Below are positions 1 through 64,000 of a DNA stretch of 64,000 bases, one piece after another. Both the position numbers and the translations under genes were made by a program. Each line of letters opens with the position of its first letter. Within the stretch, counting starts at the first letter, position 1. The notes below the pieces were generated by a model that was not told the DNA's origin, made no database searches, and saw only the letters and a list, made by a program, of their open reading frames with translations. Source of the stretch: Melieria omissa (lineage: Eukaryota > Arthropoda > Insecta > Diptera > Ulidiidae); NCBI GenBank assembly GCA_963971225.1, contig OZ020267.1, positions 96,957,648-97,021,647 of the forward strand, given 5' to 3'.

Positions 1-1244
1 ATTAAATACAATTCTGTGTTTTTACCTTAAAACTTTAGAATAAAATATTCCTGAGAAATAACATAAAATTAATAACATAAAAATACATTTAATTGCCAAA
101 CAACTTGGCCAACCTGTCAATAAACTTTTGTATCAGCTGTTTCTTTCCTTAACCCTCTTATTTATACCGTTTTCTCTGTGTATTGTTAATGTGACAAGTC
201 CCACTGGTGTAAAACAGAGTTAAACTGGCAAGTTTTTAAAAATATTTACTTCTTAGTCTCTAATTTTACTAATTTTATTTTTCAAATCAAACTGGTTTTT
301 GAAACCAGGTTTTACTAAAATTTAAAATACGCAATAAGAATGATTACTTACATAGAAGAAATTGAACGCACTGTTAATTAGTGTTTAAGCTTTTTTATCA
401 CAGTTGTATGAATTATTTTTTGTATGTCACGAAGCAATAAACTGTTGTAACAGAATATTTGTTTTCTATTTTTAGAAACCCGGTTTAACCGTTTTTTTCT
501 AAAATTTCAAATACGCAACCGGCTTTTTTCAAAATGCTACTATTCGGAAAACCAAAAAACCGGTTATTAAAAAATTTCGAATAATTGATTACCCTACTAA
601 ATACACAACTGGCACCACAGCCCAACAAAGAAACTGAGATTTAGGTTTCCTCAACAATCGTGTTTTTTTTCAAATATAAGCTTGGATATTTTTTATATAC
701 GGGTTTTCTCTCTCAAATGTCAAATGCAAAGTCTTCTACTTAGTAGACGCAGAGGTTGAGGCTTTTAATTAACTTTAATACTCGCTTTGATCAAAAACGA
801 CATAAAATTCTCGCTCGATGTGATCGAAGAAGTTGTTTAACTATTTCTCTAAGTTTTTCAGATGCGACAAATTTGCTATATAGAAAAAGTTTTACAAATG
901 ATTAATGGCCGCCCCGATGTTTTCACCTGCCATCAGCTATGTGACATTTGAAGACTTTTTGATGCAACAAAATTCTTTTATCGTATTTCGTGGAGCATTT
1001 CTTACGCCTTTATTTATATAGCTTGGAAAAAGTTCAATTATAATTGAATTCATATCAGCAATCAACCTAGAAGGCTTGCGAGACGTGCGTGGAAAACTCG
1101 CAGAAGAAAACTCAAATCTTTTAACTACAAAAAAAACGTACACACATTAAATAATTATAATCTAAGTTTATTTTTATTTTATTTTATAAGTTTCTTCTTG
1201 ATTCCGTCCTCAATCGTTTTGCATTGATAAATTCAAAATAAAAT
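1..1244. other. AT-rich intergenic DNA with no recognised gene
   Basis: No coding pattern is supported here. The stretch has many short A/T runs and a few repeated AACCGGTTTTT-like words around 300-560. The frame at 1143-937 (minus) is too short and has no family resemblance. Confidence 0.5.
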
Positions 1245-2101
1245 CTACAATTTGTTTAAAAATTCATAAAATTTCTCTTCGGGATTGTCGACCTTCTTGA
1301 ATTCCTCGAACCATGTCAACCACTTTGCAAACTTTGGTTTCTCTGTCTCGGGCAATGTGTCGAAAAATGTTTGTGTGTGTATTTCAAACTTTTTGATGAG
1401 CTCCAAGCTACGTGCTTCAACGTCAGCTATGAACTTCTTGTACCCAGCACCGTCGAGTGCCTGCTTCAGTGTCTGCGTGAGCTCGGCATCGTTCGGCATA
1501 GCTTCGTAGTCGCGCAAAATGGCTGTTAGCTTCAGTGTGCGCCATGCCAGCCGCTGCAGGTGCGGCTCGTCGTCGGCCGTCAGCTCCGCCGGTGTTTCGT
1601 TCTGCTGGACCCAGTCCGCTATGCGGCTGATGTTCACTTGGAGCGCATCGCTTTTCGTCGGCAGCGCATTGAGCTCTCTGAGCGCGGCCTGGAGTACCTG
1701 TTGGCCATTGGTGGTGAAAAACTTCCCTAAGGCCAACAATTCGGTTGTCATGAACGAAAATGTGTGATTGCGCAGTAATTCTTCTGGTGTACCCGCATTA
1801 TCTGGAACATCGGTGGCTTCGCGTTTGACTAGTGGCCCGGCATACGTCTGCTGATGGAGTGTAGAAAGGAAGAGCAACAAAGAGAGAAAGATGGATTCAA
1901 TGGGTTCAACTAATTTAAGTTAAAGTTTATTAAAGCTGATTTGCCAATTCGATTTTCACTACCTGAGCCTCAGTCAATGCATTCATGCATGAACTCCAAC
2001 TTTCTGATTTATAAATATTTCAAAGGCAACCAACAAACGTCTTTACTCACCTGTAATATTAAAAACTCGATCAAAATTATTATAGCCCAGTTTTTAGACA
2101 T
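1245..2101 (-). CDS. Secreted helical family protein, copy 1 (two exons)
   Basis: Predicted 218-residue secreted protein. Exon 1 is 2101-2051 (17 codons, starting MSKNWAIIILIEFLILQ) and ends CAG|GTGAGT. Exon 2 is 1850-1245 and follows a long pyrimidine tract ending in CAG, so the intron (2050-1851) is phase 0. The long open frame through 1880 has no ATG and meets an in-frame stop upstream, so the two-exon model is needed. The signal peptide probably ends near QTYA-G and is followed by a basic LVKR site. The core reads LRELNALPTKSDALQVNISRI, matching the family motif with a conserved N-glycosylation sequon. There are no cysteines in the mature part. This is the most divergent of the typical members and the first copy of the array. 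Function unknown. The exon structure is inferred from splice consensus and comparison with the paralogues. Confidence 0.8.
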
Positions 2102-2162
2102 TTCAAGAATTTACTTTCAGTGCATCAACTTTGCTTGCAATCCCAAAAATTGATTGATTAAA

Positions 2163-2197
2163 ACTGAATTTTGTTAGGTACTTGTTTAGCTTTTATT
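2163..2197 (-). promoter_or_regulatory. Core promoter of copy 1
   Basis: Minus-strand TATA-like AATAAAAG at 2197-2190 and an arthropod initiator TCAGT at 2167-2163, about 60 bases upstream of the ATG at 2101. The 35-base span from TATA to initiator is the same as in copies 2, 6 and 8-11. Confidence 0.6.
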
Positions 2198-2199
2198 CG

Positions 2200-3480
2200 C
2201 TCGATCTGGCGTAAATGCAGTGCCCGACAAATAACCAATGCCGATCCATCGGCCTTGTGCGGTTCGGCCAATCCAGACATAACTGATAATGATGCCGATT
2301 GTTAAGTTTTGGGAAGCTGAGCATTGAAATTTGATTATTAACGTACGAAATAAACACTTAACCCTTTCGACCCCAAAGTTGCCTAAGAGCAACTTCACCT
2401 ATTTGTCATCTTATAGCAAAAGCTACCATTGATTTATGGGTTTAATTTAAGTAGGCACCAACAAATTCATATTTTTAGAAGTGAATTCAAAGCAAATGAC
2501 AAAAAATTCAGACATTTCGACACTTTACTTTCGACATTTTAGAAAAAAGGGTCAAATTCATCCATAAACATGGGAGCTTTTTCGTCCCCCTTTACCAGAA
2601 TTGGTTTTCAGAACCTAGTTTAGAAAAAAAAAAATGATTTTGTGCTGCAGTGTCATTGATCGACGCCGACTAAGAAAATATTGACCGATACCAATGCCAA
2701 TGCCGATTAATCGGCTCGGTTAGCCCGTATCAGCATCATGTATGTTTGTTGCAGCAAACAAAAAGTTGCGATTTATCAATTTATTTATTACCTACTTATT
2801 TATACAGGGTCTTTTAAACCGTCAGCAAGCAACTCACATTGCAATAACTTTTAACAGCGAAAAGTTATTATTTTTGCAAATACGACTCGATACACTCTCG
2901 TAAAATAAAGGTGAGAGGATAACTCATAAATTATCGGCCTGAGTATGTAATAGAATAATTGGCAAAGTGTTCCTATTAAAACGAGTGGCGATTTGCTGCA
3001 GAGGCTGTCGGTGGAAATCCATCGTGGTTCCTTTTATTCAGTTCAGTCTTCCACCTGTCGTAGTTCATTTCTTCTAGCTTCCTATTTCGAATTGTTTTAA
3101 AAATACTATATAAGATTATTAAATATACAAATCTTAAATGCACAAAATGTTGTTGTTCGAATATTTCAATAAAAATAAAAACCTCATAACTTTGTAAAAA
3201 TTTTGAATTTCTTTTGTTGAATGATCCTATATGTTAAAATAATTAGCTAACACCAGAGGTTATCGCTCGGGCGTACGATTTTTGTTGTTGTTGAGCCGAT
3301 GATAGGTTAAAAAACAAAAAAACAATTTTCCCATATTTGCAAGCAAACAAAAAACTGTTTGTCATAAATTGATTAGTTTGCAATATAACGGAACAAAGTA
3401 AAACAAAAAATATGTACATGTAGTTCCTTTTTTTAGTGTTTGCGCAGGTGAGGAAATTATTTTAAACTGATGGATAATAG
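2200..3480. other. Non-coding stretch with decayed repeat, unassigned
   Basis: Two segments (2205-2300 and 2650-2735) repeat the words CCGAT/ATCGG and AATGCCGAT in both orientations. This looks like an old non-autonomous DNA transposon, but I find no clear termini or coding capacity. The rest is AT-rich. Confidence 0.3.
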
Positions 3481-3486
3481 AAACAA

Positions 3487-3630
3487 CTGTGTGATTCTTG
3501 TATTTCTCATCTGCTTCATGTGGATAGCGATAGAAGTAGATGAGCGTTTCACCAGCTCGAGCTAGGATTCGAATCTAGGGCCTCTGGTATAAGAAACCAG
3601 CGCACTACCCACAGGGCTATCGAGACTAGC
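3487..3630 (-). repeat. tRNA-derived SINE-like repeat (copy a)
   Basis: On the minus strand from 3627, a tRNA-like head has an A-box-like segment, a perfect 5-base anticodon stem (CTGGT/ACCAG) with a 7-base loop containing CTT, and a B-box-like GATTCGAATCC. The acceptor stem does not pair, so this is not a working tRNA gene. The tail, with words CTTCTATCGCTATCCACA and CAAGAATCACAC, recurs next to 53140-53250. Confidence 0.55.
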
Positions 3631-3872
3631 TTTCTGAAAAGCTTAAAGCTTTATACTCAAATGCTGAAATCTTAACTTGTCAGCGGACTTGCTGGAGTGG
3701 ACCACTAAGTGTGTAGTTTTGTCGAATAAAAATTTCCTTACGAGGACAGTGGACAGGAAACGGGAGGAAATTTAGTCCTAGATAACCAAATTTATTTTTG
3801 TAAAATGTTCAATAGCTCCATCATTAAAAGTCTTTGAGAAGATGTCTCGCGCTAGGAAAAAATTGCATACTA

Positions 3873-4612
3873 TCAGGTGTACAACTTTGGTTCCGCCGTT
3901 TTTTTCCAAAATTAAAAGCTTTATTGCGAAAAAGTGCTTACAGATGTATTATTCAAAGTATTGTCCGTCGCTAGCGACAACTTTCTCCCATCTTTCCGGC
4001 AATTTTCGGATCCCGGCTCGAAAAAAGGAGTCCTCTTTTGACGCTATCCATGAAGCAATCCATTTTTCCAATTCTTCGAAGGATTGAAAATGTTGATCTG
4101 CCAGGCCGTGTGCCATCGAACGGAATAGGTGGAAGTCAGAAGGGGCGACATCTGGAGAATACGGCGGGTGGGGCAAGACTTCCCATTTCAGCGTTTCCAG
4201 GTACTTTTTGACCACTTTTGCGACGTGAGGCCAAGCATTGTCGTGTTGGAGGATGACTTTGTCCATTTTACCACCATTTTTAAAACGTTGAAACCACTCC
4301 CGACACGTTCTTTCACTCAGAGCAGCATCACCGTAAGTTTCTGAGAGCATTCGATGCGCTTCAGCTGCATTTTTTTTCGAATTGTAACAGAAAAGTAAAA
4401 CTTCCCGCAAATGGCGAGAATTAAGCACATAAACGGACATTTTCGAGCGTGAATAATACGAAAACAAGAACAACTGTCACTGAAACGGCGATGGCAATTC
4501 ATTAGGCACTGTCCACACTCACTTTAAAGGCATTACCATCTATGTATTTCAACCAGCCTCAGCCAGTACAGCCACCTATCGGAAAACGGCGGAAGCCAAG
4601 TTGTACACCTGA
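3873..4612 (-). mobile_element. Internally deleted mauritiana-like mariner (740 bp)
   Basis: Terminal inverted repeats begin TCAGGTGTACAACTT at both ends (about 30 bases, 2-3 mismatches), flanked by TA (3871-3872, 4613-4614). The minus-strand frame 4440-3949 starts with a mariner helix-turn-helix region (MSVYVLNSRHLREVL). It then jumps from FKNGGKMDK directly to VILQHDNAWPHV, so the first catalytic aspartate region is missing. The remainder has SPDVAPSDFHLF and the usual C-terminal LPERWEKVVASDGQYFE. The frame is still open after the deletion. Cannot be autonomous. Confidence 0.85.
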
Positions 4613-4619
4613 TATTAAA

Positions 4620-5520
4620 AGGTTTACAAACATTTAAGGTCAACAATATCTGAGGTACAATTGAGTTTTGAGGGTTTTTGAAACTTTTAAGCTTTATTCA
4701 GAGAAACTATATTTGTGTAGAATGTATATTGTTATTGTTCATCGTTAGCTACGACTTTCACAATTCTGCGTCTTTTGCAATGATCACAGAAAATTTACTT
4801 TTTCGTAAGAAGTAAGGGAATATAAAAAGCTTTCTAATCTAATCTAATTGCTTTAAGTTCAGCAGATACTTAAACGAGATAGGAACTTTTGTGAAACTGG
4901 GTAAGCAGTATTTTATCGATATCGTTGCAGGAGAGGTGCCTTTTCTTATAATGACTGCTATGAGTAACCCGGGTAGTTATAATTACTTGGTACAGAATGT
5001 GTTGCAATCGAGCCTATTGGGAAGATTCAATGTCCCCGCAGGTATGTTCTCTTTTCAATGTGTGAGGAACAGATCTGAGGACGAACAATTCGTAATTTTG
5101 CCAACTCATCTGCGAGTTCGTTTATATTGGAACCCATCACAAAATGACATCGGGATACTTCATGACCCATTGTAAGCGATAGCGTCTCCATACAATCTTT
5201 GATTTCACAACAACAGATTAAAGTACCTTCAAAGTTGCCTCTCTGTACTCGAAAATTATGATACAAGGTAGATCAACTGATTCTCCGCCTGAAAATTCTA
5301 AATAGTTAGTTCCTGAAACCTAAATTATTTCTGAATCTGTACCACATTGCAATATTTTGTATTGAAATCATAACTATAAAATAAAAAATATATATAATCA
5401 AGTAGTCGTATTCCATGCTACATTTCCATACGCGCTTAGAATCAATCAATCATTCACACTTTTATTTTTTGAATTCAGTGCACAGTCTAAAGTTTCAATT
5501 GATTAGCACATCACGAATTT
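4620..5520. other. Intergenic stretch with a possible RNase H remnant
   Basis: The minus-strand frame near 5130-5050 reads NINELADELAKLR, which resembles the ADELAKLG end of a non-LTR retrotransposon RNase H domain. The surroundings are too decayed to assign. Nothing else is recognised. Confidence 0.3.
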
Positions 5521-5522
5521 GC

Positions 5523-6225
5523 TTAGTAGAAAAAATCAAAAAACTCGCCAAACGTTTCCATTTTCTTTGAATTATCCTTTTCGGCTTTGAAATTGTCGAA
5601 CCATGCAATCATTTTGGGATCCTTCTCTTTTTCGGATAATGTTCTCAGATATAATGTGAAGCTCTCTTCAAAGTCCTCAACGAATGCGGCCAGACGTTTT
5701 TCAAGTTCCTTTTCGAATTTTTTCCAACCGCTCTTCTCGAACGCCGTCTTCAGCGTCTCGGTAAGTGGGTCACCCTCGGGCATTGCCTTGTAGTCGCGCT
5801 CGATTTCGGCCAACTTGAACATGGAGCCAAACATTTTCTTAAAGGTATTATCATCGACTGTGCGATCCAGGTCTGTAGACTCCTTGACAAATTCGGATAG
5901 GCGCGAAATGTTCGCTAGCAGCGCTTCGCTCTTGTCCGGCAGTGCATTCAGTTCCTTGATTGCATCCTTGAAGAACACGTTGCCAGCCTCAACGTTCTCT
6001 TTGGTGAGGATGAGCAGCTGAATTACGACCATGACCTGCAACTGCTGGCGCGGCTCCAACTCTTCGGAGGACGAGCTGTCTGCCTGGTCGGCCGGCAGCG
6101 GTATCGTGTACGCGAGCTGCAGAAAGCCAACTTTTTTTTAAAGAAATTTTGAGCGAAAAAGATGAACAACTTTTTACCTGCAGCAGGCAGATACTCAAAA
6201 TGCAAATCAGCGAAATCTTAAGCAT
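5523..6225 (-). CDS. Secreted helical family protein, copy 2 (two exons)
   Basis: Predicted 213-residue secreted protein. Exon 1 is 6225-6178 (MLKISLICILSICLLQ). The intron is 6177-6117 (61 bases, GT..AG, phase 0). Exon 2 is 6116-5523, starting LAYTIPLPADQ. A serine/acidic linker (DSSSSEE) leads into the helical region. The family core IKELNALPDKSEALLANISRL and a later TLKTAFEKSG segment are present, with the sequon conserved. No cysteine occurs after the signal peptide. It ends in the usual aromatic tail (FFDFFY). It is equally distant from the copy 3-5 and copy 8-11 groups. Function not recognised. Confidence 0.85.
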
Positions 6226-6286
6226 TTTGCTGTTCGTGTGTCGGAATGGTTCAGCTTGTTGTTCAGTTGTACAAATTTAGCTTATT

Positions 6287-6321
6287 ACTGAATTGCGTTG
6301 CATCTGCTTTAGTCTTTTATT
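6287..6321 (-). promoter_or_regulatory. Core promoter of copy 2
   Basis: AATAAAAG at 6321-6314 and initiator TCAGT at 6291-6287 on the minus strand, about 60 bases upstream of the ATG at 6225. Confidence 0.6.
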
Positions 6322-6329
6322 GCACTGCA

Positions 6330-7125
6330 CGGCTGCTGCAAGTGCAAGTAAATCTAATTTCGTCGCAGATTTGCAACCGTAACATGACCCGTCATCAAGC
6401 CGGTGTGGCTGGTAATCGAAGCGATTTGTTTTATTTTTGTAAACAAAAAATTATTTGATTTTTGCCAGCACAATTTAAATGAAATTGCTAATGTGTAAAC
6501 AATGAATTTTAAATGCGATTAATTTTATGTGACATTTCAAACCGTTCTATTCACGTTAAACTGTGTGTGTGTGTGCGTAATGATTAGAGGTTTGGCCATA
6601 GCCCTGAGTGTATGTGTGTGTTTATAGTCGTAAAATGCAACTTTTTGCATGCAATAGCAAACATTTACATTTTATAAAAAGTTATAATTACGTAATTTTG
6701 TAAACAATTTTAGTTCTAATGACGTTTCAAGAAACATTGTGTACATTACATAGCACTTAAATTTCATACACTAGTCAGAAAAAGTTGGTTTATACGCAGG
6801 CAAAAAATATGGGTCATCTGACATGTTTTAGTCTTGAAAGTTACAAATAAGAAATATAGTCTAAAAGCGACAATTTTCTTCCTCCGTTTGATACCCATAT
6901 CTCCAACATTGCACAAGCGCAAATATTTAAATAAATTTCTTGAAATATTTATGTCCTTAAAATTGGAAAGTCATTTTGAAGGGATCAGAAAATAAAGACT
7001 GAGTATGCCAAGTTGTTATGAATGACATCTAGTTTCACGCCTATATAATCTTTTGGAAGGGTCTTGACAAAAGTGTTTTTTTGTCTTCTGAAGCCTTGAA
7101 TTTCAATTCAAGATATCGTGTACCT
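6330..7125. other. Intergenic, no gene seen
   Basis: AT-rich, with a short GT repeat near 6560-6620. No coding pattern and no clear transposon ends. Confidence 0.5.
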
Positions 7126-7497
7126 TCACAAGTTCAGACATATTTCTAGTGAAACTCTTCTTTCTCTTTTTACCATTTTTTCCAAATAATTCTGTCTCTC
7201 TTTAATCTTCTCACGAATGACTGTGCCCTGTGTTTTGTGGTCTAAACGATTGCTATGCGCTAATCCCTCAACGAACAAGTTCTTATTGTCGCACTCTTGC
7301 AACATCTTAAACGATCAACGAACGTTCGATTCGAGCTTTATATAAGAGAATGTCCGGCTTTTCAATGCAAGTCGTTTCATTGCTGACAAATCGTTTGATG
7401 ACATGTTGGTTACTGGATGATGGTTCAGATTATCCGGGAAAGAAGGAAGCGTACTTTTAACACATTCATACATTTCAACTCTTGTTGAGCAAACCAC
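7126..7497 (-). pseudogene. Coding-like fragment of unknown family with one internal stop
   Basis: One minus-strand frame runs from 7497 to a stop at 7126, interrupted only by TGA at 7317-7315. After the stop it continues with MLQECDNKNLFVEGLAHSNR and KIKERQNYLEKMVKRE. The residue mix (charged, few rare residues) looks like real protein rather than random AT-rich frame. A further frame at 7607-7425 may be its 5' part. I do not recognise the family. It may be a captured host exon or a transposon remnant. Confidence 0.35.
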
Positions 7498-8130
7498 AAT
7501 CTACCCAATCGCACATTTAAATGGATGCCGCACAACTGAAGTTGCCAGATTGCATTTTCCATTCCAAGGATTCTTAACATTTCTCTTGGCGGCAGGGTTG
7601 GTAACAAGTTCTCCAGGTCTCAGAGAGAAGTTTTACACAAATGCACATTTATAGCTCAAATAAATTTTTTGGCTCTTACTTACTTATTCTTATACTTTCA
7701 GTATTTAAATTGTTTATCCATTTTGTAAATTCCTGGCGACAATATTTCTGTAACTTTTTAGTTCAAAAACCTTAAACTGTATGAAAAATTGAGCGCATAC
7801 GAGTGAAAATAATTGTTACCTCAATTGTTTTCCTTACATCCAATCTTACTTATACATAATTGAAAAAAAGTTTGTGTGAAGATTGAAAATTTAATTTGTA
7901 CAAAAGAGTTTTTATAGATGTTTATTTATTGAATATGATGTATTTTTTTGTTTGTCCAGTTAAAAGAACTGTCTTAAAAATTATTTTTTAATTGTGACTT
8001 GACTGATCTGGGCTTTTAAAAAGCAGGACCAACAAGACTAAATACCGATTTTTGTCAAAGTTTAATTGTTCACAATTAATCTCCCAAATTTTTATGTATC
8101 TCATTAACATATAAATAGTTATGTGACTGC

Positions 8131-8875
8131 TTACATGAAAATTTCGATAAAATCCGAAAAGATCAACAGCTTTTTTTCGCTGTCCTTCTCGGCCTTCAAT
8201 TTGTCAAACCATGAAGTGACCTTGGGATCCTTTCCTTTTGCGGTTGCTTCAGACAGATACCCTTCGAAGAGTTCCTCAAAATGGGCAATGAAATCCAAAA
8301 TGCGTTTCCCAAATCCAATTTCGAATTTTTTTAGGCCGCTCTTCTCGAACGCCGTCTTCAGTGTTTCGGTCAGCTTCTCACCCTCGGGCATTTCATCATA
8401 GTCCGACAGGATCATGCCCAATTCGTACATGGATTCTAATATCTTCGGCCATTTCGAGAAATCGTCGGTAATCTTTAAATCTTTGGTCTCTTCGAGGTAG
8501 TTGGATAGTCGCGTTATATTCGACTGCAGCGCTTCGCTTTTGTCGGGCAGCGCATTCAACTCCTTGACTGTCTTCTCGAAGAGCTCGCGGCCCTCTGCAA
8601 CGCTGTTCGTGACAAAGTCGATCAGTCCGACGACCCCAACGATGTACACTATGAAGCCCAAACCCAGCTCCGCTTCGGCGGACGAGTTGCCTTTCACCTT
8701 GTCAAGCGCGGCCGGCTTTTGGGTGGCCGTGATGGCGCTCAACGCGCTCTTTTCCAGCGGCAGCGAGTGCGTGAACTGCGGGGAGCGAAATGATTATGGA
8801 GGAAGTGCTGATGTTTGTTCTTACCTGCAGCAGCAGGCAGACGCTCCAGACGCAAACGAGTGACTTCTTTAGCAT
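8131..8875 (-). CDS. Secreted helical family protein, copy 3 (two exons)
   Basis: Predicted 231-residue secreted protein. Exon 1 is 8875-8825 (17 codons, MLKKSLVCVWSVCLLLQ). The intron is 8824-8776, only 49 bases, GT..AG, phase 0. Exon 2 is 8775-8131, starting FTHSLPLEK. Copies 3, 4 and 5 share a hydrophobic stretch about 60 residues in (IVYIVGVVGLIDFV here), which could be a buried helix or a membrane segment. Core motif VKELNALPDKSEALQSNITRL and C-terminal FEKSGLKKFE and WFDKLKAEK segments are present. The mature part has no cysteine. It is the first unit of a local triplication (copies 3-5). Confidence 0.87.
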
Positions 8876-8933
8876 TTCGCTTTTGTTGTGTTAGAACGCT
8901 GCAATCTGTTGACCACTCCAAGTTTCACTGGAA

Positions 8934-8966
8934 ACTGAATTGCGTGGAGCTGGTTTCACTTTTATA
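8934..8966 (-). promoter_or_regulatory. Core promoter of copy 3
   Basis: A true TATA box, TATAAAAG, at 8966-8959 and initiator TCAGT at 8938-8934 on the minus strand. Copies 3-5 share this TATA variant and a 33-base span. Confidence 0.7.
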
Positions 8967-9780
8967 TCATTGTTTGGGTTGGCGGTAGCGCAAAGTAATT
9001 TATTAATTAATAATTAACTATTCAAAGCGGCGCTCAATTGTGCTTGAATTGGGTTATTTGACGTAATCCACTCGCAAAACACTAAATTGGCACCTCACAG
9101 TCCAGGCTGTGATTTTATTCAATTCCAGTCATGCTACATTTTTTGTTTATTATTTTGCTTTATTCGGCAGGTGCACTCTCGTCTTACGGCGACCGTTATA
9201 CAAAATATTCAAGTATATTTTTAGCAATTGATTTTTTTGAATTCTTTTTATTAACGCATCAAATTGATAAATATTTTGAGTAAACCAGAAGCAAAAACAT
9301 TAAAACAAATTGTGTTGAATTAATTCACAACCAGCTTGGAAGCACCTTTAAAATTATGTCAACCTTTAAAAAAATGCTTCAAGTATCAGAAACAAAGAAA
9401 AAATTAATTGTAACTAATTTTCGAAACAAAGAAATGTCTAAAAAATCTAAAGCAGAGTCCGAAAATAATTGTCATTCATATTTTTGAAAAAAAATGTCCC
9501 CTTATTTAAAAAATTTCTAAAAATATTGCTTTATAATAACACAGAACAAAAATTTCGAACTTTTTCGGTGCAACAGAGTAACGTGGCACAAAATATGTGC
9601 TACGTCCCTTGTTCAACATTCATCAAATCTTACCAGTGGAATGACTCATCTATGGGACGACGGGGTACTAAATTCAGTGTTGTACAACTTACAATTTCGA
9701 AGTTATTCTATTATTGAGATTTGGCTTGTATGAGTGGTGCCACGCCCCTCGTCCAATACTCGCCCCATGCCCTCTGTCGA
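8967..9780. repeat. Flank shared by the copy 3, 4 and 5 units
   Basis: The stretch upstream of copy 3 is repeated upstream of copy 4 (about 11855-12760), and in part upstream of copy 5 (about 17698-17754 and 18453-18840). Shared words include CTAGTCATGCTACATTTT and GTAAACCAGAAGCAAAAACA. It shows that the triplicated unit contains both gene and flank. No coding pattern. Confidence 0.7.
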
Positions 9781-9784
9781 AGGA

Positions 9785-9925
9785 CTTTACTCTCAGAGGT
9801 TTGCCATTTCCAGCTGAGAGGACAGCCACCGAAAGAGAAAACGAGTTTTCCCGTTATTTTTTTTTAGGTGTCAGTACAGGCAGTATTTGAACCTGAGCCA
9901 CGGCGGCTGCCAGCAAAGAAAACCC
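9785..9925 (-). repeat. tRNA-derived repeat, partly deleted (copy of that in the Helitron)
   Basis: The sequence from CTCTCAGAGGTTTGCC to GAGCCACGGCGGCTGC matches 15690-15855. About 45 bases covering the middle of the tRNA-like head have been lost. Confidence 0.55.
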
Positions 9926-9929
9926 CATG

Positions 9930-10620
9930 GAAATCGGCCGGTCCGTTTGAGCGTGATGCGCTTACACACATATGTACATACACTTTCTCTTATATATATA
10001 CATATATATATATGTATATAAGAAGAGAAGATAAGATGTAAGATGTACCCACATCATTCATATATTCGTCACTTGATATTCTATGTTATAATAGTTGTCA
10101 TCGGGCGAACAAGCGAAACCGAAGCTGCCAGATTGAGTCGGGTGGCAAATGAGTGTAAAAATTAAGTGTTAAGTGTATGCTCTCCCACCTGCAGAATTTA
10201 GGGTCTCATGTCAAGGATCTGACAGTTACATATACTTTTGAAGTTTTCCTGGAGATAGAGCGAAGAATCACTCTGGCTAATAGGTGCTACTACGGTTTCG
10301 GTAGGCAATTGAATAGCAGAAGAATGGACCCTGTCGCGCAACGACATAGCGACCTTTGTATTCGAGAAAAAAGATATTTCGCAAACCAGGTGATTCTTTG
10401 ATCCAGTTCGTATTGTTTAATGACATAGATGTAGTAGAACGAATCAACATCCGTCGGCTGGGCTGGCTTGGCCATGTCTCCCTTATTGACAAAGAAATTC
10501 CGACAAAAAAGGAGTTTCACGCGGTTGTTAGAGGTCGAAGGCAATGAGGGAGAGAATTTTCGCTGCAGATCGTAACCAAGTAAGGGACTGTCATTGTCAG
10601 TTAAATAAGTAGGAGTAAGT
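9930..10620 (+). pseudogene. 3' remnant of a LINE reverse transcriptase (copy a)
   Basis: The plus-strand pieces read RRITLANRCYYGFGRQL and then DIDVVERINIRRLGWLGHV, the C-terminal part typical of many insect LINE ORF2 proteins (INIRRLRWLGHV-type). Frames are broken between the pieces. A related remnant at 13050-14110 sits in the same place relative to copy 4, so it was duplicated with the gene unit. Confidence 0.6.
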
Positions 10621-11021
10621 AATTTTAATTGACCACATATTCTAGAAACGATGCTGTAGAAGGTTGCGTATAGAAACTGTAAATAGATTTTAAAGTTATG
10701 TTTTTATTTTTTGAAAATCCGAGTGAACATAATTGTTACCTCAATTATTTCCTAACACCAATCTCTCAATCTATATAACATATAATTCAGAGAAGTTTGT
10801 GTGAAGTATGGAAGTTTATTGAAAATGATTTATTTTGATTGTTTGTCCAATTACTATTTTACAAATTTGTTTTTAATTTTGAATTGAAGCTCACTTGTGT
10901 GAGCTTTTGAAAGGTATGACCTACAAAACCAAACACCGATTTTGTCCAAAGTTTGTTTGATCACAATTAATCTCCTAGGTTTGTATGTATCTCATTAACA
11001 TATAAATAGTTATGTAACTGC
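10621..11021. other. 3' flank of copy 4
   Basis: Resembles the 3' flank of copy 3 (7720-8130), including CGAGTGAAAATAATTGTTAC-like and CATCTCATTAACATATAAATAG-like words. No gene. Confidence 0.5.
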
Positions 11022-11763
11022 TTACATGATAATATCGAAAAATTCAAAAAAGAGCAACAGCTTTCCTTCGCTGCTCTTCTCGGCCTTGAATCTGTCAAAC
11101 CACGAAGTGAGCTTGGAATCTTTTTCGGTTGCTTCAGACAGATACCCTTCGAAGAGTTCTTCAAAATGGGCAGCAAAATCGAAAATGCGTTTCTTAAATC
11201 CAATTTCGAATTCTTTCAGGCCGCTCTTCTCAAACGCCGTCTTCAGTATTTCGGTGAGCTTCTCACCCTCGGGCATTTTTACATAGTCCGCCATGATCGA
11301 GATCAATTTTGTCATGGATTCGAATATGTTGGGCCATCTCGAAACATTAACGGTACTCTTCAAACATTTGGACTCTTCGAGGTAGTTGGATAGTCGCGTT
11401 ATGTTTGACTGCAGCGCTTCGCTTTTGTCGGGCAGCGCATTCAACTTCTTGACCGTTTTCTCGAAGAGCTCGCGAGAGTCTGCAACGCTCTTCACGAAGA
11501 AGTCGATCAGTCCGGAGGCCCCAACGATGACCAATAGGACGCGCGAACTCAGCTCCTCTTCGGCGGACGAGCTGTCTTCCGCCGAGTTGGCAAGCGCGGC
11601 CGGCTTTTGGGCGGCCGTGATGGCGCTCAACGCGCTCTTTTCCAGCGGCAGCGCGTGCGTGAACTGTGGGGAGCGAAATGATTATGGAGGAAATGCTGAT
11701 GTTTGTTCTTACCTGCAGCAGCAGGCAGACGCTCCAGACGCAAACGAGTGACTTCTTTAACAT
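11022..11763 (-). CDS. Secreted helical family protein, copy 4 (two exons)
   Basis: Predicted 230-residue secreted protein. Exon 1 is 11763-11713 (17 codons, same signal peptide as copy 3). The intron is 11712-11664 (49 bases). Exon 2 is 11663-11022. By eye it differs from copy 5 at roughly 18-20 positions in exon 2, so the two are recent duplicates. It carries the NITR sequon plus a second sequon, NVSR. One cysteine appears in the SKCLK segment, where copy 5 has glycine. The hydrophobic VLLVIVGASGLIDFFV segment is conserved. Function unknown. Confidence 0.87.
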
Positions 11764-11821
11764 TTCGTTGTTGTTGTGTTAGAACGCTGCAATCTGTTGA
11801 TCACTCCAAGTTACACTGGAA

Positions 11822-11854
11822 ACTGAACTGCGTAGAGCTGGTTTGACTTTTATA
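11822..11854 (-). promoter_or_regulatory. Core promoter of copy 4
   Basis: TATAAAAG at 11854-11847 and initiator TCAGT at 11826-11822, minus strand, spaced as in copies 3 and 5. Confidence 0.7.
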
Positions 11855-13049
11855 TCATTGTTTGGGCTGGCGGTAGTGCAACAAAAAACCGCCAAGTAAT
11901 TTTTTAATGAATAATTAATTATCCAAAGCGGCGTTCAATTGCAATTGAATTGGTTTTTTTTTAAGGTAATTTACTCGCAAAATACTAACTTGGCACCTCA
12001 CAGTCCAGATCGTAATTTTATTCAACTCTAGTCATGCTACATTTTTGGTTTATAATTTGGCTTTATTCGCCAGGCTTACGGCGACTGTTAAAAAAATATT
12101 CCAGTATATTTTTAAGCAATTGATTTTTTAAATTCTTTTTTATTAACGCATCAAATTGATAAATATTTTGAGTAAACCAAAAGCAAAAACACTAAACCAA
12201 ATTGTGTTGAATTAAAAAAATGCTTCAAGTATCAGAAACAAAAAAAATTGACTGTAACTAGTTTTCGATACAAAGAAATGGCTAAAAAATCTAAAGCAGA
12301 GACCGAAAATAATTGTTATTCATATTTTTGGAAATAAAAAAATGTCCCCTTATTTAAGAAATTTCTAAAAATATTGCTTTGTACAACAATTTCGAATTTT
12401 TTCTGTGCCACAGAGTAACGACCGCATATTTCTGAAAGATGACGTCGCATAGATCATTTTTGCCGAACCAAGTAATATGCACATCTGATTTACTGAGATA
12501 CGTAGGTAGTTTGTTTCATTGCTGTGCGACTTATAGTTCAGCAAAATATTTGGGTCACGAAAAATTTGCCACGCCCCTTTTCCAAAGCCCATCAGTAGAA
12601 TGACTCATTTATGGAACAACGCTATTCTAAATTTCGATGCTGTGCATCTTACGATTTCGAAGTTATTGCATTATTAAGATTTGGCTTGTATGGGCGGTGC
12701 CACGTTCCCTTGTTCAATACCCGCACCATTCCCTCTGTCGAAGGACATGAGTAAATCGTAAGTTCGTCACAAATTGAATTGATGTGTGACTTATGGTTCC
12801 AACGTTATCGTCTGAAAACTTTCAGAACTAACGGTCGAAAATGACAGAGATTATCCGACTTTTCCAATAGATTTTTGGGAATTTTCTTTTCGTACAAACC
12901 TGAACTGCTGTAGGATTAAAAAACTAACGCGTTTCACTTTCAGCGTCCGAAGACAGACTGACTTTATTTTTCATTCCAAATTCAAAAATTAAAATCATTC
13001 CTCAGCTTAAGCTGTGCGCCAAACATGCAGACCGGCTAGCGTGCGAAAA

Positions 13050-14130
13050 TGCTGACGCTGCGGTATACACGTTTAGCGCGCGGAGTCAGTTGCTGAGACT
13101 TCGCTTGCACGCCTGTGGCCATGGATCGCTATATTGTATTACGCCAAGTAGTCAGTCATGCAGGTGAAGTCTCATCGCTACACTGCCTCAATACGAATCC
13201 AACAAAAAAAGTCCATGGAAATCGGTCGAGCGTGATGCGCTTACACACATACATCCACTTTCTTTTATATATGTATATTGAAGATAGAAGAAGAAGAGAT
13301 AAGATAAGATATAAGATGTACCCACATCATTCACATATTTGTCACTTGATATTCTATGTTATCATAGTTTCCATCGGGCGTAACAAGGGAAATGTCCCCG
13401 CTACCTCCGCGGTAACCGAAGCTGTCAGATTGAGTCTGGTAGATAATGAGGGTAAAATTGAGGTGTTCTTTATACGCAGAAACTCGCAGCGGTTAAAGTC
13501 TCATATAAAGGGTCTGACAGCCGCATATACTTTTACAGTTGTTCTAGAATTCGTCTACCTTGATGCCAGACCAGAGATGTCCCCGCTGCCACCACGGTAA
13601 CCGAAGCTGCCAGATTGAGTCGGGTGGCAAATGAGGGTAAAAATTAAGTGTATGCTCTCCCCACTCGCAGCATTTAGGGTCTCATGTCAAGGGTCTGACA
13701 GCAACATATACTTTTGAAGTTGTCCTGGAACTCGTCTACCTTGATGTCAGCTTGGGGATAAAGCGAAAAATGCATCTAGCTAATAGGTGCTACTACGGTC
13801 TCGGTATGCAATTGAGTAGAAGAAGCGACCTTTGGGGTATTCGAGAGAAAGCTACTTCGCAAACCAGGTGCTTCTTCGACCCAGTTCGTATTGTTCAAAG
13901 ACATAAATGTAGTGCAACGAATACATGTCTCCCGTGTGTACGAAGAAAGTCCAAAAAAGAGTGTTTTACGCGGTTGTTAGAGGTCAAAGGCAATGAGGGA
14001 GATCATAGACCTTAGCAGAGACTCCTGGAGAGAATTTTCGCTGCAGGTCGTAACCCTCTAAGGGGCTGTCATTGTCAGTTAAATAAGTAGGAGTAAGTAA
14101 TTTCTATTGCCCACATATTCTAAAAACGAT
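13050..14130 (+). pseudogene. 3' remnant of a LINE reverse transcriptase (copy b), with internal duplication
   Basis: The same family as 9930-10620 (LANRCYYGLGMQL at about 13770; GDHRP and SWREF-like end near 14010). A segment of about 190 bases beginning ATGTCCCCGCT is repeated in tandem (about 13391 and 13577). The 161-residue frame at 13115-13600 crosses this remnant and is not a gene. Confidence 0.55.
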
Positions 14131-14571
14131 GCTGTAGAAGTTTAGTATAGAAACTATAAATAGATTTTGAAGTTATGTTTTTATTGTTTTTTAATGTTTA
14201 TACCACTCAGCAATAACACCGCACAACAAAATCAAATTTTTTTTAAATAACAAGGTTCTGACAACGGATTCTGGTAAAGGGGCCAACAAAAACTACACGT
14301 GTATCGGCGTTTTGAAAGTTTACGTCTTTTTTTTAGGGAGGTCAAAGTTTTCCCCTTTTTGTACATTATTTTGGAGAATCGGCATACGAAAACCATGTAA
14401 CCTCACATTTTAGGTAAATGATGTGTTCAGCAATTCGATTTATAATACTATGAAGAATATTTTTGTGCAGCATTTTGACCCTGTAGCTCCTATTTGTATG
14501 GGTCAGTTTGACCCTTTCTTCTAAAATGCCAAAAAAGTCCTGTAAAACGAAAATAATCGCATAAAATTCTA
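14131..14571. other. Intergenic, no gene seen
   Basis: AT-rich spacer between a LINE remnant and a deleted mariner. No coding pattern. Confidence 0.4.
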
Positions 14572-15107
14572 CGAGGGCGGGTCAATAAGTCTGTGATTTT
14601 TTGAATTTCCCGCCTCTTAATTGAAATGGCAACACTGCTCCCGTCAACAGTCATCTGTCAGTTGACTCTTGTCAAAAATTGAACAAGCTGCGACATTTAG
14701 TTTGTTTTTGACAGCCGTTAATATCAGACTACCGCGTTGACTGAGAAGAAAATGGAAAAACGTGAATTTCGTGTGCACGGGTGCACACATGTGCAGTTTC
14801 CGTGGCAAAAATCTATGAATTGGGCTACGAATTGTTCCCTCATCCCGCCTATTCACCCGATCTAGCCCCAAGTGACTATTTCTTGTTCCCAAACTTGATT
14901 TGCCTCCAATGACGAAGTCATCTCACAAACAAATGCCTATTTTGAAGACCTCGACAAATCATATTTTTCGGAAGGGATAAGAAAACTGGAGAAACGTTGG
15001 GCTAAGTGTATAGATCTCAAAGGAGACTACGTTGAAAAATAAAACAACTTTTTATCTAAAAACCTGTGTTTCATTAAAAAAGTCACGGACTTATTGACCC
15101 GCCCTCG
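14572..15107 (+). mobile_element. Internally deleted irritans-type mariner (536 bp)
   Basis: Terminal repeats CGAGGGCGGGTCAATAAGTC at both ends (one mismatch in about 25), flanked by TA at 14570-14571 and 15108-15109. Only the first codons (MEKREFRV at 14751) and the last part of the transposase remain (SPDLAPSDYFLF near 14850, then GIRKLEKRWAKCIDLKGDYVEK to about 15042). There is a frame break between them. Non-autonomous. Confidence 0.85.
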
Positions 15108-15321
15108 TACTATAGGTCTCTGAATATATCAAAGCTCAGAAATTAACTTGAGTGCCAGAATGAAGCCAAAACTGAAAATGTGTTTAACTGTTTATTTCGT
15201 ACATATTCAAAATTTGTTCTAAAATTGGTACAAAATTTGATTTTGAGGGTTAGTGTGTATGGCAAAAATGTTGAACGCAAAATTTCACTATAAGTCACTG
15301 TACAAAAAAAAGCTCTAGATA

Positions 15322-15986
15322 TCTTATATATAAAATTCTCGTGTCACAGTGTTAGCCGTTTTGGAGAAGTATGGTCACTTCTCCGAAACGGCTTGACCGA
15401 TTTTTATGAAATTGTATATGCATATTCAGTAGGTCTGAGAATCGGATACTATCTATTTTTCATACCCCTAAGTAATAAGGGTTGTCCACCCCAACATTTT
15501 TTTAATTAATTTTAATAATTGGCAATAACTGGTAATAACTGGCACGACAGCCTGCTTACGCGAGACTAAGGCCTAGCTTCCCGCAACCACCCGTGTTGTG
15601 CGTGTGAATTTGTACGCGGGTGGAAGGGACCTACAGTTTTATGCCGGTTCCGAACGGCAGGTTGGGAGCTTTTTCATAGGCAATTTTTACTCTCAGAGGT
15701 TTGCCATTTCCAGCTGAGCGGACAGCCACCGAAAGAGAAAACGAGTTTCCCGTTATTTTTTTTTTTTAGGTGTTATTACAGGCAGTATTTGAACCTGCGG
15801 TTGCTGCCTTTGACTCGTTGTCCAACGCACTAACCAACTGAGCCACGGCGGCTGCAACACTTACAATAAGTTAATAAGTAAAATAAAAAAATAAATAATA
15901 ATAAAGTAAATAAGTTCTTTTTTTCTACACTAGAAATTCCCTAGAAATAATTTAAATGCGAAAACAACGTTTGCCGGGTCAGCTAG
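15322..15986 (+). mobile_element. Non-autonomous Helitron (665 bp) carrying a tRNA-like module
   Basis: Begins TCTTATATATAAAATTCTCG directly after A and ends GGGTCAGCTAG directly before T, the Helitron signature: 5' TC, 3' CTAG, insertion between A and T, no target duplication. Near the 5' end is the CGAAACGGCTTGACCGATTT motif common to insect Helitrons. It encodes no Rep/helicase. A tRNA-like sequence lies inside on the minus strand (15853-15775). Confidence 0.75.
15775..15856 (-). repeat. tRNA-like module inside the Helitron
   Basis: On the minus strand: GCCGCCGTGGCTCAGTTGG (A-box-like), an anticodon-arm-like stretch, then GGTTCAAATACTGCC (B-box-like). The terminal stem is poor. It resembles a SINE head rather than a tRNA gene. 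The same unit occurs outside any Helitron at 9785-9925. Confidence 0.5.
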
Positions 15987-16864
15987 TAATATATATAAAT
16001 AGAAAAGTGATAACAATTTTGGGTATTAAAGGTATTCATTATAAATAAATCGTATTATACATCAAATTGCTAAACACGGGGGCAATAATTTTCAAATCAA
16101 ACAGCTGTTCGTTTGTTTTGTTTATGTCAGAGATGGGCAGATTAATCCTCGGAAAACTGTGCAGTCGATTTTTTTAGGCTGCCGTCTGCTTTCCACAAGT
16201 AGACGACCGTAGTCGTCCATTTGTTACTGCTAATTGGTGTTCAGGAAAACAAATATTCCAAAATAATTGATTACAAAATAAATCGGTATGGACATAATTC
16301 CGAAAATAAATTCTCATTTGTAACTCCGAATCGCTAGGTTTGTAGAGTTGCGGTTGCTTTCGTTTGCTGTTTCAAAAAGTCGCTACTACGTACAAGCAGG
16401 TTCTAAACTGACTATGGTAACTGAAAAATTAAAGTTGACTTTATCTTCTTAGCCTTTATAAGGGACTATGATTATGTGCCATAGTCTAAAAGCGAAAATG
16501 TTCTCCGTCCATTTGATACCCACTAGTTTTTTTGAACTAATTTAAAAAAAAGTGTTCCCATTCAAAGCATTTTTTACGAGTACACTTAAATGGTTTATCC
16601 ATTTTGTTAATTTCTGGTGACAATATTTCTGTAACTTTTAAATTTAAAAACAATAAACTATGGGAAAAATCGTGCGCATACGAGTGAAAATAATTGTTCA
16701 CTCAAATTTTCACCTTAATTTTTTCCTAACACCAATCTAACTTTCAATCTAACTTATAATTCTAAAAGTTTGTGTGAAGTATTAAAGTTAAATTTATATA
16801 TGTAAAAGAACTTTTGTATGGATGTTTGTTTATTGAAAATTATAATTTTTTATTGTTTGTCCAG
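15987..16864. other. Intergenic, 3' flank of copy 5
   Basis: The last 350 bases resemble the 3' flanks of copies 3 and 4. No gene is seen. Confidence 0.4.
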
Positions 16865-17606
16865 TTAAAGAACTATATCGAAAAATTCAAAAAAGAGCAA
16901 CAGCTTTTCTTCGCTGTCCTTCTCGGCCTTGAATCTGTCAAACCATGAAGTGAGCTTGGAATCTTTTTCGGTTGCTTCAGACAGATACCCTTCGAAGAGT
17001 TCCTCAAAATGGGTAGTGAAATCGAAAATGCGTTTCTTAAATCCAATATTGAATTCTTTCAGGCCGCTCTTCTCAAACGCCGTCTTCAGTGTTTCGGTGA
17101 GCTTCTCACCCTCGGGCATTACTTCATAGTCCGACATGATCGAAATCAATTTTGTCATGGATTCGAATATGTTTGTCCATCTCGAAACATTGACGGTAAT
17201 CTTCAAACCTTTGGACTCTTCGAGGTAGTTGGATAATCGCGTTATGTTTGACTGCAGCGCTTCGCTTTTGTCGGGCAGCGCATTCAACTCCTTGACCGTC
17301 TTCTCGAAGAGCTCGCGAGAGTCTGCAACGCTCTTCACGAAAAAGTCAATCAGTCCGGAGGTCCCAACGATGACCAATAGGACGCGCGAACTCAGCTCCT
17401 CTTCGGCGGACGAGTTGTCTTCCGCCGAGTTGGCAAGCGCGGCCGGCTTTTGGGTGGCCGTGATGGCGCTCAACGCGCTCTTTTCCAGCGGCAGCGCGTG
17501 CGTGAACTGCGGGGAGCGAAATGATTATGGAGGAATTGCTGATGTTTGTTCTTACCTGCAGCAGCAGGCAGACGCTCCAGACGCAAACGAATGACTTCTT
17601 TAGCAT
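16865..17606 (-). CDS. Secreted helical family protein, copy 5 (two exons)
   Basis: Predicted 230-residue secreted protein. Exon 1 is 17606-17556 (MLKKSFVCVWSVCLLLQ). The intron is 17555-17507 (49 bases, phase 0). Exon 2 is 17506-16865. It is the closest relative of copy 4. Core motif, NITR and NVSR sequons and the hydrophobic segment are intact, and the mature part has no cysteine. A 690-base foldback transposon lies about 150 bases upstream (17755-18444), just beyond the core promoter. Confidence 0.87.
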
Positions 17607-17664
17607 TTCGCTGTTGTTGTGTTAGAACGCTGCAATCTGTTGATCACTCCAAGTTACACTGGAA

Positions 17665-17697
17665 ACTGAACTGCGTAGAGCTGGTTTTACTTTTATA
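17665..17697 (-). promoter_or_regulatory. Core promoter of copy 5
   Basis: TATAAAAG at 17697-17690 and initiator TCAGT at 17669-17665, minus strand. Confidence 0.7.
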
Positions 17698-17754
17698 TCA
17701 TTGTTTGGGCTGGCGGTAGTGCAACAAAATCAGCAAAATAATTTATTAATTAAT

Positions 17755-18444
17755 AGCACTGATGAACAGCAAACTGGCTTTTCTGGTTTTGACATCAGTT
17801 CTAGGGTAAGTAGGGACCGCTGATTTCAAATCCGCAAACCGTTTTTAAAACTTAGTTTTAATAATTAGGGGCCTCGAAATCTGCAAAGTTTTTATTATTA
17901 TTTTTCGAACAATTAAAAATCTTCTGTGTTCCAGACTTTAAATGAAACATGTAAAAGAGCATGTTTTGAGGCCCCTTTTTTTGCTAATATTTCGATAAGA
18001 ATGGGAATCACGCCAAATAATTTGGCTGTGTTGTATTACTTGATGTTGCCGCTTTAGTTTTACACCTAATTCGTTAATTGATTTACAAAAACTATGCATG
18101 TTTTCAACATCAAAGAAAACGTCATGAAATTCCATATTTTCCGACTTTGATGTCCAATTACCGCGCAATTTTGAAACTTATAAAAATAAAGTATATTGAA
18201 AAATAAGCCGTGGGGTGTTGAAAATAACACACAGCGAAAATCATGTCAACCGGTTTATTGGTTTATAAATTACATTCGAAAACGTGAAGCAGAAAGTTCG
18301 AAAAAGTGGCACGCCCATTTTTGCGAAAACATAAGCTAAGTTTTAAAAACGGTTTGCGGATTCAAAATCAGCGGTCCTTAATTACCCTAGAACTGATGTA
18401 AAAACCAGAAAAGCCGACAAAAAGTCGAAATTTGTGGCCCTGTG
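17755..18444. mobile_element. hAT-like foldback insertion upstream of copy 5 (690 bp)
   Basis: Flanked by the 8-base duplication TAATTAAT (17747-17754, 18445-18452). Paralogous sites upstream of copies 3 and 4 are empty. It contains inverted arms of about 80 bases (17776-17855 and 18336-18415), beginning GGCTTTTCTGGTTTT on the left and its complement on the right. No coding capacity. The extreme ends do not match each other well (AGCACTG versus CACAGGG), so family assignment is tentative. Confidence 0.7.
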
Positions 18445-18452
18445 TAATTAAT

Positions 18453-19939
18453 TATCCAAAGCGGCAATAAATGTGTACTTGAATTGTTTTTTTTACGTAA
18501 TCCACTCGCAAAACACTCAATTGGCACCTCAGAGTCCAGGCTGTGATTTTATTCAATTCTAGTCATGCTACATTTTTTGTTTATTATTTTGCTTTATTCG
18601 GCAGGTCGGCACTCTCGGCATACGGAGACTGTTATAAAAAATATTCAAGTATATTTTTAGCAATTGATTTTTTTCAATTCTTTTTATTAACGCTTAATAT
18701 TTGTAAATATTTTGAGTAAACCAGAAGCAAAAACATTAAAACGAATTGTGTTGCATTAATTCATAACCAGCTTAGAAGCATCGTTAAAATTATGTCAATC
18801 TTTAAAAAAATGCTTCAAATATCAGAAACAAAGAACAAATAAAAAATTTAATACAAAAAATGCCACAAAAACCCCGAAGTTTGATTTTGTGTGATTTTGG
18901 AAAAAAAAATTAAATCTAAAATTTAGTTGGTGTAATTGTTTTGCATTTCTTAAAAAAAAAAAAACTCGTAGTATTCTATTCCATATGATTTTTTGAAGAA
19001 AACCCCACTAAAAAATTTACTAAAAACTGAGGACACGAACTTTCACCTGTGGACACCTTCGATAAAAACGTGTATCCTGGCGGTTGCGATTATATAATTA
19101 TATAATTTATTATTATTTAAATTTCACATAAGGTAAAACTTGGTTTTCTCGATTTTGTACGTTTTTCATTCAATTTTCGTGCCAGAATGTAGATTGCTCA
19201 ATGAACTTAACATATAAATTATTATTCCTGACGAGTTTCAGTTGTTATTGATTTAGGTTTTCTAGCACAAACTGGACGATCGTAGAAACGTAGAGCTACA
19301 TGAATTATGAAATATTGTAGTGAAAATTTTTGCAGTGAATTTTCCCTATTTCAATGCATTGTGTGAGTTTGTAGCGATACACTTCGGAAAACTTTTTTTT
19401 TATCAGTACAAAAATTTCGTAAAATTCGAAATATTGATGTGCTTTGAATTTCCGGTCGCAACGTCGACTTAATATAAAAAGAGTTCAATGTGTTAAGTAC
19501 TATACAGAGTCTATTTACTAATACACAGTAAACAATTTACAAATCTGTCATTAGAGTTGAAATGTAGTAAAAATTACAATTGAAATTCCTTAACTACAAA
19601 AAATCGAATTATAGAATCAAATGGTTTAGAATATTTGCTTTTATATTTAATACAACAAAGCCTCTTTCTTGGGGATTGTGGATTAGCTTATCCTTGTTTC
19701 CGGTCTCAGAAGTATTATTGGTCACAAGTTAGATAATTATTAACTAATCAGCTTTTCGTGAGTTTATGGATTTTATAATTTACCTTTGAACCAAATAAAT
19801 TAAGTGAAATAACATATAGTTAATCGGTTTCTCTTTTAGTTTTTAGATTTCCTATTTAACCTTGGAACGAAATAAAAACCATTACTTCATTGTTAGATTT
19901 ATGGCGTCTGCGTTTATAATTATTCATGTTCGTTTTTGC
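18453..19939. other. Intergenic, no gene seen
   Basis: The first 400 bases repeat the copy 3/4 upstream flank. The remainder is AT-rich with no coding pattern or transposon ends. Confidence 0.4.
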
Positions 19940-21305
19940 TTATTTCAAAATATCTGAAAGCTCATTAAAAATGTCCATCTTCTTTTCGGTATCCTTTTCG
20001 GCTACAAACTTGTCAAACAATGCAATTAGCTGGGGATCCTTCTCCTCTTCAGGTGCTACACTCATAAATGCCTTAAAGACTTCTTCAAAATTTTTAAGAA
20101 ACTTGCTGATGCGTTTCTCAAATTTATCTTCAAATTTTTCCTAACCGGCCTTCTCGAACGCTGTCTTCAGTGTATCGGAGAGCTTGCCATCATCGGGCAT
20201 AACGTCAAAGTCCTGTAGGATTTCTTTCATTCGTAACATTGCGCTAAATAATTTCGCCACTCCAACTGGATCCTCCGTAATGTCCAAGTCCTTGGTCTCC
20301 TTGACAAAGTCGGCTAAGCGCGTAATGTTCGCTTGCAGCGCTTCGCTCTTATCCGGCAGCGCGTTCAGCTCCTTGAGCGTATCCTGGAACACTACACGAC
20401 CCTCCTCAATGGCGCACTTAGAGAGCAGAGTCGCTTCAATCACTATGATGAACAGCAATTGCTGGCGCAGAGTCAACTCCTTTTCGGAGGATGAGCTGTC
20501 GTCGACCGCGACGAATCTTGCACACCGACACCAATTTTTATATACGGAAACCGACAATTTTAACTATTTTCATCCCATCTTTTTTATAAAGACAGTTTTC
20601 ATTTTTTTAACTAAGTTGGTAAGCAAAAACAGGAAATGAACTGTTCTTAAGAGATTTCAGGTCTAAACGTGGAAGAGGGAAGAGGGGTCAATGAGTCTTC
20701 AGCGCCCACAAAGTGGCCTGATTTTTCAAAAAAAAATTTTCATAAAGACCTTTACGCCTTGTTTAAGACCTTAATGTAATAACCACATCACATATCCGAA
20801 TTTGAACAAGATCAACCAACTATGATATAGTTGGCTGCCATACGATCGATCGATCAGAAATGTATCGCATGCTATAATTGCGATAAAAATTTTAAAAATG
20901 CTTTTTATACAAGGTTATATATTGTAAAATGAAGTCGTTAACATCGTTAATGTTTTGACAATAAAACAGGGGGAAAAAATTATTTAACAAAATTCATTAA
21001 TAAGGGGGTAAAAAAACTAAAACTTTAATTTTTCTGCTTACATACTTATTTAAAAACTAAAAAAAATCAAAAATTAAAATTGAAATACAGTACTATTCGC
21101 TTAAAACGAACTTTGAGGGACTGAGCAAAATGGTTCGGTTTAACCGAAAGTTCGCTTTAAACGGTTTCGTTATGAACGAAAAATACTGTATTAACACATC
21201 TTAATATTGTCGGTGTGAAGGTTAAGGCTGAGTGCAGAGAAATGCTAAAGTTTTTACCTGCAGCAGGCAGAGACTGGAAATGCAAATCAATGCAATTTTA
21301 AACAT
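19940..21305 (-). pseudogene. Broken copy 6 of the secreted helical family
   Basis: Exon 1 (21305-21258, MFKIALICISSLCLLQ) and its GT donor are intact and sit below a normal core promoter. The second exon carries an in-frame TAG at 20143-20141, inside the otherwise conserved FEKAGLKKFE segment. The same frame stays open beyond it down to a normal stop at 19942-19940. The 5' end of exon 2 (the LPVEKR region and acceptor) is missing. About 700 bases of unrelated DNA, including a 101-base MITE, lie between exon 1 and the first recognisable codons near 20545. The core motif and NITR sequon survive. It is closest to copies 8-11. A truncated product is conceivable only if a new acceptor is used. 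Confidence 0.85.
21088..21188. mobile_element. 101-bp pogo/Tigger-like MITE
   Basis: Ends CAGTACTATTCGCTTAAAAC and (reverse) CAGTATTTTTCGTTCATAAC are flanked by TA (21086-21087, 21189-21190). The CAGTA..TTCGCTTAAAACGAA style fits pogo-type elements. It lies within the foreign DNA separating exon 1 from exon 2 of pseudogene copy 6. Confidence 0.6.
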
Positions 21306-21360
21306 TTTGCTGTTGTTGTGCCGGAACGTTTCCACTTGTTTGCTTCAAATTTCACTGGCA

Positions 21361-21395
21361 ACTGATTACGATTGACAGCGCTCTCAACTTTTATT
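21361..21395 (-). promoter_or_regulatory. Core promoter of pseudogene copy 6
   Basis: AATAAAAG at 21395-21388 and initiator TCAGT at 21365-21361 remain intact, so the broken copy may still be transcribed. Confidence 0.55.
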
Positions 21396-21681
21396 TAGCG
21401 TCAAGAGTGCAGCAAGTGTCAGTTAAATACGAAATACATTTAATCACGTTTCGTTTACACTGATCGTCTCACGGATTACTCAGAGCAACAGTCATTCTAA
21501 ATAATTAATAATTTTATGTTCACTTTTCGTGCGGCGTTATCAATTTGCAAAAAATTCACTATAGTCACACACACAAATCGGTGTGTGCAATTTTTCTTGG
21601 CCTCTTGAATTTTTTTAGGAGTTATTGAACACTTTTGGTAAAATTTCACAAATTTCCGCAGCTGAAACGCCTAACAAAGTA

Positions 21682-22978
21682 ACACTTCGTTCAATAATGT
21701 GTGTGACTAACTAATTAAAACACATTTTTTTGCCAAAATTCGTTTTTATTCATCAACATAGTCCCCTTTTAGGGAGATACAATCATTCCAACGCTTTTCC
21801 AATCTTTCGATACCGCCTTTGTAGAACGATTTTTCTTTGCCTTCAAAATAGGCGTTAGTTTCGGCGATTACTTCATCATTTGAGCCAAATCTCTTACCAC
21901 GGAGCATCTTCTTGAGGTCTGCGAAGAGCCAGTAGTCGCTGGGGGCCAGATCTGGAGAATACGGGGGATGAGGAAGCAATTCGAAGCCCAATTCATGCAT
22001 TTTTGCCATCGTTTTCATCGACTTGTGACACGGTGCATTGTCTTGGTGAAACAACACTTTTTTCTTCTTCATATGGGGCCGCTTAATCGCGATTTCTTCT
22101 TTCAAACGTTCCAACAGCGCTATATAATAGTCGCTATTGATTGTTTTCCCTTTCTCAAGATAGTCGATGAATATTATTCCGTGCACATCCCAAAATACTG
22201 ACGCCATAACCTTGCCAGCCGATGTTTGTGCCTTTGGACGCTTTGGGCGGCTTTCACCGGTTGCATGCCACTCAGCAGACTGCCGATTTGACTCTGGAGT
22301 GAAATGGTGGATCCATGTTTCATCCATTGTGATGTACCGACGCAAAAACTCCGACTTGTTGCGCGTAAACATGTCCAAACAGCTCTTTGAATCATCGATT
22401 CGTTGTTGTTTTTGCTCCGGTGTGAGCAAACGCGGCACCCATTTCAAAAACACCTTTTTCATAACCAAATGTTCGTGTATTATGGTGTGTACACTGCCTG
22501 CTGATATCTTTCGAATGTCAGCAATCTCCCCCACTTTTACTTTACGGTCGGACATAATGATTTTCAGTGTTTTTTCAACGTTTTCCGGAATAACAGCGTC
22601 ATTTGGCCGTCCAGTAGATGGAATGTCATCGGTGTCTGTACGACCACGTTTGAATTCGGCATACCTACCAATAACAAATGGTTCGTTTTGATGGAGCAGA
22701 GTCCGAATAATGTTTTTCAAGCCATTCCTGGCATTGAACAGTATTTTTTTTCATTAAAAAACAATGATAAATCAGCACACGGAATTGCTTTGAATTCATT
22801 TTTTTTGAAAACTCAAAAGTAGTGTCACTTAAAGCACTGTAACTTGTAAACTAATAGTCGGATTGACATATAATAATAACAGACACCCTAAAAAGGTTCA
22901 CAATCTCGAAAAAAAATATTGAGTTAGTTTTAGTGCCGCCATCTATGTGTCAGTCACACACATTATTGAACGAAGTGT
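21682..22978 (-). mobile_element. Near-complete irritans-type mariner (1297 bp)
   Basis: Terminal inverted repeats ACACTTCGTTCAATAATGTG... (about 27 bases without mismatch), flanked by TA at 21680-21681 and 22979-22980. The length is typical for mariner. It contains one transposase gene on the minus strand. The element appears fairly young, since both ends are clean. Confidence 0.92.
21746..22799 (-). pseudogene. mariner transposase with one frameshift
   Basis: DD34D transposase that cuts and reinserts the element at TA. The ATG at 22799-22797 starts MNSKQFRVLIYHCFLM (helix-turn-helix). The frame runs to about 22668, where CCTA (22664-22667, plus strand) looks like a 4-base insertion that shifts the frame just before YAEFKRGRTDTDD. 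From there 22663-21746 is open to the stop. Motifs: MDETWIHH (first D), HQDNAPCHK (second D) and SPDLAPSDYWLF (third D), with C-terminal LEKRWNDCISLKGDY. It is otherwise intact. Confidence 0.88.
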
Positions 22979-23201
22979 TATTTGATTCGGGTTCTTCTTC
23001 CGAGGTGGAATTTTCAGCTGGAATATTGATGCAGAAAATAGAATAGAATAATACAGAATAATACAGTAGTCTAGTCCGATGATAGTTGGAAGAATGCATT
23101 ACTCCACCTCTAATAATAATAATAAACAAATCATATCCCAAAATTCCAATATTTATTTTCCAACTTTTCACCTTACAGTATTTGATGCGTCGTCGATAAT
23201 T

Positions 23202-23885
23202 TTAAGAGATTTTCGCAAATTCGTTAATTATTTCGTTGATGCGCCGCGTGTCGCTGGTCCCTTTGTACTTAAGATACCAGCCGAGTACATTTGCATTTGT
23301 CTGCTTCTGAGCTTCAGTCCACGATTCGATGCGCTCCCTCACCCCGTCGAAGAAATCAGCCAGGAACTTGGCTCTGCGCCGCTCCAGCTCGCGCTCGAAC
23401 TGCTCCAAACCGTGCCGCCTCAGCGCGCTCAGAACAACTGATGGCTGCTCTGCTTGGTGCTTCCTGACCACAGCCTCAAACTGCTCGAAAATCAACACCC
23501 TCGACACTAGCTGCAGGAAGCGCGCGGCACTGTTGCTCCTCGACGCCGGCTGCCGCTGCAGTTCGTCGCTCACATCTTTGACGTAGAACAGCAGCGTTGA
23601 CTTGTCGTCGCTGCTGACAACATCTTGCAGCGCTTGGCTCACAATCGATCTGGACTGCGCCAAAGCAAAGTCGGTAATATTCAAGTATTGCTCAACTCTT
23701 GTGGCGAACAGTTGTTCCGTTTCACTCGCTGCGGCCTTGAGCGCTGCTGACGACACGATAATCTACGTATTTCAATATTTTTATTTAAGATTATCAGAAG
23801 CAAAGGTATTGTTGAAAAATTCAAATTATTTGAGCCAACTTACTGCCGCTGCAATTAAGCGTAAAATTCCGTACTTGCGAGCCAT
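23202..23885 (-). CDS. Divergent member of the secreted helical family, copy 7
   Basis: Predicted 200-residue secreted protein. Exon 1 is 23885-23844 (14 codons, MARKYGILRLIAAA, then GTAAGT). The intron is 23843-23763 (81 bases, phase 0). Exon 2 is 23762-23202, starting IIVSSAALKA. Placement in the family rests on the same two-exon, phase-0 signal-peptide layout, on alignment of QDVVSSDDKSTLL with the family KELNALPDKSEAL region, and on GLEQFERELERRRAKFL with GLKKFEYEFEKRIINF. The conserved sequon is lost and another (NITD) occurs nearer the N terminus. It is rich in arginine and GC compared with its neighbours. No cysteines. Function unknown. It may be an older, more constrained lineage. Confidence 0.78.
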
Positions 23886-23947
23886 TTCCGACCGATGGCT
23901 TCAATTTTGTGCTGGACCTGGTTTGTCCAGTTCCACTTGAAAGAGAG

Positions 23948-23952
23948 ACTGA
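23948..23952 (-). promoter_or_regulatory. Initiator of copy 7, no clear TATA
   Basis: TCAGT at 23952-23948 about 65 bases upstream of the ATG. No convincing TATA lies 25-30 bases further up, unlike all other copies. Confidence 0.4.
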
Positions 23953-25286
23953 AATGACTCGCTACTGCGGCTGTCCTGCATTATCTGAGGCAGTGTGAGT
24001 CGAGGTCAGGGTGCAGATAGCGATTTCAATCAAACATGAGGTACTTAAGTACCGAATTCGGAGCCGCTGAGCGCAATTCACACAGTTCGGCCAGACGCGG
24101 TAATAAAAACAATAATAATAATTGTATTTGAAAACATTAAGTAAACAAACGCCAATTCGTAAAAAGACAATCGAAAATAATGTAAAAATTATCATTGCAA
24201 CAATAAAAAATACATTGAATTTATTTAATTAAATATTTTTATAGATTTGGGTCAACACTGCAGAGGTCTGCTTGGGATTACGTGGAGTCAAAAAGATATT
24301 AGTTTTTTCCATAATTCTATTTCGAATTTTTAAACAAATTTTACAGCGATCAATAAAAATCATGATCAATAAAAAACTCGAGCAACTGCAACTTTTTCCT
24401 CGTTTCTGTTTTATAAGTGTAGCCTGCGTCCTCACACACCCCACAAAAAAATCCATATGTGTTCAAACACATGAACTTGGAAGCTTTCAGAAACTTGGAG
24501 GGTATTTTCTGTCACATTACAGGAAAGTTTATCGTACTTTTAGAGAAAGACAGTCTTCCCAGCTCGCTTTAAGTCGTTGCCTCAGAAAACGAATATCGTA
24601 TGTTCCATTGAGCTTAGACATGGCATCTGTTTTTGCTTTCCATTTTTCCACATTTCAGATTGTACCACGAATTGATTTTGTGGTTTCCATTGAGTCAAAA
24701 AACCAATAATTTCAGTCTCGAGAACATAAAGAAATCATACGGAGCCAGTGGTCAATCAAAAGTGTCTGTTATGTTTTTGGTCTTTAACTCCGTCATAACT
24801 GACGCTGTTGTCGTGTCAAATCCACAAACTATTCATATTTCACAAATCTCTGTATTTCTGACGGGTTGTCCCACACAATCGCTTCAGTGCTTCTAAATTG
24901 TATTCTCTATTGAACATTTGTCTCTTGGCACAGTGATTCGACTCCACACAACCGCGGAACACAATTAGAAGTAGTAATCTGTTCTTAATAAAACTATAAA
25001 TCTGTAATCTAGCTAACCACGGTCTGCTGAATTGAAATCTCTATTTTGTTTTTCTTAAACTTTTGTAGTTTGGCAATGCCTAAGACTTAAATTTGCAATT
25101 TTCGTCATATTTGGTGAGCTATAGCACTGAGTGTGTTGGCTAGAATTTTCAGATTTTGCAAGCTAGAATCGAACCTTGGTCTTCTAATTCTAGGTCCTAA
25201 TAATTTACCTTAGAACCAAATAAAAAGCATCACTTCATTTATTGTTTGATTTATTGCACAACGTCTGCGACTGCGTTGACAATTAT
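23953..25286. other. Intergenic, no gene supported
   Basis: An open plus-strand frame at 24272-24709 (145 codons) has no recognisable motif and a composition like its AT-rich background. The last 100 bases match the 3' flank of copy 10. Confidence 0.4.
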
Positions 25287-26052
25287 TCATGTTCGCTCTT
25301 GTCTGCTATTGAAATATTCAGTAAATATTTCCAACTTCTTTTCGTTATTCTTTTCGGCTACGAGTTTGTCAAACCAATCAACCAGCTGGGGATACTTCTC
25401 CACCACATCAGGTGATACACTCAAAAATGTCTTGAAGGCTTCTTCGAAATTGTCGGAAAAGTTGATGAGGCGTTTCTCAAATTCATTTTCAAATTTTTTC
25501 AAACCGGTCTTCTCGAACGCTGTCTTCAGTGTCTCGGTGAGCGTGTCATCGTCGGGCATATCCTCGTAGTCCTGTAGGATTTCTGTCATCTTTAACATGG
25601 CGCTAAATGACTTTGCCACACCAATTAAATTCTCCGTAATTCGCAATTTCTTTGTCTCCTTGACAAAGTCGGCTAAGCGCGTAATGTTCGCTTGCAGTGC
25701 TTCGCTCTTATCCGGTAGCGCGTTCAGCTCCTTGAGCGTATCCTGGAACACTACACGACCCTCCTCAATGGCGTACTTGGAGAGTAGAGTTGATTCAATC
25801 ACTATGGTGATCACCAATTGCTGGCGCGGGGTCACCTCCTTTTCCATGCCCATGTTGCTTTTCACCCTTTCGACCGCGGCGGATCTTTGGGCAACAGCAA
25901 CATCGCTGGAATCGTGCTTCTCCACCGGCATTGTATGCACGAACTGCAAAAAGCGAAATTATTACGTATAAAGGCTGAGTGCAGAGGAGTCCTGATGTTG
26001 TTACCTGCAGCAGGCAGAAACCGAAAATGCAAATCACTGAAATTTTAAGCAT
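25287..26052 (-). CDS. Secreted helical family protein, copy 8 (two exons)
   Basis: Predicted 234-residue secreted protein. Exon 1 is 26052-26005 (MLKISVICIFGFCLLQ). The intron is 26004-25944 (61 bases, phase 0). Exon 2 is 25943-25287, starting FVHTMPVEKHDSSD. The dibasic site found in copies 9 and 11 (EKR) is EKH here. Core LKELNALPDKSEALQANITRL and FEKTGLKKFE are intact, and the mature part has no cysteine. The C terminus is extended by about eight residues (FNSRQERT). An in-frame upstream ATG at 26073 could add seven residues, but the paralogues lack that ATG in frame, so 26052 is preferred. First gene of duplicated block 1. Confidence 0.87.
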
Positions 26053-26098
26053 TTTGTGTCCGAACGTTTCCACTTGTTCGCTTCAAATTTCACTGGCA

Positions 26099-26133
26099 AC
26101 TGAATCCGTTTGGTGCCGCTCTCAACTTTTATT
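26099..26133 (-). promoter_or_regulatory. Core promoter of copy 8
   Basis: AATAAAAG at 26133-26126 and initiator TCAGT at 26103-26099, minus strand. Confidence 0.65.
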
Positions 26134-26339
26134 TAGCATCAAGAATGCAGCTAGTTTCAGTTAAATACGAAATACATTTAGTCTTCGATACGTTTAGACT
26201 GATCGTCTCACGGATTAATCAGAACAACAGGGATCGAAACAAATTCTTTCATTCCAAATAAATAATAATTTTATGTTTACTTTTTTTGTGGCGTTATCAA
26301 TTTGCCAAAAATTCAATTGCACTCACACACACACCAAGA

Positions 26340-26382
26340 CAGGTGTGTTTGTGTTTGTGTGTGTGTGTGTGTGTGTGTCTAA
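26340..26382. repeat. GT microsatellite
   Basis: A (GT)n-rich run with TTGT interruptions, beginning CAGGTGTGTTTGTG. Related CA/GT tracts occur at 46112, 54380 and 60774, in equivalent upstream positions of the duplicated genes. Confidence 0.7.
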
Positions 26383-28315
26383 AAGAAATCGCAACATTTG
26401 TAGATTTGAATTCATAAAATTTCATGCCAGCAGGGCAAGGCCCCCAGGGTTTGAAGTTAATGGGCACAACTAATTTAGGTTTTCTAAACCCTTTGTTAGC
26501 CCTGTCAGATTTTTATAAAAAAATATTTTTATAAATAATATTTCCTATTTGAAGTACTTTCACCAAGTTTGATGTCAATAATAATAACATTTATAAATAT
26601 AATTATAAATTATAATTCCTTCAATAATTCATATTTTTTCAGTTTACAAACTTTTAACCCGTCGTTGACCCCGTCCGATTTTATTATTCGGTAAAATGAA
26701 AAATACGTATCGAGTTCTTTTTATTTGAAGTGCTTTCACCAAGTTTGAAGTCAAATGGCTCAAGAAGATTTGTTTCTCCATACATTCTTTTAACCCGTCA
26801 TTGATCCAGTTAGAAGTCAATTTTGAAAATAATGAGACATACGAGTACAATTTTTTTTGCTTTCAAGTATTTAAAAAATTGTTTAAGTAATAGGCTTATT
26901 GGTTCTTAGTTTTTCGGAGTCTTCTCGTAAATAAACATTAACCCATTGTTGACCCAGTTACATTTTGATATTCGATAAAACTTTGAAATACGTGTCGAAT
27001 TAGTTTTGAATTAGAGTATTTTCAGGAAGTTTTAAATCAGTATGTCTATTATATCACGATTCTTCATACAACACCTTAACAAATGTTTCGCTTCTTTTAG
27101 ACCCCGGATGTCAAAAAATCCCGTCTTAGCGAAGGTTCATTCCTCAAGATGTACCTACAGTTCAAAATGCAAGTTTGTAGCTTCGGTGGTTTGGACTGGG
27201 CGATGATGAATCAATCATTCAATCAAACAGTCAGGAAAAACAATCTATGTATATAAAATGAAGGCGGTACCACACCCCCTTGTCCAATGGTCACAATTTT
27301 CTTTTGGTCGAATTGTGTACATTTTATGTTGCGAAAATCATAACTTCTGAATGAATAAAGGTAATTGAAAAATTGTCTGTTTTGCCGTTGCTAAGGAATT
27401 CATCATTCACTCATTCAATTCATTGTGTTCCAAAAAATTAATTCAATCGAGATACAATGTGCTACATAGTACTTTGTCAAAGTACGGCTTACTGTAAATA
27501 AGAATGATGAGAGCAACAATATTGAGTTTTAGTTGAAAAAGTAAAGAAAATACGTTAATGAGAATGGAAAATAATAAAAAAATGTACGAAATATGCTGAA
27601 AGAGTCAAATTTAAAAACAAACATGCATTAAATTTGGTTTTAAAATGAGAATCCAAATTCTAAAAAATATCCGTAAGAAGTCAATGTAACCTATTTTGAA
27701 ATTACCTGAATTTATTTATTGGAAATTATATTCATGGTAATAGTTTTAGTAAAAGTAGTTGTAGCAGGAAAATCAGCACTAATAATACTAGTGCTACTTA
27801 AACTAAAATAAAAAATTTTTCTCTTATGGTTCGTCGTCGCTTATGCTACACGCATCTCCTGCATCGAAGTAAATTGTTTTTTCCAACCTTTCGTTACTCT
27901 GGAAATAATTGAATTTGGTACGATTTGCCATAATCCATTTCAACTTTATAGTGTGATATGTCCTGGATATCTTCTCTTTAGTCGTAAATATGTTGGCTGC
28001 AAACAGAGGCAAACTTCCTTCGATGTACTAGAAATAACTAGTACTTAAATATTTCAAACAGCTTGGAATTTTTCAAATACATCTTTGTGCTGCAATCTTC
28101 TTCGCTTAAGATGCAGTAGCAGAGTTAAGCTGTTGTCTAGTTCAAATTAAATCGAAATTAACTTCCATTGCTCCAAACTCATTTAACTATTTATAAGCAG
28201 AATTTGTAAATGCATACAAATACACAACACTTACTGGTACCTAATCAGTTGTTATGTTTTCAATTTGAAATATTAAATTCATGGCAGTTTATTCCTGGCC
28301 CTGAATCATACTTTA

Positions 28316-29599
28316 CACCGTGGCGACGAATAACTGTTACCTTTTTCCAAAGCGCTGCTGCGCCTATTGTATTAGGCCTAGACTTATTATTTTTTTTTTT
28401 TTTGTATCAATACTGTAAACAATACACTAGTTAGGCAACGAAATCATTTAGTGTAAACAATTTGAGAAGCATACACGCCAAACGAGAACTTGGGGTAAAA
28501 TTACATTTTAAGGGTGAAAAACCAAGGGTGATTGTTAAATCGCTAAAAAATCTGAAAATCAACAAAATGTTTGTATATCGTACTATAGCGCGGTTTAAGA
28601 AAACTAGAACCCTCAAAATCGCAAAAAAGATCGGTCGCAAAAGTACCGGAAGAACTCCAGAAATGGTGAAGAAAGTGCGTGAGCTCATACGTCGATATTG
28701 TGCGATTTCTGTAAGAAAGATGGCTAAAGACATGGGTGTGTGCCATAAAGCCGTACAAAATGTTATTAAAACAAATTTGAAGATGAATGCTTAAACAAAA
28801 AAACCATTTCACGGTCTTACAGAGCGTCAAAAAATAATGAGAAAGAAAAGAAGTGAGCAACTCCTTCGGCGGCACGCAAGCTGCGAAATAATTTTTTCGG
28901 ATGAAAAACTCTTTTTGTTACAAGACAGTCATAACGTTCAAAATGATTTTGTGTATGCAACAAGGATGGCTGATATCCCAGTTCATAAAAAAGCGATTGA
29001 GAGGTATCAAAACGTGTCCTCCGTTATGGTATGGGGAGCTATTTCTGCAGAAAGGCAAGTTTCCTCTTGTTTTTAACGAAAAAGGCGTAAAAATTATCGC
29101 AAACTACTACTTGGAAGAGGTTTGGAAAAGCATTTGTTGCCCCATGCCACGCAGTTATTTAGAAATGCACAGTTTTGCTTCCAGCAAGATTCTGCTCCAG
29201 CTCACAAGGCAAAAATTGTTCAGAGCTGGTGTAAAGACGAACTTCCATGTTTTATTTCGGCAGAAATGGCCATCCCTCTTCTCCGGATCTGAATCCATTG
29301 GATTTCTCTATATGGGGCTTTATGCTGGACAAAATGAAGAACATAAAACACATGAAGATAGAAGATTTCAAGCGACGCCTTCAGAAGATATGGAATAAAA
29401 TATCTGACGAAGTCGTTCGTGCCGTGTGCGTTTACGGCTGGTGAACAAAAACAAGGGTGAAAAATTTGAAATTAATAATTAAAAACTAAATGAAATAAGT
29501 AGGTACTGAAATAAATATAAAATATATTTTTTTCAAAACCAATCACGGTCTTTTTTATTTTTAACAAAACGTTAGTAACAGTTATTCGTCGCCACGGTG
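28316..29599 (+). mobile_element. maT-like (DD37D) Tc1/mariner element, copy a (1284 bp)
   Basis: Perfect 25-base terminal repeats starting CACCGTGGCGACGAATAACT, flanked by TA (28314-28315, 29600-29601). The transposase is in pieces: helix-turn-helix region 28462-28794, then IIFSDEKLF (first D) near 28890, SSVMVWGAISAE near 29020, a second aspartate region near 29190, and SPDLNPLDFSIWG (third D) near 29285. The spacing is about 37 residues by my count. There is a stop at 28792-28794 and several frame breaks. Not autonomous. The empty site survives in block 2 at about 57600. Confidence 0.85.
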
Positions 29600-29601
29600 T
29601 A

Positions 29602-30137
29602 GATTATCTACAGGTTACATCCAGGCATGGTCGTGAATCAACAGTGCAGGAATGTCAGACATCACACATAAAAATGTCTGAAATGCTGCTTACATACCGG
29701 GTCCTTCACACTTAACAGAAAGAGTCACTAGGTACGCAATAAATATAATCTCCACCACAGATATCAACTCAACTATCAACAAAAACTCAGCCGATTCAAC
29801 CTCATTTCAAGTCGGAATTCTGAATTGATATTTAAATATGCGAAAGTTATTATGTTCGTATAAGTACAACAAGTAAAGAATAATATAGACTAAGCGAAAA
29901 TATCATGAACTCTTCTACAAAATATTCGACAAACTTTTCGTGAGTTTATGGATTTCGCAACCAACGTTTTAACCAAATGAAATAAATGAACTCACATCCA
30001 GTTAATCAGTTTCTATTATAGTTTTTAGATTTCCTAGGTAACCTTTGATCGAAACAAAAACCATAATTTCATTGTTAGATTTATTGCACACCGTCGCGTC
30101 TGCGTCTGCGCTGACAATTATTTATGTTCGATTTTGC
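29602..30137. other. Spacer downstream of copy 9
   Basis: Matches 57600-58100 in block 2. No gene. Confidence 0.6.
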
Positions 30138-30890
30138 TTAATTACGGAAAAGTTCATTAAAGATTACTACCTTCTTTTCGCTATTCTTTTCGGCTACGAG
30201 TTTGTCAAACCATGAAATTAACTGGGGATGCTTCTCTCCCTCATCAGGTGATACACTCAAAAATTTCTTGAAGGCTTCTTCGAAATTGTCTGAAAAGTTG
30301 ATGATGCGTTTCTCAAATTCATATTCGAATTTTTTCAAACCGGCTTTCTCGAACGCTGTCTTCAGTGTCTCGGTGAGCTTATCATCGTTGGGCATATCCT
30401 CGTAGTCCTGTAGGATTTCTGTCATCTTTAACATGGCGCTAAATGACTTCTCCACACCATTCGTATTCTCCGTAACGTCCAAGTCCTTGGTCTCCTTGAC
30501 AAAGTTGGCTAAGCGCGTCATGTTCACTTGCAGTGCTTCGCTCTTATCCGGCAGCGCGTTCAGCTCCTTGAGCGTATCCTGGAACACTACACGACCCTCC
30601 TCAATGGCGCACTTAGAGAGCAGAGTCGCCTCAATCACTATGGTGATCACCAATTGCTGGCGCGGGGTCACCTCCTGTTCCAAGCCCATGTTGCTTTTCA
30701 CCCTTTCGACCGCGGCGGATCTTTGGGCAACAGCAACATCACTGGACTCGCGCTTCTCCACCGGCAGTGCATGCACGAACTGCAAAAAGCGACAAAATTA
30801 TTACGTAGGAAGGCTGAGTGCGAGAAGAGCTAAAGTTTTTACCTGCAGCAGGCAGAGACTGGAAATGCAAATCACTGCAATATTGAGCAT
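30138..30890 (-). CDS. Secreted helical family protein, copy 9 (two exons)
   Basis: Predicted 229-residue secreted protein. Exon 1 is 30890-30843 (MLNIAVICISSLCLLQ). The intron is 30842-30780 (63 bases, phase 0). Exon 2 is 30779-30138, starting FVHALPVEKRESSD. The signal peptide probably ends at VHA. The EKR site just after it could be processed to give a new N terminus (inference). Core LKELNALPDKSEALQVNMTRL is intact, and there is one cysteine (SKCAIEEG). It is the second gene of duplicated block 1 and its closest relative is copy 11. The large nested transposon stack starts about 300 bases upstream of its ATG. Confidence 0.88.
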
Positions 30891-30945
30891 TTTGCTGTTG
30901 TTGTGCTGGAATGCTTCCACTTGTTCGCTTAAAATTTCACTTGCA

Positions 30946-30980
30946 ACTGAATACGATTGACAACGTTCTCAACTTTTATT
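30946..30980 (-). promoter_or_regulatory. Core promoter of copy 9
   Basis: AATAAAAG at 30980-30973 and initiator TCAGT at 30950-30946, minus strand. Confidence 0.65.
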
Positions 30981-31441
30981 TAGCATCAAGAGTGCAGCAA
31001 GTGTCAGTTAAATACAAAATACATTTAGTCACAGATACGTTTAGACTGATCGTCTCACGGATTAATCAGAACAACAGTGACCGAAACAATTCTTTCATTC
31101 TAAATAAATAATAATTTTATGTTCACTTTTCATTCGGCGTTATCAATTTGCAAAAAATTTAGCTGTAGTGATGGCCGCATATAATTCGATCGGAACCCTA
31201 CAAGAACAGTGACATGCCTGACCGAAGTTTCGGTCAGCTCTCCGAACAAAGTTTCTATCATTTTTGTACAGGCGGTGTGAAAAAACTGACCGAAACTCTC
31301 GTGTACGTGTGACTTTTTGTTTCACTCTAACACACACCTTTTGCGTATTAAGAAAAGTGTAGTTGCTCTGCTCTAACGCGTACGTATTCCAACCTCCAAA
31401 TATTTAGTTTTTAATGGCTATTTCGCCGCCGCCGCCGCGGC

Positions 31442-31515
31442 AGCCGCCGTAGCTCAGCGGCTAGTGTGTTGGCCGCGAGTCAAGACTCCGCGAGTTCAAA
31501 TCACCGTTGCAGCAA
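31442..31515 (+). repeat. tRNA-like module
   Basis: GCCGTAGCTCAGCGGCTAG (A-box-like), then GAGTTCAAATCACCG (B-box-like) 40 bases later. It is preceded by a CCG repeat. The terminal stem is only partial. Confidence 0.45.
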
Positions 31516-32084
31516 ACTTTTTTTTTTTGTTTTTTTGTCGGTGTTGCAGCAAACACTGAAAAAAAATGGAAATTTCAGTCAGTTGATCGGTCATGTGCCG
31601 AAATGTCTGACTAAAATGCTGATGCAAATATCGGTCACAATGTGATGTATAAATCGGTCATTCATGACCAATACTCAATATTGAAAAAATGCAGGTTTTT
31701 ATTGAAATTTTTTGGAAAACCCGTTTGCTTTTACTTCTGCCTGATTTTTTTTTAAATTAATTTAAATAAAATAATATACAATAAAAAAAAATTTAATTTA
31801 AAAAAATTCATTTGCGGTCCCTGCTTGGATGACCCCATATTGTCGCAATCGAATGCGTTTGCTTAGCGCGGGCATCATCATCATTGGGCATTGGCTTCCT
31901 TCTTCCTTGGTCTTGCGCTTCGGTCCTGCACACCTACTATGGCCCAAAAAATATTGAAGTTACTGAAAGTGCAGAATTATTTAAATATTCAATTCAAATA
32001 ATATTTTTTATTTAAATTAAATTTAAATTCGATTTCTTACCTTCTTTCTGTTTTTCTTTTTTTCGGCGTTTGAAGCACCGGAGG

Positions 32085-32160
32085 TTTGAACATGGGCTCG
32101 CGCGTCGTATTTGACTCGAGGCGCGCGCGTTAGCCAGCTGAGCTACGTAGCTATGGCAGC
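32085..32160 (-). repeat. tRNA-like module, opposite orientation
   Basis: On the minus strand: TACGTAGCTCAGCTGGCTAA (A-box-like), GCGCGCGCCTCGAG, then ATGTTCAAACCTCCGG (B-box-like). It faces the module at 31442. Confidence 0.45.
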
Positions 32161-34326
32161 CGACGGCTCTTAATCATTTATATTAACTCCGATGCGAGTT
32201 CTTGTCAGCAGTTGTTTCTATTGTTGTCTCATTCTTACACATGCGTGTATAAGCAATTAATGTTTCTATGGTTGTCAAATGGTTTGTTTCAGTTTAAATG
32301 AAAGACAAATTGCAGCGATATGTTGTCTCATGGGCCCAATTTAATGCAAGTGTATTGGTAAATTCAAAAAATGTTGCGAATGTAGTGGAGTTTCGGTCAG
32401 TCCCCTGCCAGACGCGTGTGATCGAAACTCCAACACATTTACAAAAATTCTCGCTGAAACTAACACATAAACATTTACAAAGGAAATTTTTAAGTATGTT
32501 CCATGCAAGCGGGAAAAAGAAGCTTCAGTACACAAAATTTCCCTGTATGAGAAAACGAGATGACACTATATGTACATACGGCACGTGCCGTTATGACGCT
32601 TGGGCAAATTGTGAAAAGTGAAATAAAAGTGTGTCGAAAACAAGTCAGCGGTGGAAAATTTAATAAAAGATAAGTACAATTGTTTATTATTTTTGTAATA
32701 AATATGTTAACTAAATTTTATTAAAAATAGATGAGAAGCGTATCAAAAGAATTGTTTGCCTAATGTTAGCGTTTTTTTCATTGAATCTTTGCAGATTGTG
32801 TTCAGCGCTAGCGCTCCTAACCTCAAAAATGTCGTGGACTGAGGGTCAATTTCATTTCCTTACATTTGCAAAATTTTTAATAATTTAATTACTTTGGTTC
32901 GTACTATAACTGTGTAAATTAATGATTTTTGATTAATAAAAAACCTTTTTTATAAAAATAAACACATGAAATAATAAAATGCCAAGGCTTTTTATTTTCA
33001 ATCAGCTGTGATAGGTTTATGCGTCAAATGTGATGCCTTTTGATATCACTGATGATAGAAATTTTATCAGCAGTGACTAATCACACGTGATTGGGATTTG
33101 ATCATTGCTGATTAGAGTGAGCGAGACAACTATATGTTGGACCACGTTTTAAATCGCCTGTGTACGAAGGTGATGCAGAATCACATGGACACAAAAATAC
33201 CCATCACATTTTTCACACTGCTAGTGGAAAAATGATGGAGATTGTGATCGAAATTTCATCACATGTGATTGTCATATGATTGATCAAATGATGGTCACTG
33301 TCCTTGCAGGGGTCGCGTCTTGTAGGTAATTCAGTTTTGCTCACACGCACACACATACAGACCGGTGTTTTTTTTTTTTTTTTTGCAGTAGGTGGAAAAG
33401 CATTGAAAGCCGGAGTGCGAGACTTTCACCCGCTAAAAACCACCTGTACACTATCCCGGGGACCCCACGGAACCACGATGAAGTATTACTTCGTGGGGGG
33501 AGAAAAAGACCTAGCTGTCCCTAATCCATTGGCGACGCCGCTGCTCCGCCATTATGCTCGCATGTGACCCACAATATTGTCAGGTGTCAGCTCTTCACCC
33601 ACTATTCGGCAGGCAGCCTGTCTTGCCCTGGCGTGTTGCCGGCAATCGAAAAAGGCATGTTCGGCGTCCTCTGGCACTGCACAGAGCTGGCAAAAGGGAT
33701 CGCCGTCGTGACCAAATCTATGAAGATAGGCCCTGAAGCAGCCATGCCCGCTCAGAAGCTGCGTGATGTAGAAGTTGACTTCTCCGTGCAACCTTCCACA
33801 CCAGCTGGCGATGTCAGGAATGAGCCTATGCGTCCATCGGCCGTTCGGTGCCTCGTTCCAGCGGGTCTGCCAAAGCCGCACGCTAGCTAATCTACTTCGC
33901 TGCCTCCTTGTGCTACGATCATTCTCGTCGTCATCTCGCTGCCTAGCTATTGCTGCTTCCTGCGCTAGAATGTCGATCGGGCACAGACCTACGATGACCA
34001 GCGCTGCATCCTCTGATGTTGTGCAAAAGGCACAGCAGACTCTCAAGGCACACAACCGGTACACGGATCGTATGCCTCGGCCATATGACGCGACCTTTAG
34101 TGCATCCGCCCATACTGACGCTGCATAGAGCACAATGGATTTAACAACCCCTGCGAGCAGTTGTCTTCGTCGTTGCCTCGGGCCTCTCGTGTTCAGCATT
34201 ATGTGAGCTAACGCTGCGCTAGCCTTTGCCGCCTTTTTCCATGCATACTCTAAATGCTCCTTGTAACAAAGACGGCGATCTATTATCACGCCTAAGTATT
34301 TTAACGCAGGCGTAGACGCAACGTCG

Positions 34327-34354
34327 CACAGTGTCGCGATTGTGGCCAAAAATG
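34327..34354 (+). other. Transib left end: 12-spacer RSS-like signal
   Basis: Heptamer CACAGTG (34327-34333), spacer TCGCGATTGTGG (12 bases, 34334-34345), nonamer-like CCAAAAATG (34346-34354). The V(D)J consensus is CACAGTG and ACAAAAACC, so the heptamer is exact and nonamer positions 2-7 match. Confidence 0.85.
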
Positions 34355-34393
34355 CAAAAAGTCTATGTTGCAAACGTGATATTTTTTTACTTA

Positions 34394-35110
34394 CCAGGTA
34401 TGCTGGTATACTTACCTATGAAACCGGTAACGACATCTAGCGGTAAATAGCCGAATATTTATAAACTTCGGAACCGTACCAAATGTCGTGTTTACTTCTT
34501 CTGTCATATGTCAACAATATTCAGTTCACAATTTGTCAAGTTTCATCCAACAACGCATTGTTTGACGCTCCGGAAAATGTCGGATTACGTGCCTACAAAT
34601 TACGATTTGCGGACACAGTTAATTTTGTGTTACCATTTGAAGAAAAAAACATTCTAAAACCTGTTGAAACGGTTAACGGTGAACGTTACCAACAACAATT
34701 GGCCGATTTGAACCGTGCTATACGCCAAAAACGCCCAGAATATGAAGCCAGGCAACACAAAGTGATTTTCCTCGATGACAACGCACCACCACACCGCACT
34801 AGAGCCACCAAAGAATTGGTTGCATCGTACAACTGGGAAGCTCTTGCTCATGCGGCTTACTCACCAGACTTGGCGCCTTCGGATTATCACATGTTCGCAT
34901 CGATGGGCCACGCATTAACGGAACAGCGCTTCAATTCTCACGCAGAAGCCAAAAAATGGATCGATGATTGGTTTCAGGCAAAAGACGAAACATTTTTTTG
35001 GCGAGGCATCCATAAATTGCCTGAGAGATGGGAAAAATGTGTAGCTAGCGATGGCCATTACTTTGAAGAATAAAATTGTAATCATTTCCTCACAATAAAC
35101 GTGTTTTTTC
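34394..35110 (+). mobile_element. Mos1-like (mauritiana) mariner remnant
   Basis: Left end CCAGGTATGCTGG follows TA (34392-34393). No matching right end is found. The open frame 34483-35073 has an unrelated first 55 codons, then the mariner catalytic half: ILKPVETVNGERY, FLDDNAPPHR (second D), SPDLAPSDYHMFASMGHAL (third D) and LPERWEKCVASDGHYFEE. The DNA-binding half is deleted. Inserted in the 5' part of the Transib. Confidence 0.7.
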
Positions 35111-35434
35111 AAAACTAATATATGTTGAGTATATGTTGAGATAATACTCCCAATAAGACAAATCCAAAATATTTCTTAAAACAAATTATAAATGGAATCA
35201 GGAGCCATCCACAAAGTTGGGTCTTTTGTTCGAACACATTTTCGCCAGAGCAACGAAAACGATTTTTGTGATAAATGTAAGTACAATTTTAAGCTTACTA
35301 TGTATGGATATAAATTACATACGTAAGAAAAATATAGAGTTCGGGCGATTAGGCACCACTTTTTTTGTTTTGTTTTGATCAACATATGCGAAATTACGGT
35401 ATTTTAAAAAACACGCTCTGTATCACGAAAAGTG

Positions 35435-37450
35435 TGTGGGGGATGGGACAAACATCGCGACGAACGTTCACGCATTCGCGTGCGCACGCTCGTTCACACA
35501 TTCGTGTCATGGGCTATCGGACAGGCAGTTCGGTTTTCGAAAGGCACGGTCGACGATTGATGCAATCGCTACGGTAGTACACACGGCAAAAAACGCAATC
35601 CAGGGGAAGAGATGGAAGGGCGGCACGAAAAAGTACTGTGCAATAATAACGCTAGACGTAAAGAATGCGTTCAACTCAGCAGGATGGGTCCATATCCTGA
35701 GAGCGGTCCGAAAACTGGAAGCACCGGACTACCTGCTGGCTATCTTAAGCAGCTACCTTGCGGACAGAGTACTGCAATATGACAGCGATGAAGGCCCCAA
35801 ACAATATGTAGTAACCTCAGGTGTTCCACAAGGGTCAGTCCTCGGACCAGTTCTGTGGAACATTATGTATAACGAAGTGCTAAACCTCCCCGTTCCAGAA
35901 GGCGTGGTAGTGGTGGGATTCGCGGACGACATCGCGATAGCAGTGGTAGCGAAACAGCTAGCGGACGTGGAGCAGAAATCAAATGCCACAATAGCGGTCG
36001 TCCGAGCGTGGCTTCAGTCAGTGGGCCTACAACTAGCAGAAGAAAAAACTGAAGCGGTACTGGTGAGCAGCCGAAAGAAAAGCGAGGTAATGAGAATCGA
36101 GGTTGGCGCGAATATCATTACCTCCAGTCGATCCTTAAAGTACTTAGGCGTGGTCATCGATGACAGGCTCAGTTTCCGAAAACAGGCTGAATACGCCTGC
36201 TGTAAAGCGTCCAAAACCTATACCAGCCTATCACGGATGCTGCCCAACATCGGGGGCCCAAAAGCCAGTAGGCGTGTGCTACTTGCCAGTGTGATATCGT
36301 CCTCGCTACTATATGCAGCTCCAATCTGGGCCGAGTCCCTGCAAATCAAGGCGTATAAGCGACAGTATGAGCGCGTCTACCGGCTTGCAGCACTGCGCGT
36401 GATAAGCGCTTTTAGAACGGTGTCAGACGAAGCAGCTTGTGTCATCTCCGGGATGTTGCCAATCGACATCAGGGCGGACGAGACGCGGCGTATATATGTC
36501 CTTAAGGGAACGCTCTCGAAAGAAGAAGGAGCGCGCATCGAAAGAGCAACCTCCATGAGGCAGTGGCAGGCGCGATGGGACCGCTCGGGCAAAAGCCGGT
36601 GGACACATACGCTCATCCCATGCATAGACAAGTGGACAAGTAGAAGGCATGGCGAGGTAAACTTTCAATTAACGCAGTTCCTTACCGGCCACGGTGGCTA
36701 CAGAAGCTACCTACAACGCTTCGGCCATGACGACAATGCCAATTGTCCATCCTGCGACAAGCCAGAAAGCCCTGAGCACACTTTATTCGAATGCCCACGA
36801 TTCGAGGCCGTTCGATCCAGACTAAACACGGCGACCCAGAAAATCTTGAACCCACGCAACATAATTGACGCGATGTTGGAATCAGCGGAAGCCTGGGACG
36901 AAATATGTGGAGGCATTACTTTAATGCAAGCGGAACTGCGAAGAGCAGAATGGGCCAGAAGCAGCCAACGCACAACAGAGCCTGGAGAGATAGGCTAAAC
37001 TTAACCCCCCTCTGCGATGCGATACTTAACGGTAATTCCGCAGAGGGAATGAAGGGTTAACAGGGGGTGGTTTTAGTCGGTAAGAATCCGGCATGCTGGT
37101 GGGTTGCCCCAGTATCTTTCGAAGATTTCCACCTCCTGCGCGGGAAAAAAAAAAAAAACATTCGTGTGTGCACACCATTCGCTCGCTGCCGCACGCACGC
37201 CGACGCAACATCGCAACGAACGTTCACGCATTCGCGTGCACACGCTCGTTCACGCATTCGTGTGTGCACACCATTCGCTCGTTGCCGTACGCACGCCGAC
37301 TCACGAGGACGCGTTCAAACGGGAACGGGACTGGGATCATTCGATCGACACGCGTCAACCGCGCAGCAAGCGCACCGTTACTTTCTTTCTATTTTTGTGT
37401 TAATTTAATTGTAATTTTATTTTTAAATAAATGGGAATTGCCATCCCATA
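35435..37450 (+). repeat. 5' LTR, split by a LINE
   Basis: LTR halves 35435-35507 and 37168-37450, plus a 10-base duplication, total 356 bases. It starts TGTGGGGGATGG and ends CCATCCCATA. It contains repeated CGTTCACGCATTCG-type units and an AATAAA near the end. Confidence 0.9.
35508..37157 (+). mobile_element. R1-like LINE inserted in the 5' LTR (1650 bp, 5' truncated)
   Basis: Target duplication ACATTCGTGT (35498-35507, 37158-37167) and a poly(A) tail ending at 37157. The ORF2 fragment is open from about 35514 to 36998 (about 495 codons). It starts within the reverse transcriptase (RQFGFRKARSTIDAI), with SGVPQGSVLGP, FADDIA (about 35918) and a CCHC-type finger CPSCDKPESPEHTLFEC (about 36750). 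A 3' UTR with an inverted CCCTCTGCG/CGCAGAGGG-type pair follows. Related to, but distinct from, the LINE at 33368-46102. Confidence 0.88.
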
Positions 37451-37484
37451 ACTGGTGACCCCGCACGTTACACGAACGATAACA

Positions 37485-38378
37485 ATGAATAACAACGCTC
37501 CCAGCGACGGGGGCGACGATAGCAGCCAAGGAAGCCAGGTCAACGCAGTTTTCGGAAAACTACAGTTTCCTCGGCTAAGCTCGAAACACGGCGTCGAGAC
37601 ATGGTTCATCAAAGTGGACGCATGGTTCGAGTTAAACGGTTTTGGCATTCGAAAGGAGCGCGAGAAATACACGGCACTCATCGCGCACGCGGATGAATAC
37701 GTACTTGATCAAGTACACAGTCTGGTGACGACTGTACCTGAGGTGGCCCCGTACACGACAATCAAGAGCGCAATTATCGAAAGATTCCGCGAACCGACAA
37801 TGATTCGCCTGGACAAACTCACGTCCGGCATTCAACTCGGCGACGGCAAGCCGAGCCACTTACTCAATCAATTGCGCCGCACAAATGCAACGACAGACGA
37901 TTCCATCGTGCGTAACTTTTGGATGAAAAGATTGCCGAAACAGGTTCGCGCCGTCATCGCCGGCATGCTCGAATCCACGCCGGGCACCACACTCGACACT
38001 CTCGCCAACACCGCCGACGCAGTGCTCGACGCCATGAACGATTCAAGTTCGCCGGGCACATCAATGGCCGACACCACAGCCATCAACGCAATCAGCGCTC
38101 CAGGCGATCGTGTCGGAATACTCGAACAGTGTGTCGGAAAGCACGAGGCGCTGCTACGGGAGATCAACGCGAAACTCTCGAAACTCCTCGCGGACAATCG
38201 TAGTCATCAGTATGATCGTTCAAGCAGCGTATTCCGGCGAAGCCCAACTCCGCATCGCGCAACAAGTCCCCTACAAAACTCACAGACTTGCTGGTTTCAT
38301 CGAACTCATGGCACTCAGGCTCGCCAATGTCGGAAGCCATGCGACTTTTCACAACCAGACAATACGACAAAAAACTAA
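37485..38378 (+). CDS. Gag of the CsRn1-type element
   Basis: 297-residue capsid/nucleocapsid polyprotein of the LTR element. The ATG at 37485 follows the primer site; the frame opens earlier but without ATG. The capsid region is residues about 20-190 ([14 protein letters not shown] onward). Near the C terminus, [18 protein letters not shown] fits the C-x2-H-x9-C-x3-C finger of the CsRn1 clade. It overlaps the Pol frame by about 90 bases, so Pol probably needs a -1 frameshift. No internal stop. Described only as a resident element. Confidence 0.85.
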
Positions 38379-41300
38379 ATGCAGCCGAAACACTTCAGCT
38401 CGGTAGTTCCGGCAGCATTTCATCACCATCGAGCAGCCAATCAACCTCCAATCGACACGACGAATTAGAGGTAAACTCCGTCCAAATACCACGAACTAAC
38501 AGACTTTTTGTTCCAGATATCAAATCTGGTCAGAAATTTTTGATCGATACCGGCGCAGAAGTATCGGTCCTTCCGTCAACGCGACTACATCGAATGAGCA
38601 ACACGAACGAAAATCCGCTTTTCGCAGCGAATGGCACTATCATCAAAACGTATGGTGTCACTCGCCTCACTCTCGACTTGGGACTACGCCGTCCTTTCAC
38701 ATGGAATTTTGTAATCGCCGATATCAAGCACCCAATTATTGGCAGCGACTTCCTCCGGCATTTCAATTTGCTCATCGACATCAACAGCTGCAAGCTCATC
38801 GATGCTCTCACGACACTGTCACGACCTGGTATTTGCAGTCTCGAGGCGTCGACAAACATCAAAACCTACAACGATTCATCGGAGTTCGCAGATTTGCTGC
38901 GAGAATTTCATGAAATCACGCAACTCAACGCCACGGCGCCTGCATCGACACCCACAGGCGTTACCCATTGCATCGAAACCAAGGGCGCCCCTGTTTTCGC
39001 ACGGCCCAGGCGCCTCACACCCGACAAATACAAAGCTGCTCGAGACGAATTCGAATTCCTCATCAAGCTCGGGATTTGTCGTCCATCGAATAGCTCGTAC
39101 GCTTCACCATTGCATCTGGTGCGGAAATCCAATGGCGACTGGCGACCGTGCGGCGACTATCGCTCCCTCAACGCCCAAACGGTGCCGGATCGTTACCCGT
39201 TGCCGCACATTCCGGACTTTACTCATTTCTTACACGGAAAGAAGGTATTTAGCAAGATTGATCTCAACCGCGCGTATCACCAAATTCCAATAGAGCCAAA
39301 CGACATTCCAAAAACAGCAATCACAACCCCGTTTGGCCTGTTCGAATTTACTCATATGACGTTTGGATTGTGTAATGCAGCGCAAACCTTCCAACGCTAC
39401 ATGCATTCAGTGTTTCGAGGATTCGATTTCGTATTCGTCTACGTTGACGACATATGCATCGCTTCCGACGACGCCGAGCAACATAAGTCGCATTTGCGGC
39501 AGGTTTTCGAGCGTCTACGGAAGTTTCATCTCACAATCAACCCGACCAAATGCACTTTCGCGAAATCAACAATCGAGTTCCTCGGGCATCTCGTCACACC
39601 CGACGGCATCAAGCCGTCGCCAGCCAAAGTTCAAGCGATCATCGATTTCCCATTGCCTACAGTCGCCAAGCAACTGCGTCGATTTTTGGCAATGATCAAC
39701 TTTTACCGACGTTTTTTGCCGCATGCAGTTGAACACCAAGCGCCACTGGTCCAATTGATTCCTGGTAACAAGAAGAACGATTCCACACCAATAAATTGGA
39801 CTGACGACACACGTAAGCACTTCAACGAATATAAACAGCAATTAGCAGACGCTGCACTTCTTGTGCACCCTGCACCGAATGCACAAATCTCACTCAACAC
39901 TGACGCCAGCGACACCGCCGTTGGCGCCGTGATACACCAAATCATCGACAGCGAGTTTCAACCGATTGGATTCTTCAGCCTTAAACTCACCGAAGCGCAA
40001 CGTAGGTACAGCACGTATGATAGGGAACTGCTTGCGGTTTACCTTACCATCAGGCATTTCCGTTGCATGCTCGAGGGTAGGGTTTTCGAGGTACGTACGG
40101 ATCACAAACCATTAGTCTACGCTTTTAGGCAAAAACCAGACAAAGCTTCACCGAGGCAAGTTCGCCACTTGGACTACATAGGTCAGTTTACAACAAACAT
40201 CATACACATAGCGGGTGCTGAAAATACGCCGGCGGACACACTCTCGCGCATTGCAGCGATCGCATCGACAACCATCGACTATGACCACATCGCCGCAGCA
40301 CAGTCAAGTTGTCCAGAATTGAAGAAGTTCCTCGAAGACAACAACACATCGTTGAAGCTCAAACAAATCGACATACCTAACTCGACAGCTGCAATTTATT
40401 GTGATGTTTCGACTAATAAGGCACACCCATTCATTCCTCGTTCCCACCGGGGGGCGATCATCACCAAATTGCACAGCATCTCGCACGGTGGAGTACGAGC
40501 GACGACTGACCTCATCAAATCTCGTTTCGTTTGGCCAGAAATGGGCAAAGAAATTGCCGACGTCGTACGCAAATGCATCAATTGCCAAAAATCTAAGATT
40601 AGCCGACACGTACACGCGCCTCTCCAAACATTTTCGCTTCCATCACAAAGGTTCGAGCATATTAACATCGATCTCATCGGCCCGTTGCCGCTGTCAAACG
40701 AATATCAATACTGTCTGACCATCATTGATCGATACACTCGATGGCCAGAAGCCGTTCCACTCAAAGACATATCAGCGGAGACCGTGGCCCGAGAGCTCGT
40801 GAACATTTGGATTTCACGTTTCGGCATTCCAGCTCGCATCACGACCGACCAGGGCAGACAATTCCAGTCGCATCTTTTCCGAGAATTGTCTTGCACGCTG
40901 GGTATCAACCATCTTCGCACCACGGCATATCACCCGCAGGCCAACGGACTCATCGAGCGGTGGCATCGCACACTCAAAGCAGCAATCATGTGCCACGGCC
41001 AGTACGACTGGCCAAATCGTTTGCCAATCATTCTACTGGGGTTACGCTCAGCATTCAAATCGGACATCGAAACATCGGCAGCTCAACTCGTTTATGGTAC
41101 TACATTGCGGCTTCCAGGAGAGTTCTTCAACGACAGCAGGATACCTCAACCGCAATCGGAATTTGTCAAGCAGCTAACAGAAGCGATGCACGAGATTCGA
41201 CCCACGCAAACAGCAAACCACGACAAATCAAAACCGTTTATCTTCAAGAACCTCGACGAGGCAACGCACGTGTTTGTTCGGAACGACCAGCTGCGTCCAG

Positions 41301-41557
41301 CATTGCAACCACCGTACGACGGCCCGTTCCAAGTCGTCTCTAGACACGGAAAATTTTTTACAATTCAGATGGGACGCCACCAGTCGAACATCTCGATCGA
41401 TCGGCTTAAACCGGCATACATCGAGACTCCGCACGCCGACGAACCATCCACCACAACTCGGCAGCCATTGGCACCATCGCTGTCCACGCAGGCAGCGTCA
41501 ACGACAACGGCTCGTTCTGGTCGCCACATCAAACTTCCCGTCCGTTTCACGACGTGA
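38288..41557 (+). CDS. Pol of the CsRn1-type element
   Basis: Open frame of about 1089 codons. Order of domains: aspartic protease ([13 protein letters not shown], about 38541), reverse transcriptase ([13 protein letters not shown] at about 39440), RNase H ([12 protein letters not shown], about 39895), integrase zinc region (about 40440-40590) and integrase catalytic core (D at about 40673, TTDQGRQFQ, and E in NGLIERWHR at about 40955), then a short C-terminal domain. No stop or frame break. The frame is -1 relative to Gag, in the 38288-38378 overlap. No envelope gene. Confidence 0.9.
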
Positions 41558-41573
41558 AGTCTGGGGGGAGCAC

Positions 41574-41929
41574 TGTGGGGGATGGGACAAACATCGCGAC
41601 GAACGTTCACGCATTCGCGTGCGCACGCTCGTTCACACATTCGTGTGTGCACACCATTCGCTCGCTGCCGCACGCACGCCGACGCAACATCGCAACGAAC
41701 GTTCACGCATTCGCGTGCACACGCTCGTTCACGCATTCGTGTGTGCACACCATTCGCTCGTTGCCGTACGCACGCCGACTCACGAGGACGCGTTCAAACG
41801 GGAACGGGACTGGGATCATTCGATCGACACGCGTCAACCGCGCAGCAAGCGCACCGTTACTTTCTTTCTATTTTTGTGTTAATTTAATTGTAATTTTATT
41901 TTTAAATAAATGGGAATTGCCATCCCATA
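41574..41929 (+). repeat. 3' LTR
   Basis: 356 bases, uninterrupted, matching the 5' LTR base for base as far as I can read. Internal repeats (ACGTTCACGCATTCG, CACACCATTCGCTCG) occur two to three times. Confidence 0.92.
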
Positions 41930-44222
41930 AGTGTTTCTCAGTCGCTAACTTTGGGAGACGGGGAAAAAAAGTCTCAATGCATCTCTTGAGTGATAAGTGA
42001 AAAACAACGGCACAAGAACCGCCTACCAAAGAAAAAAAATTAGCTGTTTCGACCTACGTCGCCACCTACAAATTAACTTTTTGTAATGGCACATACAGTC
42101 AAAATTTGTAATTTGTTTGAACTATGGCTTACGGTGAACGAGAAAAGCAGCGTCGAAGTAGCTGCTGCAATGGTGACCTATATGAAGGGCAAGGTTGGGA
42201 CTCATTTAGTAACGGAAATGCAAGAGAATAAGCTGAAGTCGTTGGAATGAAAATTCCGGAGGTTGTGGAAAGCTTCCCACTGGAATAGAGGCAGGTTTGA
42301 TGAAAAGCATTCGAATTGGCTGAATTGTTGTTTTAAGTTAGACAGCGAAGAACTTTGTGTAAGTGGTCTTATTTCTGTAAAGTTTTAGCTTGAATAAAAT
42401 AATGTACTTATTGTACATATTTTAGAAAGCCGACTCTAGCACGCATGGACAACTGCAAGAGTATGATGATGACGTGAGTTTCCAGAAAACTTAGTGCAAC
42501 AATTGAAACATGTACACACATATTTTTATATACTGTTCTTTAGCAACCTAGCACGAGTAAAGGCAGACCAACTTTGGGGTATGAAGAATCATCGGACCGC
42601 AGTAAACGGAGAAAAGTTGAGGACCTAATTACCAGCACATCATCAGATAAAATCAAACGAGCTGCGAATGTACTAGAAAAACGGGAAACTGGGACTGATG
42701 CAAAGTGCATATCTACTATGCAAGCCTTGGGGCTTTATTACGATTTACAAATGTCTGTGCGAAAATACAATACCTTGCGGGCAGTCGTGAATGCTATCCA
42801 TCCCAACTGCTTTCCGAGCTACTACGCCTTAAAGCACGCGATGGATGAACTATTGCCACAACCGATCACACTGTCGGAAATATCAGCAGAAGTGCCACTG
42901 CAAAGCTTACTCAATAGAACAGCTCAAAGTCTTTTACAATTAGCTGATATTCGATCGAATTTGTCAGTAATACTTGAATGCAAGTAGGAATTTGATGGTA
43001 GTTCAGGCCACAGCATTTACAAGCAAACATTTTCCAATGAAGGCGACACGGATGAGTTCCTTTTCGTCACCGCACTAGTTCCTCTTAAAATGTATAACAT
43101 CGATAATGACAATCAAATTTGGGTTAATAAAACCCCGTCATCCCCACATTTATGCCGCCCTATTAAATTTCTTTTTACGAAGGAAAGCCCGCAGTTAATC
43201 CGCGCGACCGAAAGAGACTTAGCGATTCAAATAGATAGGCTTTTAGAATATAATATTCAAATACATGACTTTGCTGTTAAAGTTACATATAAAATGCATT
43301 TAACAATGATAGATGGGAGGTAACAAATGTGCTATCTGAAAATAAGTCTGCTAGCAGCTGTTATCTTTGCGGAAGTGGTAGTAGCGAAATGAATTCGTTT
43401 CATGCGATTGAGTATTTAATCCAGGAAGATCGTTCGAAATACGGTCTTTCCACTTTACATGCGTGGATAAAAGTTTTTGAATGTTTATTACATATTTCGT
43501 ATAGGATTCCAGTAAAGTGTTGGCGGGTTTATGGGATGAAAATAAAAGAATTGTTGATCAAAATAAAAAAAGGATTTGCAAAGAATTCAGAAAAGAAATG
43601 GGGTTAGTTATTGATAAAGTTAGAACTGGCTACGGCACATCAAATGATGGAAACACTGCTAGACGTTTTTTTTAACAATGTTAATGTCTCCGCAAAAATT
43701 ACCAACATTGACATAAACTTGATTACAAACTTTTCCATTATATTGCGAACCTTGTCCAGTGGAAGATCAATTAATAACAATACCTTCGACGTACTCTTAA
43801 ACAATATATTTGAAATATACATGAATAATTATTCCTGGTATAACATGCGTGTAACTGTACACAAGATATTAGTACATGGAATAGATATTATTAAATTCTT
43901 CACCATACCAATAGGAATGCTTTCGGAGGACGCACTAGAAGCACGTCATAAGGAATTCCGAAAGTTTCGATTTAGCAGTACCAGAAAAAACTCAAGGGAA
44001 ACATCAAATAGGGATCTACTTTCCGTCATGTTGTTATCTTCAGAGCCGAAAATTTCGGCTTATAGGAAACTTCAACATAAGAGAAATACGGATTTTAGGG
44101 AACTTTTGAAATATATTCTACTTGAGGAAATACAAATGGAAGAAAATTTTTTAGATATTGATTTAGATAATTTAATTTCGAACGATTTATTGTCCGATTA
44201 CGAGAGTGAAATTGAACAATAA

Positions 44223-44661
44223 TATGTAAATTTTGTTTGTAAATATCGAATGAAGTTTGTTAAACAATAGAACTAATAAATCGAATTTGTCTTATGGATT
44301 TTGATTGAGAACTTTGTTCATATCAATGGAGGTAGACATAATGCCACGCCTCCTCTTACAGTTTTAGAACGCTTACCAACACATCGTAGAACGAGTATCG
44401 TAAACAGCCTTCTACAGTTTAATTTTAGTAAAATACGATTAGTTTTGAAATTGGTGTGAGCTTTTATGTCATTATTTTAAGCTCATGTACAAAATGTCAT
44501 AATTCTATCACTAATATGAAGCAAGTTATATCAATATTACATTTCATTTCGTATGAGGGTGGGCGTGGCAATGGTCCAATTTTAATGATTTTTTGCAAAT
44601 TTCTTAATTTCGACCACAAAAACGATCTCACCAAGTTTCATCGAGATAGAACAACGTTAAG
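44223..44661. other. 3' part of the Transib
   Basis: Non-coding. It contains the GGGCGTGGCA-type word seen in several other intergenic stretches of this window (12690, 27270, 55120). Confidence 0.4.
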
Positions 44662-44700
44662 TATTTTTGGCCACGGCTTATATGGGATCGCGACACTGTG
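44662..44700 (-). other. Transib right end: 23-spacer RSS-like signal
   Basis: Read on the minus strand: heptamer CACAGTG (44700-44694), a 23-base spacer (44693-44671), nonamer-like CCAAAAATA (44670-44662). The first seven spacer bases (TCGCGAT) and last four (GTGG) equal those of the left end. The right spacer therefore looks like the left one with 11 bases added or removed. Confidence 0.85.
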
Positions 44701-46199
44701 CGTCGTGGTTGCCAACCCTCACGACTGCCACCTCAACAACTTTTCTGCTGCTAATGAGCACGGCTTCCGTCTTCTCCTCGGCCAAGCTAAGGCCGGCGGC
44801 TGAAAGCCAGCTTCGGATTTGCGCCACCGAATTGTTTGCGACTTCTTCAGCCTTCCGCACGATCTTGGCGACTATGACCAGTGCCACGTCGTCGGCAAAG
44901 CCAATTTTAGTGGCTTCGGGTGGCAGTGGCAGACATTATACGCCGTCGCGTATAATATTCCACATAATTGGCCAGAGCACAGAGCCCTGTGGCACTCCTC
45001 CTGTGATCGCGTATTGTCGCAAGCCGTCCTCAGCTTCGTACTGCAGCCTCCTATTATTAAAATAGCTGGCTATAATGCCTCTTAGGTATAGCGGTACATT
45101 ATAGCTCTCGAGGTTTTGCAGAATAATCGCCCAATTCGCCGAGTTAAACGCATTTTTGATGTCTAGCGTAACCATAAGACAATATTCTTTTGTTCCGAAC
45201 CTCCAGCGCTTTCCTGCGATGGCGTTCTTTGCGATTCGTTGGACCTTTTCAACCGCGTCTGTTGTCGATCGGGCTTTTCTGAAACCAAACTGGTTTTCAG
45301 CGAGCCCCCGCCTTCGGCTATCGCCGCGTCTAAACGATTGGCAATTATGCGTTCCAGTACTTTGCCCGCGGTGTCCACCATGCACAGGGGCCTGTAAGCT
45401 GATGGGTCGTCTGGCGGTTTGTTGCCTTTTGGGAGAAGAACTAGCCTCTGGACTTTCCACAGGTCCAGAAAAACGCCTTCGCGGAGGCACGCATTGTACA
45501 GAGATACAAATATGTCCGTCCGTTGCGTGATCGCCACCTTTAGCGCTAGATTTGGAAAACCGTCCGGACCCGGGGCTTTGTTGTTTCCAACCTTTTCCAT
45601 GGCGCTCAGGACCTCTTCGCACGTCACTGGGTTTGGTGGCGCGCAGGTAAGCTTTGGCTACTCTGGGAAAAGGGCTTTTACAATTCTGCATAGCTGCTCA
45701 GGGCAAGTTGGAGTGGGCTGTCTGAAACCGTTTAGCTTCTTCATTACTATTTTGAAGGCGGCGCCCCACGGGTTGTTGTCGGCGTCGTCACACAACTCGA
45801 GGGAGTAGCGCCTTTTGCTGTCGCAAAAGGCGTTTTTTACACACTTCCTTTTGTGCTTATACGCTGCTCTGCAACTAAGAAAATTTACACCACCTCTGGC
45901 TCTTTGGTACAGCCTTCTTGCCCTGTTACATTCGGCGCGTAGCCTCGAAATGGACTCATTCCACCAATAGACAGGTTTATGGTGGTTATTTGGCGCGCTT
46001 CTAGCCATCGACGCATCGCTTGCTCTGCTGATGTTGCCCATTACCTGATCTGCCATGCTCGCCGCGGGCCCCTTCACTACAGCTTCGGCCCACATCATCA
46101 TCCAGACCGGTGTGTATTTGTGTGTGTGTCTAAAAGAAATTACAAACATTCGTAAATTTGAATTCATCAAATTTCATGCCAGCAGGGCACTACCAATTG

Positions 46200-48335
46200 G
46201 TTTCGATCATTTCCCTTTCGATACAGGCGGCCCAGCTGCACCACATAATTTGTCCGTAAGTGCGTTGCGTTAGGAGCGGCTTGCCCCTTCACAATATCCA
46301 TGATACACTATGATCAATAAGTACCGGGAAATTTTTTTTAGGTCGGTAGGACCTTAACTGACATCTGTGTCAAATTTTGAGCGGAATTGTATCATTAGTT
46401 TTTGTTTGGCAGCTGTCAGCGTCAGTCAACTTTTTGTACTTCGTCGCATTTTACAATGGATAATTTTGTTGATCAACGTATTTGTTTGAAATTTCGTCTT
46501 AGGAACGAAATTTCTTGTGCCAATGCGCTTAAAATGTTGCAGAAAGCATTTGGGCATTTTTTACCTGCATCGGGCAACGGCGGAAAATTTAAAATACACA
46601 GTCCCGGTACTTATTGATCATAGTGTATTCTTCACGTTCTCATCTTGACGCTGTATCGACGCCACCCAATCTTCGCTGCGGACAGGTCTTCATGACGCTT
46701 CCTGCAACTGTTGCTGTTTCACCTGCTGGCAGCACCGAAGATCGGTTCGTGTTGTCGACGTGTGCCATCTTGGAACCCGCATGGTGTACACTTTCGACAT
46801 CGCACTCTTGAAGTCTTAACCACCAGCGGACTATGCGTGGCGGAAGACGGGTGACTGCCTTCATGGTTGCCACGGCGTTGCAGTCGGTGATGACTGTGAA
46901 GTGTTTGCCCAGGAGATACGTCCGGAACCTCTGTAGTGTCTCGACTATCGCTAGCACCTTCAGTTCGGCCTCGCTGCACTGCACCTTGAGACACTTTTGA
47001 CAACGGGCCTTCTGTTGCGGCTTCGGACATTTGGCTGCGATGTGTCCAAACTCCCGACAATTGTAGCACTTGACCCCTTTCCGCTCAGCATTCTGCGACT
47101 GGTCCTCACACTTTAGCTTGCCCTCTGCTGCACCTCCGGATACCGGTGGGGTGTTCTCCATTGAGCTCAAAAACTCGTTGCATATCTGGTGATTCATTCA
47201 TAAGATAAGATATTATTGAGTGCCCATCCAGTTCACCTCTATGCCCTGCGTTAAGCATGGCGTAGTAATACTGCCGTAGTGATTCGTTTGACTTGCGCAT
47301 CCGCTTGGGCATCTCGCGATGCACATCTGCTACCCTTACGACGCTTGGAAAGTCCCGAAGAAGTGTGCACACCAACTGGTGCCACGTCCTGAACACTGGC
47401 TGCACTTCTGCCCACTCGTTAGCCACCCCTTTGAGTTTGTGGTGAACCGCAAATAGAACCGCTTCTTCAGACCAACTGTACAGCTCTCACATCTGCTCGA
47501 TCTTGTCAATAAACTGATTCGCTGATTTTACGCCTTTTAGTGGGTCGAATTTACGAGATACACGAGATATATCTCGTGTATACTGCTTGGCTGATGACTT
47601 TGCGCTCCACTTGAATTGGCACAGTCTTCGTCCTGAGTTGCTCCTCGTCGAGGTGGTGATTGTCGCGAAAGCATTGCCGCCTGATCTGCTCCTGCTGCAC
47701 TAGCACACGCTTTGTCGCCGGTCACCGGCTCGTCCTGGTTCCGGAGCAGTTTGTTTAGCTGTTCTATTTTGAGTGCTGCCTCGTTCACTGCGTTTTACCA
47801 ACTCTTTCACCGTACTTTATTTCTATCGCGTCGCGTCTATCGCTCACGCCCTCGGTTTGGTTCTGGAAAATTCTATCGTTCCCCTTCGCTTAATTCTCGT
47901 GTCTCTCGCTCACGCCACCTTTCAACTCGCGAAAGCATCCATCGCTCCTGCGCTCAGTTCTCTACTTCGAGCGTCTATCGCATACGCTGTGCTCTATTGT
48001 GGGTGTCTATCACCAACGAACATAAAGTAATCTAGAACGTACATCTTTGGCCCACCTAAGGAGAAATATTTTAAGTTTAAACCCCTCCCAAATATTTGTA
48101 TGTTGCCGAAATTATAGTTACCAAAAATTGTTTCAACTGGAATTGCGCTTGGAAGTTGTGACCGTAACCCCTCTCAAAATGGAATCTTATGTGCACCACT
48201 GTGCCAGCTGATAAACATGACGATGAACGCACCTTTTATTGTAATATTATTGTTGTTACTTTTGCTTTAATGTATCCTTTCTCGAATGCACCCGTTTTGA
48301 TTTTGATATTTTTGGTAAAATAAGAAATTGAAAAA
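46200..48335 (-). mobile_element. Ty3/gypsy remnant, block 1 copy
   Basis: Minus-strand Gag piece with CYNCREFGHIAAKCPKP (CCHC knuckle, about 47070) and a MANEWAEVQPVFRTWH capsid region (47426-47106), followed directly by RNase H-like FRTYLLGKHFTVITDC (about 46900). Protease, reverse transcriptase and integrase are deleted. No LTRs are recognised. Interrupted by a mariner derivative at 46306-46625. The same remnant is at 60870-63178. Confidence 0.75.
46306..46625 (+). mobile_element. Internally deleted mariner (320 bp)
   Basis: Terminal repeats CACTATGATCAATAAGTACC... of 24 bases, flanked by TA (46304-46305, 46626-46627). It contains the start of a mariner transposase (MDNFVDQRICLKFRLRNE at 46456) and then jumps to the 3' end. 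The paralogous site in block 2 (near 60989) is empty and reads GATATTCTTCACG. Confidence 0.85.
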
Positions 48336-48599
48336 AGAAGAAAAAAGAATTGGAATCGGCAAAGCCTACTTGAATCGCCGTTAAGATTTACAGTTAGGCC
48401 ACGCTGTCGAACATTTTCGAGTCGGTTGCTGTACTTTTCAAATTGTCGCGTTGTCGCTGTAGCATAGCGGTTGCGTGTCGTGTGTCGTTATGTGCGTATA
48501 CGCGTAAGCGTGAAAGGAAAATTTGAAAGTAACAACGTACGTTACTCGTTAGTTCGGAATTCAAACGAGCGAAAAGTGAAAGTAAAACAAACGTTAAAA
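47800..48599. other. 5' part of the gypsy remnant, then leader of the next element
   Basis: Up to about 48335 it matches 62780-63178. From there the sequence belongs to the SAP-Gag element, with no LTR visible. No other gene. Confidence 0.5.
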
Positions 48600-49736
48600 A
48601 TGTCGTTAGGGAACAGAAAAGTCAGCGAATTGCGTGAACAATGCAAACGGGCCGGATTGCCGACGTCGGGCAGCAAGAATCAGTTATTTGAACGGTTATA
48701 TGAACAAAGAAACGATGAAACAATGAATTCCACGATGGACGAATCAACAGTGACTCAACGTATCTCCATGTTGGAGAAGACAATTTTAGAACTACGCGCG
48801 CAGCTGAACCAAAATTCGCAACCACATTTCGAACCTTTATTAACATCGTCGCCAGTACCGACGGTGCACGGTGCAATACAGTGCACCAAATACAAGACCG
48901 ACTCAATACACGCAATTTCCACACACCAATACGCAAGCGCAACCAGTTGCGCTTCAGTTTCAAAATTATATGAGTGCTCCGATTCCGGGTGCCAACATGT
49001 TTGTGCCGAACGTCAATAATCACGCGAGTGCTCCGTATGTTGTTAATTCAATGCCGACCGTTTTTCCGAATAATCCGTCATCGTGCAATAGCAATATTCG
49101 CGATATAATCGAGCTATTACCAGCATTTGATCCATCGTCGGATAAATCGCTGAACCCGCGGCAATTCATCAAACGGGTAGAATTGCTGAAAAATGCATAC
49201 GGATGGAACGAGGGCGCCATTATGTTCGCTATACAACAAAAAATGAGTGGCTCAGCCAAACTGTGGATTGATTCGCAAGATACGGTGTTTTTAACGTGGC
49301 AGCAATTTGTGAATCAGTTCTTAGCCGACTTTCGGTGTTTTGAGAACGAAGCCGACATACATTTAAAGTTAGCGCGGTCTAAACGACAACCAAACGAATC
49401 GCCGGTTGCGTATGTGTATCGAATGCAAGCGTTGGGTGCGAAGGGTGGACTACCCGAATCGAGTATTATACGCCATATTGTGAACGGTATAAACGATTTT
49501 GATTTAAAACGGAAAATATCAAACGAATACGACCGATGCTAGGATTTACTGCGCGATATCCTGAGTTATAGTGCGTACAACGATATTAGACCAGTACTAA
49601 ATAAACCGAAAGCGAAATCTGAAATGTTTTAATTGCTCTAAGCCTGGACATTTTTCGGTTAACTGTCCAGAGCCGCAGAAGAAACCGCGATGCAACAAGT
49701 GTCAGCGTACGACACACAAAACAATGCACTGTCAAT
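48600..49736 (+). pseudogene. Gag of the SAP-type gypsy element
   Basis: The ATG at 48600 opens with NRKVSELREQCKRAGLPTSG, which fits the SAP DNA-binding motif (residues about 5-37). A coiled-coil-like stretch (RISMLEKTILELRAQL) and, in a second frame, a capsid region (PRQFIKRVELLKNAYGW, about 49158) follow. A double zinc knuckle CFNCSKPGHFSVNC and CNKCQRTTHKTMHC (about 49625-49735) is in a third frame. Two frame breaks and one stop. Confidence 0.75.
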
Positions 49737-52700
49737 GTGAACGTAATCTCGAATAAGCCAACTTCTTCCGGGAACATTATTAAAGAAATCGAAGTTAACG
49801 GTTACAAAACAAACGCATTCGTTGACCCCGGTAGCTCGTGCACCCTCATAAAGAAGAGTTTCGCTGAGAAGGTAGGGCAACCGGAAAAACACAATTCGAT
49901 TTTACGTGGATTTGCAGGTGGCGAATACTTGTGTGTCGCGAAAGTACACGCTTACATAACAATAGACAACAACAAAATAAACGCGGATTTGTCAATCGTC
50001 GACGATTAATTAATTTGTGAAAATGTGCTACTCGGAAATGACGTGCTGTGTAAAACTGGTAATCGTGTGGTGATCGAAGGGGATCATTGCCGCATAGAAC
50101 GAATTCGAAACATCACCACTACCGCGGATCTAGATGCATCGCAACGATCACAGCTCGATAATCTCATAACAGAGTACGGTGAAGTGTTCGCAAATGACCT
50201 CACAGAAATAGGTAAATGCGCAATCTCTAAAATGAACATTGAATTAAGCACGGAAGTGCCAATTTGCCTCAAACCATATCGCATACCATTCGCGAAAAGA
50301 CCGATTGTTTCGGCAATTATTTCCGAGCTACTCACCAACGGGATTATTCGACCGAGTCAGTCACCCCACGCATCACCGGTGGTCTTGGTCGATAAACAAA
50401 ATGGTGAACACAGACTCTGTGTTGACTATCGGTGTTTGAATAAGATTACGGTTAGGCAGCCGTATCCCATGCCTAACATGGACGAACAATTTGCACAATT
50501 ATCCGGGAATAAATATTTTACAGCGCTAGACTTACGAATGGGCTATCATCAGATTGAAATCGATGAAAATTCAAAAAAATATACCGCGTTCGTAACTACT
50601 GAGGGCCATTTCGAGTATAATCGGATGCCTTTTGGCCTCGTTAACGCGCCCGCAGTATTTCAATCCGTAATGAACAACATCGTATCGAAAATGGCCGCCA
50701 ATGAAGTGCTGGTGTACTTGGACGACATTATTATTCCGAGTCAGACTATCGATGAAGGGTTAGTGCGCTTGGAAAAGTTCCTATGATTGTTAAAAGAAGC
50801 CAATCTAACGCTTCGGGTTGACAAGTGCAAATTTCTAGAGACCGAAATTGAACATTTAGGTCATGTAATCAACGCGAACGGTATAACCCCCGGTAAACGT
50901 AAAATCAGTGCGATCACAAACTTTCCGGAACCAACAAACGTAACCGAAGTGAGACGGTTCCTGGGGCTCACAGGGTTTTTCCGAAAATTCGTACCAAACT
51001 TCTCCCTCATCGCGAACCCCATTACAAAACTGCTCCACAAAGATCAACAAGATAACTTTATTTGGGACGTCGAACAAAAAGCCGCGTTTAAGAAACTTAT
51101 TTATACATTGATCAATAAGCCCGTACTAGCCTTATACGATCAAAAAGCGCAACACGAAGTTCACACGGACGCGAGCAGCGTAGGACTCGCGGGCGTCTTG
51201 CTACAATCCATCGACGGGAAAACGTGGAATACGGTCTTCTATTATAGCCGACATTGCACTGACGCAGAAACGCGGTATCATAGCTATGAACTTGAAGTTC
51301 TTGCCGTAGTCGAAACTTTAGAACGATTCCGCATATACATACTAGGAAAACGGTTCCGACTGGTAACTGATTGCTCAGCCGTAGCTCGCGTAAAAGAAAA
51401 TAAAGAACTCAAATCTAAGATCGCTCGTTGGTGGCTGAAGCTGTTGGAATTCGATTTCGAATGTATCCACCGCCAGGGTACCCGTCTTCAACATGTCGAC
51501 GCTCTGAGCCGTATGCCTGACGAACCCCCGAAGGAAGTTGAACCCGCTGGATTCATACTCAAGGTAACTGCAAATGTAGACGATTGGCTGTTGACGATGC
51601 AGCTTCAAGACGAAAGTCTTCGCGAAATCATCAGCATCGCTAATGGGTCGGTGAAATCATCACGTGAAACCGCCATTAAGGAAGAATACAGACTGAAAAA
51701 TCACCGACTTTACCGCAACCAGCCAGACGGGTTACGGTTTGTGGTGCCCAAGGCTGTGCGATGGCGCGTGGGGCAACTTTGCCACGATCAAGCAGGGCAT
51801 CATGCACTCGAAAAAACGCTCGAGCGCCTTCGAAAATCGTACTGGTTCCCGCAAATGAGGAAGTACGTGAAGCGTTATATCGCTGCTTGTATTCAGTGTT
51901 GTCACCAGAAACACCGTGCTGGAAAATCCGAGGATTGCCTGCATTACAGCCCCATTCAGCCAATTCCGTTCTGTCTGATCCACGTCGACCACATGGGTCC
52001 CTTTACTCGCAGCAAGCGCAGTAACTGCTATGTACTCGCGATCTCCGACGCATTTAGTAAATTTTTGGTTGTCAAGGCTGTATGCGACACCAAGACAACA
52101 CACGTCTTACGAGTTCTCAACGATATGTCCAGCTTTTTCGGGCTGCCATCCCGAATTATATCAGACAGAGGGACGTCGTTCACATCCAAAGCATTCGAGG
52201 CGTACTGCAAGGAAAATGGCATCCAACACACGAAGACAGCTGTGCGCACTCCGCGAGCCAACGGACAAGTGGAGTGTGCTAACCAGAGTATCCTGTCGTT
52301 TATCTGAACGACTACCGAAAATCAGAAGGATTGGGACCTAACGCTACGAGATCTGCAGTGGACTATAAACTCCCAAAGGAACGCCACTACCGGGTTCAGT
52401 CCAAACGAGTTAGTGTTTGACTTTAATCTGCGCGATATTGTCCAAAACGAACTCCTTGCAGCAATTCACGATGACATCAACGATGAGACAACCACGCTAT
52501 CAATGTCCGAGAAACGTGCCCATGCCGAACGCAACATCAGCGACGAACGGGAAAAGTGGAAACAGCGTTTTGACCGTACTCACACGAAGCCCACGAGTTA
52601 TGCCGAAAACGCTCTCGTGGTGATTGAAAATGAGCCAGCAGCATCGGGTGATTCCCGGAAACTGGAGCCAAAGTATCGAGGACCGTATATTGTCAGCAAG

Positions 52701-52919
52701 GTCCTCGGCAACCACCGGTATCTGCTTGAGGATATCCCCGGCTACCAGGTGACGACTAGGAAGTTCTGCTCCATATACGCCTCCGATAAAATTAAGCCCT
52801 GGTGTAACAGTAGTCCCGAGCTAGACGACGACGACCCACTTGAATCCGACGACGACCAAATCGAGGGCGATTGCTGTCAGGAACGGCCGAGTTGTCACGC
52901 CAACACAACGCAACCCTGA
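49737..52919 (+). pseudogene. Pol of the SAP-type gypsy element
   Basis: A single frame with three internal stops (50007, 50784, 52305). Protease-like FVDPGSSCTLIKK (about 49820), reverse transcriptase with YLDD (about 50716), RNase H HTDASSVGLAGVLLQ (about 51163), integrase zinc region around 51780-51905, and integrase core with HVDHMGPF, SDRGTSF and TPRANGQVECAN. The frame ends with an acidic tail (LDDDDPLESDDDQIEGD). Few disabling changes, so fairly young. Confidence 0.85.
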
Positions 52920-53137
52920 CCCGAGCGATCAACACAACGCAACCCTGACCCGAGCGATCAACAACCATGACGTCAGAGATGCCTACCGACGCGCGGCGCG
53001 AACGGATTGATTTTAAAAAAACCCAAATTCAATTTGTGACGACTGTATATTGCTATATTTTATATAATCTAGATTGCTTACCACGTTGCACGCTACGTTT
53101 TGCGTTGCTGGAAAATAAATAAAAGTCAATTTGTGAC

Positions 53138-53250
53138 ACTTGTGTGATTCTTGTAATTCTCATCTGCTTCTTGTGGATAGCGATAGAAGTAGTCCAATGT
53201 TTCATCAACTCAAGCCAGAAGCGGAACCTAAGTCCTCTGGGTCCTAGGTC
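53138..53250 (-). repeat. tRNA-derived SINE-like repeat (copy b)
   Basis: It shares with 3487-3630 the tail words for CAAGAATCACAC, GCAGATGAGAA and CTATCGCTATCCACA, then a degraded head. It sits at the junction between the SAP-Gag gypsy element and duplicated block 2. Confidence 0.45.
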
Positions 53251-53360
53251 CTCATAATTAACCTTTGAACCAAACAAAAAGCATAATTAAATTTATTGTT
53301 AGATTTATTGCACACCGTCTGCGTCTGTGTTAACAATTATTCATGTTCGCTGTTGCTTAA

Positions 53361-54096
53361 TTAAGCGAAAAGTGCACTAATGATTTCCACCTTCTTTTTG
53401 CTATTCTTTTCGGCTACGAGTTTGTCAAACCATGCAATTAGCTGGGGATTCTTCTCCACCTCATCAGGTGATGCACTCAAAAATGTCTTGAAGCCTGCTT
53501 CGAAATTGTCAGAAAAGTTGATGAGGCGTTTCTCAAATTCATCTTCGAATTTTTTCAAACCGGCCTTCTCGAACGTTGTCTTCAGTGTCTCGGTGAGCTT
53601 GTCATCGTCGGGCATATCCTCGTAGTCCTGTAGAATTTCTGTCATCTTTAACATGGCGCTAAATGACTTCTTCGCATCATTGGAATCCCTCTTAATGTCC
53701 AAGTCTTTGACAAAGTCGGCTAAGCGCGTAATGTTCGCTTGCAGTGCTTCGCTCTTATCCGGCAGCGCGTTCAGCTCCTTGACCGTATCCTGGAACAGTA
53801 CACGACCCTCTTCGAAGGCGTACTTGGAGAGCAGAGTCACTTGGACCACTACGGTAAGCAGCAGCTGATTGCGCGGAGTCAACTCCTCTTTGGAAGACGG
53901 GCTGTCCGCCCTGTCTACCGTGGCGGATCTTTGGGCAACAGCAACATCGCTGGAATCGTGCTTCTCCACCGGCATTGCATGCACGAACTGCAAAAAGCGA
54001 AATTATTACGTAGGAAGGCTGAGTGCAGAGGAGTCCTGATGTTGTTACCTGCAGCAGGCAGAGACTGGAAATGCAAAACACTGCAATCTTAAGCAT
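53361..54096 (-). CDS. Secreted helical family protein, copy 10 (two exons)
   Basis: Predicted 224-residue secreted protein. Exon 1 is 54096-54049 (MLKIAVFCISSLCLLQ). The intron is 54048-53988 (61 bases). Exon 2 is 53987-53361, starting FVHAMPVEKHDSSD. Core VKELNALPDKSEALQANITRL is intact and the mature part has no cysteine. A short deletion relative to copies 8 and 9 removes a few residues around DFVKDLDIK. It is the block 2 counterpart of copy 8, sharing the EKHDSS N terminus and its intergenic flank. Confidence 0.88.
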
Positions 54097-54151
54097 TTTG
54101 CCGTTGTTGTGTCGGAACGTTTCCACTTGTTCGCTTAAAATTTCACTGGCA

Positions 54152-54186
54152 ACTGAATCCGTTTGGTGCCGCTCTCAACTTTTATT
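54152..54186 (-). promoter_or_regulatory. Core promoter of copy 10
   Basis: AATAAAAG at 54186-54179 and initiator TCAGT at 54156-54152, minus strand. Confidence 0.65.
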
Positions 54187-55949
54187 TAGCGTCAAGAATG
54201 CAGCAAGTGTCAGTCAAATACGAAATACATTTAGTCTTCGATACGTTTAGACTGATCGTCTCATGAATTAATCAGAACAAAAGTGACCGAAACTAATTCT
54301 TTCATTCTAAATAAATAACAATTTTATGTTCACTTTTCGTGTGGCGTTATCAATTTGCCAAAAATTTAATTGTAGTCACACACACACAAAGACAGGTGTG
54401 TGTGTGGCAGATTTTTATAAAAAATATTTGTCTAATTATTTTTCATTTGAAGTAATTTCACCCAATTGGCCCATTAATTCATACTTTTTCACAGTTTCTT
54501 CATACAAACTTTTAAACCGTCGTTCACCACGTCCGATTTTATTATTCGGAAAAATGAAAAACACGTATCGAGATCTTTTCATTTGAAGTACTTTCACCAA
54601 GTTTGAGCTCAAATGGCTCACAAAAATTTGTTTCTTCATACATACTTTTAACCCGTCGTTGATTCAGTTAGATTTAGATTTTGAATATAATGAGACATAC
54701 GAGTATAATTTTTTTGGATATCAAGTATTTAAAAAAACTTTTTAAGTCAATAGGCTTATTGGTTCTTGGTTTTTCGGAGTCTTCTTGTAAACAAACATTA
54801 ACCCATTGTTGAAACAGTTAAATTTTGATTTTCGATAAAACTTTGAAATACGTGTCGATTCAGTTTTGAATTAGAGTATTTTCAGGAAGTTTTAAATCAA
54901 TATGTCTATTAAATAATATTTCTTCATACAATATCTTTACACATGTTTCGGCCTTTTACACCCCGGATGTAAAACAATCCCGTCTTAGCGAAGGTTCATT
55001 CTTCGAGATGTTCCTACAGTTTCATGATTGTAGCTTCGGCGGTTTGGGCTGAACGATGATGAATCAATCATTCAATCAGTCAATCAGGAAAAACAATCTA
55101 TGTATATAAAATGAAGGCGGTACCACACCCCCTTGTCCAATGCTCAAAATTTTTTTAGTCGAATTGTGTACATTTTAAGTTCCGAAAATCATAACTTCTG
55201 AACGAATAAAGATAATTGAAAAATTGTTTGTTTTGCTGTTGATTAGAAATTCATCATTCACTCATTCAATTCATTGTGTTCAAAAAATTAATTCAATCGA
55301 GATACAATGTGCTACGTAGTACTTTGTCAAAGTACGGCTTACTGTAAATAAGAATGATGAGAGCAACAATATTGAGTTTTAGTTGAAAAAGTAAAGAAAA
55401 TACGTTAATGAGAATGGAAAATAATAAAAAAATGTACGAAATATGCTGAAAGACTCAAATTTAAAAACAAAAATTCATTAATTTTGCTTTTAAAATGAGA
55501 ATCCAAATTCTAAAAATATCCGAAAAAAGTCTATGTAACCTATTTTGAAATTACCTGAATTTATTTATTGGAAATTATATTCATGGTAAAAGTAGCTGTA
55601 GCAGGAAAATCAGCACTAATAATACTAGTGCTACTAATACTAAAATAAAAAATGGTTCTCTTATGGTTCGTCGTCGCTTATGCTACACGCATCTCCTGCA
55701 TCGAAGTAAATTGTTTTTTCCAACCTTTCGTTACTCTGGAAATAATTGAATTTGGTACCATTTGCCACAATCCATTTCAACTTTATAGTGTATTAAGTCC
55801 TGGATATCTTCTCTTTAGTCGTAAATATGTTGGCTGCAAACAGAAGCAAACTTCCTTCGATGTAACCAATTTCATCAGTACTAGAAATAACTAGTACCTA
55901 CTTAAATACATATTTCAAACAGCTTGGAATTTTTCAAAAACATCTTTGT

Positions 55950-57385
55950 GCTGAAATTGAGTGGCAATAAGAATGATATCGCAAATTACAGACCCATCTC
56001 GAAACTTACGTCGGTGTCTAAACTTTTTGAATGCATAGTCAATGAAAAACTTATGTTTTGTGTCAATAATGCGATTTGTCAAAATCAGCACGGTTTTGTC
56101 AGGGGCAGATCTACTGTTTCCAATCTCGCGATATTTGTCGAGGATTGTCTGTCTGCTTTCCAAGATGGGAGTCAAGTAGATACTATCTACACAGATTTCG
56201 CTAAAGCCTTTGACAGAGTTTGTCATTCAATTCTGATATCGAAATTAAATTGTATGGGCTTTCACTCATCATTTCTTGGTTGGGTGAAATCATACCTTTC
56301 CAACAGACAGTGTGTCGTGGCTGTTGATAATCATTTTTCACATCCATTTGTTGCTACTTCCGGCGTTCCTCAAGGTAGCATACTTGGTCCTCTGTTGTTT
56401 GTTTTATTTATCAACGACATTGGCTCCTGCTTTTCGTTTGCAAAATTTTTACTATATGCGGATGATCTGAAGATTTATGCTGCGATTAATAATGTGGCAG
56501 ATTCGCTGGCACTACAGGCTGACCTAGACAGAGTACAGTCATGGTGTACGAGAAATCACCTTTTCTTAAACATTAGTAAGTGCTTTCATGTAACTTATTC
56601 TAGGAAACACAGCCCTTTGCACTTGCCCTACTCCCTGTCTGGTTCACTGTTGGAGTCAGTCCAAGAAATCAAAGATTTAGGTGTGTTCTTTGACACAAAA
56701 CTTTGTTTTTCTAGTCATATCGATTTCATTATTGCCAAATCAAATGCCATGTTGGGATTCGTTCGTCGGAACAGTGCGTCGTTCTCTGATCCTTATACGT
56801 TTAAACTGTTGTTCACGGCTTTCGTCAGATCAAGGCTGGAATATGCTTCGTTTATATGGAGGCCATACCAAGTGACTCACATTAATCGCATTGAGCGCAT
56901 CCAAAAGATTTGTATGCGGTTCGCCCTAAGGTCGCTGAACTTTACTGAACCGTTGCCGTCGTATATTTCCCGCTGCCGCCTTATAAACTTAATGAGTCTA
57001 AACTGTAGGCGAACCTATCTTGCGTGCTCCTTCATTGTTGGGTTATTAAATGGGTCTACAGATTGCCCAACCCTTTTAAGTAAAGTTGCTTTTAATGTTC
57101 CAATTCGTAACCTACGGCACGTAGAGACTTTCCACATCAGCCTTTTCAGGTCAAACTATGCTAAGAATGCGCCACTGGCCAGAGCCCTTGCGGAACTTAA
57201 TAGTGTCCCCGATCTCGATGTATCGCTTCCCAAAGGGACATTATTAAATTTGTTATTGAATACGTTCAGTTGAAGCTCTTTTCCTTACTTGTGTGACCTT
57301 TTTTTCTGTTCTTTTTTTCCTTTAGTCAGTAAGTTCTAAATGTACATTGGCTTATTAAATAAATAAATAAATAAATAAATATTCT
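55950..57385 (+). mobile_element. 5'-truncated LINE with (TAAA)n tail
   Basis: The reverse transcriptase frame is open to 57273. It shows NYRPISKLTSVSKLFE, GFVRGRSTVSNL, TDFAKAFDRV, SGVPQGSILGPLLF and YADDLKIY (about 56455). The 3' end is a (TAAA/AAAT)n tract at about 57352-57382. Block 1 shows the uninterrupted target near 28078. The clade is unsure; the block 4-5 motifs look CR1/Jockey-like. The reverse transcriptase part is undamaged. Confidence 0.85.
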
Positions 57386-58102
57386 TCGTTTAAGATGCAG
57401 TAGCAGAGTTGAACTGTTGTCTAGTTCAAATTAAATCGAAACTAACTTCCATTGCTCCAAACTCATTTAACTATTTATAAGCATAATTTGTGTATGCATA
57501 AAAATTCAACACACTAACTGGTACCTAATCAGTTGTTAGGTTTTCAATTTAAAATATTAAATTCATGGCAGTTTATTCCTGGCCCTGAATCATACTTTAA
57601 ATTATCTACAGGTTACATCCAGGTATGGTCGTGGATCAACAGTGCAGGAATGTCAGACATCAGACATAAATATGTCTGAAATTCTGCTTACATACCGGGC
57701 CTTACGAAAGAGTCATTAGGTGCCCAATAAATATAATCTCCACCACAGATATCAACTCAACTATCAACAAAATCTCAGCCGATCCAACCTCATTTCAAGT
57801 CGGAATTCTGAATTGATATTTAAATATGCGAAAGTTATTATGTTCGTATAAGTACAACAAGTAAAGAATAATATATACTAAGCGAAAATATCATGAACTC
57901 TTCTACAAAATATTCGACAAACTTTTCGTGAGTTTATGGATTTCGTAACCAACGTTTGAACCAAATAAAATAAATGAACTCACATCCAGTTAATCAGTTT
58001 CTCTTATAGTTTTTAGATTTCCTAGATAACCTTTGATCGAAACAAAAACCATCATTTCATTGCTAGATTTATTGCACACCGTCTGCGTCTACGTTGACAA
58101 TT

Positions 58103-59683
58103 CTGTGGTCAAAAGCAATAACCGCCTAAGTCGAAAATTGCGGTTTCGAGCAATTTTGGTTTAAAGTTTTAGCGCGTAGTGTGTTCGTTATGGGAATGCG
58201 ATTACACCGTGGCGACGAATAACTGTTACCTTTTTTCAAAGCGCTGCTGCGCCTATCGTATAAGGCCTAGACTTATTATTTTTTTGTATTTTTTTTTGTA
58301 TTTTTTTTGTATCAATACTGTAAGCAATACATTAGTTAGGCAACGAAATCATTTAGTGTAAACAATTTGAGAAGCATACACGCCGAACGAGAACTTGGGC
58401 TAAAATTACATTTGAAGGGTAAAAAATCAAGAGTGATTGTTAAATCGCAAAAAAATCTGAAAATCAACAAAATGTTTGTATATCGTAGTATAGCGCCGTT
58501 TACGAAAACTATAACCTTCAAAATCGCAAAAAAGACCGGTCGCAAAAGTACCGGAAGAACTCCAGAAATGGTGAAGAAAGTGCGTGAGCTCATACGTCGA
58601 AATTGTGCGATTTCTGTAAGAAAGATGGCTAAAGACATGGGTGTGTGCCATAAAGCTGTACACAATGTTATTAAAAAAAATTTGAAGATGAATGCCTAAA
58701 CAAAAAAAACCAATTCACGGTCTTACAGAGCGTCAAAAAATAATGAGAAATAAAAGAAGTGAGCAACTCCTTCGGCGGCACGCAAGCTGCGAAATAATTT
58801 TTTCGGATGAAAAACTCTTTTTGTTACAACGTTCAACGTTGTCATAACGTTCAAAATGATTGTGTGTATGCAACAAGGATGGCTGATATCCCGACTCATA
58901 AAAAAGCGATTGAGAGGTATCAAAACGTCTCCTTCGTTATGATATGGGGAGCGATTTCTGCAGAAAGGCAAGTTTCCTCTCCTTTTTAACGAAAAAGGCG
59001 TAAAAACTAACGCAAACTAAAGTTTAACTACTACTTGAAAGAGGTTTTGAAAAGCATTTGTTGCCACATGCCACGCAGTTATTTGGAAAGGCACAATTTT
59101 GCTTCCAGCAAGATTCCGCTCCAGCTCACAAGCCAAAAATTGTTCAGAGCTGGTGTAAGGACGAACTTCCATGTTTTATTTAAGCAGATGAATGGCCATC
59201 CTCTTCTCCGGATCTGAATCCATTGGATTTCTATATATGGGGCTTCATGCTGGACAAAATGAAGAACATAAAACCCATGAAGATATAAGAGTTCAAGCGA
59301 CGCCTTCAGAAGATATGGAATAAAATATCTGACGAGGTCGTGCGTGTCGCCTGCGCTGCCTTCCCAAAGCGTTTACGGCTGGCGAACAAAAACAAGGGTG
59401 AAAGATTTAAAATTAATAATTAAAAACTAAATAAAATAAGTACTGAAATAAAAATAAAATAATTTTTTTTCAAAATCAATCATGGTCTTTTTTATTTTTA
59501 ACAAAACGTTTGTAACAGTTATTCGTCGCCACGGTGTAGGTTTTTATTAATAACTTTTTTTATTTTAAAGTTACAAACTCCCCGAATTTACACAAACGTA
59601 GAGCACAGTCAAGGGAACGTGGTGGCACTCATAACTCAATTTCTTCTTAAGTCGACTTAAGCGGTTATTGCTTTTGACCACAG
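58103..59683. mobile_element. MITE (about 247 bp without its insert) with AATT target duplication
   Basis: Terminal repeats CTGTGGTCAAAAGCAATAAC... of about 31 bases with one mismatch, flanked by AATT (58099-58102, 59684-59687). The flanks join as GACAATTATTCATG, matching the 3' flanks of the other family copies. It has no coding capacity. I cannot name the superfamily. Confidence 0.75.
58205..59536 (+). mobile_element. maT-like (DD37D) element, copy b (1332 bp), nested in a MITE
   Basis: The same terminal repeats as copy a, with TA at 58203-58204 and 59537-59538. The first frame (58367-58699) stops at the same place as in copy a (after KMNA). Further frame breaks and small insertions follow. 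It lies inside the 247-base MITE at 58103-59683. Confidence 0.85.
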
Positions 59684-59705
59684 AATTATTCATGTTCGCT
59701 TTTGC

Positions 59706-60449
59706 TTACTTACGGAAAAGTTCATTAAAGATTACAACCTTCTTTTCGCTACTCTTTTCGGCTACGAGATTGTCAAACCATGAAATTAACTGGGGATGCT
59801 TCTCCCCCTCGTCAGGTGATACACTCAAATATATCTTGAAGGCTTCTTCGAAACTGTCAGAAAAGCTGATGATGCGTTTCTCAAATTCATCTTCGAATTT
59901 TTTCAAACCGGCTTTCTCGAACGCAGTCTTCAGTGTCTCGGTGAGTTTTTCATCGTTGGACATATCCTCGTAGTCCTGTAGGATTTCTGTCATCTTTAAC
60001 ATGGTGCTAAATGACTTCTCCACACCACTCCGATCCTCCGCAAAATCCAAGTCCTTGGTCTCTTTGACAAAGTCGGATAAGCGCGTCATGTTCACTTTCA
60101 GTGCTTCGCTCTTATCCGGCAGTGCGTTCAGCTCCTTGAGCGTATCCTGGAACACTACACGACCCTCCTCAATGGCGTACTTTGACAGCAGAGTCGCTTC
60201 AATCACTATGGTGATCACCATTTGCTGGTGTGGGGTCACCTCCTTTTCGAAGGACAAGTTGCTTTTTACCCTGTCGACCGCGGCGGATCTTTGGGCAACA
60301 GCAACATCACTGGACTCGCGCTTCTCCACCGGAAGTGCATGCACGAACTGCAAAAATTATTACGTAGGAAGGCTGAGTGCGAGAAGAGCTAAAGTTTTTA
60401 CCTGCAGCAGGCAGAGACTGGAAATGCAAATCACTGCAATCTTGAGCAT
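59706..60449 (-). CDS. Secreted helical family protein, copy 11 (two exons)
   Basis: Predicted 229-residue secreted protein. Exon 1 is 60449-60402 (MLKIAVICISSLCLLQ). The intron is 60401-60348 (54 bases). Exon 2 is 60347-59706, starting FVHALPVEKRESSD. Core with NMTRL sequon is intact and the mature part has no cysteine. It is the block 2 counterpart of copy 9. A MITE has inserted only about 20 bases beyond its stop codon (MITE end at 59683), so its 3' UTR and poly(A) site now lie within transposon sequence. Confidence 0.88.
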
Positions 60450-60504
60450 TTTGCTGTTGTTGTGCCGGAACGTTTCCTCTTGTTCGCTTCAAATTTCACT
60501 TGCA

Positions 60505-60539
60505 ACTGAATCCGATTGACATCGCTCTCAACTTTTATT
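60505..60539 (-). promoter_or_regulatory. Core promoter of copy 11
   Basis: AATAAAAG at 60539-60532 and initiator TCAGT at 60509-60505, minus strand. Confidence 0.65.
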
Positions 60540-60869
60540 TAGCGTCCAGAGTGCAGCAAGTGTCAGTTACATACGAAATACATTTAGTCACAGATACGTT
60601 TAGAGTGATCGTCTCACGGATTAATCAGAACAACAGTGACAGAAACAAATTCTTTCATTCTAAATAAATAATAATTTTATGTTCACTTTTCATTCGGCGT
60701 TATCAATTTGCAAAAAATTTTGCTGTAGTGATAGCCGCATATATTTAATTCGATGGGAATTCAGTTTTACTCTCACACACACACATACAGACCGGTGTGT
60801 ATGTGTGTGTGTGTCTAAAAGAAATTACAAACATTCGTAAATTTGAATTCATCAAATTTCATGCCAGCA

Positions 60870-63178
60870 AGGCACCACCAATTGGTTTCGATCATTTCCC
60901 TTTCGATACAGACGGCCCGCCTGCACTACATAATTTTGCCGTAAGTACGTTGCGTTAGGAGCGGCTTGCCCTTTCACAATATCTATGATATTCTTCACGT
61001 TCTCATCTTGACGCTGTATCGACGCCACCCAATCTTCGCTGCGGTCATAGGTCTTCATGACGCTTCCTGCAACTGTTGCTGTTTCACCTGCTGGCAGCAC
61101 CGGAGATCGGCTTATGCTGTCGACGTCTGCCATCTTGGAACCTGCACGGTGTCCACTTTCGACGTCGTACTCTTGAAGTCTTAACCACCAGCGGACTATG
61201 CGTGGCGGAAGAGGGTCGGTGATGACTGTGAAGTGTTTGCCCAGGAGATACGTCCGGAACCTCTGTAGTGTCTCGACTATCGTTAGCACCTCCAGTTCAT
61301 GGCTGGCGTATCGTTGTTCGGCCTCGCTGCACTGTCGACTATAATAAAAGACAGGTTTAGTTTCCTTACCCTCGAGTTGCAGCAGAACTCCTGATAGTCC
61401 CATTGAGCTGGCAACCTTATGGACTTCGTGTTTCACCTCCGGATCAAACAACGTAAGAATAGGTTGAGATGTGATAGTTTCTTTCAAGAAGAAGCCTGTC
61501 ACCCCCAGGAACTGTCGAACTGCAGTTGTTGTTGTTGGTTTTGCAAAGTTGATAATACATTTTGTCTTCTCTTGACCCGGCCGTATACCCTCTTGATCAA
61601 TAATGTGCCCTAAAAAGTTGAGTGACATTTTTAGGAACACATATTTCGACGGACGTAACGTTAAGTTCACTCCTCTTAGCACTTCTAAGAATTCGCGCAG
61701 CACTTCGCAACCTTCAGTAATTGTCGGTGTGGCGATGATTACTTCGTCCACATAATTGATGATCCGAACGGTTTCTTCATTCGCAATTCTTGTAACTGTT
61801 GGCGCTCTGCAGTTCTTGGCCTCATGCCCAACCTTGAGACACTTTTGACAACGGGCCTTCTGTTGCGGCTTCGGACATTTGGTGCGATATGTCCAAACTC
61901 CTGACAATTGTAGCACTTGACCCCTTTCCGCTCAGCATTCTGCGACTGGTCCTCACACTTTAGCTTGCCCTCTGCTGCACCTCCGGATGCCGGTGGGGTG
62001 TTCTCCATTGAGCTCAAAAACTAGTTGCATATCTGGTGATTCATTCATAAGATAAGATATTATTGAGTGCCCATCCAGTTCACCTCTATGCCCTGCGATA
62101 AGCATGGCGTAGTAATACTGCCGTAGTGATTCGTTTGACTTGCGCATCCGCTTGGGCATCTCGCGATGCACATCTGCTACCCTTACGACGCTTGGAAAGT
62201 CCCGAAGAAGTGTGCACACCAACTGGTGCCACGTCCTGAACACTGGCTGCACTTCTGCCCACTCGTTAGCCACCCCTTTGAGTTTGTGGTGAACCGCAAA
62301 TAGAACCGCTTCTTCAGACCTACTGTACAGCTCTCACATCTGCTCGCCTTTTAGTGGGTCGAATTTACGAGATACACGAGATATATCTCGTGTATTCTGC
62401 TTGGCTGATAACTTTGCGCTCCACTTGAATTGGCACCGTTTTCGTCCTGAGTTGCTCCTCGTCGAGGTGGTGATTGTCGCGAAAGCATTGTCGCCTGATC
62501 AGTCGGTCTGGTTCGCATTGGCTGCACTTGCACACCGTGCAGGAGCCCTAAGACCACTCGCCGCTAGCTCGTTGATAGTCTTTGCGAGATTTATAACGAC
62601 TTCCTTTAAATCGTTTAATTCTCGTTGGAGCTGCGTCTCTCTGTCGGTCACCTCCTCGTCGCTTCCATAGATCTCCGTTAGTTTTGCCACTTTATAGGAT
62701 TTGTTGCCGGTCATCGGCTCGTCCTGGTTCCGGAGCAGTTTAGCTATTCTATTTTGAGTGCTGCCTCGTTCACTGCTGCACTCACCAACTCTTTCACTGT
62801 ACTTTATTTCTATCGCGTCGCGTCTATCGCTCACTGTGGGTGCTCTACTGTGGGTGTCTATCACCAACGAACATAAAGTAATCTAGAACGTGCATCTATG
62901 GCCCACGCAAGGAGAAATATTTTAAGTTTAAACCACTCCCAAATATTTGTATCTTGCAGAAATTATAGTTACCAAAAATAGTTTCAACTGGCATTGCGCT
63001 TGGAAGTTGTGACCGTAATCCCTCTCAAAATGAAATCTTATGTGCACCACTGTGCCAGTTGATAAACATGACGATGAACGCACCTTTTATTGTAATATTA
63101 TTGTTGTTACTTTTGCTTTAATGTATCCTTTCTCGAATGCACCCGGTTTGGTTTTGGTATTTTTGGTAAAATAAGAAA
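60870..63178 (-). mobile_element. Ty3/gypsy remnant, block 2 copy
   Basis: The same element as 46200-48335, but with a different internal deletion. Gag with a CCHC knuckle (about 61900-61850) runs into the later reverse transcriptase (YVDEVIIATPTITEG, about 61740), with a connection (GVTGFFLKE) to RNase H, then a short integrase N-terminal piece to 60852. One frame break at about 61870. Protease and early reverse transcriptase are missing. Confidence 0.75.
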
Positions 63179-64000
63179 ATCTAATATTGTCACAGCCTTC
63201 GCCATGGAACCATTCAGGTTTAGAAAAGTTACACTATTCTTAAAGGTAGGCATACCTTAATAACAGTTTTTTAAGGTTATGCTTCAAAACTATCAGGGCC
63301 CGGCGGCTCTGCACGCAAGTTTGAAATCAATGGAACCAATAAATCAAGTTTCTTTTACTATTCAAATCAAGTTTCTTTTCTTTGTTGAACCCGTTAGATT
63401 TTTATTTTATTTTTTATTTGTAGTGCTTTCACCATTTTTTAAGTCAATGCACCTTTAAATCATGTTTTTCCATGAAAACTTTTAATCCGTGGTGCCCGTG
63501 TTTTTCTGATGAGCAAAAAAAAACCCAATGGTGGTAGTTGACCTAATGTTCCGTGTAACATACTAGGAAATCTATTGCAGATCAGTGGCAACCGTGGCCT
63601 ACATAAGTAGCAATTCAACCAACGAGGATCACTGCAGTTGACATGTAATTTCCAAACAATGATTATTTTAACCCAACATTCCAGTGTTCTATAGTTGTTA
63701 TGAAATGAAATATAGTGTTGTGTAACACTGCATTAAAAAAAAAACGAATTTTTTTAGGGAGAATTAGTCTTGATGATCAAATAAAAGCACAAACTCAATA
63801 TTTTCCGCGTTTTGATTTTCAAAAAGCACAAAATTTATTGCGAAACCACAACTTTTGATTGAGCTAATAATACAAATAACGAGTTTTAGGGTCAACTAAA
63901 CATTCCAGCTGGCAAATTATAATATAATTTTTGAATTGTACACCTTGGATTCTTATAACTAAACAATAATCGAACTCGAACTATTTATGATTGACATAAA
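63179..64000. other. Intergenic, no gene seen
   Basis: AT-rich DNA beyond the duplicated block. No coding pattern or transposon ends recognised. Confidence 0.5.

What the first reader, a model, noticed from the sequence alone, without database searches (positions are those of the whole stretch)
34327..44700. Insect Transib transposon with an exact CACAGTG heptamer at both ends and 12/23 spacers
Counted directly: the left end is CACAGTG, 12 bases, CCAAAAATG. The right end, read inward, is CACAGTG, 23 bases, CCAAAAATA. A CGTCG duplication flanks both. The RAG recombinase joins one 12- and one 23-spacer signal, with heptamer CACAGTG and nonamer ACAAAAACC (established). RAG1 is thought to descend from Transib. 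Similarity of Transib ends to RSSs is known, but an element with an exact heptamer, matching nonamers and one end of each spacer class is notable. The shared outer seven and inner four spacer bases suggest one class arose from the other by an 11-base indel, about one helical turn.
Basis: partly seen in the sequence, partly recalled or inferred. Interest (0 to 1): 0.92.

Follow-up and report, generated by a model that had tools for sequence, protein, structure and literature searches.

The report
Insect transposon with antibody-gene-style 12/23 ends
A jumping gene in this insect genome carries one end of each of the two types (12- and 23-base spacing) that vertebrate immune cells use to cut and join antibody genes, and dozens of its relatives in the same genome keep that pairing; this end design was already known in a few insect transposons, so it is a clear new example rather than a new kind.

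Summary
Without it a reverse-transcriptase frame is open across the site. Of 49 copies with both ends located, 47 are 12/23, two have a damaged 12-end, none is symmetric; 18 further ends stayed unpaired. Consensus 12-ends of two subfamilies agree over 27 bp (heptamer, 12, CCAAAAAT), then diverge. The broken transposase is Transib (HzTransib, E 1e-99), with GRP where RAG1 has its nonamer-binding domain. Corrections: about 3.9 kb are Transib (with a mariner-like piece), the rest nested retroelements; the nonamer match is 6 of 9. 12/23 Transib ends were reported in 2005 (Drosophila Transib5, Anopheles Transib2/N1-N3; through PMC8355894). New member of a known kind; whether the pairing is a functional rule is untested.

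The parts
34322..34326 (.). Left target-site duplication CGTCG
34327..34333 (+). Heptamer CACAGTG of the 12-type end
34334..34345 (+). 12-bp spacer TCGCGATTGTGG
   Evidence: family consensus TCGCGAGTGTGG
34346..34354 (+). Nonamer-like block CCAAAAATG (6 of 9 to ACAAAAACC)
34483..35073 (+). Mariner-like transposase fragment inside the Transib
   Evidence: PF01359, E 2.2e-4, 21.5 bits, below the family cut-off of 24; ends not found
35435..41928 (+). Gypsy-like LTR retrotransposon nested in the Transib, 5-bp duplication AAGTG; class judged from the order of its domains (recalled)
   Evidence: (RVT_1, RNase H, integrase)
35508..37157 (+). R1-like non-LTR retrotransposon with an A-tail, nested in the 5' LTR, 10-bp duplication; boundaries approximate
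42086..42475 (+). Probable N-terminal exons of the Transib transposase (broken)
   Evidence: by eye; inferred, not tested
42544..44219 (+). Broken Transib transposase (one in-frame stop, several frameshifts): GRP region, both D motifs and the E motif present in pieces
44662..44670 (-). Nonamer-like block CCAAAAATA of the 23-type end
44671..44693 (-). 23-bp spacer TCGCGATCCCATATAAGCCGTGG (read inward)
44694..44700 (-). Heptamer CACAGTG of the 23-type end
44701..44705 (.). Right target-site duplication CGTCG
33552..34326 (-). Target: 3' part of a non-LTR reverse-transcriptase ORF; continues at 44706
   Evidence: 334-codon frame open across the joined flanks
44706..45691 (-). Target: upstream part of the same reverse-transcriptase gene; it has an in-frame stop of its own

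Best explanation
The window holds a decayed autonomous relic of a Transib DNA transposon family whose two ends are asymmetric: one heptamer-12-CCAAAAAT end and one heptamer-23-CCAAAAAT end. Shown: the end structure, the 5-bp mostly CGNCG target duplications, the precise empty site, the RAG1/HzTransib-type transposase, and the 12/23 pairing in 47 of 49 copies with both ends located. Near-identical copies at different sites suggest recent movement. Inferred: a Transib transposase dimer synapses one 12-end with one 23-end, cuts next to CAC by nick-and-hairpin chemistry as HzTransib and RAG do, and grips the A-rich block of each end with the GRP region that stands where RAG1 has its nonamer-binding domain; non-autonomous copies move with a transposase supplied in trans, whose source was not found here.
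Confidence: 0.82

Rival explanations
1. The family has asymmetric ends, but the 11-bp offset has no function: the transposase reads only the outermost bases, and the 12/23 spacing is frozen history, the resemblance to RSS spacers being chance.
For: Invertebrate RAGL enzymes are thought to rely mainly on the outermost ~15-17 bp and to be rather insensitive to asymmetry (PMC7204232 passages). Copies inherit both ends together, so absence of 12/12 and 23/23 is expected anyway.
Against: CCAAAAAT of the 12-end lies at positions 20-27, beyond 15-17 bp, yet is identical between subfamily consensuses that diverge right after it; spacers are exactly 12 and 23, the RSS values, at which 6-of-9 nonamers occur at about 2% of CAC sites each.
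Confidence: 0.35
2. The effective nonamer of the short end is the second A-run (spacer about 20-22), so the ends are really near-symmetric ~20/23, as in many Transib families.
For: Window left end has GCAAAAAGT (6 of 9) at spacer 20; subfamily A has ACAAAAAGT (7 of 9); AAAA at positions 31-34 is kept in 33 of 34 rows, the odd row being the window element entered a second time from its other end. Symmetric 20-22 bp spacers are known in Transib (PMC8355894 legend).
Against: The second run is outside the 27 bp shared by the subfamily consensuses and differs between them (ACAAAAAGT against GGTAAAAAT); it is not the sequence shared with the 23-end.
Confidence: 0.12
3. The window copy's left end is a private 11-bp deletion of a 23/23 family.
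For: The first genome listing showed almost only 23-type ends, because the pattern demanded GAT after the outer block.
Against: Partners of those ends are 12-type in 42 of 44 located pairs, the other two being damaged 12-ends; 54 of 100 listed ends are 12-type.
Confidence: 0.01

Closest known systems
Transib families with 12/23 ends: Transib5 (D. melanogaster), Transib2, N1, N2, N3 (An. gambiae); Kapitonov and Jurka 2005, not held, seen only through passages of PMC8355894
   Same: Asymmetric 12 or 23 (+/-1) spacers between heptamer and nonamer-like block, RAG1-like transposase
   Different: Here the asymmetry is counted copy by copy
HzTransib (Helicoverpa zea; PDB 6pqn and kin)
   Same: Transposase homologue over residues 56-533 of the query (E 9.9e-100); 5-bp duplication (PMC1852546 passage)
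   Different: Its ends are called symmetric with little nonamer similarity (PMC8289069 passage); the aligned chain begins after the GRP region
RAG1/RAG2 with 12RSS and 23RSS
   Same: Heptamer identical; spacers 12 and 23; A-rich core at the same distance
   Different: Nonamer 6 of 9; no RAG2 domain in the seven ORFs scanned; a transposon, not an antigen-receptor locus
RAGL transposons (ProtoRAG 27/31, PMC8355894 passage; Aureococcus RAGL 4/13 between longer blocks, PMC9435367 passage)
   Same: Bipartite asymmetric ends, 5-bp duplications
   Different: Carry RAG2L; other spacer lengths

Membership tests
Transib superfamily | RAG1-core/HzTransib-type transposase | tested here: met
   6pqn E 9.9e-100; profile also matches RAG1 and RAG1L chains
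Transib superfamily | D, D, E catalytic residues | tested here: met
   All three align with HzTransib (numbers D126, D225, E436 from a PMC6941560 passage), though in different frames of a broken gene
Transib superfamily | CAC-starting heptamer-like termini | tested here: met
   CACAGTG at both ends
Transib superfamily | 5-bp GC-rich target-site duplication | tested here: met
   CGTCG here; CGNCG in 27 of 36 exact pairs
Transib superfamily | Transposase is the only gene (no RAG2) | tested here: inconclusive
   No Kelch/RAG2 domain in the seven ORFs scanned; the element is decayed
Asymmetric 12/23 Transib (Transib5/Transib2_AG type) | One end 12, the other 23, as a family trait | tested here: met
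   47 of 49 copies with both ends located; 2 damaged; 0 symmetric; 18 of 67 anchors unpaired
RAG recombination signal pair (12RSS/23RSS) | Heptamer CACAGTG | tested here: met
RAG recombination signal pair (12RSS/23RSS) | Nonamer ACAAAAACC | tested here: inconclusive
   6 of 9 at both ends, core CAAAAA kept
RAG recombination signal pair (12RSS/23RSS) | Cut only as a 12 + 23 pair | not testable with these tools
   needs a cleavage or transposition assay
RAGL transposon | RAG1L and RAG2L gene pair | tested here: inconclusive
   no RAG2-like domain in the seven ORFs scanned

The most novel reading that the evidence does not exclude
A RAG2-free insect Transib obeys a true 12/23 rule: its transposase, through a GRP-type nonamer-binding region, requires one 27-bp heptamer-12-CCAAAAAT end and one heptamer-23-CCAAAAAT end. 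If so, the 12/23 restriction of V(D)J recombination predates RAG2 and came with the transposon ends.
Probability: 0.3. Interest if true: 0.85.

Novelty: new member of a known kind. Interest (0 to 1): 0.5.

Why it matters
Where the 12/23 rule came from is open: most Transib families are said to have symmetric ends, HzTransib among them, and RAGL transposons have other spacers (passages). A family with exact heptamers, exact 12 and 23 spacers, over 300 matching ends and some near-identical copies gives well-defined natural 12- and 23-end substrates to ask whether a transposase without RAG2 prefers the mixed pair.

Tried and rejected
My first reading of the genome listing was that the family is 23/23 and the window's left end a private 11-bp deletion (notebook). 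It was wrong: the pattern required GAT, which 12-ends lack except the window's; partners are 12-type.

A convergent 12+12 pair 7 kb apart was checked: flanks CGTCA and CGGTG do not match, so these are ends of two elements; neither has a partner in about 1.5 kb. At L012 a 12-type end lies 1.2 kb from the 23-end but the flanks differ (CTCCC, ACACA), so it was counted as unpaired. Two 12-ends, L050 and L051, showed no family partner in their 3-kb loci.

Looking for relatives in other collections gave nothing: plasmids, viral contigs by pattern and by protein, genome contigs by protein. These hold prokaryote, plasmid or viral records, so the misses say little. Pfam named none of the three transposase pieces scanned. 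Structure matches covered the GRP part only in poor superpositions, so its fold stays untested. Five longer 12/23 copies (L072-L076, 2.0-3.2 kb) gave no tblastn match to five transposase queries; of the loci present, only the window and L014 did, L014 with another Transib transposase (37-39% identity). L049-L071 were not scanned for transposase.

Full report
Observation. Both ends are as described: CGTCG, CACAGTG, TCGCGATTGTGG (12), CCAAAAATG on the left; CGTCG, CACAGTG, TCGCGATCCCATATAAGCCGTGG (23), CCAAAAATA on the right, read inward. The repeat finder gives outer 20-nt arms at 95% complementarity. CACAGTG by itself is common in the window (8 found, 5.67 expected). The shared 12-mer displaced by 11 bp is not: 14 of 20,000 random pairs of 46-mers share 12 bases or more. 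The nonamer match is 6 of 9 at +12 and +23; 40 and 37 of 1738 CAC sites in the window reach that. Other 6-of-9 blocks stand at +20 on the left and at +10 and +25 on the right.

Anatomy. Joining the flanks without the element and one CGTCG gives a 334-codon reverse-transcriptase frame open across the junction on the minus strand, so this is one clean insertion into a non-LTR retrotransposon, itself broken further upstream. The 10,374 bp contain a Gypsy-like LTR element (35435-41928) with an AAGTG duplication, an R1-like element with an A-tail and a 10-bp duplication inside its 5' LTR and a mariner-like fragment. Without the Gypsy-like element and one duplication 3875 bp remain, the mariner-like fragment included.

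Transposase. ORF pieces at 42544-44219 carry one in-frame stop and several frameshifts. Read through as a search query they match HzTransib (6pqn, E 9.9e-100, query residues 56-533); D, D and E line up. A profile of 14 relatives also finds amphioxus RAG1L (E 3.2e-8) and RAG1 chains (best E 1.8e-6, whole chain; single stretches are weaker). 715 relatives passed among 7987 scored candidates; 120 are listed, the best three 54-56% identical, the named ones insects such as Rhagoletis and Stomoxys. GRP and two predicted helices precede the region that aligns with the HzTransib chain; GRP occurs upstream of the first D motif in 88 of the 120 listed. An equivalent of RAG1's nonamer-binding domain with GRP has already been reported in Transibs (PMC9435367 passage). 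The fold of the window's 147-aa piece matches RAG1 and HzTransib from model residue about 54 on (Foldseek's best E is 2.8e-3); the GRP part is covered only with rmsd 10-17.

Copies in the host genome. The genome (G000, 490 Mb, 164 contigs) was searched by pattern. CACAGTGTCGCGAT, gap 0-30, CCAAAAAT: 149 places, control 0. CACAGTGTCGCGA, gap 0-30, GGCCAAAAAT: 315 places, control 0. The 100 listed of these, in contig order on C1 and C2, are 54 with spacer 12 and 46 with spacer 23; the other 215 were not seen. Among the 100, 30 convergent pairs lie within 12 kb: 29 are 12 with 23; one is 12 with 12, and its flanks do not match. In the list one end has a spacer of 27 (L028).

Pairs. From fetched stretches, 66 anchor ends with CACAGTGTCGCGAT were taken, the window element counted once. 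44 have a partner end: 42 are 23/12 (34 with exact duplication, 6 with one mismatch, 2 with two); 2 have a damaged 12-end with exact duplication (L021, L067). 22 had no partner, 18 of these in stretches of about 1.5 kb and 4 in stretches of 4.4-5 kb. One search then fetched five longer pairs (L072-L076): four resolve anchors of that list and one is new; all are 12/23, four with exact duplications and one with one mismatch. Together 47 of 49 located pairs are 12/23, 2 damaged, 0 symmetric; 18 of 67 anchors remain unpaired. With an exact duplication a partner needed only a heptamer with at most one mismatch; with one or two mismatches in the duplication it also needed TCGCGA with at most two. 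Neither depends on the partner's spacer.

Age and targets. 25 non-autonomous copies were aligned: two subfamilies of about 1.19 and 1.36 kb with some shorter or longer forms; nearest-neighbour identity, gaps ignored, 93-99.9%. L038 and L040 are 99.9% alike with different duplications (CGGCA, CGAGC), which suggests recent movement. Duplications are CGNCG in 27 of 36 exact pairs.

What is conserved. Consensuses of subfamilies A (15 copies) and B (10, one too short to use): 12-end identical over 27 of 27 bp, then 52% over columns 28-60; 23-end 88-97% over the first 300 columns. The window's 12-end differs at one of the 27 and follows A further in (88% over columns 28-60). The 27 bp are heptamer, 12 and CCAAAAAT. 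This favours CCAAAAAT at 12, not the second A-run, as the functional block, but is not a test of function. Against it, the second run scores 7 of 9 in A. The 12 and 23 spacers share TCGCGA outside and (Y)GTGG inside; an 11-bp indel explains the difference, direction unknown.

Mechanism. Shown: insertion with 5-bp duplication, asymmetric ends, RAG1-type transposase. From published work: HzTransib cuts like RAG, leaving a hairpin on the flank and a blunt signal end (PMC6941560 passage). Inferred: synapsis of one 12-end and one 23-end, with A-block contacts by the GRP region. The absence of symmetric copies fits a pairing rule but also plain inheritance.

Known work. PMC8355894 (passages) states that Transib5 of D. 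melanogaster and Transib2, N1, N2, N3 of An. gambiae have 12/23 ends, taken from its reference 8, Kapitonov and Jurka 2005, which is not held. PMC9435367 (passages): Subgroup I Transibs all asymmetric, Subgroup II both kinds. PMC8289069 (passages): most Transib families symmetric. PMC6941560 (passages): some Transib ends have heptamers and nonamers identical to the RAG consensus, with spacers of various lengths. PMC7204232, PMC4411706, PMC1852546: passages. Literature searches. I therefore file this as a new member of a known kind, unusually well documented by its own copies.

Limits. The whole-genome protein search did not complete, so whether an intact transposase exists is unknown.

Noticed in passing
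window minus strand: 1245-1880, 8131-8742, 11022-11630, 16865-17473, 25287-25949, 30138-30785, 53361-53993, 59706-60353: At least eight ORFs of ~200-220 aa in one orientation share a motif like LNALPxKSxAL (by eye). One member found no relative at E 1e-3 among 301 candidates of the protein search; none of five ORFs scanned, four of them listed here, passed a Pfam cut-off. Looks like a lineage-specific expanded gene family.
   Followed up: partly
window 37039-37140 (+): Rfam R2_retro_el (R2 retrotransposon RNA element; 54.2 bits, gathering 38) in the 3' part of an element whose reverse transcriptase is R1-like; an R2-type RNA element there is unexpected.
   Followed up: partly
L014 (G000:C1:80517000-80526000), ends at 1485 and 6599, minus strand: A second Transib family: ends CACAGTGGCTCAATTTGTC..., transposase 37-39% identical to the relatives used as queries. 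After 23 bases follows CAAAATTAA (for the count); its other end was not found.
   Followed up: no
window 21746-22720 (-): Uninterrupted 324-codon ORF that reads like a mariner transposase (by eye), so a possibly young copy.
   Followed up: no
G000:C1:45428979-45429016 (-): A 23-spaced end with a deviating spacer (TCGCGAGTCCATAGTAGCGAGGG), perhaps a related subfamily or a hybrid of the two end types.
   Followed up: no
L004 at 1550 and L011 at 4289, minus strand (same place): CACAGTG occurs twice, 12 bp apart, at a 23-type end: a shifted or doubled terminus.
   Followed up: no
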